From contig CAIIXF020000009.1 in the NCBI GenBank assembly GCA_903813345.2, forward strand, positions 32,863,259 through 32,927,258: 64,000 nt of DNA, written 5' to 3'. Positions 1 to 64,000 of the stretch are shown here, piece after piece. The notes under the pieces are model-generated. The model worked only from the letters and a program-made list of their open reading frames with translations. It had not been told where the DNA came from and did no database searches. Numbering within the stretch: the stretch's first letter is position 1; the number at the start of each line of letters is the position of its first letter. This stretch comes from Owenia fusiformis (taxonomy: Eukaryota; Annelida; Polychaeta; Sabellida; Oweniidae). The position numbers were made by a program, and so were the translations under genes.

Positions 1-581
1 TGACATTAAACCTTTTTGTACAATGGCCCATATTTCCCTGATAATGTCCCGTTGGACTTCTACATTAATGAATACCTTAAAGCAATATTTGTTAGAAGTT
101 CAACATAAAAATGAGACTCTGCTTGAAGCCAGTGTTATCAGCAATCTGAGGGATGGACAGCAGCGATTTTGTCAGGTCTTTGAATCGCCGGTCAAGATGC
201 CCTACCATTTAGATAATGGTGGGAAATACATAATACCGGATAAAAGTAGTAATGCCAAATGACCAAATAATCGTTACAGTACTAATCCTTTTGCTGTTGT
301 GGTACATATTTTGATGTATAATAGCAACATATGATGGATTTCCAAAATAATATGAACAGGAAAAATAATTATAAAACACAATTGTGACGCTGCTCCACAT
401 ACCCGCAACTCCTGTTACCATAACAACCATAACTTTTTCATTTTGAAACAATTTGTCATGATAGTTGCAGGATAAATTGTTATAATGCCATTCTGCATTC
501 TGTAGTAATTTCAGCTCTCAACAGGTGAATCCATTGAAATAAGAGCATTTGTATCTTTACTTTCCGGACACCCTGTATATG
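1..581 (+). mobile_element. Degraded mariner/IS630-type DNA transposon, right part
   Basis: Reading about 25-115 on the plus strand gives WP-FPDN-VPLDFYINEYLKAIF. This resembles the conserved mariner/IS630 transposase region around the last catalytic acidic residue (family pattern WP..SPDL.PLDFFLWGYLK). Downstream the frame is broken by several stops, so it is a fossil. At about 562-580 the text CTTTCCGGACACCCTGTA reads as the inverted end of an element whose other end would start TACAGGGTGTCCGGAAAG. That second end is not in the window, so the element probably starts to the left. It lies upstream of the exon at 795, inside the unnamed gene. The open frame at 23-262 is in another phase and I do not regard it as a gene. 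Confidence 0.55.
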
Positions 582-794
582 AGAATGCTATAACCCTTGT
601 TTCTTGTAACATCTTAGTATTTCCAGAATAAAGCTGACTGTTGATCGTCCAGTTTTATTTGAAAATCTCACCGTATCTGGTAAAGCACAGTGATATGATA
701 TGTATACTTACAGGGTGATCTCGAAGTTCTTGTGTTGTCTGTTATTTCCATTATAGATGACATTTTGAAGGTGTACATTCTTTTCACATTCCAG

Positions 795-2227
795 GCATAC
801 TATGATGATCCACATCCAATAGAACGCAGGCGGCCTTCGCCTGACACTCAAGATGTAAGTTTCATCTTAAGTCAAAGATTTATGAGTCAGTCACTCTTGC
901 TGTAGTCCTGCTCATGTTTAAGTGCTTAGCCTGGTCAAATGAACCTCAAGCAATTTATTTTTGAAATACTTATTTACCCAAACAAATCAGAGTTGTAAAC
1001 AAAGACATACATTTGTCATTTATCACGTAATGCTAAAAATTAGATTCACTGGATCATTTTTTCAGAGGGAATTTTTGGGATGGTATGTATGTTCTTTATA
1101 CATGCAGTGATTGCTTGATGTAATATATTGCTTGCACTTTGATTTGAAAACATCGACATGAAAGAATTCTAATTTTAAATAATAGATTTGATATAAATGT
1201 GAGTTTACATTTACTTGAAAGTTGTAAAATTATTCCACCCTGATGATTAACAATACCAAAAGCTTAGAAATATTAAGAAATGCTTATTTTATTGTAATTT
1301 ATTTATTGTTTTAGATTATAAGGTAGAATAAGCCATAGTAAAAATTAAAGATATTAGGTTTATTTTATTTGGTATAATTTTGGTCTTCAAAATATTACAA
1401 TATACATAGTCACAAACCACCATTTTTACATTGATTTAATTTTGCTATGTTTTAGGGTCTAGTTTATGAGGATCCTGACAATCCAACATCAAAGGTAAAC
1501 TATCTCCCTCATTTTCAAACTTCAAAAATATCGCACTCGCTCTGTTCTGTTATGTTTATCTCTGTGGACTGAAGATAGTAAATTCAGTGAATGAGTAAAT
1601 GTAATGCAAAAATAAATTCTGGGGAGTATCAATCATATTGGTTACTTACCAGTCACATTCATTAAGTAACACATTCAGCAAGGTTAGCTTTGTTTACGAA
1701 AGCTATACTATGTGAAAGAACTCTCACAATTTCCTCATATATCTCAAAACTTTTCCAGTCACATTTTTGGATATTCCATTTTACTGTCTGAATGTTTCTT
1801 ACCACTAGCTTTTAATTTGTACCCACTTGTAATATTTTACATTTTTATTTTCATATTTCAGCGTATGTCTTACTCCGACATGGTTGCCCATAGTGAACCA
1901 GAACAGCCCCCTCTGACACCCCATACACCAAATTGGAGTGATTTCAAAGAACGTACCATGCCACAACAAGTACAACAAACAGAGGAGGACATTTATGTAG
2001 CAGATGCTCCCGAAGATGATGCTCTTCCCCCTCCCCCTCCACCTCCAAGAAAGACAAGTGGCAATACCCCTAATGTCCCCCCAAAACCAGTTTCATGTAA
2101 TCCAAGTGCCCGCTTAGGTCAGGTTGGACCAACCGGGGCATTCATGAGTGAACTGGAGGAAAAATTTGCAAGAAAAAAGTCTAATGAGGAAAGACCACCA
2201 GTATCTAAGCGTCCACCAAAAAATTAA
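795..2227 (+). CDS. 3' end of a gene for a proline- and tyrosine-rich tail protein (partial, 3 exons)
   Basis: Three exons with good splice sites and consistent phase 0: 795-854 (AYYDDPHPIERRRPSPDTQD), 1456-1494 (GLVYEDPDNPTSK) and 1862-2227, ending in TAA. Together they give 154 residues. The tail has several acidic-flanked tyrosines (YYDDP, VYEDPDNP, YSDM, IYVADAPEDD) of the kind bound by SH2 or PTB domains when phosphorylated. It also has a run of seven prolines before RK and a VPPKPV stretch, typical EVH1/SH3/profilin ligands. Near the end is a short charged helix, FMSELEEKFARKKSN. This looks like an adaptor protein or the cytoplasmic tail of a receptor linked to actin, but I do not recognise the family and give no symbol. 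An in-frame methionine at 1712 lies in the intron before the last exon; the acceptor at 1859-1861 makes that upstream part non-coding. Confidence 0.75.
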
Positions 2228-3211
2228 ATTTGACTAGCGGGTTTTAAAATGTGCATATAGATGAACACATTGGTCAGGTCACTTGAGAAAATGTTTTTTT
2301 ATTGCATTACCTAACATCAAATATAAATCTAATATTTGCACAACACATTTATATATTTAACATAATACAGTACATGTATATGCATTTATAATCCATTCAG
2401 TCTTCTTTTTATTTACTGCTGGCGGTACTAAGAAGGCTTTTCATGATTTTAGTGTAGAATAAGTAATAATTAAAAAAATTCTAAAAAACACCTGGAAATT
2501 GAAGGTTGTAATTTGTAGTACCATAGGGACTAGGTCAACAGGAAGGGAACAGTTGTAGTCAGTGCCTGTTCACCTAGTGTCAATGCATCATGTTTTCACT
2601 CTTCAAACTCTATAACACTAGCACATGGTAAATTCCTTAGTATATATTTTGGAATTCTAAATTTCTAAACAGGATTATATGTTTTATACAGTTCTATAGT
2701 CTGTATTGTAAATACAGGAAGATGTATAGACACATTTAGCTCAGATTGTGTTTTTAACTACAGCATGTTGATTAGACACATTCTGTATGATATATATACA
2801 TAGACAGTCCAAATCTTTTATGAGTCAATCTTACCTAAAAAAGCAACCAAAACAGGTGATGCCCTGTGAAAAATCAAAATTAAGATACAAAACTTTTGTA
2901 AGTTTTTGGATTAGGTTAACAAATGTGTTGCCTCTTTTATGGTTATGATGCTTCTCTGCCATGTTGTTTTTGAAGCACAACCCAAAACTTCCTAAATTGC
3001 AAGAGGCCACAATTCTATTCCACGTAGAACTAACTATCTGAAATGTTACAAAAGTTTTTTATTGAAAATATGAATATATTTTTTCATATAGTATTGCACT
3101 GTTGACTGCATTTGTACACTAAAACTTACAGTATATTATAGACTGTATTATGTATACATATTATTACAAAACTTAGAAAAGATCATTAACAAAGATGGGC
3201 TTTAGAACAAA

Positions 3212-3296
3212 TGTACAGGGTCTCCATAAAGTCTCTTTACAAGGGTTAAAGATTTTATATTGTAATTGTAATGATACTTTATGGACACTCCGTACA
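3212..3296. mobile_element. Miniature palindromic transposon remnant
   Basis: An 85-bp element starts TGTACAGGGTCTCCATAAAGT and ends with the inverted partner ACTTTATGGACACTCCGTACA, so nearly the whole length folds on itself. The ACAGGGT...TCC end resembles the mariner-type ends seen elsewhere in this window (near 562-580 and at 48199). It is probably a strongly deleted MITE. No coding capacity. Confidence 0.6.
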
Positions 3297-3385
3297 GTTA
3301 TTGTTATATGGCTGTTATCATGCAGTGAAAATATCAGTATTATTGTTACATTTGTCAATTTTAACATAAGGATATTTCCCTAATA

Positions 3386-3715
3386 GTCCACCTGTATAGC
3401 TCAGTGGTAGAGCATGTACCATTGTACCAATTATGCAGAAGTCCCGGATTTGATCCCTGTTCAGGCACTTTTATTGTTGCTTAAAGCAAATCAGGGTGTT
3501 TGACTGAGTGGTATGACTCGTCTAAAAGGCTGTGGTTTGTATGTCTATGTACAGGTGCACATAAAAGAACAGGGACCTTCAAGGAGGGGTTCCTGGGTCT
3601 TCCATAATTACATGTGTAGATTACGACTGTATATACCCATGCATGACTAAACCTGGATTTCTTCAGTCCAATACCAGCAGCAGTTAACTTCCAGAACCCA
3701 AATGTTTTGTATCAC
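3386..3715 (+). mobile_element. tRNA-derived SINE-like element
   Basis: At 3395-3411 the text TATAGCTCAGTGGTAGAGC matches a tRNA-type RNA polymerase III A box with D-arm. At about 3446-3456 GGATTTGATCC is a slightly altered B box with T-loop layout. The roughly 50-nt spacing suits a tRNA head. The head is not a functional tRNA: no clean acceptor or anticodon stem can be drawn. A non-tRNA body follows, to about 3715. The right edge is uncertain, and no clear target duplication or A-tail was seen. Confidence 0.6.
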
Positions 3716-5419
3716 CAGGGGCTGTGAATTGTTACGATCCATGATCTGTTTCAGATTTTCATCATGGATGCATTGTGGGATTAATCTTGGAATTTATCCG
3801 AATATTGGTGAATTCATACAATCTAGGAAAATTTTTATCCAAATCTCAATCCACCTACAATAGATGGATTAATTTTCGGGTAAAATTTATCCGAATTCCA
3901 ATGTAATTTTGATAAAACTTGGGGATTCCCTCCCAAAATCCTAGGATCATAACAACTCACCAAATATTTATCCGGATCAATAATCCAAAAAGACAAAGTG
4001 GATAAATTCAGATTGTACCGATTCATGTCTGCCTGGGCATAGCAGGTGAGGCAACAGGTGAGACATTTGCCTCTTATTACCTCACCAATATGAAATAATC
4101 ATCTGCACTGATTCAACTACATTGATGTTGAATATATAACAAGCATGTAGTTCCATTACATGTTAATATATAATATTTTTATTATTATTTTAACCCGTTG
4201 GCTGGACCAACTGATTTGTATCTATTAAGGAAACTATTATAGCTCACTTGCTTATTGTATTGTTATTATGAATTCCTTTTTAATAATCAACTTTTTATTA
4301 TTATATCATTCTGTAGCATGTTTTACTGGAACTAGAAATATTTTGTATAGTTAACCTTGTATAAACAAGAAATGAAGTTGTTCACAATTTTAGTTTACGT
4401 GGTGAGATGTTACAATAATCCAAATATCAATCTTTATTTTGTATCTATTACTGTTGTTCAATGTGCTCGCCTATTTGAAACTCATCACCTCAATAAATCA
4501 AGTAAAATTTCAAAATAGTCCAACTGTTTTAAATTGAAAATTCCTATTTACATGTAGTTATTCAACAGATTTTGTTTTAGAGATACGGCCGCCATATGGA
4601 TGCCGTAGATCAAATGTTACTGAGGCATAATGCATTCGCATCCAATCACAGAGATACTTTATAAGCAATTGTGACTCCTGTAGCGCATTTTAAGCCATCA
4701 ACAATACTTTCGAGCCTATGTTTTTTAATTTAATTGAATACCCATATGCAAACCATTAAATGTACTCATACATGTAGTTGATTTGTAGTACATATTGTAA
4801 TAAGCAATTGACGTGATTCCCTATTTTAAATGAAATCCATATAATTTATTGACAAATTCAGGAGAAATGATCGGTTTAGGAGTTAGCAATTTCGCTCTCC
4901 ATCAACAATGTAAAATCCATATTAAAATGAAATCCATGACTACAATTTCTATTTAAATGAAAAAAATATTCCTAACAACTCACTAATTCATCATGGAAAT
5001 TGTTATAATGTACAATCTTGCATCAATCCTTTATGACCCCCACACATATCTAATGTCCACATCTCTGAGATGAAGTAAATTGTGGGGGGATCCAGAGGTT
5101 TGATTCAAGACTTATATACTAATGTAAACCATGGTTACCACCAGAGGTGAATAATGGTGGTCATTAGCCACCTATAAAACACTATATTAATTAATATTAT
5201 TACCACCTTGCCGGGCCAGTTCTAGGGGTTTGAGTGTTAGTTTAGAAGGCATTAATTCTATTTTACTATATCGACCTGAGCAATATGTGACGTCATAGTG
5301 GTGGGTCATAATGGCGGACAATAATGCAATTAATGACTGGCAATTTCCCCCTGGAAATTAGATATCGTTCAGTGCGTAACATTTTCTTGCTTTTTAAGCC
5401 CTGGTAATAATACTAATAA

Positions 5420-5515
5420 TAACCTCATTTCTAGGGGCAATATCGTGAAATATTGGACCGAGGTCCGAAGGCCCAAGTCCAATATTTCACTATATTGCCC
5501 GCAGAAATGACGTTA
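5420..5515. repeat. Long perfect-looking hairpin
   Basis: Two arms of about 45 bp face each other. The left arm reads from ATAACCTCATTTCTAGGGGC through CAATATCGTGAAATATTGGAC. The right arm is its reverse complement with few mismatches, ending GCAGAAATGACGTTAT. The loop is only a few bases around CGAAGGCCC. This is probably the core of a fold-back MITE. Confidence 0.6.
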
Positions 5516-6654
5516 TTGTACTATTAATCTTAGTGTGTAGAGTTGGATGGTTTTATAAATGGAAGGGAACCATGACATAAACGGAAAAAGTAATATTATA
5601 TTTTTGTAAACAATGAAAAACAAATGGGGCAAGTTACAAATTACTATCATAGTACATTTACTTGAAAGTTACATCGTTTAGTGAAATTTATTCTGATTAT
5701 TCTAGTTTTGATATAGATTTTAATGTAATTGGCTAAAATAAATTCAAATATGTATTAAATATTAAGAGTTGCGTATTTGCATAAAGAATAACATGTGCAA
5801 GTCACACAAAATGACATGTATTTTTGTACTACCCTGTAGATGTTATTCATATTATTTTCACCAATCCTATAACTATTTAATAGTGATTAATGGGGAGACT
5901 AGTAAATCATGTGGGACCTTACCTTTTCAGAAAAGAACATATTTTTGTGAATATTCACTGGGAATTGGACTTAGGTTAGTGAATATTCAATGACTGGTTT
6001 GTATTACTGAAACATGATTGTTTAGAAAAAATATTTTGGCTTCCTTACGAGAAAATATTTTTGGCTTCCTTATGCTAAAATAAACAATTGCATCCAGCGG
6101 TTTTAGAAATATATTCTGGTTACGGGCAAAAGGGGTAGGTCCCCCATGATATAAAAGTTGACCTTCAATATATGTATATTTCGATGAAATACAATGTTCC
6201 ATACAATCTCCTGTATTTGATGATGTTTAAGATGTGCTGCTGGATTTTCTATTTTTGTTTTTTTTTCTCTATTTTTGGTGATTTCTTGCAATGGTGATAA
6301 GTAAATGCTGATGTGTGACTATTATGTAAATTTCATATAGAAAGAACTTACATTCATATATTCGCCAAGGTGGTCAACTATTTATATTAGTTTAACTTCA
6401 CATTCATCACAGATACTTCAAGGGGTTGACAATTTTGCCAGTAGACCTCTGAGAATTTGTATTATTGTTTAGAATTGTAATGAGATATGCTGTACTGCTC
6501 GATTGTCTGGCCTGAGAATGGTCTATTTACTCCAGAAATATATTTATCCAAGATATGCTTTTTCAGAAAGCCATGCTTTTGAATAACTAAAACTTGTTAT
6601 TGTTGTTATTTATAGGGTTCATATACAAAATAAACAAAGCCTCAAAGAAAGCAT

Positions 6655-7010
6655 GTAGTTCCAGTTGGGAAATTGATTTACTGAACTTGAAACACAGCAA
6701 TTCCATGAAGTAGTAAATCCCATTGAATGAAAGGTGTTTAACAAGATAACTCCTCATTTTGAACTGTTAAAGAAGCAAATCCCAACAAACAAATTATTCA
6801 TAAATCTGAAATATGTCCAAATGCACTTTTTACTATACAATGTTGAAAACCCTAAATTTGCACATGAAAGGTATATAACAGTGAAATCTCAGAATTCCTG
6901 TCATCTCAAGGTTTTGGTAGCTATTTTGAATTTTTACGGCCATAAATCAGAAAGAAAAAACAATACAATACATGTGATCTACTTTAAAGCAGCATGAATG
7001 CGAAGTCAAG
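6655..7010. repeat. Fragment of the TCCCAACGAAC repeat family
   Basis: Shares CAAATCCCAACAAACA, then TAGCTATTTTGAATTTT, a CAAATCAGAAA-type word and TGATCTACT with 62291-63061, in the same order. It is older and lacks the GGAC array. The frame at 6734-6997 falls inside it and is not a gene. Confidence 0.55.
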
Positions 7011-7625
7011 GAAACAATACATCAGTGGATTAAATCATCCACAATTCATTTAGTCACATAAATATCCTATGTTTTTGCATTTAAAACATTAATATTACAC
7101 TTTTATATGTTGTACCTAAAATACTGTGAGAATGACGCCAACATGGGTGGTCATATTGAAAAGTGACTTTCGAGCAGAACTTGTGCTGATATGAGGCATA
7201 TACATATAAAATATTAGCGATATTGGGCCCAGACTGACAGATTTGCGGATGGACTTACACTCAGATGGACCCATTCTCTATATTTCTTTGAAAATTGGAA
7301 ACCCTCCTTGAGCAGGGGTCCTTTCAACTATAAAATTCAACAAAGGTTATTCGATTCGAGTTGTTGCCTGGACACGTGAACAGAAAACACATGAACAGAA
7401 ATATGAGTGAAAGGATTGTACGAAATTCAAGTGCTGGTTTTTTCTTTGGCTCAGAATTGAAGTTTTTTATATTAACACCCTATCTAACTCTATTTTTGAT
7501 TGGTTGACAGTACACTTCCTTGCTCAAAATCTAAACTAAGCAAAATGTTGGTTGATAATAGATCCTCCTGTCAATCATGGGATAGAAAACACAAAAAGTG
7601 AAAAAACAAACAAACAAACCAGTGA

Positions 7626-7648
7626 TTTATTTTGTAGTGAACTTTATT
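7626..7648 (-). terminator. Candidate polyadenylation signals for ANKHD1
   Basis: On the minus strand two AATAAA hexamers occur 17 nt apart (plus-strand TTTATT at 7643-7648 and 7626-7631). Just downstream in the transcript is a GTTTGTTTGTTTG tract (plus strand 7602-7618), a G/U-rich downstream element. This would give a 3' UTR of about 2.3 kb. Other hexamers occur further upstream in the UTR, so alternative ends are possible. Confidence 0.45.
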
Positions 7649-9177
7649 GATGTACACATCTGTACACCATTGCTCATCATACACAATAGTTAATGTTCAG
7701 AAGAAAAGATGCCGGATGAGTCTAAGTCAAGCCTGGCTGACTCCCGGGTCCAAATCCATACATACACTCGTGATTCATGATTAAATTACATTTCTCTGAA
7801 TACCTCTTTGAATGTAGAGAATTCGAAATAAAGTTTATTTATTGGATATCCTCTTATCCAACCCATTCTCAATGTACTATATGATAGTATTGATTTAATT
7901 CAAAGTTTTATTTTGAGACACCACCCTTATACAGCCTAACTACCCCTAGATAGGTTGCATCCTGGTGATGTCCCAAAGTTTTCATTTTATTTATATATTT
8001 AAGCACTAACTACTTAATTTATACCATGTACATGTATAGTTAACACAGCTACACAACTACATGTGGTTGATTCATAATTATTAATAATTACTATCCGATT
8101 CCCAGTTTATTTTATAGTATATTTCCTTAACCTTTTGCCTCTCCATTAACTGAACTATTAAACCTTTAATTAGTTCAACATCAGTTTCCTTTCTTCACAA
8201 GCAGGTTTCATTTTTAACATTCTATTATAACATTTTCCAAGAACAAAATCTAAATTAGCCTCATGCATCTATATTATAACGGTTGCCGTAGCAATTAGCA
8301 AAGTTGCCATAGAAATCTGCAGCAACAAACAAAAATAGCTAGATGACCCTACTGAATAGGAATCTAGTGAATACATACTTATGGGATTTATATTTATACC
8401 CACATAACATTGTGTTGAATGTAATAATGTAACAGCCCTATAAAGATACTACAACAGGGCATATATAAGTGTGCATTGGTTTTACCACACTTCGCAACAA
8501 CAGAACATTATATAGCCCCATGAATCTTGGCTATTCAGATCCTAACTAGTGTCACAACATTGTAGTCTAAATATAAATAATGACCCTTTCTCTAGTGGTT
8601 GTTCATCCTTATATGGATCGCTATAGCAACCAAGCTTGGTAGCCAAGCAGCAGCCAATTGAAGATTGGCCAATATGAAATCTGTAGTCATAATTCATCTG
8701 ATAATTTTCAATTCAATATCCTATTGATTATTGAATTGTGGGGATTCCTCCCATCATGTTTGAAACAGTAGTTCTATTGAATAGTCGGGAGTTACTACAC
8801 TGTTTGAAGCAGAATCAAATTCTATTGATTTCTATATTACCTCTGAATATCTGGTTATCCACATTTTCGTATTATCTTAGTTTACTCAACTTTTTCTAGC
8901 ATTAATGTCTACTTCAAGTAATAAAAAATGGAAAATAGAACCTAAACTATGTGTACAATATTTCATATATTTCAGAATTTTGAACTTAAAGTCCCTAAAC
9001 TGTTTTACTATTAACATTCTCTATACTGTTTTCATTTTTCATTTATACAGGTATTATTCCTGTACAGTTCCTTGTTATTTATGTGTACTTTTTGTTATCC
9101 TTGTGTACCCTTGGTCTTAGTAATCCATTTTATCTGCCTACCATGCATTATCCCTTGCTATTCATGTTTTTCTCGTC

Positions 9178-9600
9178 ATGTATTATTATTTAAGGGTATC
9201 CATGTATTTCTAGTCAACCCATGTATTATTATTTGAGGGTATCCATGTATCTCCAGTCATCTCATGTATTATTATTTGAGGGTATCCATGTATTTCCAGT
9301 CAACTCATGCATTATTATTTGAAGGTATCCATGTTTTTCCAGTCATCTCATGTATTATTATTTGAGGGTATCCATGTATTTCCAGTCAACTTATGCATAT
9401 TATTATTTGAGGGTATCCATGTATTTCCAGTCAACTCATGCATTATTATTATTTGAGGGTATCCGTGTATCTCCAGTCAACTCATGTATTATTTACTATT
9501 TGAGGGTATCCATGTATTTCTCCAGTGGATATTCATGTTTTCTCCAGTGGGTATCCATGTTATTTCTCCAGTAGATATCCATGTATTTCTCCAGTGTGTA
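9178..9600. repeat. 43-bp minisatellite in the likely ANKHD1 3' UTR
   Basis: About eight head-to-tail copies start at 9178, 9221, 9264, 9307, 9350, 9393, 9438 and 9484. Spacing is 43 bp for the first six steps, then 45 and 46. Each begins ATGTATTATTATTTGAGGG or a close variant. After 9510 the array decays into shorter copies of about 25 bp built on ATCCATGTATTTCTCCAGT. The open frames across it (for example around 9350-9574) are by-products of the repeat. Confidence 0.85.
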
Positions 9601-9965
9601 TTAAGTTTTGGGTTATCCATGAACTACTGCCCTGCACCCCAGTCCTGTTGCCACATCTATAAAGAAATATTGAAATTGCTTAGAAGAGTGTTAAAGTGAA
9701 AACTCACTGAAGATATTGCAAGATTTTGAATTTTGATGCATATCTTCTATTCAAGATTCTTCTAATGCTTTAGAGAACATTACAACTTACTTGATAATCT
9801 GTCTTGTACCTCTCGTGAATATCAAGTACATACCTAGCAATGTCATTGTAAAAGAACTGGCCCGTATTGACTTCATTCTTGCCAAAATAAAACTGGCATA
9901 TTTCAGGTCATAATATATTATATCGATATCTATTTCTTATTTTATATTCAGTACACAACTTTTTT

Positions 9966-10693
9966 TTATACATCTAGCATATAATGTACCTGAGCCAGTT
10001 TTTGGTCTCCATTGCCCTCCAGTGGTAGTTTCATCTGCGTACCCCAGGTGGAGCCAGCATCTCCTGTCCCAGAGATCGGCAACTGGGTAGGGAAGCCATT
10101 GACATATGGTATATCAATACCTTGGCTCTGAAACAAGAAAATGGCAATTTGAAATGACAAACATCAAAAATTACAAGATAACACCCAAAAAGGTTTCAAA
10201 TTTGAAATGTCAATATTTCAAATCTGGAACAAAACACAGCGTTAATTTTGAATGGCCGCCCTTTGATTGACCCAGCCTAAGATGAGGGAAAACCTCATGC
10301 TTCAAAGATGATCTCAACTGGAAATTTATATAGAGATGACCCTCATTGCTGATCAGCCAAGTGACTTGAAGCTAACGAAAATGATATGACAGATTCAAAA
10401 TTTTGAAAAAAACGCTTCAAATATACGTAATTGTTAATTTCTGGCATATCCACCCAGACACTTATCATGACAATATAGCAATTTAAAAAGCGTGATAACA
10501 AATTCTATTTAATACAATTCTGTGCAGTTTACCTCAAAACCACTGTCATCCGTTTGCTTGACACCACTACTGGCTCCCTCTATAAAGCTATCACTTGGTA
10601 TTGTTGGTGTGATGATGGTTGTCGTGGCAACTGAAGTAGTCAAAACCGATCCAACCTGTGATATCTGGGTCATCCAATCTGTTGTGCCAGTGT
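9966..10693 (-). CDS. ANKHD1: ANKHD1 exons 30-31: C-terminus
   Basis: Exon 30 10693-10533 (GTTDWMTQISQVGSVLTTSV...SGFE) and exon 31 10127-9966 (SQGIDIPYVNGFPTQLPISG...VHYMLDV, then TAA). TDWMTQ parallels the LSGWSQ region after GIWSFG in vertebrates, and STWGTQMK parallels the terminal WNPMIK region only loosely, so the last exon is less certain than the rest. Splice sites are standard and both exons agree in phase with exon 29. Confidence 0.8.
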
Positions 10694-13600
10694 CTAAAAT
10701 GACAAGCAATACACATTTACTTATTTCAGATAATCTCTGTAATGTGGCTTAATAATGTTATGATGCATCCTATACTCATCCACAAGTAAGGCTTCAAGCC
10801 CCAATTATGAATGAAAAAGAAAAAAATGAGTTTTTGTGTGACTTTATATGTTAACATACCTGCTCCAAAGGACCATATGCCAGTCATATCACCCATAGTG
10901 CTGAAACCACCAGGATTGGCCAAAATGGGTTTCTTGCTGCGCTCCATCCCAATGGTACTGAAACTACGCTCAACGCCTATTGGTCCTGGGGCCTTGCGGT
11001 CATCCAGCTCCTTGGAAGTGTCAGTGGGTGAGGGTGCGGTGGAGCCCTCTTGTGGCTGGGGCACGGGTGGACTACCATCAGGTTTGGCTGAAGGTGGAAC
11101 ATTGCTACCTCTAGGGGAACTACCAGTGTTGTTAATGTTCCTTTGTAGAATAGACATCCCTGACATGCCTTGCCCTTGCAGATTGCCAGTTGTTCCTCCA
11201 GGCATACCATTCACAGACATACTGCTCTGCATACTCCCAGACATGCCACTTCCAGACATGCTACTTTGTACTCCCCCTGGCATATTCACAGACATGCCAC
11301 TAGGCATATTCCCACCTATGCCCCCTGGCATATTTCCCGACATACCCCCTGGCATGCCACCTTGCATGTTACTAGGCATGCCAGGCATACTAGGCCCAGA
11401 CATGTTAGCATTGCTAGACATAGCTTGCATGTTACTCGTGCTGAAACCTCCAGGGAAACCAGCCATGTTGCTGTAGTTGAAATCACCAGGTGGTGGAATA
11501 TTGGTTGGGGGTAAGCCTGGGTGTGGCATGGCTCCAAAACCTGGCTGAGCACCAAGGTTCGGCAGACCAGATGGGGGTCGGAAGCCTTGCTGCATGAATG
11601 ATTGACCAGGGTTACTTGGTCCCATTTGGTCAACAGGTGGCGTAGGTGTTGATCTGAATTCAAACTTTGGAGCATTTGGGTTCAATGTACTCTCTATCTT
11701 AGGAAGCGTCATAGGCTGATGGGGTTGGCTGTACTTGGGCTCTCGATCCATGAATGACTGTGGAAAGTTACCATACACAGAGAAACCCTGCTGTGGGTCC
11801 ATTCCAAGGTTTGGGTGCATTTTGTTCATCTCCATGAACTGTCGCGCCTGAAGCATCACCTGACTACGAGGGGATATATCTGCCAGAGATATCCTGTTGT
11901 TGAAATCTCCTGGATTCTGCATGATTCTTGGGGGAGCCATGTTTGCAGTGTTGTACTGAAGAGACCTAGGGGAATTAGCATCAGACATGCTCCCTGGTCT
12001 GGGGGAGATATCACTCATACCTAGATTGCTTCTGGGTGAGTGCTGGCTGGGTGTTCCAGGGGCAGATCTGGGGGACATGGTGTTGTGTTGGTTGATTCTG
12101 TGAGAATCAAGCTCAGTATCTACTGACACATTGTAGCCCTGTTGCTGTGGATTGTACTCCTGTTGAGGGGTACTAGTGTTACTGCGCTGATTCATTGGTT
12201 TATACCCAGGTGCTTTAGCCTGAAGGGAAGGATCCACACCCCTATCAGGACCAATCATGACTGGTGGTGGCTCACTGCCTAATAAGGCAGTGACAGATGA
12301 CGATGGTGCAGCACTGGATCGAACTGCAGCTGCATTAGCAAAATTCATCCCATCTTTCTTGCCAAGGACAGAATCCACCTGACTGAAGAGATTATTATTA
12401 AAGGGGGAGTAAACCCCTGATGGGGCACTCTGAGGAGGCCCTTGATTGGCAGATGGCTGAGAATTAGGTCTCATTGGTACAGGTAGGCTAGGACCCTGAC
12501 TGTGTTGTTTCCCCTGCACATTCCCATTGCTATCAACATGTGTGGAGAAGCTTGGAGCTGTTGTGTTAACAACCTTCGTCTTAGCAGATGTCTTAACTGC
12601 GGTGAACATTCCAATGTTGGTCAACGTGGATGATGTAGGGTTGGATTTATCCAAGGGGAACAACTGCCTGGAGACTGTACTAGGACTTTTAGCCTGCATG
12701 GAGCTTGGGTGAGGAGCCTTTGCACCAGGTTGACGTTTTGGTGACATCCCAACTGTGCTAGTAGTTGGTGCCTGCCAGGCTGGGACAGGTACTTGGAACA
12801 CACCAATAGGTGGTGGCTGCTGTCTAGGTGGTATATTACTCCTGGATCCTCCATTTTGGATTACAGTGCTCGCCTTTGTGTTCACCTGGGTTGTTGATGT
12901 GGCGATCGTCGTGACTGTACTGATCACTGTCCCTGTGGTGATTGTAGATGATGATGCGTTAGAGCTCAGCAAAGATCGTTGCTTTTTAGGGATCAGCTCA
13001 GCAATCTCCTTGTCTGGGTCTTTAATGAGAGCTGTGATCAACTGATGTGCCTGACGTGTGGAGTCAGCAGACCCCCTAAAACAAAAATAAATACCCAAGT
13101 TTAAATTCAATGCCATTTCAGGTTTACTGGTACTAGTATAGATGTAGTATTGTAGTAATATTCCACTCAAGTCAAATTTTGGTATACTCCAAGGAATAGG
13201 AAAATCATAATTGTTGACAACATGTCAACATCAACATTTTAATATTCTCTTTTAATTTTGATAAAAATAACCAATTTCAATGATTTGGTCACTCACTTGA
13301 TTGTTATAGTCCTGTCATTGCCTCCCTTTGCCTTGTCAACTTCTATATGAGCTCCAGACACTTCACGTATTGCATTGATGTTGCATCCGCCTCTTCCTAT
13401 AACACGGGATATTGCTGTGGCAGGAACGATCACCTTCTTGGACCTAGAATTAATTGGACATCTATCTTCTTATTAAATTATCACAGTATTTTTTAATTAC
13501 AACCTGTTTAAATCAAATGTTTTGACTTTTTTATTGCTCCTTTATTTGGCATGTAAAATATGATTTAAAAAAACGTGTATTGTAAAGGGATACATAAATA

Positions 13601-16600
13601 TGATTATTGCTTTCAACATTTGACATTCTATGTTTTGCTGCCATTTTTAAAAGTCATGTTTCCTGTCTTTCTATCTCATAATTTGGCTGGTTTGGAAAGT
13701 ATGAAGAAAAGCAGCTACCAAAATGGCAATGTAGCAATGACATGACAGTATGAGCCTTACTTCCTAATGACCTCCTTCCATCCCTCCTCTCTCTTCTGTC
13801 CTCGTTTCGGGCTGGCCACCATGTTGGGGGATTTGACATTCAGGGTGTTTCTCGACTGTGGACTCTTCACTGGTGTATTGCTCACATTGTCCATGGGAAC
13901 TCCCTCAAAATTATCACTGAAATCAACATTGAAAATTAACTGGGTGTTTAGTGTATTTCTCATTTTTACAGAGATGTAGCGCTAATTGGAATTCATACAA
14001 ATGTATATATAAAATATTTCAGGACAAATATAGCGCTAATATCTCAGATGTGATTTAGATACAGACAAATGTATCTGGTCTTAATATTTCACCAACAGTA
14101 GTTTAACAGGAGAATTTTGATCACTTACAGTGCTGACATTTTAGTGTTCTTCTCAATGACCTTGTTGATCTTAGTCTTGTCTTTGGGGGTCATCTTGATC
14201 CTAGATGGCAGGGTACCAAAGTCATCCAAATCTCCTATACCTAAAATGTCAATGTATGTCACAATGAAGTTTGGAAAAACATGTGTAAGAATAACTTGAT
14301 AATTTGAGGATTGAACGGAAAGAAGCAGATTGAATTATGACTTCGACTTTCAGTCATCTTTGATTTACAATTTCAAATCATTTAATAATCCCAATTGGAT
14401 GATTCATAAAGGGTCATTCACTTCAGATTGGTCAATATGGTATTTTGAAGTTATTAGTTTACTCTCCCTTATTACTCATATCATACCTGTACTCTTAACA
14501 GTGTTGTAGTCCACTTTCTTGGCTGCAGGGCTACTGGTTGGTGTAGGTTTAGACGTAACAACAGAAGTTGTAACAGCATTAGTTGTCCTCATGATCTTAT
14601 TGTTCTGTTGGTGTTCATCAATCTGGTCCATTCCTTCACGCTTCTGATTTCGGCTCTCTTCCTTCTCCAGGGATTTACGTTCTGCTGTTCGACTTTGTCG
14701 TTTGTTCTTACGATTTCTTGCTTTAGTGTCATTGCTCCTCTCTGATTGGTTGTTCTCTTTGTTGCGTGCATTCTTGGCTTCAGTTGTCTCTTGCGCTGAA
14801 ATTTCTGGAATCAGAACAATTGATGAGTGGTTATGAAGTAGTATTTGTTGAAACAAATTTGAATGGAAAGTGAAAAACACTATATAGAATATCATAGTTA
14901 GTGATAGATTTTTAGAGAGGCACCCTACCTTTGACTGAGTTATTAGTAGCCTCCATCCTGTCTTCTAGTGGGGGTTCAATAACCTCAGCCTCCTCTTCCT
15001 TCTCGTTCTTGTCATCATCATCCTTGTCTGGTTCTGGTGAGGAGTTCTTGCTGTTGCTCTTCTCTCTCTGTTCCTTCTCTTTCTTCTCCTTACGTTTCTG
15101 CTTCTTCTTCTCTTGTTTCTTGGCTGCTTTCTCCTTCTTGGTTTTCTCCCGTTTCTCCTCCATGCTGATCTCCTCCAGGAGCAGATTTGCATTCTTGTTG
15201 GCTTCAGCGAGTTGACGATCTTTAGCGCTGACTATGATCTCCATGCATTGATGGCACTTCTTCAATAGTTCCTGTGGAAATATCAAGTGAGGATTAGAAA
15301 TTGCACATGCATTGCTGTTAGCATTTATCAACATGACTGCTTATTTATATACGGTAATAAAAAACATTTAACAAAACACCTATGTAAGTGGAACATAGTC
15401 ATTAGACCAACACAATCTAGAACTGTGAAACATATGATTTAGTCAGTGAATTACTCAATGCTTCGCTTACCCTATCAGTGACAGTAGCAATGTAGCGCAT
15501 ACATTCCTTATCAGAAGGGAATTGATTTACATGTTTCACCATCCACTTCACCACCTTGAAGTGACCTTTCCTGGAACAGAGAAGTGAGCATTCACGCACT
15601 GAAGTATGTACAGAATTTGTGTATGTGTCTGCACAGTCATTAGGAAAATGGGATGAGACTTCATGTGAAATAACTACATTCTGCATGTCTTGCATATGGA
15701 GTCTTGCATAAAACCTAATATGGATTTCGATTTTTACAAATCATTTCATTGTTAATTTAAATTTATTTACCAAAACTGTATTTACCTGAATGCAGACATG
15801 AGACAGGAAACCTTTCTGTTATCCTCAGAGTCAATATCTGCACCTGCCGAGACTAGGAGCTGAACAACATCCAAATGGCCACCATTGCATGCTAACCAAA
15901 GTGGGGAGTTTCCTTTCTTGTTCTTTACATCCACGGCTGCACCTCTGAAGATCATAAATAACACTGATTATCCAGTAAATTGTTGGTATTGAAATACAGT
16001 GAAATGAATTGTGATATCAAATCAGTATCTGGTCATAGAAATTGACTGTAGATAAAAGGTATAGTCTTATGATATATGCAACAGAAATAGAACATAAGAT
16101 ATTTGATTACTGTTAGGGATATTTCAATGACTTCCTTTCAATAAGACAAATCAATTAAGATTCCGATTTAAAGCACAATTACATATCAAAATTTTACCTC
16201 GAGAGTAGCAATTCCACAAAGCGATAGTGTCCTTTATCTGCCGCAATAGTTAGGGCAGTGTCACGAGATGAGGGGACAGGGTTAGCATTGACGTCAGCCC
16301 CTTTATCAAGCAATACACGTCCTACTTCCACATAGCCACCAGAAGCTGCTTCCATCAGAGGGGTCAACCCAGTCTACAAGAAGACATATCAATTAACTAA
16401 TTTACATTTTCTTTTGAAGTTTTTATTCATCAATGTTAAATCCTTAAGTAACATGTTACTATAGAAGTATTATAATAGAAGACCTTACTAAAATAATGAC
16501 AAACGGAAAAGAAAATGAGTTTTATAACAATTGTATAGCTTATGAATAGATGCATACCTTGGCTCTATGTTCTATGTTAGCCTTGCTGTCCACTAGAAGA

Positions 16601-19600
16601 CTAACAACCTCATGTCTTCCCTGGAAGCAAGCTAGTGTCAGAGCTGTATTCCTGTTAGTCTCAATCTGAAAAAATACATAGAGAATACATTAAGTCTTCA
16701 GAAAAGAAAAATTACAAAGCATTTACAATGTTTACGATTCCAATATTAGGACTCATAAATTCAAAATAAACAAATTATCAAAGAGACTGTCTGACTGAAT
16801 CTGGAATATATACCGGTAATCGTAACAAATCCTCTAATCTTAATATCTCAGATTTAATTAAGATTTCCTCACCTGTGCATTGATATCACTGCCCATGTCC
16901 AGTAGCAGCTTCACAGCCTGTGTGTGTCCATTCATAGCAGCCAGCATCAATGGAGAGATACCTAGCTTACTGCCAGTGCGAGAGTTTATCTCCGCCCCAT
17001 GTTTTAGGAGTAGCTTGATGATGTTCACGTAGCCACCAGAAGCAGCGAGACTGAGTGGTGTGTAGTCAGAGACATTGCGGTGCTCTTTGTTGGCTGCCTT
17101 TCCAAGTAGTAATTCGACAACCTAAAAATTGAATTTTAATGTTTAACAGATTTATTCAACCTTCATCCACTGATAAGTGATAAAGTGTAATTAAAATCTT
17201 AGATGATACAAGCTAACACTTTAAGTCTTGGTCAAGTGTATTCCAAATATTGAATATAGTCAGACGGTATAAAGAGCATGAAAACTTTCTAAAAAGTAGA
17301 ACTGATATTTTCAAGGAACTCAAGGAAATAAAATGTAGATTTGTAGTTTAACTGTAACATAAGTAAAGCATGAGTGTATGTATTATGAAAAGTGGTCATT
17401 AAAAAGTTACCTCATAACGGCCACCAGAGCAAGCAAGAGAGAGAGGAGTGTCTTTGGTTCTTTCAGACTGGGCTTCAATGTCTGCATGGTTCTCTAGGAG
17501 GATCTCTACAACATCTACATGTCCTGCAGTGGCAGCCAAAATCAATGGTGTGAACCCTGCAATAAATATGTAAAATAAAATAAAATGATAAACTTGATAT
17601 TTTTGATGTTTAATTGTCTTACACTTAATCAGAAAATGATGATCTCTCAACAAAGTGTATTTTGTGACACAAGCTCTTTTTCCTGTTAATCAAATTTAGA
17701 AGGGTGACTTGATCAATGCTTTAAATGTTATCTTCTTTGGATGAAATTAATAAATCAAGAATATACCTTTCTTGTCTCTATGTTCTATGTCAGCTCCCCT
17801 TGAAAGTAGCAACTGCACAAGTTCAGCATGACCTCCAGCACAGGCCAAGGTCAAGGCCGTATCATGATTGCTCTCTGTCTCTGCATTCAGGTCAACCACT
17901 GGGTACATCTGCTGCGGTACCTGGGGGGATGCAGGAGATGGATTTGGTGTGAGTGGCGTAGAGGGTGGAGGTGTCATATTGTCAAGGCCTGTCCCTGGAT
18001 AGGTCTGCTGGGCAGCTATGATGTTGTTCACTTGTTGGTTCTGTAGCATCTGCTGTTGTAGGAGCTTCACTTTCTTCTGCAGGTTCTGTACCTCAGCTAC
18101 CTGTTGGAGCAACTCTGGGGCTGCTGGCTGTAGTTGTTGTAGAACATCCGGCTGGACATGAACAAGACAATGTAAAATTTCAATTCATTTTTCTCTTTTG
18201 TCAAAGGTTTCATGAACAGGACGATTTTGCCTGCTGTTTTTCATCAAAATGCCTTAATACCTCAAATACAATTTGCCATTTTAAATTTGACAGAGAAGTT
18301 CCAGCTATCTTTTTAAAACACACATAAGTGGCATGCTTTCTTGCTGCACTAGTTATTGAAGAAAGTTAATACTAAAATTCCACTGAAACGCCAGTTTTTG
18401 CAAAATTTTAACCAACAATTTTAGTCGATACAACAGTTACTTAAGAAAAAAATTGACAATAATCGCCTTACTTCGTTATTTATGAATCTTAACTACAAGT
18501 CTTCCTGTGATTGAACTATACAATGTACATGGTGACAAAATGTAGATTAGTTGAAGGCTTTATTGCTTCTTATTAAAAAGTTATTATTAAAAGTTAAGTT
18601 ATTCAATTGTTCACTTGTGTTTTGCATCTGTTCATATCCAATTGGTTTCATACCTTGGGCAATGTAATAACAAGCATATGAAAACTTATTTCTAAATTAT
18701 ACCTCTTCAATAGCAAAGTGAAGTTTGAGATGAACATTCATTCCAACAGCTTACTATAAGTGAGTAATTTTTCACAATTCTTCAAAAAGAAGCAAATTTG
18801 GAAATTTTGAGGTACATAGGACAATTAATAAATTTCTTAAGTCAAATTGCCCCCTCAAACAACTCATGTTTTACTCATGTGAGTATAAGAATCAAAACAA
18901 AATGAGCCACTTTAAATTCTAACATCATGATTGTTGAAAATCTAAATGAGCCATGAAATGTATACGCCCTCTGGGGTCTTTTTCATGTATTGTATGAAAC
19001 ATTGTATGATTGATTTTTACTTGAATAAATTGAGTTGAATTGAATCTTGATTAATCTCTACCTGTGGGGGCATCTGGATCTGTTGTATCCACTGCTGTGA
19101 CTGCATCATCTGAGTCAGCTGTGGACTCTGCTCCTGGACAAGCTGTTGATTCTCCTGCAGCTGTCTTGCAATCTGCAGCTGTTGTTGTAGCTGCTGTTGA
19201 AGGGCCTGGTGTAATGGTTGGTTCCCATAACTGATCTGTTCAGTACCAGCTTGTGTACACTGTACACCTTGCTGCTGCACTACCTTGCTGTTCTGCTGCT
19301 GTGCAGAGACGGGTAACTGAATACATGGAAGATACAACAATGGTAAAGGGTTGAAAGATTAAAATAAACGTAACATTAAGATATACAGGTTGGTACAAGA
19401 ATTGGGTGACTGTTAATGAACTGAAAACACCAAAAATGAGGGATGGTGTGAAAATTCATCTGACAACCACCAGTCCATCAAATCTTTTAGCCTTGGAGAA
19501 GATTGAGAAAGCTAACCCCCATACCAGAAAAATACAAGGATATCTAGACAGTTATAAGCTGAGTTTCCCTGATAAATTAAATGGCTGCAGCTCACCTGTC

Positions 19601-22600
19601 CCAGCTGATTACTCTGTTGCTGCAGCTGTAGTTGTGCTTGTTGCTGCAGCTGTAGTTGAAGCTGTAGCTGATGTTGTTGCATTTGTTGCATCTGTAGCTG
19701 GGCTTGTTGTACTTGCTGGTTAACATGGACCTGAAAGGAAGAAATACATTATAAATTCAATCCACAACACAATTTATGATAGACATGAGACACTGATGAT
19801 TCACATGCAAAGTGTCACCACCATTTGTTAGACGCCAACCACTGATCATCACAAAAAATGGAGACCATAATCTGTCGCAGGTTTTTAAAATTGACAAATA
19901 CATGTAAATAAGGCTAGCAAAGAACACCTTTCACTAACATATGAGGTGTTGGTTCATTTCTACATACTTTTGATTCAGGATTTGAAATGGACAACTAACC
20001 TGAACATGTTGGTGTGCTCCCTGGGGGTTGACTTTAATCTGAACTTGTTGCTGGCTTGTAGCAGGTTGTGCTGTAGAAACTTGGATTTGACTCTGTACCA
20101 TTACCTGCTGTTGTTGTAACTGCTGCTGTTGCTGCAGTTGTTGGTGATGATGTTGTAACAGCTGTTGTTGTTGAAGAGGCTGCAATTGTAGCTGCTGTAA
20201 CTGGTGTTGTAAAATCATTGTTTGATTTTCTGGTTTTGGTTGCGTCTTTTTCCGTTTTGCCATTTTCACTTCCCGGCCTTCGATGGGGGTCATGTTCATT
20301 AGAGGCATAACATTGTTGGGGTCTTGCTGTATCGGGGTTAACATGAGAGGAGGGGGTGGTGGCGGTGGAGGTAACAGTGGCTGGGTGGTGACAGTTGATG
20401 GCACAGCCACTGTGGTGAGGTCGACAGTCATGTGCTGGTGGCACTGTACAGTGGGTAAAGTCACAGTGCCACTATTTGCAACAGATCCACAACTTGACGT
20501 TAGAACAGCCCCCTGAGGGCAACTAGTGCTGGTGTGGCTAAAGCTCGCAGTCATTGGAGGCTGGGGTGGGGCCTCCGGCAGACTCAGCTCTGCTGGGTAG
20601 CTTGCGGGATTAGGCTCAGTATCATCTAAACCACTGCCACCTAGGGGCTGCTGACTGCAATTCAATATTCCAATCCCTAGAGACTCGTGGAGTAGGGCAG
20701 GGGGCTCTCTGGCATCCTCTTTCACATGGTTAAGATTAATTTCTCCATTTTCAGTTTGAGAGAGTTGGGTTTCATTTTGGCTTTGAGGTGGATCTTTGTC
20801 TGGTTTCAGAGAGGCAATATTTTCTTGCTCTGCAGATAGGTTCGTATTACACTCAGTAGCTTTCTCACCAGGTGAATCCTTGTCATTTTCTGAGGCCACT
20901 TTAGCGGGTGCCTCTAGGTCATTTTGATCATGAGTGGGGCTATCAGGGGTAGTAGCATTAGTATTGGAGTGTACTGCAATGTTGTTAGGTCTTGCCTCCA
21001 CTTGACTGGTATCATCTATCACCTCACCATCACTCTCTCCAAGTGGCTCAGTACGATCTCCTGGAGGTGCCTGGGGCTCACATGGGGTATCATTCTCTCC
21101 CCGGGGCTCTTTTGGGGAGTCCTGTTGGCTGTGGGGTTCCTTTTGCCTTAAGGTCTCCTTTGAGGGTTCTTGCTGATTGAGGGTTTCTCCTGGAGGCTCC
21201 TGTTCTCCTTGGGGTTCCACTCTCTCCATTTCATGCACTGTGTCTTCCAAATCAGGTGGGTCAACAGAGCTAGACACGGGGGAGGGTGGAGGATTGGGGT
21301 TTTGGTGTTCACTAGATTGCACATCATCAGTCAGTTGACCTTGGGATGACAGATCAGAGGGTGCGTCGATATAGCCAATAGGTGGCTCTGAGGTGTCATC
21401 ATACGCTGGCTCCTCGCCACCTCCATCATACTGCAATAAACCTGCCTCCTTCAGCTCGGGATCAAGATCCCAGAGGTTCCGTTTAGCCGCCTTTGCTTTA
21501 ATCTGACTCTCAAATGCTATGTGCAGTGGTAGAGGTTCATGTTTGATTTTAACCTGAAGCTCCTTCTCGACCTTTTGCAATTCTTCAAGGATTTGCTGCT
21601 TTTTCTGAATCTGCTCTTCCCGAGTGGTATTCAGTTTTTCAGCCTGCTTCATCATCTTGTTGATAAAGGCCTTTAGGTCAGGTCGGTCCTCAAGTTCTTG
21701 GAGGTGTTGGCTTTCAAGGTCAGAATAGCCACGGTTTTCCATATCGGGATACCCATGGCTCTCATTCTCAGCATATCCTCGGTTTTCAACATCACCATAA
21801 CCATGGTTTTCCAAATCTGAATAACCTCGATCGTAGTTAAACTCGACATTATCTAATTCTCCACCACTTGATGACTGGGAATCGATGCTCTGGGAACCTT
21901 CCTTGTCAGCTAGTTTCATCTTCTTGCTGCGACTTAGAGATTTCTCCATATTCTGACGTATTTGCTCAGGTGTTTTCACGGGAATATTTAAATCTTTCAA
22001 ATTAATTTGGCCAGGGACTTGGGATGAACCTGTAAGAGAATAGCACAGCATATTAATGACATTTCTCACCTGACAAGAGTTGTAAAATATCTCAAAATGC
22101 AAAATAACAGATGATTTTGGTAAAAGCAATCAGAGAAAATTGCCTGTTACTAACAAAACTCCTGCTAGTGCTGGAAATATCTGGAACTTATAAATATAGA
22201 GTGAGGTTTACTTTTTTCAAAAAGAGAATAAAGCATTCCCAGAGATGTCCATGTTAAAACTTACCAGCTGATGGTTGTATATTAGGTATATAAGCTGTGC
22301 TGCTTATGGGTATAGACTGCAATTGCTGTTGCTGTGCCTGATACTGCTGTACTTGTTGAAGCTGCTGTACTTGCAGCTGCTGCACCTGTAACTGCTGTTG
22401 AACTTGCATCTGCTGCACAAAATTTGGGTCCTGGATGTTTGGAACAAAGTTACCATTTGACACGGCCATTTGGTTAACATAGTTGGGATCCTGGGGTGGC
22501 ACAACATTGGTTAGGCCATGCATTGGCACACGGGGTAGCTGAAATTAAGGTGAACATTTTCAATAGTGGTATATATCACATTATCTAAACTAAGTTTTAA

Positions 22601-25600
22601 CCCAGGGGTAAGATAATATAAATTTGATACATTTGAGCTCAGTTAAAATGTTTTCAGCACTGTAATGCAGGTCAAGTGTCAAAGCATCATAGCTCATTTC
22701 TTCAAATATAGGCAATTTTAAAGATAACATGTATTAGGTTGTTACCTCATTGGTGCTTGAATCTGGTACTGCGACCTGTGCTAGTTCTTGTCCATTGCTG
22801 TTGCTCACATTGTTGGGGTAATCTAACAGCAGGTTGACAACATTAGTGTGACCCCCTTTAGCAGCCTCAATCAGCATTGTAGAGCCATCCTAAATACATG
22901 AACAATAAGGAATAGATTTGGGAAAATTTGGAGGTTTTCACTTATTTGGACTCAATTATCCATTATTTAGTCATGGTATTACATTATATCAGGTATATTC
23001 TGAGCACTCGAAATGTTTAACCATGTGCCAGTGCAACTACATGTACATGTTTAATGTTTATTAATAATTTTGGCTTGGGGGCAAACCAACAATAGTTTGA
23101 TCTTGAAATAGATTGAGTCACCCTGATTTATTCTAATGGAATAGTGCCTCTCACAATGGACACAATTTATAGATTTTAGTTTCTTACCTTCAATTTGTGA
23201 TGAGGATCAGCACCATGTGCTAGGAGCAGTTCCACAACAGCAAGATGTCCCCCAGCACAAGCCAGAGACAGCACAGTGTGGTCATTGGTTGTGGTTTGCC
23301 TGTTAACATCTGCCCCCTTACTGATCAAGAACTGTACAGTACACAGGTGCCCTGCTCTGGCTGCTTTCATCAGTGGAGTACGACCTCCTTCTGACTCATG
23401 TTCCTAAAGATAACAACATTAACTCAGTATGATATACATGTACGTATCAAAATCATGAACAAATCTTTACTATCAACTTGAAATCTGTCAATTACGAAAT
23501 GAGCTCAGTAAATATCATTTTCAGCATTATAAATGCAGGTCAAGTGTCAAAGCATCATGGCTCATTAAATATTTATTAATTTCTCATATTCTACAGATGG
23601 ATCCTAATTCAATATTGATTAAAGTAATACATACCAGTCCGGCTCCATGCATGAGAAGGACATCAGCAACATCAGTGTGTCCATTCTCACATGCATAAGT
23701 CAGTGCAGTGTCACCAGTACCAGTGTGAGCATGAACATTACTCCCTTTGGAAAATAAAGAACACTAAATCAACATTGTATCTAATAAAATTTTACTGGTG
23801 TACAAATCATTGAAATACGTTCAATAATTCATAAAATATACCCCATGAGCTCAGTAAAATATTTTCAGCATTATAAATGCAGGTCAAGTGTCAAGCATCA
23901 TTGCTCATAATGGAATGCATATATATATCAAAGACAGATTTTCTTCAAGTTAACATGGACTTAAAGATACATGTGCCTCTGAAAACATTCTTGGTATGTA
24001 TTTCTAATTTATCTCATAATATAACAGAAAACTAAAACTTACCAGATTTTAGAAGGTATTTGACAAGCTCAAGGTGTCCCTCTTGGGCTGCCTCCATAAG
24101 TGGTGTGCTACATCCCAGTTCTAGATCTGCCCCTGCCTTGATGAGGAAATCTGCTACCTCCAGGAAACCCCCACAGCAGGACAGTGTCAGTCCAGTCTCC
24201 TGGGTTTCCTCAGTCTGTGCATTGATGTCAGCTCCTGGGAATAAAATGACAGATGAATGACTCACAAATACTATTGTCTTAGAAGAAAAATAAAACGTCT
24301 CAAACTTTTTAATGTAATCCTACATTATTCAATGAAAAACAAACTCATTTGAAAAATAAATTCTAGGTATTTGATAGGCTGGACCATTTCACTGGATTTT
24401 CACACCATGGTATGCTGCTATTTCAAGTGTTTTCAAATGTTGATACCAATCAGCAAGCAACAGGAAATGACAGTTTTGCAAGTAGACTGAGTTAATCTAT
24501 TCTTTTATTTCTTAACACTACCTATCTTACCATGTGCAAGGAGAAGAGAGACCATCTCTTCATGTCCTTCTCTTGCTGCTTCCATCAGTGGTGTATATCC
24601 TTCATCATTGACTTCTTCAAGGTTGGCCCCTCGTTCAATCAGGAGGTTTGCAAGCTCAACATGTCCACCACATGCAGCTAGTGTCAAAGGAGACTCAAAA
24701 CTGTCAGCAGGCATGTTAACCTAAACAAGACAAAACAAATAAAACTTATTTATGGAGTTTTTAGTTCACATGTCAACACATTTCATGGATAGTAAGGTTT
24801 ACATGGCAAAAAACATACAACAAATGTGCCCCATACAGGTGTTATTGGAAATTTACAAACACAAAACTCATAATTTGTTAGGTTTAATTGAAACTTGATA
24901 ATCCAATGAATGTCATATCCCTTTCAATTTGAGTAAGATTTGTACTGTATTGTACCCCATTGTATATGAATGTAATGTACCTGTGCCCCACTGTCCAGTA
25001 ACAACCTAGCAACCTCCACATGTCCATCCATGGAGGCCTCCATTAAGGCGGTGTGCATCTCGTCTGTTTTGTGCTCCTGGTCAGCACCAGCTTCTAGCAG
25101 AAACTTCACCATCTCAAGGTGCCCTAGAGATAAAGTTCATGATAAGACTATACAAAAGTTGAATTCTATTGAGGTAAATACCTGTGCCTCTTTCACAAGT
25201 GATTTTTCAAGAAGCCTGATTAGATCAAACAACTGCAGAGTTAAATAAACTCCTAGTATTTTCATAGTTTAGTGCCTAAACCTATGAATGTAATCTGAGT
25301 ATTCTTATTTTGTTTCATCATCAATCAGATTTTATACATTTCTAAATTGTTAGTTTACAATTATACGAGACCAACTCTGCTTTTTCTCATTAATTGTAGA
25401 ATATCCGATTATCATACCTTTATAGCACGCCAAGGTCAAAGCACTTTCTTTGAACTCATTAGAGTGAGTGTTAATTCCCGCGCCACCCTCAAGAAGAGAC
25501 ATCGCAACTCCTGCATGACCAGCTGATGCGGCCTCCATCAGGGGTGTATGACCGTTCTCGTTATGTTCTTCCACATTAGCCCCAGCTTCGATCAGTACCT

Positions 25601-28600
25601 GCACAACATCCTCATAGCCACCACATGATGCATAATGTAGAGGAGTGTTGCCTGAAAATTCAATAACTGTTTATCTTGAAGTTCAGATTGTCCTATCAAT
25701 GAAATGAGGGTTCCTACTAATTTCTTAGGTAACATAGTTTACAGAAATCCAAAAATGATATCTATATAGATGTTTCTGCAAAAAATCTTACAAAATTTCA
25801 AAATTGCCACCTTTTTTCCTCTTGATTCTCTGATTTCACAATTTTTGGGAATAATTAAGAAATTCCATATTTTTTCCAGGATTTCTGAGATATGAAACTA
25901 ATTTAGAAGGCGGAGCATGCAGACAATATCATTACACATTGGTCTTCACCATTTCAAGTAATGCCTAAATACATGATAACCTTAGTTCAAACCCCAGGGT
26001 CGGCTTACACTCAGGGATGTTTATTTTTAAGTGAAATGTAAATCCTATTGTATTTATACATCCATCTGACATTATCATAAGGCTTTGCATCATAACAGGC
26101 CAGATTTTCAAGTTGTTCTTTCATCTAAAGAATAATATTTATTGTGATAAGAAGGACTATTCATCATAGAAATATAACTGCATATACATTCATGATATGA
26201 GCTCAGTAAAAAAGCTATCAGCATTATAAATACAGGTCAAGTGTCAAAACATCATAGCTCACTGTAATAGTCCCACAAAAAGAACATAAATATACTTTAC
26301 AGGGAAACCAAAGAAGTCATGAATGTCGACAAAAATGCAGAACCTCAGCTCTTATAATGAAAGGGGTCTCAAAAGTTTTAAATATTAACTCTACCTGCAG
26401 AGGACTGAGCATTGACATCAGCACAGTTTGCAATGAGTAGACGTACAATGTCTACATAGCCCCCACTTGCAGCCTCCATGAGTGGTGTACAGTCACCCTT
26501 GATACCCCTGTCCTCTACATTAGCCCGCATAGCCAGAAGGACCTATATAAAAAATACGACAATTATGAACTTAAATGTTAACTTCAATGGCCAAACCAAA
26601 AGTGCCAACTACCACAATCATAAGACAATAGATATGTTCATGGTTCATACATTGATGTATTGGGTTAAACTTTTAAATAATTTTAAATTTACTATTTTGA
26701 GCTCAGTATAAATGTTTTCAGCACCATATTACAGGTCAAGTGTCAAAGCATCATTGCTCATGGCTTAAAAAATTCAAAATAACAACAAGTAGTTTGTGAG
26801 TGGACCAATCAAGTAATGCCTCAGTCACATTTGATCTACGGCAACCGTACAGCAGCCATAGCATATCCCAAAACCGAGAAATATATGCAGCATAAAATAT
26901 AGGGATAAGCAGTACAATGTCAATTTTCTATATCGACTTTGTGAAGTTATGGCCGCTGTACACATGCTGTAGAACAAATGTGAGCGAGGTTTAAAGATTC
27001 TTAGAAACAAAAAACCTTGAATCTTACCTGGGCAAGTTCGTAATAACCAGCAGAGCAAGCAAGAGACAGTAAGCTTTCACCCTCCTCTGTTGTCTCATGT
27101 ACACTGCCTCCTTCATCTAGGAGCTTCCTGACAGTGTGGATGTCACCATCACTACATGCTTCAACCAGGGATCTGCTGTAAATACAATATGAACATTATA
27201 ATGGATGGGACTTACATGATTTAAGGTATAAGGTATTTGTATTATGATTCCATATAAAGTGTATGCAACAATACTATAAGTCTTGAATTTCTTTACATAC
27301 AAGATGTACATTGCATTGTTGGATTGCATTTATTTTGATGGTATTTGATGGTTTTCTAAAGGTTCTTCCACTGACTTTCCTAATCAAATGAATATAACAA
27401 TTTAAGCAGAAGCTCTCCTACCTGTCGACCCTTGCTAGAGGTTCTTGTTGTTCTGCCCTCATGCGTGTTAGAGCTGCTGCAGCCTCATCCAATGCGGAAC
27501 TAACTGATGTAGTCAGCCTCCGTAGCACTTCAGGGTCACCAAATGTTTTACCATCAGGTGTAGAGAGTTTACCTATACCTGCAAATATATAGGCGAGTTC
27601 AGGTAAATAATGAGATATGACCATTTAAGAATATATCAGAATAAATCTAGTTATGGGACTACAGTAAATGAATTTTTTGTGAAGAGTTAGCAGCCTGGTT
27701 ATATCCTTCTCACATTTCTGACATCCTGGCTAAAGTGAACATACCTGAGTATTTATATTGCGAATCCTCACATACAGAGGTGTTCTCAAAAAATTAACAC
27801 AAAAGACAAAAGAGCTAAATAATACCTAATATGGGATCAAAAAGTGTATATTCTCAGGTTTTATCTCATTACAAACAAAAGCATTCCCAAGTGCATTTTT
27901 CAAAAATAAGATAATCCTTCGGTGCAAACATCAATTTGCAATAATATTCAAAGTACACATTTTCTTCCTTCAAATGTCGCAGAACTAAGATGCACAAAGA
28001 AAATGTTTGGGTGTTGGTTTGAAGTTGAGAGGTGAACCTGTCTGAAAGAAAACCCCCAATTGAAATAAAGCTACTGGCCTGTTACAATCAAATGCCCACT
28101 GCCCAGTTTAACCCTTTATATGGATCAAAAGCCTTTTGACCTATTTCAAATATCCAGTTTAACCCTTTAAACAATACTAAACTTATAGCTTGCAATATTG
28201 CGTTACAGAATGAACTTGAAAACTTGAGAGAAGCATTAAAGAGTGAACTTTTAACTAAGAGAAAGGAGGCCTGAAGAACATTCTGTTTTTCATTCCACAA
28301 GTTTGCACTTATCTACATACCAGGATGCTTTGCAACATCAAAGCTTGCATTCACACATTCTTAAGTTCTAAACAGTCAAAATATTTATGATTCTCTGAAT
28401 CTGACCTATGGCATCGTCTAAATATATACTAAAGACCAAAGGATTGTAATATTAAAATGTATCACAGTCTAAAGCTACACATTTAGAGACAGTCCTGATT
28501 TTCATTCATAAAACGTAAACTATGAAATTAATTTTAAGCCCTTTAGGGTATTCTACTTGTAAACACTATGACCTGAAAAAAGAAGCAGCTGGTGTGGTGA

Positions 28601-31600
28601 CCTTTGTTCTCTATTATTCTTACTGTATATTCCTTTGTTGTCTAATGTATGCCTTCTAGACCAGTCTTTCATTTCATTAGACAAAGATGGGTCATTCACA
28701 TTTTAGGCTATAACGACTTGGCCACTTTTTCCGCACTGATCAATACAACGAACGAAACACTGATAGATTGGTTCACAGCCTTTATTATTCGTAACAACAT
28801 GTTCAATTCGTTTTTGCAGGCTTAAAAATTACTTTTCTAACCACAAAAAGTTCCTGAAAATTACTAATTTACACGCCACTTTTTATTTGCTAACCTGCAA
28901 CAAAATCATGTTAATTTGCTGATCAAGGTTATTTATTTTCTGATTAGGGACACAAAAACCTAAATTGGTTAATACCAAAAACATACGTTTTCTATGCCTA
29001 TATTTATTCTGGCCACTAACCTTGATATTAACAGTCATTATTAGGACTCATTTTTGGGAGGGGAGTATGTATATAATTTTTCATCAGGTCTCTGACCATC
29101 TCCCTCAATATCAGGAATAATAGAAAGTTACTAAATAAATATATGTATATGTATCTGTATAGAGTGATCTCCCCAGCATTAAAGCGCAGCGCCCACCTGA
29201 AATTTTGAATATAGGCTTGCCCACCTGAAAATCCATTTGCATCCACTTGAAAATGAGAAAAAATCATGAAAACTGGGCATATTTTAATCAATTTTGGTCT
29301 GAATTGTGAAAATGAGAAATATACACCCACTTGAGAAAAAATCCTGAGGAGATCACTGGTATATATACTAAATAATCACAATCAACTGACCTTTAAACAA
29401 TCATTGCCTCGTGTATATGTCTAACAGTTTACTGAGCCATGATGATGCAATCTGCGAAGCAAGCGGATCTTCATTTTACCTTATAATACATGTACATGTA
29501 GAACTGCATTTCTTGCTTCACTAATATTGATTCAAAGCTTGTTTAATAATCCGAATCTGTTTTGCTTGATAAAGCGTACATCCCACGGAGACTTCAAACC
29601 ACTTCAGTTTCGTAGATTTGAACAGTTTTAGCTGAATAAGCTAGCATATCATCAGTCTACCCACAAGTTGTGATCGTGAACAAAGCTTCTATTTCCAGTA
29701 AACCTCAAGAAACCTCATCTGAACAAGGATGTGGGGATCTTACTAACAGAAACATGAATGTTACCTCCTGAGGAAGGTCAGAGTGACCAAAAATAACACC
29801 ATATTGGCATACTGTAATTCATCAAATATTCTCAAAACAAAGCTTCATCTAGCTCTAATTGTTTTATTTCCTATTTTGTATTGATTCCCATTGGTTATAC
29901 TATCCTAATATAAGCAGAGATCACGATAGTTGAAAAAACTTGTTAGCCATTGTGGCTAAATCTTCCAAAAAAATTTTCGCCAACCAAAATATGAATTAGC
30001 CATTTTGAAAAACCGTAAAAAAGGGAACATTAAAAATGATGCAATGTCTGATGATGACAGTTTCACTTTCAGTTTCACTTTTCAAAATCATATTCAGAAA
30101 TAAAAAAACGTCAATTAAAATTGAATGTAAAGCATCTGCCGCGAATGTGATCGGCATTTCACATAGTCTGCAAGGTGTAATATCACCAATTCGTTTACCT
30201 TGTGATATCGGAGTCCCAAAATACTTCCAAACTGCCGACTTTTTCGACTTAGATGCCGGCTCGATTTTTCAATTTCTTTCCTACATCCGGCATACTGTCT
30301 GATAATGCACTCGATTTGCGAACGACGATGAAGAAATTTAAGAACAAGCATTACCATCTACCTGAAATCGCGGGTCCGTTAATAACACTTTTCAATGCAA
30401 AGAAGTGTAAACTAGGTACGAGGTAAGTGAAAATATTTAATTTTTCAGAACGAAGTCGGAGGTGTTCCTCGCTACGTTTTTATGCATTCTAGGGAAGGAA
30501 CCTATGTACCGATATTAACCCTTTCTGTCCCATGTCCCGAACCGAAGCATCTGGACCGAAATTCGGTCCAATATCGGGAAACCGTGACAACTCTAATTCG
30601 CCATAACTGTGAAATACCTTTACATATTTTTCGCCACCTCTTTCGAAAATTCGCGATTGGCGAATGGCGAACGTCTACCGTGATCTCTGTATAAGTGCAT
30701 GAACTTGTAAATTAAAAACCTGATTGAATTGCCTCTTCAATGTCGGTTGGTTAGTCTGTTGGTTGGTTGGTTGGATGATTTAGGCTAGCAACAAGTAGCC
30801 ACATCATCTGTATCCTATTGTCTCTACAGTGAGAGGCCATTCAGCTTGATGCCTACAACATGGTTTTTACTTTATCTACCCAGATATGACTCCCACTCTT
30901 TCATTCTCTTTCTTACATCCCTCATTTTCTACCACGGTGACATTTTAACTCTCCATGTGATCAAATATGTGTATCTACTATACTTTCTTCAGACAATGTA
31001 CAAGAACATATAATCCGAATTTACTTCTCGTTTTCTTCAAATATAAAGACAAAGGTTTACCGTCATCAAATATAACTGAATTAAGAGATGCAGAATATGG
31101 CTTATATGTAACTTAAGACCTTTCAGTAACAGGCATATTTATTTATAATCCATATTTATTTAGAAAATTATTATAAAGTAAACATGATGCTTGATAGACA
31201 AGTGTGGAAAGGAAGTATATCAGGAGATTATTGCTATCAGGATTAAGCCTCAAGTTTCCAAATGTGAAAATGAACAATGCTCATCTTCCTCTCTAAATAT
31301 CCATGCAGTTCACACATTCAGACTTGTATTATACTTGACATTCAGACTGCCTTCGAAAATAAGTGCATGTACCTGTTAGCAATAATAAATTTATGGTTTC
31401 TATAGAGAACGTTGCCAGTTACCAGCTCAAATGCAAAGACCCTCTGATTCTCCACTTAAAAAGCTATTATCCCAGCAGCAGGGTTTTTCAGTAACAATGG
31501 GAAAGCCATGTAACAAATTACTTAAATAATATCATGGGCAATTACCTGAATTTTCTGCTGCATAGGTTTGGAACCAACCATGGATTTAAAATCAACACAG

Positions 31601-34600
31601 ACACAACAGTTTCAACAAATTAATGTTCTCTGTTTTGTGAACATCACTATTGTCTTTTAAAACATGAATAAAAATAAACAAACAAGTGAGTGATTGCAAA
31701 AGCTCACTATGTGAGCTAAAAACCAGATTTCTCCAAAATGAGGAAGCATAGTTGTATATGACCATTAGTTCAGAAAATCTAATGATGAAGGATGGATGGA
31801 TGAACAGGCCATAGACTTTGAAATATGAATACATGTACTGCACTCCCAGTTAATTTCGCGTATTTTGTGAAAATGCAATTTCGTGCAACTTTCACATTTT
31901 TATCGGAATCCTCAACTTTTGGTTAACTAAGTTACCTTTTGCACAGTAGTTACATCCAACTCAGTATAATATTTGGATAACATTTATAATTACAAGATCT
32001 TGGAAAACGGTACGTTGTACCAGTATACCCCAACCTCTATTACATCATCATTTTTGGTCTAATTGATCTAAAAAGCCAGCGGAAGAGACTTCATAGCTAT
32101 ATCCTTTTAATCGCCCAATAACACTGGACGACTGTTTTACACTTAACGAAATGCATCAGAGTCCCAGGTAATGACAAATCCCTGTGGATATAATTTGCGA
32201 ATTTCGCAATGATTATTTTTCACGATTTTACTGCAATCACAAAACTAAATCGATCACGAAAAATACCGGGAGTACAGTATTCCCAAATAACAACAACCTA
32301 CCTGCAGCTTCCAAAAGTGCTTCCAGCCTAGCCTGAGTCTCTGGATCCACTGTATGTAGATCAGCATTCTCCATATTTTCAGTGTTAAGCAGAAATTTTG
32401 ATGCCTCCAGACATGACTCCCCATCTTCAATGTCATCTTGGTCCAGCATAAATGACTCAACCTGTAAAAAAGAACTTACTATATAACACACGAAAGGCTC
32501 AATATTTACATAAAATAGTCAATTTTCAATATGTAACACAGAAGATTCAATATGCAATACATGAGATATAAGATATCCAATCCACATTATGACAAATAAG
32601 GAAACATGGCATCAATATGTAGTTACAGCCTCTACTGCTAATGTTTTGTCATAGAATCAAATATCAGCTCAGCGTTCAAATATCTAAATCTCCCTTTGGT
32701 GATATCAGTTGAGAAATCAAAACCTTCTCGCTGGTCCCACCTATATTGGGTATTATGGGGATGAACTGGAAACTACTGCACTATATTCCTGTAATAAGAA
32801 TTTTCTTCTATGAGGTATTTTCATAAGCATTTAAAAAATATAACTCCATTGAATGAACTTCCATCTTTTGAGAGAATCAACGTTTTGATCTATAATCAGT
32901 TGTTGGCTAGCTAAAACTGAAAAATCTAATCCTAATTTGAATGGCAGTGACTTGTGATCCACATATTTCTATAATGAAGAATTATCAAACAGGGTTCATG
33001 GGAAATTGATGGAAATGGACTAAATTAATGTATCTATCAGAATCTATAGATTAACAGATATATAAAATATTGTTCTACATTGTACTTGATGACCTTATAA
33101 ATCAGCATAATCAATACTGCAACAATACAGAAAAGCATATACATGTATATGGAATGCTGTACATAATTGAAACACTACATCTTCTAACCAGGATTTTTTT
33201 CACAAGCATTGACAAAGTTCTCATTTTCTAGACTTTATATAGCTTTCATGAAGTTTCTCATTTTTAAGGAGGTGCAAGTCCAATTTCAAAATCTAGATTG
33301 GGTATAGCATCCACTTTAGAGGTGGGGAGATCACTGTATTGAGGGAGATCACTGTATTGAGGGAGATCACAGTATTGAGGGAGATCACTTTATTGAGGGA
33401 GATCACTGCATTGAGGAAGATCACTTTATTGAGGGAGATCCCTGTATTGAGAGAAGTAGAAAAACAACTGGCATCAATGAAGTCTCACATCACTGCAATT
33501 TTGTAGCTCCTCTAACGTGCTATCTAATTCCCTAAATTGTGTTTCAGATAGAAAGAATGTTAGAATTCAGTGGAATCGGAATCATGACTAGAATAATGAC
33601 GGATAAGGTAAAAGATAAATTTATAAATCTGGGAAATTCTAGCTGTACTGGATGATCCTTGTATGAACCTAAAATAAATTTGTGCCAACGGTACAGGTGT
33701 AACCAAGAATTTGGCATGGTCTAAACTTGATATAACCTTATTCATGATACCTAAATACATGCACTGCTTTCATCTCGGTCATCTGCTTTGACTTGTTATT
33801 ACATATATTGAGTTAATTTAAACAAGCCTCTTTTTCAACACTATATACATGTACAACACCACAAATTATATATTTCCTACTCATGTTTATGTGAGTGAGA
33901 AGCATAACAATGAATCATAAAACAAATATTCCATTTTATTTCAGGAAATATTCCATATTTCAGTTAAATATGGAGGACACCCTAGCTCAGAAAATAGTCA
34001 AGAGTGGAAGATTACAATCCTGAAGTAATATAAGAAGATCATTTGTTTACTTGGTGACCTATCCAATAATAAACATTTATCAATGTACAAATGAATGATG
34101 CTAGAATCAAATCAGACAAAATGCTTCAAATATTGATAGCGTCAAGGTTATTTTTACCATGATAGCATAATACATTGTACTTTACATTTCCATGTTCTTT
34201 GCATGTAACTTACAACAATCTATTATAAATTCTGTTATATGTTAATGTCACAGATAAACCTGGAAACATGAACTACTTCACTATATATTCTTATGCATAG
34301 GTTTAAATTACTTTGTACTTTAGGTGGGCAACTTGTTCTTACTGTATATACACAGTATACTGAGTGGAATGAAAATCTTTATGTGATGCTTCTATCTATT
34401 TTGAATCTTGCTGCTCTAGCGTTAACCTTTAGCCAACCAGATTTAATATCTATGTCAATGTAGCATCACCATGAAATGAAATGTAAATAAAGTTTACCCA
34501 GGAACAGTAAAAATCAATTTTCTCCGTTCAGATTGAATACTGTCACTTAGTCAATTTATGATTTTCTACAGTACTGACATGTGAAACAATAGTACTTCTT

Positions 34601-37600
34601 TTGTAATTATGAACATTTGTATATGAGAATTTGTAAAATCATCCATTTGAATTCATATCCCACATCCTGCACATAACTACCTCACATCTGTTTGTTTATA
34701 CACTTATTATTTCATGATCATCAATTGCAGTTTCTCTTCTTGACATTTTTCTGATAAAAGCAAATGCTTTCATAAAGCATATCTCTTTTCAGGCCTAAGC
34801 TTTGTTTTCCTAATACCTGATGTCAATATTTAATATACGAGATCACTGACATTACTTTCACATTATGACATCACTGGAAACCAGAAGCCATCTCCAATAT
34901 TGACATGTGATTTGTGATTATCTATGTGATAGTCTACAACAGCAATCGTTCATGGTCTCATCCAGTCCACTGTTAGATGTCCAGATAACTTAAATACAAA
35001 AATGTCACATTGGCAGACAAGGCAGAACCTACACATCATGACATCACACATTCATTATGACATCACAATGATACCTACCAGAAGACATGTAATGAGCTGT
35101 GTCATACTTGTTTCCCACATGTTATTGTTTTCCAGGGACTCTATCCACGGCCCCGCCATCTCCACGATGATCCCCCTCCTCTCTAACTTGTCCATGCTAA
35201 CCCTTGCAACAAATCACAGTCTTTATATATTAGGAAGAACGCTCATGAATTCCATGTAAATCAGCAGGTATATTTCATGAAAAAGTAATTCATTCAGAAA
35301 TTCTCAAGTCAGTTGTTATCTTAGTTGATCTTAACATGTTAAGAACAACAACTGATTTGGAATTTCTTATAATATTTCATGAAATGGACCCAAGATCGTG
35401 AAAATCTTGAGTAATTATTCAGAATATATAAGAATGTGAATGTTGTCTTACCTCGCTATAGCCTTACTACTGGTTTATCTCGTAAATTCTGTATACCAAT
35501 CTATGCTCACCTTTACATCCCTGTTAAAATGCTACATCAGGGATTTCTCCAAAACATGAAGTTTCATAGCTGGTGTAATCAGCATGAACAGATTTGAAGA
35601 GTTCGTTTTACATAAGGTGATAGCAAATGTTGGTACCTAATAATAACCAAAGCAAAGGCAATAGAGAAACTGATCTACTTTTAGCCATCTTTTCCCTACT
35701 GGGGAAACCTTAAGACCTCTCCCTGTATCAAAAATGGTTTTCAACACCATAGCACAAGTTATCAAAATTTTTACTTGATGTACCTTATATCTAAACGCAT
35801 AATCTAACTTAGTTTTGTACTTTACATCAAGTTTTCCACTTTTTATCACAAAAATATTCAAAAATATTCGTTACAAATATAACAGTTTTACAGTGCATCA
35901 TCACAGCATATAGGCTGGAAGCTTACTAATGATAATACATCACTCAATCATCTGAAAGGTTATATAACGCTATCAAACAGTTGTAGATTCATGCCAACTA
36001 CATCTTTATATACATGTATGTTGTAGATAATTATCAGACAAACCCCATCACTAATGAATTACAAAACGGATTCAAAAATTAGCCGAAATTGCATCATTTT
36101 TGGCATATTTTCTGTCTATAGCTTTTAGGGGTTTGGGTAATAATGAGCATCAACCTTTGCCATGGCTGTCATCATTTCATCTTGAAAATAAACAGATTTG
36201 ACCCAGAGGAAAACAGAATCCTGGATAACTGTGTAAAGAATAGTGTGAGTGCTATAAATGTTATACAGTAAAACTTGTCTAAAGTGAACAATACATACTG
36301 CTGAGATAGCTTAGTGTTCACATAGAGGTATTCACATTGAGAGGTGTTCAAATTTAGACGTTCTTACAACATGATAGTCAATGGAATATGCAGAACATTC
36401 AATTGAATATGTTCCCAAATTAATGTTCAAATCACATACAAAGGTTATACTGTATATAGCAGAGCAATTATAACTCACACTAACACAATTCACCATGCAC
36501 ATTTTCCAAGCAGTAGACTACTAGACACTGCAGGGCAGAAGATGCTGATAACAGATGTGTAGGATAAACATAGATTATAAGATGAACTCATAAATATCTA
36601 TGCAACCTACCAAAGAGAATAAGACAAGATATCAACTCCATCTTTATTTGAGGGGAAGTGTTATAATCATGATGTGACTCATTATGAATCAAATTAACTA
36701 ATAATTAATGGCAGAGCATCTACATCCTCCTAAGCAGGTATCCAGAATCCGTACCTCCTTCTTCCCCCCTGCTATAACCAATTTGGAAGCGCCTGATTAA
36801 ACTGAATCACGTGATCTAATTATGCGCAATAACGTATACATGATTTCTGCCGCAGTGTTGCGACAGCCAATCAGATTGCGAGTTCTTAATCGGGAAAATG
36901 CTAACTGCTTATCGCAGGGGGTAAAAAGAAAGAATATATTCTGGATGTTGAAGCCCTGTGATCGCAGGATGAGCATCTATGAATGGCAGATAATACCAGT
37001 ATCAATACAAATGTATAACTACAAAACTAACACGAACAATACATATGTAAGATTTTTTGTTTAGAATTGCATGTAGGTCTTATCATACCACAATCAATGT
37101 TATCTAATTTGCTACCTGACACTTTAATTTGAAGAAAAACTAGCTAATGTCCTTTTGGAAATTATAAAAATTAGATGTGAGGTCTATCTCAAGTAAGAAA
37201 TAAATGTATTGAAATTTTCGTTTGTGTTTTGAATTAGCAAGTGACCCATGCTGCCAAGAATGTCATTAGATAATTTAGTCATTCATCAAAGTTCATGTTA
37301 ATACTGTTTTATAATTGAAGTATCCCTGATAACCTCCTAACTCACAACGATATCACCAGTCAATATATAGACTAGAAAGAGCAACTCCACAGAACAAAAC
37401 ATATTTTGATAATTAGTGGCCATCTTCAAAATTTCTTCTTGAACAGAGCTCATTTGTTCCTTGGTATCAGCATAAAAATTCAAATCCATCAACTGGTATT
37501 TCAGTTAATCAAGATCGAGCTTTTTCCGAAAATGCCATTTTGAAATTCAACTGCTATCTTCAAAATTTCTTGAGCAGAGTTCCTTTGTCACAAGGCATAA

Positions 37601-40141
37601 GCATATGAAATTTGAACCAAATCTGTCAACTAGTATTTGAGTTATCACAGATTAAATTTTTTATGAAAAATGGCAGCTCTTTTGAATTGAACTCCCATAA
37701 TGCTTTGCAATTATCTAAGAGCAATGAACTGATCACAAAGACTGTTGAAGCCACTCAGAATTAATTTTCATTAGTTTTGAACTTATGTCTTAAAAGGCTA
37801 CCATGAGTGTATTGAATTATAAAGATGCTAGACTGAGAGGTATATAAACTAAACTATGTAATTGAGCAAAGAAACTTTTCACTCAGGGAGGTAAGTGAAT
37901 TTAACATATCAGATAAAGTCGGGAAAAAGTAGAATGTGTATTTGTTGCAGTATGTGCATTTATAAGAATGAGGTGGAGGAAAAGAATACATGAAACATTG
38001 TTGTGGTCAATAACTGGTTACAGACGCCATGTACTCATCACTCTAAGCTTAATGCAAATAAACACAAGTCTTATTTATTTGGCTGTACTTGTTGATATGT
38101 TTTATCTGGGTTTTTAGTCTTTGTATTCTTCAAATACAATTCATACCGGTCAATCATTACAGTTTTTGTTTCTAGCTATATCAAAACAGACTATAAACTT
38201 AGATGTCATAAGTATTATCAATCCAAATAATTTGATCACAATTCAGATTTAAACTACTTATGATAAATTCCAAATTGACTCAATTTTCAAACAATCCTAT
38301 TTTGACAATTTTCAAAATTTCTAATTGGGTGCAATATAATTCTTAAACAGGGATAACAAGATATTGTTTCCACATATCAATCCTTATGGAATAATAGATA
38401 CAAATCTTACTCTTGAAGGATTTTAATAGCTTTTATCTCCTAGCACCCTTTGCATTCGTTTGACTTCACTTCTTAAATGAGAGCTACGTCTTCACTCTTT
38501 CAAACTAAAATAAACCGCGCCAATCAGTGTTCGTCGGCCAAATTTGACCGACGTTCCATATATGGTCATTCCTTCTGACGTCATCGTTGAGCCCAGAATT
38601 GACCAATGACATGCGCATATTTAATTAGAACGCATTTGGCATATGTTTCTTCAAGCTCGCTGATTGGTGGAAGAGGGGTCAGCGCGTAGGTCAGAAGTGA
38701 TTTATTACCCAAACCTTCACCGGTACCTGTCGTGGGGACGGGGCTACTAAACCGCAATATGGTCTCTACTAGGCAGAGTGTAGTTTAACTACACTCTGCA
38801 TGCAGGGTAATCTCCTAGACAATTTTAGACATCGCTACGTACTACTTAAACAAAGTTTATGGGAAATGGAATCTAACTTTGTCTATCTTTGGCTTATTCC
38901 AAAGCAACCACATGAAATTACATTTTCCTAACCTGAAAATTAATTAATAGTAATAAGTATTCTTTCAAAAATATAAAAAATACAAAAATTACTTAAATAC
39001 TATTCAAGTTTTCACATTTTCAAATCCAGCTACTAAATAAGTCTTGAATGATACCAATTACATCTATATAAGACAAATATCTCTACAAAAGTTGTAAATA
39101 CATATTTTCTTCAGTTTAAAGACAGATTTCTATGATGTGATTTCGGTGCAAAAGGGTCCTCCAATCTATATATTAGGTAGACGGCCATCGCTGACATTAT
39201 CTTGATAACAAGCTCTGAATTTGAAATTCAGAATGATTGAGTCTATCATATACCAGGAATTAGATATACTCAGGGCTTTGGCTAAGATTTTAGGCTGTGG
39301 CGTGGCACTACACTCTAACATTCACGTGAGTTAACAACAGGTATACTGATAAATATGTACATTAACAACTATAAACAAATAAACAATTTTATTATAGAAC
39401 AGACAGTATGTCAATGGCTGTTTAGATGTTCCATCTCATGGGATCTCGAAAGTTTCCTAAAAAAGTAAGAAACAAATTCTGATAAATATCCTGCATATGT
39501 TTTGGTTGAAAACAGCTTCTTAACAAGGACTTCATTTGGTGCAACATAGGCTCACACTATAGAGCAAGCTGGTTAGGTAAAAATTCATCATATAGTGGAA
39601 AACCACTGAGAAACGGAGCTGGCTTGGTCTCAAAAGCTAATGGTTCAGTAGATCTAACCCTGTGTAGATTACTCTCAAATCTGCACTTGATCACATGAGC
39701 TAAAAATGTAAACGGTAACACTCGCACAAAGGCATGTTGGTCTCTAAGTATCCACCATATTAACAGGACTATGGGAAAATGTATAATTTATATTGCTTTA
39801 TTCAACAAGCTCATGGAAAACATATAAGGCCATAAAATTATCATGGATGAGAAATTCCACAGCTTTTGAATATTTTTCAAAAATACTTTGAAGAATACAA
39901 TGAACTCTCGAAATATCCGAAGTTCGGGGATATTCAGTAGAACTATGAAGTTGATCATAAACGTGATTACCTCCGATGCCTCTTCGTCATCACTCTGAGA
40001 GAGATCAGGAATAAAATTGGGAGGAATTGCGGGAAGAATTGATCTCTTATCCATCGCTGGTGACGACGGGGACGAACCAACTTCAACTGTTTTCACATTC
40101 TCCAAAGATTCTGTAACGTTATTTTCCGTTTCATTTTCCAT
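9966..40141 (-). CDS. ANKHD1: Multiple ankyrin repeats single KH domain protein (mask; ANKHD1/ANKRD17 orthologue), complete, 31 exons
   Basis: The joined exons give 9645 nt (3214 codons plus stop), longer than the human proteins of about 2540-2600 aa as I recall them. Order: acidic N-terminus with the family signature TVDPETQARLEALLEAAG; first ankyrin array, about residues 162-650; Q-rich linker with a conserved coiled coil; second ankyrin array, about 1650-1985; basic/acidic linker; KH domain with GRGG loop, about 2318-2388; long low-complexity C-terminus. In Drosophila and mammals the family acts in the nucleus and cytoplasm as a cofactor of Yorkie/YAP and in receptor tyrosine kinase signalling, with ankyrin repeats binding protein and KH binding nucleic acid. 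Every junction is GT-AG and all phases match. The start at 40141 has a good context (AAAGATGG) and precedes a conserved N-terminus. Five introns carry C/D-type guide RNA candidates. Exon coordinates are in the block entries below. Confidence 0.95.
10860..13443 (-). CDS. ANKHD1: ANKHD1 exons 28-29: KH domain and long C-terminal region
   Basis: Exon 28 13443-13297 and exon 29 13075-10860. The KH domain spans the junction: SKKVIVPATAISRVIGRGG, then CNINAIREVSGAHIEVDKA, then the strand and helix TITIKGSADSTRQAHQLIT. The GRGG loop that contacts nucleic acid is intact. Exon 29 is 2216 nt and low in complexity: Ser/Thr/Pro-rich, several SPR motifs (possible proline-directed phosphorylation sites), and a Met/Gly/Ser tandem stretch built on units like GNMPGG (plus strand about 11160-11400). 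It ends with IGVERSFSTIG and GIWSFGAG, matching human IGTERLARIRQG and GIWSFGVN, so the end of the family alignment is present. Confidence 0.93.
13761..15271 (-). CDS. ANKHD1: ANKHD1 exons 24-27: charged linker leading to the KH domain
   Basis: Exons: 24 15271-14929, 25 14804-14487, 26 14240-14129, 27 13916-13761. Exon 24 begins ELLKKCHQCMEIIVSAKDRQ and continues into a Lys/Glu-rich helix (KKQEKKKQKRKEKKEKEQRE) and an acidic run, as in vertebrates. Exon 25 is rich in Arg/Lys/Asn (RKNKRQSRTAERKS), a likely nuclear-localisation region. Exon 27 ends SPKRGQKREEGWKEVIRK, the family signature just before the KH domain. Opposite-strand frames here are low-complexity shadows. Confidence 0.93.
15471..18151 (-). 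CDS. ANKHD1: ANKHD1 exons 17-23: second ankyrin array
   Basis: Exons: 17 18151-17767, 18 17556-17411, 19 17121-16873, 20 16665-16558, 21 16373-16198, 22 15944-15786, 23 15570-15471. Exon 17 starts in a Gln-rich coiled coil (PDVLQQLQPAAPELLQQVAE) and enters the array at YPVVDLNAETESNHDTALTL. About ten repeats follow (GFTPLILAATAGHVDVVEIL, DYTPLSLAASGGYVNIIKLL, GNSPLWLACNGGHLDVV), ending in HVNQFPSDKECMRYIATVTD. This is the most conserved part against human ANKHD1. Confidence 0.95.
19062..22538 (-). CDS. ANKHD1: ANKHD1 exons 13-16: linker with coiled coil and Q-rich tracts
   Basis: Exons: 13 22538-22265, 14 22029-20000, 15 19730-19596, 16 19316-19062. Exon 13 keeps the family motif LPRVPMHGLTNVVPPQDP and then becomes glutamine-rich. 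Exon 14 (2030 nt) has a five-copy 9-residue repeat of type RGYSDLEN (about residues 826-870), then a coiled coil NTTREEQIQKKQQILEELQ that matches the human linker, then a long acidic Pro/Glu/Ser stretch, a polyproline run, and Q/L-rich tracts. Exons 15 and 16 are almost pure Q/L/V repeats. The linker is much longer than in vertebrates and explains part of the larger protein. Exons 15 and 16 are in phase 0 on both sides, so either could be skipped without breaking the frame. Confidence 0.9.
22634..22696 (-). ncRNA. Box C/D guide RNA candidate, copy 1 (ANKHD1 intron 12)
   Basis: In the host sense: stem TGAGC, C box ATGATGC, guide GACACTTGAC, D' CTGC, C' GTGCTGA, D box CTGA, closing GCTCA. It lies in a 207-nt intron with its 3' end 95 nt before exon 13. 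The C box ends in C or T rather than A in all five copies, a tolerated variation. The guide core ACACTTGA is complementary to U2 snRNA. Confidence 0.75.
22746..27175 (-). CDS. ANKHD1: ANKHD1 exons 4-12: first ankyrin array
   Basis: Exons: 4 27175-27028, 5 26542-26395, 6 25651-25418, 7 25123-24981, 8 24720-24531, 9 24234-24043, 10 23744-23635, 11 23403-23188, 12 22889-22746. The translation runs SRSLVEACSDGD through NGHTPLMEAASAGHA and FLIKAGADLELGCSTPLME to DGSTMLIEAAKGGHTN, nearly residue for residue like human ANKHD1. It contains about 15 ankyrin repeats with the usual TPLMEAA..GH and GAD motifs. Introns are short (about 150-750 nt). Introns 4, 5, 9, 10 and 12 each hold one copy of the guide RNA candidate described separately. 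Confidence 0.95.
23498..23566 (-). ncRNA. Box C/D guide RNA candidate, copy 2 (ANKHD1 intron 10)
   Basis: The clearest copy. The closing stem extends to seven pairs, AATGAGC with GCTCATT. C box ATGATGC, guide GACACTTGAC, D' CTGC, C' ATGCTGA, D box CTGA. The 3' end is 94 nt from exon 11 in a 231-nt intron. The two bases beyond the shared stem differ between copies, and here they still pair. Confidence 0.8.
23845..23908 (-). ncRNA. Box C/D guide RNA candidate, copy 3 (ANKHD1 intron 9)
   Basis: Stem ATGAGC with GCTCAT, C box ATGATGC, guide GACACTTGAC, D' CTGC, C' ATGCTGA, D box CTGA. One T fewer than the other copies between the C box and the guide. The 3' end is about 100 nt upstream of exon 10. 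Confidence 0.75.
26198..26261 (-). ncRNA. Box C/D guide RNA candidate, copy 4 (ANKHD1 intron 5)
   Basis: Stem TGAGC with GCTCA, C box ATGATGT, guide GACACTTGAC, D' CTGT, C' ATGCTGA, D box CTGA. Unlike copies 1-3 it lies 546 nt from the next exon, far from the usual spacing. It may be expressed less well or be released differently. Confidence 0.65.
26698..26760 (-). ncRNA. Box C/D guide RNA candidate, copy 5 (ANKHD1 intron 4)
   Basis: Stem TGAGC with GCTCA, C box ATGATGC, guide GACACTTGAC, D' CTGT, C' GTGCTGA, D box CTGA. The 3' end is 155 nt from exon 5. The segments between D' and C' and between C' and D differ from the other copies, while guide and boxes do not. Confidence 0.7.
27422..40141 (-). 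CDS. ANKHD1: ANKHD1 exons 1-3: N-terminal region
   Basis: Exon 1 40141-39971 (residues 1-57, MENETENNVTES... ending SDDEEASE), exon 2 32461-32302 (VESFMLDQDDIEDGE...EALLEAA), exon 3 27578-27422 (GIGKLSTPDGKTFGDPEVL...RVD). The stretch from VESF to the end of exon 3 aligns with the human protein with only scattered changes (SSVSCALDEAAAALTRM there, TSVSSALDEAAAALTRM here), which fixes the frame. Phases are 0, 1 and 2 at the three donor sites. Introns 1 and 2 are unusually long for this gene (7.5 and 4.7 kb) and contain most of its transposon insertions. Confidence 0.93.
29163..29357 (+). mobile_element. MITE with AGTGATCTCC terminal inverted repeats, copy 1
   Basis: It starts AGTGATCTCC and ends GGAGATCACT. 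The interior (GAAAATGAGAAA, TTTGCATCCACTTG and similar) closely matches a second copy at 63426-63629 in the same orientation and a diverged copy near 33187-33335 in the opposite one. Length 195 bp, no coding capacity. Confidence 0.8.
29915..30689. mobile_element. 775-bp DNA element with target duplication in ANKHD1 intron 2
   Basis: Ends are CAGAGATCACGATAG and the inverse CTACCGTGATCTCTG. Both sides are flanked by TATAAG (29909-29914 and 30690-30695), a likely 6-bp target duplication. The interior is more GC-rich than its surroundings (for example CATCTGCCGCGAATGTGATC near 30135) and has short frames on both strands without recognisable protein. Probably a non-autonomous DNA transposon. Confidence 0.65.
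33187..33450 (-). mobile_element. MITE copy 3 with its end expanded into an 18-bp tandem repeat
   Basis: 33187-33335 is a diverged, reverse-orientation relative of the AGTGATCTCC MITE and ends GGTGGGGAGATCACT. Its terminal sequence then continues as about seven head-to-tail copies of GAGATCACTGTATTGAGG (18 bp) to about 33450. So a transposon end has been amplified as a minisatellite. Confidence 0.75.
36714..36980. mobile_element. Diverged fold-back element
   Basis: The left side carries CATCCTCCTAAGCAGG, then TCCAGAAT and CCCCCCTGCTATAA. The right side, read in reverse complement, carries CATCCTGCGATCACAGG, then TCCAGAAT and CCCCCTGCGATAA in the same order. The arms are about 70 bp and clearly related but mutated, so this is an old MITE. 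Confidence 0.45.
37385..37690. repeat. Two tandem units of an interspersed repeat
   Basis: Two units of about 150 bp share CATCTTCAAAATTTCTT or close variants, then a GAGCAGAG-type segment and AAATCTGTCAACTAGTATTT. The last segment matches the end of the large repeat at 62291-63061 (AAATCTGTCGACTAGTATTC), so they belong to one family. Confidence 0.6.
38445..38809. mobile_element. MITE, long version
   Basis: It begins ACCCTTTGCATTCGTTTGAC and ends AACTACACTCTGCATGCAGGGT. A 72-bp relative at 56438-56509 has the same two ends joined with almost no interior, so it is a deletion derivative of the same family. The interior here includes a TGACGTCA-like site and is more GC-rich than the intron. Confidence 0.65.
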
Positions 40142-40550
40142 CTTTATCTTTTGGCCTATCGTTTGGACCTGGAATTAATTATTTACTAGCTTGTATAATT
40201 CCGTAAAACCATCATTTTTGTAAAATATTTTCACGTTTTAGTTGCCATCAGGTCGGCCATTACAAAAGTCTCCAGTGTCCCGGATGTACAGCCACATTGC
40301 GCATGAGCATCGATGTCTGCCGCTTGGGGGCGCTGCATTACACGCACTGAGTAGGCCATGAGAATAAGAACCCCCTCCCTCCATAATTCCCCACTACTTG
40401 CTCCTAGAGCCAGTCATTATTTCATATTAACATTTTCTAAATTAAAGTATTATATGGACGAGTGGATTTGGTTCAAGCCAATGCATCCGATGACGATTTG
40501 AGGCGGGCCTAGCCAAGAATGACCTGGCCCCGGACTGTGAGGCTGCATTC

Positions 40551-41730
40551 CGGTGTAAAGCCGGGGTAGGACTAGGAGGTCCTATTAATATATGGTCCTA
40601 CTCTCCATTGATATTATGGTGACCTCTTTGTGCTTCAAACAGCGGTAGTTTTCCCCAAATATCCCCTTGTTGCCCCATGTCTGTAAGTTTGGCGGTAGAT
40701 TCCTACTCCAAGTAGGCCTAATTATCTGAGAGAACGGCCTTTTTTGCCCAAACGGGGCTCATTCAGAGTGCTCCATGAGCACATAAAATTTGTGATTCAG
40801 AAATTTATTTTCAAAGTCAATACCATTGCCATTTCAGAGGACCAATGTCCCTTGTTCAGTTCAGGCTAAACATGGGTTTCACAAGCCGTTAACTTGCTAC
40901 ATGGGCGTAGCCAGGGGGGGGGGGTGCGATGGGTGCCATCCTTTTGAGCCTTTGAGACATAGACATTCACCTTCACCATAGGCCTATAACCTCCTCCATT
41001 GGTCCAAATCCCAATCGTCCGAATCCCATTGGTCCGAACACGATCTTTTGAAAGTCCATGGTCGGCGAAACAGGTTCGAATACCAATGGTCCGAACTCCG
41101 AATCCCATTGGTCCGAAACTCAATCGTCCGAATCCCAATGATCCGAATCCCAAGGGTCCGAATTCCACCTAGTAAAAACTTAATTTTAAATGACTCGTTT
41201 TATATCAAGATAGCCTAAAGATGCGAGAAATGTGTGTGAACATGGAGGCCCATAGAACTGTAGAATAAAACATCACGTTAATATGAGTGTGATTATTAAA
41301 TAAATTCGATTCCACGTTTATTGAGCCATATTGGAAATAATTTTACACGTTCTCTTTGTCAAAGTAAGGCAGTTCTGATTGTAGCTCTTGAAAACAAACA
41401 ATCTAGCCTAAGTTATGAGTTTGTATCGGACATCTTGCTAATGGTCATTTATGCATATATTTACTTTAAATACGGTACTATTTCATAAGAACAAATACTA
41501 GTAGTTTCCAATATCGTAACTTGAGCATTGGATAACTACCAACCGCCCCCCGGGAACCGTCCGTACCGGTGTGACAGAAATTATGGTCCCCCAGGGATTA
41601 TGGTCCCCCCTTTTAAAGGCCCTTTCTGGCCCTGATTGTGTATAAGATAATGAGGGAAAGGGGTGTATTTAAGTCACCATATAAATCAATGGAGAGTAGG
41701 ACCATAATTTGATCTACCCTTTTACACCGG
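40551..41730. mobile_element. 1.2-kb element with about 75-bp terminal inverted repeats
   Basis: The left end CGGTGTAAAGCC and the following TGGTCCTACTCTCCATTGAT recur inverted at the right (ATCAATGGAGAGTAGGACCA, then TTACACCG). The interior contains a 15-bp tandem array (40999-41166) and a GGCGTAGCCAGG motif near 40903 like the ends of other elements in this window, so it is probably composite. Confidence 0.6.
40999..41166. repeat. 15-bp tandem array
   Basis: Repeats of about 15 bp of type TCCGAATCCCATTGG, with variants CAATCGTCCGAA and CAAGGGTCCGAA, interrupted once by unrelated sequence around 41045-41070. It produces an apparent Gly/Phe-rich frame on the minus strand that I do not accept as a gene. 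Confidence 0.7.
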
Positions 41731-43196
41731 CAATCGGGTTATCAAATTGTACAGGATCACTGTGAGTTTGAGGATGACCATAAAGTCTGGGATGAATTCA
41801 AATACAATTTACAATGCTGTGTAAATTTATAGACTTTATGACACATTGGCGTCGGAAGGGGGAGGGCGTTGTCCCTTTCCCCAGGTTAGATTTGAAATCA
41901 AGCCTAGTAGAAAGCTCTGAGCTAATTAAAGTCAAGGTGTAATAATGACAGAAATGATGTCATTATTTAGTCTACATCAAGCATAGAAGATCTCATTTCT
42001 CATATTATATTTAATTCTATACCATATAGTTTCTCAGAAAACAGTATATAAATACTTTGAAGAATAAGTGCAAAATGTATATCGTAAAATTCAACGTTTT
42101 TTAGTCAAAGTCAAGCTAGTTTTCTAAAAAAAATTTTCTTGTTTTTATATTAATTGGGAATGTTGTGCTGAGATATGTTAAGAATGCACCAGAGAGGGTC
42201 TAACTTTGAAAATTCACGACGCATGACCCATCCGCAATATCCAAAAGTCGCTCCCTCCCTTGGCAAATCTTTCTGACGCTCCTCAGACACCTTGTATATT
42301 AGTTTAAAGTAGAACAATCTCATGTTAAGGCATCCTTCTTCAAAGGACTTCATTTATGCCTGACTTGTAAAATACCCTTGCAGCAAGGATGATGTTAAGG
42401 GGAATGCTGTAATCGTGCATGAGTATGCAGAGCCTACTTATCGCAGGGCATTTGAAGCGTTTTGGGTCGTTTTGGAATACGAAATTCCATCTAATGTGGA
42501 CGAATGATGTCAAAATAGGTTCTTCTTGAAATAAAACTCATTTACAATTAGTAGATAGAAAATTTAAGTTAATGCAACACAGAATTAAGAATAAAATATT
42601 TATTTTGCTTTTTCATATATGATTGTTGCTACATTTATTCAGAATATCCAGTATTTTTAAAGATTGGGGTAACTGAACATAAAAAATCAACTTTTCTCTA
42701 AATGATAGGTATAGATATGGTCATGGGCTTTCAATGAGAGTCATGATATGGTGAACTGAATTCAACAATGTTTTTCTCCTAACCCAATTATTGAAAACAT
42801 TCTGTGAAAAACACTGTCATTTATGTAATGTTGACTGATTGACAACAATTTAATGCGAAAATTATATTCAGCCATTCCAACCATAACCCCATGTCAATAA
42901 ATGACATACCGTTGAAGACGAGAAATGGGGCTTCATAAGTTCATTGTCGTACATTGAATGAAATAGATGCAGTCATCTTTTTGTGATTGTATGATTTATT
43001 TGTTTGATGCATTCACATACAATCTATATCATTATGGTAACTTTATGTTAAATGTTTAAAAAAATTGTTGGATTGCAAAAAAATCTCAAACTAGTTGTTT
43101 CTATTTATGAATTATAGATGTCACTGTAATAGAACATGTATCTGTAACTCATTTAAAATTTCGTGACTCCTTATTTTCATCTGACAAAACATCTCT

Positions 43197-43206
43197 GTCA
43201 TGTGAC
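43197..43206 (+). promoter_or_regulatory. GTCATGTGAC E-box (MITF/TFE-type M-box)
   Basis: The palindromic-type E-box GTCATGTGAC ends 10 bases before the LRMDA start codon at 43217. It fits the GTCAYGTGAC consensus bound by MITF, TFEB and TFE3. Vertebrate LRMDA acts in melanocytes, where MITF is the master regulator. This is a single exact match, so chance remains possible. Confidence 0.4.
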
Positions 43207-43216
43207 TTTGTTCAAA

Positions 43217-46200
43217 ATGGCGGAACAAGAAAACCCTCAGCGGAACGAATCTAAAGAAGATGATATTGTGTGTCAAAATGGGCAGGTATGTTATGACGAT
43301 CTTGTGGAACATGTAGCGATAGTAAAGGCTAATGGTTTGATTCATTTTAAGTGGCTGGGCTGCTGTCATTACTCTAGGATAACAATGTTTTCAGGGAGCT
43401 TCAAAATATCACAACTGAAAATTATTTATCAAATAATTTAAAAGTTGAATTATCATTCATATTGATAAAAATAGATCTATTTGTAAACATTGTTTGAATG
43501 ATTAAACTTGACCCTTGTAAAATATAAGTCAATCAGATCTAAAAACAAAATTTCGACACTCGGCAGTAAATACAAACAGACACAGTTACATGTTTGGAAG
43601 AAATTCATAATGGTAGAAACAAGGAAATGATGTGATGTTAAGGTACAGCTGGAGAATAACATTTTGGAAAAAATGCTACACCTACACATGTTATTTTCTT
43701 GTACAAAATTAAGTATGAAGGTATGCGTTAATTTCCTTGCTTTTTTCAGGAAAGTATCATTACATTGTCTACTTTTAGTAAATCTGATAAGAGGTCAATG
43801 GGAACTCCAGGAAATTCTGATATTTCACGCTTTCTATTTTTCCAAATTTTCTTTTAAAGTTTGCAGACAACACAGGAGTACTATTGACCTGTTTCCAGGT
43901 TTACTAAAAGTGGACACTGGACAATGTAATGATACTTTCCTGAAAAAAGCAAGGAAGTACACACATGCCTTCATACTTAATTTTGTACCAGAAAATAGCA
44001 TGTGCAGGTATAGCAATTTTTTCCCAAAATGTTATTTTCCAGGTGTATCTTAACCATTTATCTACATACCAGTATGCTCTAAAACTACAGAGAAAGACAA
44101 TGTACAAATCTACAAGACAATGCAATTAATGCGAAGAAATTTAGAATCAACAGTGTCTGTGAGGATTGCTGTGTTGATTAAGTGTTTGTTTACCATAGTT
44201 GTTGATGGGGCAATACATGTATGTCACAGGTTATATATATTAGAAAGCATTATCAAGAGTGTTATATTACATCATGATTCGAAGTCTGTATAATGCCATT
44301 TAAAGTCATTGTGTTATTTTAACTCTATACTTGATATAATAAGGAGAACATTTAGAAATATCACAATGAGTCAGTGTTTTATTTTTTAGGAGAAAGCCTG
44401 TGATATTTTCAATTTTAAGCCCAATTCCAAGCACAAGTTAGCAGACCAAAAGTATAACCCTCTGAAAATGCGTGTACATATGAAATGAAACACTGCAAAG
44501 GAAAGCAGTGACACAAATTTCATTCAAAGTCGAATTAGGACATACATGTGCACATGTACAAAGAAATTTAGATTTTCACAAATAAACTTTTCACTAGCCG
44601 TCATGCTTGAAGCTTTTCCATTTAAAATAACAAAGCAATTTTTCTCTCAATATGTTGGAGGGAGTATCACCATCAGTAGACTTTGTTGCAAACTTTCTTT
44701 TCTTTAAGTATTGGAGCTTGAAAAACATTGCTCACATATTCAGTGAATCCATTACTTTTTAGAAATTATAATAAGTGCATGCGGCTTGAAGTCCAATTTA
44801 TACTGCTCACCTAGGGTGATCTTGCTTTTTTGGGGAAAGAAGCTTTTTATTAAGGTCTATCAGTGGTTAAACAAGCAAGTATTTACAAATTATGTTTGTA
44901 AACAGAAATACAACCGATACTAAGAGAGGTGTAATCAGGTAGCCAACTTAACCTTTGGACAAACTCACATGCAACTTTCACTAATGCTAATCAAACATGT
45001 GAAGATAAATTTATTGGCTTCTCATTCGGTGTTGACATCACATTAGATATCTATCATGTTCAGTATTTAGTTTGTGAACACCTCTCAAAAGTGAACACTT
45101 TCATTTACCATTTTAGTATTTACGTCCACATCGTCAGCTTAAATAAATAGCATATCCCCATATCCATTTTGAGATATATTTACATAATGAATGAGATTCC
45201 TGTAGCATTTATTAAAAGTACAATGTAATGTGATTATATGTTAAAATCATCATTCTTCCTAAAAATGGAGGAGGAAGTAAATATTATCACATGATTTTTT
45301 GTTGGAATGATTAATCATATCAGTGGCGTAGCCAGGATTTGGTGACCGGGGGTTCTATTTTTATGTTATTCACAAATCCCCCCCCCCTTCATTAGGGCTC
45401 CTCAAATAAAAATATTTTTGTGCAATTTGTACAATTACACCCCCTCCAAAAGTTTGGCAATCCTAGCTAACCCATTGGATTATGTATTAAAGCATCTTTA
45501 AGTTTGAATTCTTATATGCATAATTTGTAAAGAAAAAACTATTTTGGGAGGGGGAATATAATTCATTTTAATACCTTCATCAAGTAGACAATTGAATTTG
45601 AATTTTATATAACAAAAATGATGTATTTATTTACGTTAAGCAAAGTCTGAAAGTAATCGGCTTCATCAAGAAACCTCTCCCATTGAAATAACACAGGACG
45701 TAAAAATGATTTTCAAAAATACCTTGTATACAAGACTGTATATTGGGGTGGATACATTCTTTGAGCAAGACTACTTTGTAACTTTAATGTTCACAAAGTA
45801 AAAAAAAACAGGCAACGTGCGCGTGCAAAAAAGTTAGACAACTTATAATTAATTTCTGCATCAAAATATTTTTCGGTGAATCTTTTACTGAATATATATC
45901 CTCTGAAATCTGATTTGCCCCGGATCCACCATTATTTCGTCTGATTTCTGGAAGACCCTGGAGCATGATTTGTTACCAAGGAATATCAACAATTTATTCT
46001 TTAACTTAAGCTACTTCATATAGGACAAAATAAATCACCTCATGCAATGGCTTATCATTATTTTGCAGGAACTTTGTTGGAAGCCAGTTCGGATTAAATG
46101 CGTGGTTATTGAAAATGGCGCAAACACCCTATACTCCGAAAGATCGTTCTTCTATGACAACTTTTCACAACGTTTACACGAAGACTTATTAAACTATCCG

Positions 46201-49200
46201 GGATAGTCGTATTACTGATGAAAACATATATTCTGTAATCTGTTATTCATCTGTTATTCAAATAAGTAGGTCTCGGTTATGCTTTGTTTTAAAAAGTCGA
46301 AAATATTTCTTTGGACGTCCCGGAGCTCAGTGGTAAGTCCCCCGGAGCAGATCAACTGCAATTGATAATAAAAACGTTTTGGTGGATATAAATTCTATAT
46401 AAATACAAGCGACTGTTCGAATATAAAAGTATTTTGTTAATTTCAGACGGCTTGATGACAATTAGGCCTTCTTTATTTGAAGCTTAATACCATATGATTT
46501 TTCAATGTTTTTTATTATGTAATTTATTTGCTAAGCATATCATGACATTAACATGAAAATGGAGAGCAAGTAAACTGGAACGATAACAATTTGAATTCTA
46601 TACAATCTCCAAGATGAGTGGAGTAAATCTGAAAAAACAAAATCATTTTTTGCAATGATTGCTTTTTCTTTGAAAAAGTGATGGGTAATAAATACTGATC
46701 AAATGAAAGAATGAATAAAGGACGATTCTCGGTTTGGAGAACAGCCTCCTGGGCTAAAAAAATTTTCATGAAAAATATAGAAATATTACCCAAATTAAAC
46801 TATGAATATTCAAAAGAGGACAATTAAATCTACAAGATGTAAAAATAACAAATTGGTCTGAAGCAGGGATAATGCTCAAATAGACCGATTCAATAAAATA
46901 CAAGTCTCGATTTGGGGAAAGAAGTTCATCAGTGTACTGCGCTAATATTTTTTTTGCGAAAAATCTAGAAATATTACCCAAATTAAATTATGACTATTCA
47001 AAAGAAGATATTCAAATCTATATTATGTAAAAAGATCAAATTTGTCCGAAGCATGGATAATGCTAATTTAGATTGATGAACTTCGTTCTCCAAACCGAGA
47101 ATCGTCCTTTGAACAAATGCTTGTGTTTATAAATGATATACGCTTTTAAATAATTCATTTCACAACGTTTTTAATTATTTAACACAATTAGTTTCGGGGA
47201 CTTCCCAGCCCCAGGGACGTCCCAAGAAATATTTAAAAATTTTATTGAAATAAAACAAAACAGAGATGTACACATTTGAAAGAACATGTGTTTTATCAAT
47301 ATTACGACGATTCCAGATATTTATTCGTCAATGTTGTAAAAATCATTCGGAGTATGGACGTCTGCATTGTTTTCAATAACTTTCAATAACTTTGTATTGG
47401 ACCAGAACTGGCTTAAAAAAATTCCTACGAAGGACTGATTTAGCCATTGCCCAAGATGGGTTATTTTGTCCGAGAAAAAGCAGCTTTTAAGTTAATTGTG
47501 CGAAATTATTGTTATTTCTAAATGTAAAATCTCATGCTCTGGGGTCTTCCGACAATTAAATTTCATCCCGTGCCTAAGGTTGCCAAACGTTTTGAGGGAA
47601 GTGTAACTTCATGATGACATATTTTTAACAAAATAAGGCTCTCGTGTTCACCATAACAAATATCAATTCATTTACTGGTCATATATGTAGTTTTCAAATA
47701 GCACAGTAATTTAATGTTTCTGGTTATAGGCATTTTTCCGCAAAATGATATTTTGGGAAATCCTGACCGGGGGTTCGTTCGAACCCATCGAACAAATGCT
47801 TGTGTTTATAAATGATATACGCTTTTAAATAATTCATTTCACAACGTTTTTAATTATTTAACACAATTAGTTTCGGGGACTTCCCAGCCCCAGGCATTTG
47901 TTCGTTCGAACCCATCGAACCCCCGCTGCCTACGGCTATGCATATGAGATCATCATGCCATGGGTATTATATGTAAGCAGTTCATGTTTTCATTGAATTC
48001 ATTTGAATTCTCATGGCTTATTCGATTGAAGGAAATGTTTAATCAATTATTTACCCCATTTTTAGCTATAATCTTAGAAGTGGTGTAATCTAAAAATGAA
48101 GTATTTGCTTATTGCAGTATTGTCCTTTTATCATTTGGACCAAATGTCATATCATTTTTCAAAGACTTTTCCTATGAGTATATGTATATGAGTATATACA
48201 GGGTGTCCCGAAAGTATGGGGCCCCCCCTAGGCAGACATATACCAGTGTCGTCATAGTATGTGTCATATACCATTTTAAAGCTTATCCAAAGTTACATTA
48301 ATTCGCCAAGTATCATGGTTCAACTCTCAAATGTGAAAAAATTACAGGCATTTCAAAATTTAGTGTTTGGTCAAAATTAAGTTCAATTTTACACCAAATC
48401 ACTAGTCAATATGTCCTCCCGGGCCATCTTAACAGCAGCAATTCTTTTCGGGTCGGAGGGATATTGAGTTGGAAAAAGAGAACGGTGAGGGTAGAAACTC
48501 TAAGGAAACTCTTCTTAAGTCCCTTAACTGGTTTTAAAAGGGTTATAAAATTCCACACCCCTATTTGAAGGGCTTTTAAGGTCATATCTGAAAATAATTG
48601 CTGCTGTTAACATGGCCAAGGGGGGACACATTGACTAGTAATGTGGTGTAAAATTGAACTTTATTTTGACAAAACACTAACTTTTAAAATGACTGTAACT
48701 TTTTCCCATTTGGGAGTTAAACCATGATACTTGGCAAATCAATGTAACTTTGGATAAGCTTTAAAATGATATATGACACATACTATAAGGACACTGGAAT
48801 ATGTCTGCCTAGGGGGGGCCCCATACTTTCGGGACACCCTGTATATATGAGTATAGTCACCATTAAAACATTTGTAAAACATTAATTAAATATTTATTTT
48901 GTAACCAATCATTTTGGGTTACAAGACAACTGAGGATAAGTCTAAGTCCAAAGATAATCATGTCAGCCGCATGTGGATGTATTAACTTTTTTTTTATGAT
49001 TTTCCATGATTCAGGCTATTGGGGAAGAGTCAATGTTCAGTGCGTTTAATATTATTTTCATGCACTGTTTAACAATCATCTCCCCTCTTTTAATCATTTT
49101 CTAAATTGTAATATACATGTGGTATAGTTCATTAAAAAGACATCTTTGGTCTGTTTTGTAGGGGTTTATCTTATTTACATATTTATGATTGTGTATGTAT

Positions 49201-52200
49201 ATTATGTTTTAATACAGTTTTGTATATTACAGCTGGTATGTGTTGGCCAGGACTATAGTGCTATTCCCCCACATATTGCAAACTCCTATGGCACCATGGT
49301 AACCAGATTAGATCTGTCTTTCAACAGGTTGCGGTAAGTAAACACTTTCATTGCTACAACATGTGTATTATATTTTGTTTGTACAGTTTTATCACGGTTG
49401 TTGTAACAAAATCATATCAAAATCAAGGATTAACCTACTTAACTTTTATTATAGCATCATTATGTCACCACCAAAAGTGGTGACATACATATTGTTATGG
49501 TCTCCGTTTTTTTGCGACGGCGGTTGGTGGTTGCCGTCCGGCGTCTGGCGTCTGGCGTCCGGCGTCCGGCGTCTGTAACAATTTCTTACAACTTCCTATA
49601 ACTTAACAAATACTGTTTAGACTGACTTCAATTTTTTTCTAAATCATCTACATGTTCTCAGAAGTTCAAATCTGACTTTAGATTTGACATTTGACCTTCA
49701 ATGACCTTCTCAAGGTCAAAAAGGTCTTTTTTCAACTTGCTTCACATTGACTAAATTTTTTTTCAAAATCATCTACATGTTCTCAGAAATTCAAATCTGA
49801 CTTTAGATTTGACATTTGACCTTCAAATCTGACTTTAGATTTGACATTTGACCTTCAATGACCTTCTCAAGGTCAAAAAAGGTCAAAAAGGTCTGTTTTC
49901 AACTTGCTTCAAATTGACTTCAAATTGACTAAATACTGTTTAGACTGACTTCAATTTTTTTCTAAATCATCTACATGTTCTCAGAAGTTCAAATCTGACT
50001 TTAGATTTGACATTTGACCTTCAATGACCTTCTCAAGGTCAAAAAGGTCTTTTTTCAACTTGCTTCACATTGACTAAATTTTTTTTCAAAATCATCTACA
50101 TGTTCTCAGAAATTCAAATCTGACTTTAGATTTGACATTTGACCTTCAAATCTGACTTTAGATTTGACATTTGACCTTCAATGACCTTCTCAAGGTCAAA
50201 AAAGGTCAAAAAGGTCTGTTTTCAACTTGCTTCAAATTGACTAAATTTTTTTTTCAAAATCATCTACGTGTTCTCAGAAATTCAAATCTGACTTAAGATT
50301 TGACTTAAGATTTGACATTTGACCTTCAATGACCTTCTCAAGGTCAAAAAAGGTCAAAAAGGTCTGTTTTCAACTTGCTTCAAATTGACTAAAAAAAATT
50401 TCAAAATCATCTATGTATTCTCAGAAATTCAAATCTGACTTTAGATTTGACTTAAGATTTGACATTTGACCTTCAATGACCTTCTCAAAGTCAAAAAAGG
50501 TCAAAAAGGTCTTTTTTCAACTTGCTTCAAATTGACTAAATTTTTTTTTCAAAATCATCTACATGTTCTCAGAAATTCAAATCTGACTTTAGATTTGACA
50601 TTTGACCTCAATGACCTTCTCAATGTCAAAAAAGGTCAAAATGGTATTTTTTCATCTTGCTTCAAATTGACTAAATTTTTTATTCAAAATCATCTACATG
50701 TTCTCAGAAATTCAAATATGACTTTAGATTTGACTTTAGATTTGACATTTGACCTTCAGTGACCTTCTCAAGGTCAAAAAAGGTCAAAAGGGTCTTTTTT
50801 CAACTTGCTTCAAATTGACTAATTTTTTTTTTCAAAATCATCTACATGTTCTCAGAAATTCAAATCTGAATTTAGATTTGACATTTGACCTTTAATGACC
50901 TTCTCAAGGTCAAAAAAGGTCAAAAAGGTCTGTTTTCAACTTGCTTCAAATTGACCAAATTTTTTTTTCAAAATCATCTACATCTTTTCAGAAGTTCAAA
51001 TTTGACTTAACAAGTTCTCAGAAGTTCAAATCTGACTTTAAATTTGACCTTTGACCTTCAGTGACCTTCTCAAGGTCAAAAAGGTCTTTTTTCAACTTGC
51101 TTCAAATTGACTAATTTTTTTCAAAATCATCTGCATGTTCTCAGAAGTTCAAATCTGACTTTAGATTTGACCTTCAATGACCTTGAAAAGGTCAAAAAGG
51201 TCTTTTTTCAACTTGCTTCAAATTTCCTTAATTTTTTTTTCAAAATCATCTACATGTTCTCAGAAGTTCAAATCTGACTTTACATTTGACATTTGACCTT
51301 CAATGACCTTCTCAATGTCAAAAAAAGTCAAAGAGGTATTTTTTCAACTTGCTTCAAATTGACGAATTTCTTTTTCAAAATCATCTACATGTTCTAAGAA
51401 GTTCAAATCAAACCTTCTTAAGGTCAAAAGGTATTTTCCAACTTGCTTTAAATTGACCAAATTGTTTTAGGTGGTGACATTTTGTCATGTTAATGCCTTG
51501 TTCTGGTTTACCAGACCCCTCTTATCTGTCATTCGCAAGAGATTGTGATAAAGGGGATGTGGATATCGCAATGATATAACTTACTTTCTAGAAACTCGAG
51601 TATTTTTTTTCAACTCCATTGTACTCTTCTACAGATGGGCAGATTAATAGTTTTAATTGTTTAATTGATTTAATTCTTTTTTTCTTATTCAGGAGTTTAG
51701 ATGGTTTAGAAGCTTTCACATCACTGGAGGAGTTGGTTTTAGACAACAATGAGCTAAATGACACAATAGCATTTCCAACTATTAAGAGATTGCATACACT
51801 TACATTAAATAAAAACCAGGTAATATGAAATTTGAAAATCTGGTACATTTTAAGCATATTTGAAATCTTCCAGAAAATTATGGAAAAACACCCTCCCCTT
51901 CGTATGGGCCTGAACACAGATATTTATTCCTCTTGTTTATATTATTAGACTACATTTTATGATTTTATGTTTGAAAGTGCTTGTATGAAGGTCACCTAAC
52001 TTTTTTATTTCATATCTTATTTATGTTAAATGCTTAATTGTAAACACATTTATGCACCTTAATACTATTTTTGATTTGACTGGATTTCTTCCAACAGATA
52101 AGAGATTTAGACCCGTTACTTGAACAAATAAAACACCACCTGCCTAATGTGACATATCTCAGCCTCCTTGGAAACGAGGCCTGCCCCAATCAACTCTCAA

Positions 52201-54166
52201 GTCTAGATAAAGATGATGATGACTATCAACGATACAGGTAAACCTAAAATACCATAATATCTAAAATATCATAAAAATTACATAACAGGCAGAGCTTCCA
52301 TCAAAAAACACTAAACTCAGCATGGATTTCCATTCTTTAATCTGAATCTGTTACATTTGAAATAAGTTGTTTGCTAGGCAAATCATGAAATGTTCAAACT
52401 CCACAAACTGCCCATGAGGCTCAGAGATTGCAATGCATTTATAAAGAAATGATGGTGTTTTATGGTATTATATAATGAATCCACATCCAATCCTAGATAA
52501 CATGGCCCCATAACCTATTTTACTGTACAAACATAAAGTCTATTACACTCCTATTCATATTAAGAAATATAATAACAAGCTATTCTTTTACTTCCAGGCA
52601 TTATGTTTTATACTGCTTACCAAAGTTGAAATTTCTTGACTCCACCCCTGTGAAGTGTTCAGAGCGAGTTGAGGCAAAAAGAATTGGACCATTTCTCAAG
52701 GTTGTGAAGCCTAAAATAGATGACTTGATAGATGTAAGGCTTTTCTTGGATGTGTTCAATATCTTTTTTTGAATAGTTATAATTTATTTTCATCGAAAAT
52801 ATGTTGAGCTATTTCCATGTATGTACATGTAGTACTTTATGGTTGTAATCACAGATGTTGGCCAGATTGTTTTGTAGTAGGATCATAGGCTCAAAGAATA
52901 ATTCACAAGATACGACACTAAATTGGAAAATTTCAAAAAAAAATTGACCACCTTTCAAAATGTTCCTTATACAAAATGGTACCTGCTTCCCTGTGACAGA
53001 TTTTGCACTTATTTTATAGCTGAGATCTCCATCTTTCTATTTCTACTTGTTTGGTTCGAGTAAATAACCCATGGATGCAGTTATTTGACTTTTAATACGG
53101 CGAATATTTTTCACGAGATCCGGACTCTTGTGTGTCCAAATATCATTGTACTGATGACGTCACATTTCTGGAACCACGGGAGCAACATTTAGATTTGGAC
53201 AGACAAGAGTCCGGCGATAAAATATCACTGTTTTGGCCTCTTATCAACGCAGTATTGCTTGAATAATGGTCATTGGTGATAAAAAAGTTAAAGAATAACA
53301 AGGCGCTTCGAATGAGGTATGATTTGTCACATATTTTTCAGAAATGGCTCCACAATCGTCATTTTAAAATTTGAAATTTTCCGAGGTGTCTCATCTTGAG
53401 GAATATTTATTGAGCTACTGATTCTACTACAAAAGAATCTGGCCGGGATCTATGGTTGTAATTTAATGAACTTTGCAGATTGCATTTGGGACATTATTGT
53501 CGCATGACATGACTTTCATTTAATAATCCATTCATTTCATTATTTTCAGAAATCAGAAGATACATCTAATACATCTCCTTCTCAATATTCTCCCCTCCCA
53601 GACACATCAGTGGACCATGGCAAACATGCAGGTTTGTAAACCTTAATATTTTCTATTCTAGTAGGTCCATAGCCAGGGGGATTCGGGGATTGTTTGAATG
53701 AAAATTATTTCAAAATTAATTCATACAGTTCACCATTCTGAGCACTTTTCAAGTGATTGTAGGCCAAAGTTGTCAAATGTGAACCCCCCTTCGATTTTAT
53801 TTGAAAAGGGAACCCCCTTGGCAAAAGGTGGCTACGGGCTTGTCTAGCCTATTCTCTCCCACTCCATTCACTTTGAGTGGCACAAATCTATGAAAAAGAT
53901 TATACAACTATTTCACTGTATTCAGGTTCATCTAAGTTTCTAAATATTATTTTCCATAGACTACAAGATTCCTTGATAGTTTGTTTGTTTAATAAGTCTC
54001 TCTGTTGTAACATATTATTATTGCTAAGTAAAGTTGTTGGGAAAATTCATTCTGTGATATCTCTATTTTAACGATTATAATTTCAGGTACCTTTGGAAAA
54101 AGTCGATATATTTATTATGGAAAACATTCAGAGGGAAACAGATTTATAAGGAACAATGATCTGTAA
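43217..54166 (+). CDS. LRMDA: Leucine-rich melanocyte differentiation-associated protein orthologue, complete, 7 exons
   Basis: Exons: 43217-43285, 49233-49333, 51693-51819, 52098-52237, 52598-52733, 53550-53631, 54087-54166 (TAA). They sum to 666 nt, 221 residues, all GT-AG with matching phases. Residues 24-170 form the leucine-rich repeat domain ([61 protein letters not shown]). The end, [20 protein letters not shown], matches the vertebrate C-terminus [20 protein letters not shown] as I recall it, which settles the identity. In vertebrates LRMDA is needed for melanocyte differentiation, loss causes oculocutaneous albinism type 7, and it links Rab32/Rab38 to endosomal sorting of melanosome cargo. 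I chose the ATG at 43217 over an in-frame one at 43163 because of its AAAATGG context. Intron 1 is 5.9 kb and full of repeats. Confidence 0.93.
43642..44049. mobile_element. 408-bp fold-back MITE flanked by TTAA (piggyBac-like)
   Basis: Arms of about 165 bp are near-perfect inverted repeats. The left reads GGTACAGCTGGAGAATAACA and the right ends TGTTATTTTCCAGGTGTATC. TTAA occurs exactly on both sides (43638-43641 and 44050-44053), the target duplication of piggyBac-type transposases. The interior loop is about 80 bp. Long frames on both strands are mirror images caused by the palindrome. Located in LRMDA intron 1. Confidence 0.8.
47111..47215 (+). repeat. 105-bp direct duplication, copy A
   Basis: By eye identical over 105 bases to 47790-47894, both inside the large fold-back element. 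It begins GAACAAATGCTTGTG and ends CTTCCCAGCCCCAGG. Confidence 0.85.
47790..47894 (+). repeat. 105-bp direct duplication, copy B
   Basis: Identical to 47111-47215. It is bordered on both sides by TTCGTTCGAACCCATCGAAC (ending at 47793 and about 47919), which suggests it was inserted into a single original copy of that 20-mer. A recent event, since no base differs. Confidence 0.85.
48199..48841. mobile_element. 643-bp fold-back MITE with CAGGGTGTCCCGAAAG ends
   Basis: Inverted arms of about 250 bp run from CAGGGTGTCCCGAAAGTATG on the left to the inverse ending ACCCTG on the right, about 90% alike by eye, with a loop of about 120 bp. TATA borders both ends, consistent with a TA target duplication. 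The CAGGGTGTCC end resembles the mariner-type remnant ending near 580. In LRMDA intron 1. Confidence 0.85.
49462..51480. mobile_element. 2-kb element with 11-bp TIRs and a tandem core, in LRMDA intron 2
   Basis: It starts ATGTCACCACC (part of a short palindrome ending at 49486) and ends with the exact inverse GGTGGTGACAT. After a GC-rich head (GTCCGGCGTCTGGCGTCTGG and similar) come about 13 tandem units of about 130-165 bp. Each has CAACTTGCTTCAAATTGAC, CATCTACATGTTCTCAGAA, CTGACTTTAGATTTGACATT and GACCTTCAATGACCTTCTCA followed by AAGGTCA repeats. A larger duplication of about 324 bp starts at 49608 and 49932. Long AT-rich frames on the plus strand here are products of the repeat. Confidence 0.8.
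52850..53450. mobile_element. 601-bp fold-back element with a 12-bp flanking direct repeat
   Basis: Exact copies of TATGGTTGTAAT flank it (52838-52849 and 53451-53462). The ends pair as GGCCAGATTGTTTTGTAGTA with TACTACAAAAGAATCTGGCC, and the arms stay similar for about 200 bp. The centre has a second inverted pair, CCGGACTCTTGTGTGTCC and GGACAGACAAGAGTCCGG. In LRMDA intron 5. No protein-coding frame. Confidence 0.75.
53667..53842. mobile_element. Short relative of the GTAGCCAG/GGCTACG element family
   Basis: It begins CCATAGCCAGGGGGATTC and ends GGTGGCTACGGGC, the inverse GCCCGTAGCCACC being the partner end. The same type of end borders the 2.6-kb fold-back at 45321 and appears near 40903. 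Located in LRMDA intron 6. Confidence 0.5.
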
Positions 54167-54791
54167 CCTCACATCAGTCAAATGATACCTAAGACCATGC
54201 ACATGTTAGTCATGTTTATGAACAAGAAATAGAGACATTAGTGGGAAATAGAGTGGACTGATGTGGGAATTTCCAAGGATTAGTCATCCTCTGACCTTAG
54301 TGCTAGAATAGGCTTTTGATTCCGGAGAATGGGAATTAGTGGATATAACTTAGAGACCAGATATATGCCACATTAGCTTGCAATATAGTATAATGACTAC
54401 AAATGCAGGAAAGCAAAGGCCTCCCAAAGGTTTGTTTCGAGACTGCTGTTTCTGCTCTAACTGGTTGACAATTGGAAAATGTTTGAAAGATGACCAAATC
54501 TACGACACTTAGTGGTACAAGGATAATTAATATTGCAATATTTATATTCCCTCTTGGGATTTGACATTTTTTCAAAGCTATATATTCCATATGTTTAACT
54601 TTGGGTACTTCATATACAGTATTATATATTCCTTGTTGAAGAGTATGTATATTTGAAGTATATTATATTTTGCTGCTTGATTTAGTGAACAGTTATTGGC
54701 ATTTTCAACATAGATTTCTAAGCTATGTATGATCATGTGTTATTAAGGTTTAATCATTTCATTTTTTTATTACAGTACATTGCTGCTTTAA

Positions 54792-55330
54792 GCATGGGCT
54801 TTCAACTAGAAGGGTATGTAACTCTATGTAATAACATGAGACCTTCAAAATGAACAATGACATGCTTCCCTTTTATGGCAATATTTCAAAAAGTATTAGA
54901 TAAATGTATATGTTTAAGTATTATTTTGAATAAAAATCAATTTTTAATATGATTTAAGCATAAAATATATTCAATATCATATTAAAGTAAACAAAAGAGA
55001 CCAATAAGAATAAGAGTTATCAAGATGTTCTCTTTGAGTATTGCATTGTGGGTAATTATTCAAGAACACATTCCAATAAAAACATAATTTGTGGGAGAAT
55101 GTTCACTTTCTGTATTGTCATAATTATGATGAATTCCAATTTTTATTAAATTATCAAGATGTATGTAGAAGATCATGTTTTTATTTTTGAGTTATTTCTT
55201 TTAATCATCAATAAAAAGTACAAAATAAGATTTTCTTGGAATGTGTACATTCTCCAATTTTGAAAACCCATGGCAATGTTTATGTATGAAATATGGGAAG
55301 TTGCCTACCCTTCTAGTTGAAAGCCCATGC
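54792..55330. mobile_element. 539-bp MITE with GCATGGGCTTTCAACTAGAA ends
   Basis: The left end GCATGGGCTTTCAACTAGAA is followed by GGGTA; the right end is its exact inverse. TTTAA lies directly outside both ends, containing TTAA, so a TTAA-targeting (piggyBac-like) mechanism is plausible. Interior AT-rich, no coding frame. Confidence 0.8.
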
Positions 55331-56437
55331 TTTAAGTCAGAGATTAAGTCGAGTAGACTGTTACTTTAACAAATCCACAAGATCATAACCTAGTATAGTG
55401 GATAGATACGATAGGATATATGTAAAGGTACAGTTTGCAAATCTTGCCTTTCACTATAACCTGTAATCATTGATTTTTCCCACATTTTTCACAAAATATG
55501 AAAATGACAGTATATTTTCATTTGTCTGTAAATGTTTTTTATGTCACACCAAAGGATGAGATAATGCGTAATGTGTTAATGCATACAAAATATCAGGTTT
55601 TAACATTTGGAGCATTGGTTTCATGTATTTTCTCCTGTATACTAGTCATATTAGGAAATCTCCTTAGGTGACCATCTAGGAGCCTAAAACGCAATATCCA
55701 TGCCGAATATTCTAGAGATTACTTATGAATCTTTCACAATATGTATAAATACCCAGAACCAAGAAAAATCCTTGATAACAAGTAAAATCAATCAGTTAGT
55801 CATTGTGATGTTTAAAGGCCCCTGGAAAAGTTCAAACCACTTTGGTTTAATTGTAGTCTTACCACTTTGACTTACAGTGTACAGTAAATTGTAGTCTTGC
55901 CCAATGTTTGTCCAAATTTGAGATGTGAAACTTGGGTAATGTACACCCTCAAAGGTCGGCCTTGTGGTGCAACCATTGAACCACACAATGTCAGGATATA
56001 TGCTGGTGTTAAAAGCTACAATTTGGCCAGGTCTGGATGAGTAATAAAGTGTATTTTGTGTTTGTGTAATCATCACAGCAATTACATTTATTTTTCTAAA
56101 TATAATATTTATACAAGTACTTAATTAAGGTCCATATTCCCCACACCAAATCTTGATCTTTGTTATTCATCATGTAGTTAGTTATACCATAGATTCCTTC
56201 ATCCGAGGGAAAAGAGAAAATAAATCGAAAAATAGAACATATTGTTATGTACTATTTATACACTCCATATACCTAAAAATAAGACCTGTGAAATGCTGAA
56301 ACAAAAATTGTCATATATTGACCAACTTTCAGATCAAATGTCCACTCAAACAACTTAATTTAGCATAATTGGTACAGGAGAAAATGTATGTCATACTAAG
56401 GAGATAAACAAAACATATTTCTTCTACAGAAAGAATT

Positions 56438-56509
56438 ACCCTTTGCATTCGTTTGACTTCACTTCTTAAAAGAGAGCTTAAGTTTAACTAGACTCTGCAC
56501 GCAGGGTAA
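56438..56509. mobile_element. 72-bp deletion derivative of the ACCCTTTGCATTCG MITE
   Basis: Carries the same start (ACCCTTTGCATTCGTTTGAC) and end (GACTCTGCACGCAGGGT) as the element at 38445-38809 with nearly all the interior lost. Confidence 0.65.
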
Positions 56510-56518
56510 GAAAGAATA

Positions 56519-56586
56519 TACAGGGTGACCGCAAAAAACGCTACCCACTGTATTTGGAATAATTTTCTCTTTTGGTTCACCCTGTA
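56519..56586. mobile_element. Solo miniature element ACAGGGTGA...TCACCCTGT
   Basis: Sixty-eight bases with inverted ends TACAGGGTGACC and GGTTCACCCTGTA. Probably another end-only remnant of a mariner-like family. Confidence 0.5.
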
Positions 56587-56689
56587 AATGGAAGTGACAG
56601 ATGTGTTATGCTTTTCAAGAGATTCAATAAAGAATGATTCAATCATTTACAGAAATTACAAACAAAAATGTTCTCATCTCCAATACTGA

Positions 56690-56783
56690 CAATTTTATAA
56701 ATGTGATTGTTGTGATTTTATAAATTGGATTGTTGTGATTTTATAAATGGGATTGTTGTGATTTTATAAATGGGATTGTTGTG
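56690..56783. repeat. 23-bp tandem repeat, four copies
   Basis: Unit ATTTTATAAATGGGATTGTTGTG with one- or two-base variants, four head-to-tail copies. Confidence 0.8.
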
Positions 56784-57192
56784 ATGATGGCCACTTTGTT
56801 TGTAAGTGGACTTTCCAATAAACCGTGCCACCTTTTAGTAGACGAACGAAGCTATCATATATTTGCACGATTCGGTTCCGCATTGCGCGCTTGTGATACA
56901 CACACCGAGCATTTTCTGCCCGCTCAGTTTGCATAGGATTATGAACAGCTCATTCATCTCAGAGGGTGTTTTAAAACCTGTAGAATGAAGTTTTCTTCCA
57001 AGCAATAACCAGACCTACTGTATACACGACACATAGTCATAATCATTTTTTGGGGTAGAATACTGTAGGTGGAATGGTATTTTGCCACCAATCCACCAAC
57101 GATCAAGCCAAGAGGTTTAATATAGTCGGAACATATTTCAAACAATACAGCATTTAGAATCAAAATAACTCCTGTTTTGTGTCACTCACTGT

Positions 57193-57790
57193 TTTTATGG
57201 TCTCCGTTTTTTTGACGGCGGTTGGCGATCGGCTGTGGGTTTGTAACAGATGCTTACAACTTCCAATAATTTAACAGATACTGACATTACAGTATATACT
57301 GACTTCAATTGTTTTCAAAATCTTCTACATGTTTACAGAAGTTCAAATCTGACAAGGTCAAAAATGTATCTTTTCAACTTGCTTCAAATTAAGCATTTTT
57401 TCAAAATCATCTATAGGTTATCAGAAGTTCAAATCTGACTTAAGATTTGACCTTCAATGACCTTCTTAAGGTAAAAAAGGTCAACTTTTTTCAACTTGCT
57501 AGTCTTGCTTAAAAGACCCTGTACCCCCCCCCCTTTATCCTTCTCTCTATTGCCAGGTAAAGAGAGTAAAGGTGACGGGGGGGGGGGGGGTGGATACAGT
57601 CTTTGAGCAAGACTATCAACTTGCTTCAAATTGACAATTTTTAAAAAAAATCATCTACAAGTTCTCAACATTTCAAATCTGCCTATCGATTTGATTCTTA
57701 CATTCTCAAGGTCAAAATAGATTTGATCTTTAGTGACCTCCTCAAAAAACACACTATTACAACTTTTACACCGTTTAACTAAATGTAGTT
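57193..57790. mobile_element. Diverged relative of the tandem-core element at 49462, with a nested MITE
   Basis: It shares the head (ATGGTCTCCGTTTTTTT, then GACGGCGGTTGG) and core words (TTTTCAACTTGCTTCAAATT, CAGAAGTTCAAATCTGAC, GACCTTCAATGACCTTCT) with the LRMDA intron element but has few core units and is older. It is interrupted at about 57503-57616 by a separate insertion. Confidence 0.65.
57503..57616. mobile_element. 114-bp nested MITE with 9-bp target duplication
   Basis: Ends TAGTCTTGCTTAAAAGA and the inverse TCTTTGAGCAAGACTA; flanked on both sides by TCAACTTGC, a 9-bp direct repeat. The interior has a C10 tract and a G14 tract facing each other. A matching end (CTTTGAGCAAGACTA) occurs near 45760. 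Confidence 0.7.
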
Positions 57791-58727
57791 CACCATCCTA
57801 GGTTTTGAAACGTTGTTCGTTCTCATCCGCACATTATAGTTACACATACAGTATACGGTGGTTATAGGTGAAGTGGTCCAGAGAAGGCACTCAGTCCACG
57901 TGCACGTTATATTTACCAAACTGACCGATGTTCTTACAATGCGTTTGAAAGTCTTCTTCACGGATATGCCATATGTCATTGCTATTCTAGTTGAAATAAA
58001 TTATTGATTTTCGAGTACAAAACCCCTTATTCTGGTGTGCTGAGCCTAGTTTTGGTGTAATTTGCACCGTGTCACCCATAAGCACCGTTTTAATGTCTAT
58101 TTTATCATGCGCCATTCAAGTCTTTCAAATAGGCTAAAATGAGTCAGTTAATCGACGGAGCGACCACATAATAGGGAGGTTAAGCCACGCGTCCTCAAGA
58201 GAACCTGTACGTAAACGTGTAATATTATGACCCCAAAGGACTATGTCAACACGTCTTTGGTTCACACCGGATAATAGCTAAAATCATGGGCTTTCAAGAA
58301 AGCTCTGTATCCAATGGCGGATGGGGGGAGGGGGCTAAAAATACTTTAAATTTGGCCCCCTGTTTTCAGATGTGCCCCTGGTATCCTACACCATCGGCTT
58401 ACTGCTGCACATGTCCGTCGTTATTTTTGATTTGAACGTCTCATTAGGCAGACTAGCGTAGCGTTTGATTGCTGCAAGGGTTGTGCTAAGATGACAATCG
58501 ATTGACTTAACGAATCAGACACATTTATAAGTACATTACACATTTTTTACTTTTCAATGGGAATCTAATGGCAAGTATGTTATATGTCTTTATTGGACAA
58601 ATGTATGATTTGTTTTTGTTTGTTCGTTTGTTTGTAGGCTATAGTTCCTCAGCATTGTCATTGAAGTTCTGAATACTTGTGGCATTCTCTTTGACTACCC
58701 CCTGTCATCGCCGCATATTAATATCGA

Positions 58728-58845
58728 TACGTCATTTGTTGACAGTAATTTACATGGACATGTCCATTACGTCACCAGTAGTACTTTCTACTAGAACTGA
58801 ATCTAATTGTGACGTGTATGGTGTATTTAAAATAAAATGACGTCA
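58728..58845 (+). promoter_or_regulatory. Cluster of CRE/ATF-type sites upstream of the two-pass protein gene
   Basis: Within 120 bp lie TACGTCAT (58728-58735), TTACGTCA (58767-58774), TGACGTGT (58810-58817) and a perfect TGACGTCA (58838-58845), ending about 100 bp before the start codon. Such sites bind CREB/ATF factors, and TGACGTG is also the core of ATF6/XBP1 elements. Function is inferred only from the motifs and their position. Confidence 0.45.
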
Positions 58846-58942
58846 TACTCGAAATGGTATAACAACCAAATAATACAAAAAACAAAGATATTACAGATGG
58901 GAACTTATCGATGAACGGGAATATCTTTGCTGTAATATCATC

Positions 58943-60015
58943 ATGGATAATTCAACTGAATCAAACGTTGAAGAAAAGAATCAGACAGGTTTGAAAACGT
59001 TTTTCTAAATGATAATTCATACGCATCATAAAAAATTGCTAGTTTCACAGTCTAGATGTATTATTGTAGAACAGGTAATTGTTTCTTTAGTTTTGGGACT
59101 GTCAAACGCTGTTATCCATTATTATATCAACTTAATATTATACAGCATTGTACGCATTAATATTTGCATGTCTCTCGGTCACAATAAAATACTTATAAAT
59201 CAATACTTTTTTGTAGGATTTGTGGTCGTTGAGCATGAAGAATGTCTACGTCACATCAAGGATGCTGTGAATGATGATATTAAGAAGTTGGAACAAAGGA
59301 TCGTGTTATTGGAGAAACAGTTAAAACTGGTAAGGATTCTGAACATCTACAGAATCTGAGTATGATCTTTCTTTCTGCTTTATATATGTCCCATATTGAT
59401 CCCAGTTGTTTTATCTTTTATTATGACCCTTATAGCCAGATTCTTTATTTTACAGCACAAGTACAGTCAAATTCTTCAGGAGAGATTCGTCAATGTAGTA
59501 ATGGCTTTCATCATGATGATATCTCCAGTCTGTCTTTCTTTTGCTTTGGACTTCTCTATGCGTGGTGGTCGTGGATACTATGGACGTGAAGGACAGGTGC
59601 AGTGGCTAATTTTGTTAATTTTTTTCTATAAAATTCATTCCAATGTAAATACTATATATATATAAATGCGTGTTCCATTGATTAATGGTGGGAGAACAGG
59701 ATTCAGTTATAACGACCTGATAAAATTGAGTAGTGATTTTTGTTTAAAAATGTTTTTCAGCTATTAAAGGAGAATTTGATTCGTCTGCTCCTGGCATTTA
59801 GCTGTATGGTTGGTTTACCCGTGTTTGTCAATGCCATGCTTGAGTGGAAAGAAATCCCGATAGATGACTCCATTAGTGCCACACATGACAAAGATGAAGC
59901 TGATGAGATTGAAAGCGAGGATGATGAAGTTATTGAAGAGGAAGAGGAGAATAATTCAGAAAGTGAAGAAAAAGATGAGAATAATAACGTGAAGGTCGAG
60001 GAAAAAGAGGAATGA
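58943..60015 (+). CDS. Coiled-coil protein with two membrane segments and acidic tail, complete, 4 exons, unrecognised
   Basis: Exons 58943-58988, 59217-59329, 59456-59596 and 59761-60015 (TGA); 555 nt, 184 residues, phases consistent and GT-AG throughout. Residues 1-16 are polar (MDNSTESNVEEKNQT). About 20-60 form a coiled coil (ECLRHIKDAVNDDIKKLEQR, then IVLLEKQLKL). About 64-88 (FVNVVMAFIMMISPVCLSFA) and 105-126 (LIRLLLAFSCMVGLPVFVNA) are hydrophobic enough to span a membrane. The last 55 residues are very acidic (DDEVIEEEEENNSESEEKDE). There is no signal peptide. The layout suggests a small hairpin membrane protein with N- and C-termini on the same, probably cytosolic, side. I do not know the family. 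AATAAA at 60193-60198 is a good poly(A) signal. Confidence 0.85.
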
Positions 60016-60192
60016 ATAAGAAACATTTGATTACATATATTCACTGATCAATTTCAAAATAATTTAAAGAAAAAGAACAAATCATAATTTTATCATAATT
60101 TTCTATTTACAAATATATTTGCACACTTTGACACAAAGCATGAGTTTTAATCAGCTCAAAAAGAAATCTTTATAATATTATGTACACAAAAA

Positions 60193-60198
60193 AATAAA
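60193..60198 (+). terminator. AATAAA polyadenylation signal
   Basis: Located 178 bases after the stop codon of the two-pass membrane protein gene, in an A-rich context. Confidence 0.6.
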
Positions 60199-61934
60199 GC
60201 AGAACTAAAATCAACTAAAATCTCATGTTTTTACACTGTTATATCTTTATGTGAAAAAATGAACAAAATGTACATTTTTATCATGGCTTCTTTACTTGAC
60301 AAATATCCAACAGCATTCAACTTATCAATGAATGACTCGATTTTGTTGAGATTGAATTCACAATTCATAGCATTACTTAAAACCCCAAAATCACTATTAA
60401 ATAATTCACACATAATTACACAAGTTAATCTATTTTACATTTTGAAAGAAGCACAGCACCATTTAAGATTATGTACATTTGAATCATAAAATTGTCACAG
60501 AATGTTATTTCTACTACATGCACTTAGATAACTCTACAAACTAGAAAATATAGAAGACATCATTATTCACATGTACACATACACATGTAACATATATGTA
60601 CTTATTCACCTACAGTATATGTACATGTACTCATTTTAATAATCATCAGAATACAGAACTGCAAATAACTTCTTGGCAAAGTATTGTTTTTATACAATTA
60701 CAGAATGATCAAGCATAATAATATTAATTTTTTTTATATATAATCAACTACAGTATAGGCATATCAGTTGAATTTTACAATATCAATATTTACTGAACAT
60801 GAAATGTCAGGTCAAGGTCAAATGTCAAGTTCACTAACAGCAGTTCTTGGCCTTGAGCTGTGAAATAATTTAACTGCATCATATTATAGAACAGTAAGTC
60901 TTGTGTCTTGTTCAACGTGCCCCTATTTAAACCAGGGTTTGTCAAGTGCACTGCTGGGACAGGCACAAGGAAATTGCACAATGGACCACAACTGGGCCAT
61001 AATTCAAATTTGATTTAAAATACATCTACACAACACCTTTGTTTAACTGCAATACACTTTCAAACACCCATCGCAACACATTTCTGTACATTGTTTGATG
61101 TACCTGCCTTATTCAGGTAGTATATTTAGCGCTTGCATTTTAAGTCTAAGAAAAATAAATAACTTGATATCATTAAATGAAGCAAGTTTCATTAATTTTC
61201 CAAAACCTTCTCTCTAAACTTCATTGGTTTAGATTTCAAGAAACTATTGCTTGAATATTAGCATGTCCATAACCCAAGCATGAAGAAATCACTGGGATGA
61301 AATTGAGAATAATACATATATTTAAAGCCAATACATGAATGCTACATAGAAAATGGGTCTCTTCAAACAATCTCAGCAATTCATGGCAAGTAAATGTTAA
61401 AATGAAGCAAAATGTTGAAATTGAAATTGGTCAATATATCCAACTTTGAACTTAAATCAAATCTTTGACTCTCGTTGATGGCAATCTACTTGTTACAACA
61501 TACCATCAGGTATTAATTCAAACTGTAGGACAATTTGGCAACACTTATATTGAGCAGCTAAATTTTTGTATGTATGAGTACTTAAAATTCAAATGTTTAT
61601 TTCAGACCTTTGAAAAAGTAATACTGACATAATCTTGAGAAGTTTTATAATATTATACCAAAACAGTGACCATTTATGGTTCATTTTTTCCTACATATTG
61701 TCAATACAATTTGTCTGCATAGATGAATCCATTATGATACATCTCTCCAATTGAATCTGCCATTTCGATAAAATCAATAGAATTTTGCACAGTTTCAATA
61801 TTTAAGTTCCATTTGTTGAAATTTCTGTTAAAATTGCTGTAAAGGATGGATCAATTTGACTTCTCATCCACTGTTTCACAATTTATTGTAACACTTCACA
61901 TTTTACTGCTGCTTCACATTTCATGCAATGGTTT
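60199..61934. other. Tail-to-tail interval before WDR45B
   Basis: About 1.7 kb with no supported exon. It is mostly the WDR45B 3' UTR on the minus strand. Minus-strand AATAAA hexamers are seen as TTTATT at 61882-61887 and near 61594, but which is used cannot be told. Short frames on both strands have no family resemblance. Confidence 0.55.
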
Positions 61935-63844
61935 TCACATTTTGTCATCTGTCATCTCAAGGAACTGGGCATAAACGTCTCTGGTGCACTCACCCTTGGC
62001 ATTGAATATGAATTTGTAATAACTCCCATCTGCACAAATAACTGAAAGAAAGTTTAAAATATTGAAATCAAAATTGCATAATTTTTTGCATGGAGTCCTT
62101 GCCTTCACTCCTAGGCTTTTTTCAAAAATTATTTCAGACATGCTTCAACTTACATAAAATAGAATACAAGAGAACTGGTCCACTGATTAGATTGCATTCA
62201 AATGAAATTGCTCACCCAGGCAATTTAACAAAAACATAACTGATTACCACTAAAATTAACTAGAAAATGGCAACTCCACGGAGTAGCAAATCCCAACGAA
62301 CACTATATAAATCATCAATCTGTACAGTCACAATGTAATATTTACCATCTACTCTTACCTTCAATAAATATTTTAAATCATGTAACCATACTTTCAAGAT
62401 AACTAAGTAATGGCGAATTTCTGCTCTAGTCAGCTATTTTGAATTTTCAGAGGCACAAATCAGAAAAACAATGCCATAATTGTGATCTACTCTGAAATTC
62501 CTTCAATTTGAGTATAATATAGCCATACTTTTAAGAGATCAGAAAACAATTGCGAAATCCCGCATTAGGCGGCCATTTTGAATTTTGAGGCCCGAATCAG
62601 AAAAACGTTACAATATTTGCAATCTACTCTAAATGGCCTTTCATTTGAGTATAATAAAGCTATACTTCAAAAACATCTCAAAATTAACGCAAATTCCTGT
62701 TTTCCCGATCCCCCATTTACGGCCCCTGGGGGTCAGGGTGAAAAACCCGGGATATATGTGAAAAACATAGATGATGTTAATATACTACCAAAATTTCAAA
62801 TAATAATATTTATTATTTTGGTTTAAATGAAAAACATAAGTTTTTTGCAAAAAATTCCCGCCATTTTTAAACTGGCGGCCATCTTGCGTAAAACTGTTCA
62901 CCAATATACATCATTCCACCAAATATGAAGAAAATCTGTCGACTAGTATTCGAGTTATCTTCTGGACAGACGGACGGACGGACTGACTGACTGACGGACA
63001 GACGGACGGACGGACGGACGGACGGCTTCACTATATCCCTACAGAACTTCGTTCGTTGGGATAATTACAACAAAGTCAAGTACTGAACACTCTTACCAAT
63101 GACAGAGTTGGGATCAGCTCCAAAAGCACATATACACTGGCTGTTACCAGGGACTTGAAAACGAGAGAAACTCCACTTGGAGCTGAAGTACTTGGGGAGG
63201 AATGGAGCAGACCCTAGACTAAATACACATAAAGAGGCCAATTGGTTAGATAATATTGACATTAACTTTTATATCATCAGTAAAACATATTAACAAGGGC
63301 AAAAATCTATGCTTCCTTTTCACTGAGTAATAATACTTGTAGACAGATAAAAATTCTATTTGAAGAGAACTTGTAAATAATTTTCATAATCATAAATAAC
63401 ATGAGAAGTGTATATATTGTATATCAGTGATCTCCACAGCATTTAAGTAAGTGGGCACACCACCCACCTGAGATTTTGAAAATAGGCTTGTGCCAACCTG
63501 AAAATCGATTTGCAACCACTTGAAAATGAGAAAAATCATGAAAAATTGGCATATTTTGACCAATTTTTATCTGAATTGTGAAAATGAGAATTTTGCACCC
63601 ACCTGAGAAAAAATCATGGGGAGATCACTGTATATTATTGTACAATCTCAGGTGAAAACAATAAAGCCCCCAAAGGATGCTATAACAAGCATTAAAATAC
63701 ATGGGGACAATAGCTATATGGACATTTAAACCCTTTCATTACCTTGACTGTTTATTCTTTTTGGGGTCCTCTACAGAAAATATGTGCACTGTTCCATGAT
63801 CACTGGATACACAAATAAGGGAAGAATCGTGGTTGAAGTTTATA
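61935..63844 (-). CDS. WDR45B: WIPI-family PROPPIN (WDR45B/WIPI3-like), last three exons
   Basis: Exons on the minus strand: 63844-63743 ([20 protein letters not shown], then [13 protein letters not shown]), 63218-63097 ([20 protein letters not shown], then [13 protein letters not shown]) and 62041-61935 ([20 protein letters not shown], ending FLEMTDDKM and TGA). The phases 1-2, 1-1 and 2 fit together. The sequence follows human WDR45B almost residue by residue, including the C-terminus [12 protein letters not shown], which favours WDR45B over WDR45. PROPPINs are seven-bladed beta-propellers that bind PI3P through an FRRG motif (upstream, outside the window) and act in autophagosome formation and lipid transfer with ATG2. 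The gene continues beyond the right edge. Confidence 0.93.
62291..63061. mobile_element. Interspersed repeat with TCCCAACGAAC ends and a GGAC microsatellite
   Basis: It begins TCCCAACGAAC and ends with the inverse GTTCGTTGGGA. Near the right end is a GGAC/GACT tetranucleotide array (62966-63025). Related fragments occur at about 6655-7010 (AAATCCCAACAAACA, GTGATCTACTTTAAAG) and 37385-37690. It sits in the last intron of WDR45B. No coding capacity recognised. Confidence 0.7.
63426..63629 (+). mobile_element. MITE with AGTGATCTCC terminal inverted repeats, copy 2
   Basis: 204 bp in an intron of WDR45B, closely similar throughout to 29163-29357 (shared AAAATGAGAAAA, CTGAATTGTGAAAATGAGAA). Both ends are intact: AGTGATCTCC and GGAGATCACT. 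Confidence 0.8.
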
Positions 63845-64000
63845 CTGGAAATGAAATCAGATATTTCATGCTTAATTTCAAGATATAAAAAAATAGTTGT
63901 GCTTCACCTTTTACAGCAAAATCATTTTGTACCATCCTATCATCTTCTAAAATAAATATGCTCGATAGCTTGAAAGAAGTTCATAAATCATTACATTTGA

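Follow-up and report, generated by a model that had tools for sequence, protein, structure and literature searches.

Five intronic box C/D RNA candidates in an ANKHD1-type gene and their predicted target, A30 of U2 snRNA

Five paralogous elements, very probably box C/D RNAs to judge by their boxes, closing stem and homology limits, lie in introns of a gene with ANK repeats and a KH domain (ANKHD1/mask type) on the minus strand of the window, i.e., the whole 64-kb stretch of DNA analysed. They share a single conserved guide in front of a D'-like box, and guiding of U2-Am30, predicted on human U2, is the best and a likely reading of this guide. Position A30 of U2 lies just upstream of the branch-site recognition sequence. 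Among the literature matches listed, none dealt with these RNAs, with similar molluscan snoRNAs or with snoRNAs hosted by ANKHD1.

Five copies in the introns of one gene

The five copies are located where the first-pass annotation had placed them, all on the minus strand, i.e., sense to the ANK/KH gene, and all within 4.1 kb. Their lengths were given there as 63–69 nt and are 62–65 nt as measured. The features referred to below are as follows.

22634..22696, minus strand: copy c1, box C/D RNA candidate, 63 nt, in the intron between the exons ending at 22747 and starting at 22538
23500..23564, minus strand: copy c2, box C/D RNA candidate, 65 nt
23846..23907, minus strand: copy c3, box C/D RNA candidate, 62 nt, with the stretch from C box to guide shorter by one T
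26198..26261, minus strand: copy c4, box C/D RNA candidate, 64 nt
26698..26760, minus strand: copy c5, box C/D RNA candidate, 63 nt
22668..22680, minus strand: conserved guide and D' start of c1, GACACTTGACCTG, from the 13-mer search
23536..23548, minus strand: conserved guide and D' start of c2, from the 13-mer search
23880..23892, minus strand: conserved guide and D' start of c3, from the 13-mer search
26233..26245, minus strand: conserved guide and D' start of c4, from the 13-mer search
26732..26744, minus strand: conserved guide and D' start of c5, from the 13-mer search
13296..13469, minus strand: exon stretch coding for the KH domain in the host gene (Pfam KH_1, 50.9 bits; KH proteins in PDB)

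A RUGAUGA-like C box, ATGATG(C/T), a D box CTGA and a 5-bp closing stem are present in every copy, together with the invariant TTGACACTTGACCTG and a C'-like TGCTGA. Similarity among the copies ends at the closing stem, and only one of 20 flank comparisons falls below P 0.05, so the flanks are not shared. Within the elements, none of the 12 guide columns of the five-copy alignment varies, vs. 18 of the 23 linker columns (Fisher P 7.4e-6, with the split into guide and linkers drawn upon seeing the alignment). The D' letters CTG(C/T) and the TGCTGA are invariant except for the last letter of D', and they pair with each other as a hairpin rather than as a canonical C'/D' motif. This internal hairpin is mostly Watson–Crick (CUGCAUU/AAUGCUG; two copies contain one U-U, and the others show variants). 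No covariation was found among the five copies, and their folding energies resemble those of shuffled sequences (z from -1.35 to 0.29), which makes them uninformative.

Every copy is flanked by a GT donor and an AG acceptor, and one copy each resides in five of the ten introns read between 27.6 and 22.5 kb. The assignment to introns 4, 5, 9, 10 and 12 made from the first pass is right as to intronic location, while the numbering fits if exon 1 is the ORF at 39.8–40.2 kb and exon 2 the ORF at 32.2–32.5 kb, the exon count behind it being one that may miss additional small exons. The guide does not appear to address the host transcript itself, as no TCAAGTGT occurs in 29.5 kb.

The family appears complete within the window. 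Five exact copies of the 13-mer GACACTTGACCTG, and no more, are present in the 64 kb. When at most two mismatches are tolerated, the number of matches rises to 19, against an expectation of 0.99; of the 14 additional ones, 12 fall within a minisatellite at 49.7–51.3 kb and two are singletons. A covariance model built from the copies returned 17 matches at E up to 10 in the window. The copies themselves have E below 1e-17, a significance high by construction, and the next match (E 0.025) lies inside the minisatellite, so that the model gives no sixth copy in 64 kb. A scan of both strands for a C box, a D box and a stem yielded eight candidates, with about 1.15 per strand expected by chance, and five of the eight are the copies described here. 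In the collection of bacterial and archaeal contigs, neither the guide pattern nor a 28S pattern gave a match, and the eukaryotic U2 and 18S patterns gave none in viral contigs. Two near-identical viral-contig loci (161 and 141 nt read) match the guide pattern and contain the C-box and CTGA letters by pattern; they show no closing stem by eye and were taken as chance.

Predicted pairing of the conserved guide with U2

With D' taken as CTG(C/T), the guide makes eight Watson–Crick pairs with nucleotides 27–34 of human U2 (UCAAGUGU), a stretch confirmed by primers, and its fifth nucleotide faces A30. The pairing was compared with 6,223 nt of human snRNA and rRNA sequence, 28S being represented by its sequence outside the expansion segments; in the same register, the second-best uninterrupted Watson–Crick match in this set is six. 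When G-U pairs are allowed, the register also gives 10 bp (six Watson–Crick) and 8 bp (seven Watson–Crick) on 28S and 8 bp (six Watson–Crick) on 18S. Eight pairs with U2 were reached by 10 of 2000 shuffled guides, and the energy of the guide–U2 duplex, -10.6 kcal/mol, was matched by eight of 1000 shuffles.

The reading as a U2-A30 guide is strengthened by the fact that no other in-register Watson–Crick match above six was present in the sequences tried, and also because the consensus of Rfam snoU2-30 (RF00493) shares both the guide letters and their spacing to the box: ACACUUGAcCUGA precedes the D box of snoU2-30, and its guide and register equal those of the D' guide in the copies. The U2-A30 target proposed from the first pass is therefore the best supported by the eight-pair match and the snoU2-30 guide, while it is still a prediction based on a short 8-bp duplex. 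The degenerate C'/D' is a further weak point. In PMC6770171, the shortest working guide has an antisense element of 14 nt, and a permuted C'/D' single-domain guide version showed no activity. Pairing with U2 does not explain why the TTG in front of the pairing core is invariant. According to an oligonucleotide printed in PMC13228274, Drosophila U2 has an extra A here; on a U2 of this type (UCAAAGUGU), the duplex weakens to -6.8 kcal/mol.

The D-side arm was also considered as a guide; its matches are not consistent among the copies and were taken as probable AT-rich chance. The arms of c1 and c3 make 12-bp matches (11 and 10 Watson–Crick, respectively) to one 18S stretch, where the fifth position faces different nucleotides, 1011 and 1012; c2 and c4 match other places, and c5 has no match of at least 9 bp in the human set.

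Alternative readings of the elements

The elements may be real box C/D RNAs whose guide serves some other target, be it an rRNA site, a tRNA or an mRNA, the U2 match being coincidental. In favor of this reading, which we regard as unlikely, 345 of 2000 shuffled guides reach at least eight Watson–Crick pairs somewhere in the 6,223 nt, the whole TTGACACTTGACCTG is invariant and so exceeds what the U2 duplex needs, and wrong target predictions from complementarity alone are reported in PMC8522698. One form of it takes D' as UUGA, so that CUUUGACA would pair with UGUCAAAG of 28S over 10 bp, eight of them Watson–Crick. However, this D' overlaps the C box, and c3, which is shorter by one T, retains fewer pairs; because of both, the register was rejected. 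In the CTG register, the lack of any Watson–Crick-only match above six apart from U2 also speaks against another target, as far as the human set used goes. A related possibility accepts U2 as the target and places D' one nucleotide earlier (CCUG), with G31 methylated instead of, or besides, A30. The last guide base is indeed C in all five copies, and with a C in this place D' becomes longer and the methylated position shifts by one nucleotide, as PMC5389607 describes. Yet the snoU2-30 consensus too has C before its D box, and the pairing of the D'/C' hairpin begins at the second C, which leaves the shifted site very improbable.

That the copies are a small intronic repeat or decayed snoRNAs devoid of function is a view with a slim chance. 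Five paralogues crowded into 4.1 kb, folding energies like those of shuffles and the lack of covariation would suit it, but all copies are sense and intronic, the window holds no sixth one, and the linkers have diverged while boxes, stem and guide stay intact between unshared flanks. Moreover, families confined to one host are common among human C/D RNAs: according to PMC8178906, 59.5% of the families have all their expressed members in one host gene, and several C/D copies per host gene are a common arrangement. Membership in the SNORD36 family (RF00049), which would imply guiding of rRNA methylation, is hardly credible and was rejected. The C/D layout is alike, and c4 scores 30.6 bits against a gathering threshold of 30, but it is the only copy to pass, by 0.6 bits (the other four reach 29.2, 23.3, 21.8 and 20.5); in the printed alignments gaps break both guide stretches, and no other copy has the U-rich stretch seen on the D side of c4. 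Taken alone, the gathering-level match of c4 would misname the family SNORD36.

Proposed working and relation to known guides

In the favored reading as U2-A30 guides, each copy would be freed from a spliced intron of the ANKHD1-type gene, and the core C/D proteins would bind its terminal C/D motif, as the boxes and stem suggest. The guide before D' is predicted to pair with nucleotides 27–34 of U2 snRNA, upon which fibrillarin would 2'-O-methylate A30; the arm from C' to D would contribute no consistent guide. The five copies probably arose by duplications within one host gene, with selection maintaining the boxes, the closing stem and this single guide. A more specific proposal can be offered tentatively, being itself rather doubtful: the U2-A30 guide is here a free-standing RNA in five copies, working from D' via a hairpin in place of sheared G-A pairs, and how much U2 Am30, and hence m6Am30, is made depends on copy number or host splicing. 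As described in a review (PMC7960923), m6Am30 of U2 is kept from fission yeast to human, the METTL4 substrate must carry Am30, and the human Am30 guide is scaRNA9.

Coming from a further lineage of animals, a family of such guides would reveal how the U2 A30 mark is placed in that lineage and how the guide position can differ between lineages, at D in one and at D' in the other; it would also tell if eight base pairs at D' suffice when the C'/D' is degenerate. As read from their letters, the copies add a slightly unusual new RNA to the well-known box C/D guide kind. The closest known relative in guide letters is snoU2-30, which we take to be mgU2-30, the part of SCARNA9 (mgU2-19/30) that serves A30 in vertebrates. 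It shares with the copies the C/D layout, the closing stem GAGC/GCUC, the CUGAGCUCA end, and the guide ACACUUGAC with its spacing to the box, whereas its A30 guide stands upstream of D rather than D' and forms a longer duplex (-14.1 vs. -10.6 kcal/mol). Its model scores four copies at 24.9, 24.3, 21.0 and 20.6 bits (c2 is not listed; gathering 60), and other C/D families score similarly on them. While mgU2-30 is one domain of the two-domain SCARNA9, the copies are free-standing; PMC4041459 reports that the vertebrate doublet is partly cleaved to mgU2-19 and mgU2-30 monomers. The same paper describes the UG-repeat Cajal-body signal. The five sequences contain no TGTG, i.e., no such UG-repeat/G.U wobble stem, and for lack of this signal the earlier designation "scaRNA-like" is unsupported.

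Drosophila scaRNA:MeU2-C28 is likewise a box C/D guide on the same U2 stretch, as PMC6770171 describes, but it targets C28 from the D-box side, on the fly U2 with its extra A (PMC13228274). In arrangement, the family resembles human SNORD58 in RPL17 or SNORD12, each with several intronic copies in one gene (PMC8178906), although the guides and hosts are different.

Copy number, anatomy and conservation of the element

The minus strand of the 64-kb window carries, from 22634 to 26760, five copies of a 62–65 nt element. The count agrees with that of the first-pass annotation, while the length given there, 63–69 nt, was slightly off.

22634–22696, minus strand: copy c1
23500–23564, minus strand: copy c2
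23846–23907, minus strand: copy c3
26198–26261, minus strand: copy c4
26698–26760, minus strand: copy c5

Exact matches to the 13-mer GACACTTGACCTG number five in the 64 kb, and a covariance model built from the copies recovers those five in a window search (each E <1e-17), the best of the 12 other matches having E 0.025. Each copy begins with TGAGC, a single free base, ATGATG(C/T), 0–1 T and the invariant 12-nt guide TTGACACTTGAC. Next come the D′ sequence CTG(C/T), a short loop that varies between copies, the C′ sequence TGCTGA, an AT-rich spacer, CTGA and finally GCTCA. The closing stem is identical throughout, and the single variable base among the first 12 positions coincides with the position expected for the kink-turn bulge. 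With these boxes and the invariant stem, the copies very probably constitute a box C/D RNA family, as first annotated. A hairpin containing one U–U can form between D′ and C′ (standard pairs in 96.4% of scored cells, the U–U column omitted and two gapped cells set aside), so that the internal motif would lack the sheared G–A pairs of the canonical one. No covariation was found in the five-copy alignment, and shuffled sequences fold with similar energies (z −1.35 to 0.29).

Variable columns number 0 of 12 in the guide versus 18 of 23 in the linkers (Fisher P 7.4e-6, the division having been drawn after the alignment was viewed); pairwise, copies share 13–17 of 23 linker positions. The 100-nt flanks reveal no homology (P <0.05 in 1 of 20 comparisons). 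Since the copies are of common ancestry, the pattern reflects constraint rather than five independent events.

A minisatellite-like array (49608–51409; periods about 116–430 nt, repeated AAGGTCA/TGACCTT motifs) matches the guide 13-mer with two mismatches at 12 places (GACATTTGACCTT/C).

Predicted target in U2 snRNA

With D′ starting at CTG, the guide forms eight uninterrupted Watson–Crick pairs with human U2 27–34, a stretch confirmed by a printed primer (PMC3338655, PMC6451326), and its fifth nucleotide lies opposite A30. According to a review (PMC7960923), human Am30 is guided by scaRNA9 and converted to m6Am30 by METTL4. Within a set of 6,223 nt of human snRNA and rRNA sequences, the next-best in-register Watson–Crick-only helix has six pairs, in 18S; with G–U allowed, in-register helices of ten (six Watson–Crick) and eight pairs (seven) appear in 28S, and of eight (six) in 18S. 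At least eight Watson–Crick pairs were reached by 345 of 2000 shuffled guides anywhere in this set and by 10 in U2, and the duplex energy (−10.6 kcal/mol) was attained by 8 of 1000 shuffles. The A30 assignment of the first-pass annotation is retained as a probable prediction, made on human U2.

The short duplex counts against it: the shortest working guide in PMC6770171 carried a 14-nt antisense element. The invariant TTG preceding the pairing core takes no part in the U2 duplex. Complementarity alone can mispredict (PMC8522698). The Drosophila U2 oligo in the preprint PMC13228274 has an extra A within the targeted stretch, whose insertion reduces the duplex to −6.8 kcal/mol; the preprint maps Cm28 in fly U2 and not Am31, by a method that, by its own statement, does not resolve sites lying close together. 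Methylation at a second site, G31, is possible, because the last guide nucleotide is C, which according to PMC5389607 lengthens D′ and moves the site by one; however, the D′/C′ hairpin appears to begin pairing at the second C. The first-pass label "scaRNA-like" is not supported, as no UG-repeat signal is visible in the copies; in vertebrates, monomers of mgU2-30 are found to gather in the nucleolus (PMC4041459).

Likeness to snoU2-30 and other families

The Rfam consensus of snoU2-30 (RF00493) ends in UACACUUGAcCUGAGCUCA and carries the same guide at the same distance from the box, but before D, whereas here it precedes D′; its guide duplex is stronger (−14.1 versus −10.6 kcal/mol). The eight common guide letters follow from the same U2 stretch being aimed at; the comparison adds the register and the C adjoining the box. 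The cmscan alignment covers boxes and stem, not guide on guide, and scores 24.9, far below the gathering score of 60. snoU2-30 is among the matches listed for four of the five copies and has the lowest E among 20 matches when c5 is searched alone; in a wider search SNORD36 and SNORD98 outscore it and ceN109 has a lower E. Given the sub-gathering score and these better-scoring families, the likeness is one of guide, not shown homology. The window's only gathering-level Rfam match, SNORD36 (RF00049) on c4 (26198–26260, minus strand; 30.6 versus 30 bits), was judged a misassignment.

Multiple C/D copies per host gene are common and already known: in PMC8178906, all expressed members lie in one gene for 59.5% of human C/D families, and recombination in cis is proposed. 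What is new here is the lineage, together with the ANKHD1-type host, the free-standing five-fold form and the D′ guide position. The anatomy is partly unusual, and the finding is considered sound, at a first stage.

Host gene and surrounding repeats

The copies lie in the same orientation as their host, an ankyrin-repeat/KH gene. Among seven ORFs scanned with Pfam, three have ANK repeats above cut-off, one has sub-cut-off ANK matches (best E 5e-5) and three have no match; the KH domain occupies a separate exon stretch. The ANKHD1/mask name is drawn from this domain layout and from peptide stretches resembling those of ANKHD1 rather than from a hit in a database. A GT donor and AG acceptor flank every copy, and the acceptor lies 95, 96, 101, 546 and 155 nt downstream of the 3′ ends of c1 to c5, respectively. 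The intron of c5 also contains a 42-nt inverted repeat, perhaps a small mobile element, and tandem arrays occur elsewhere.

26819–26860 / 26948–26989: inverted repeat, arms 81% complementary, 87 nt apart
9176–9601: tandem array, 43–46 nt units
33325–33451: tandem array, 18 nt units
56692–56785: tandem array, 23 nt units
62964–63025: tandem array, 4 nt units
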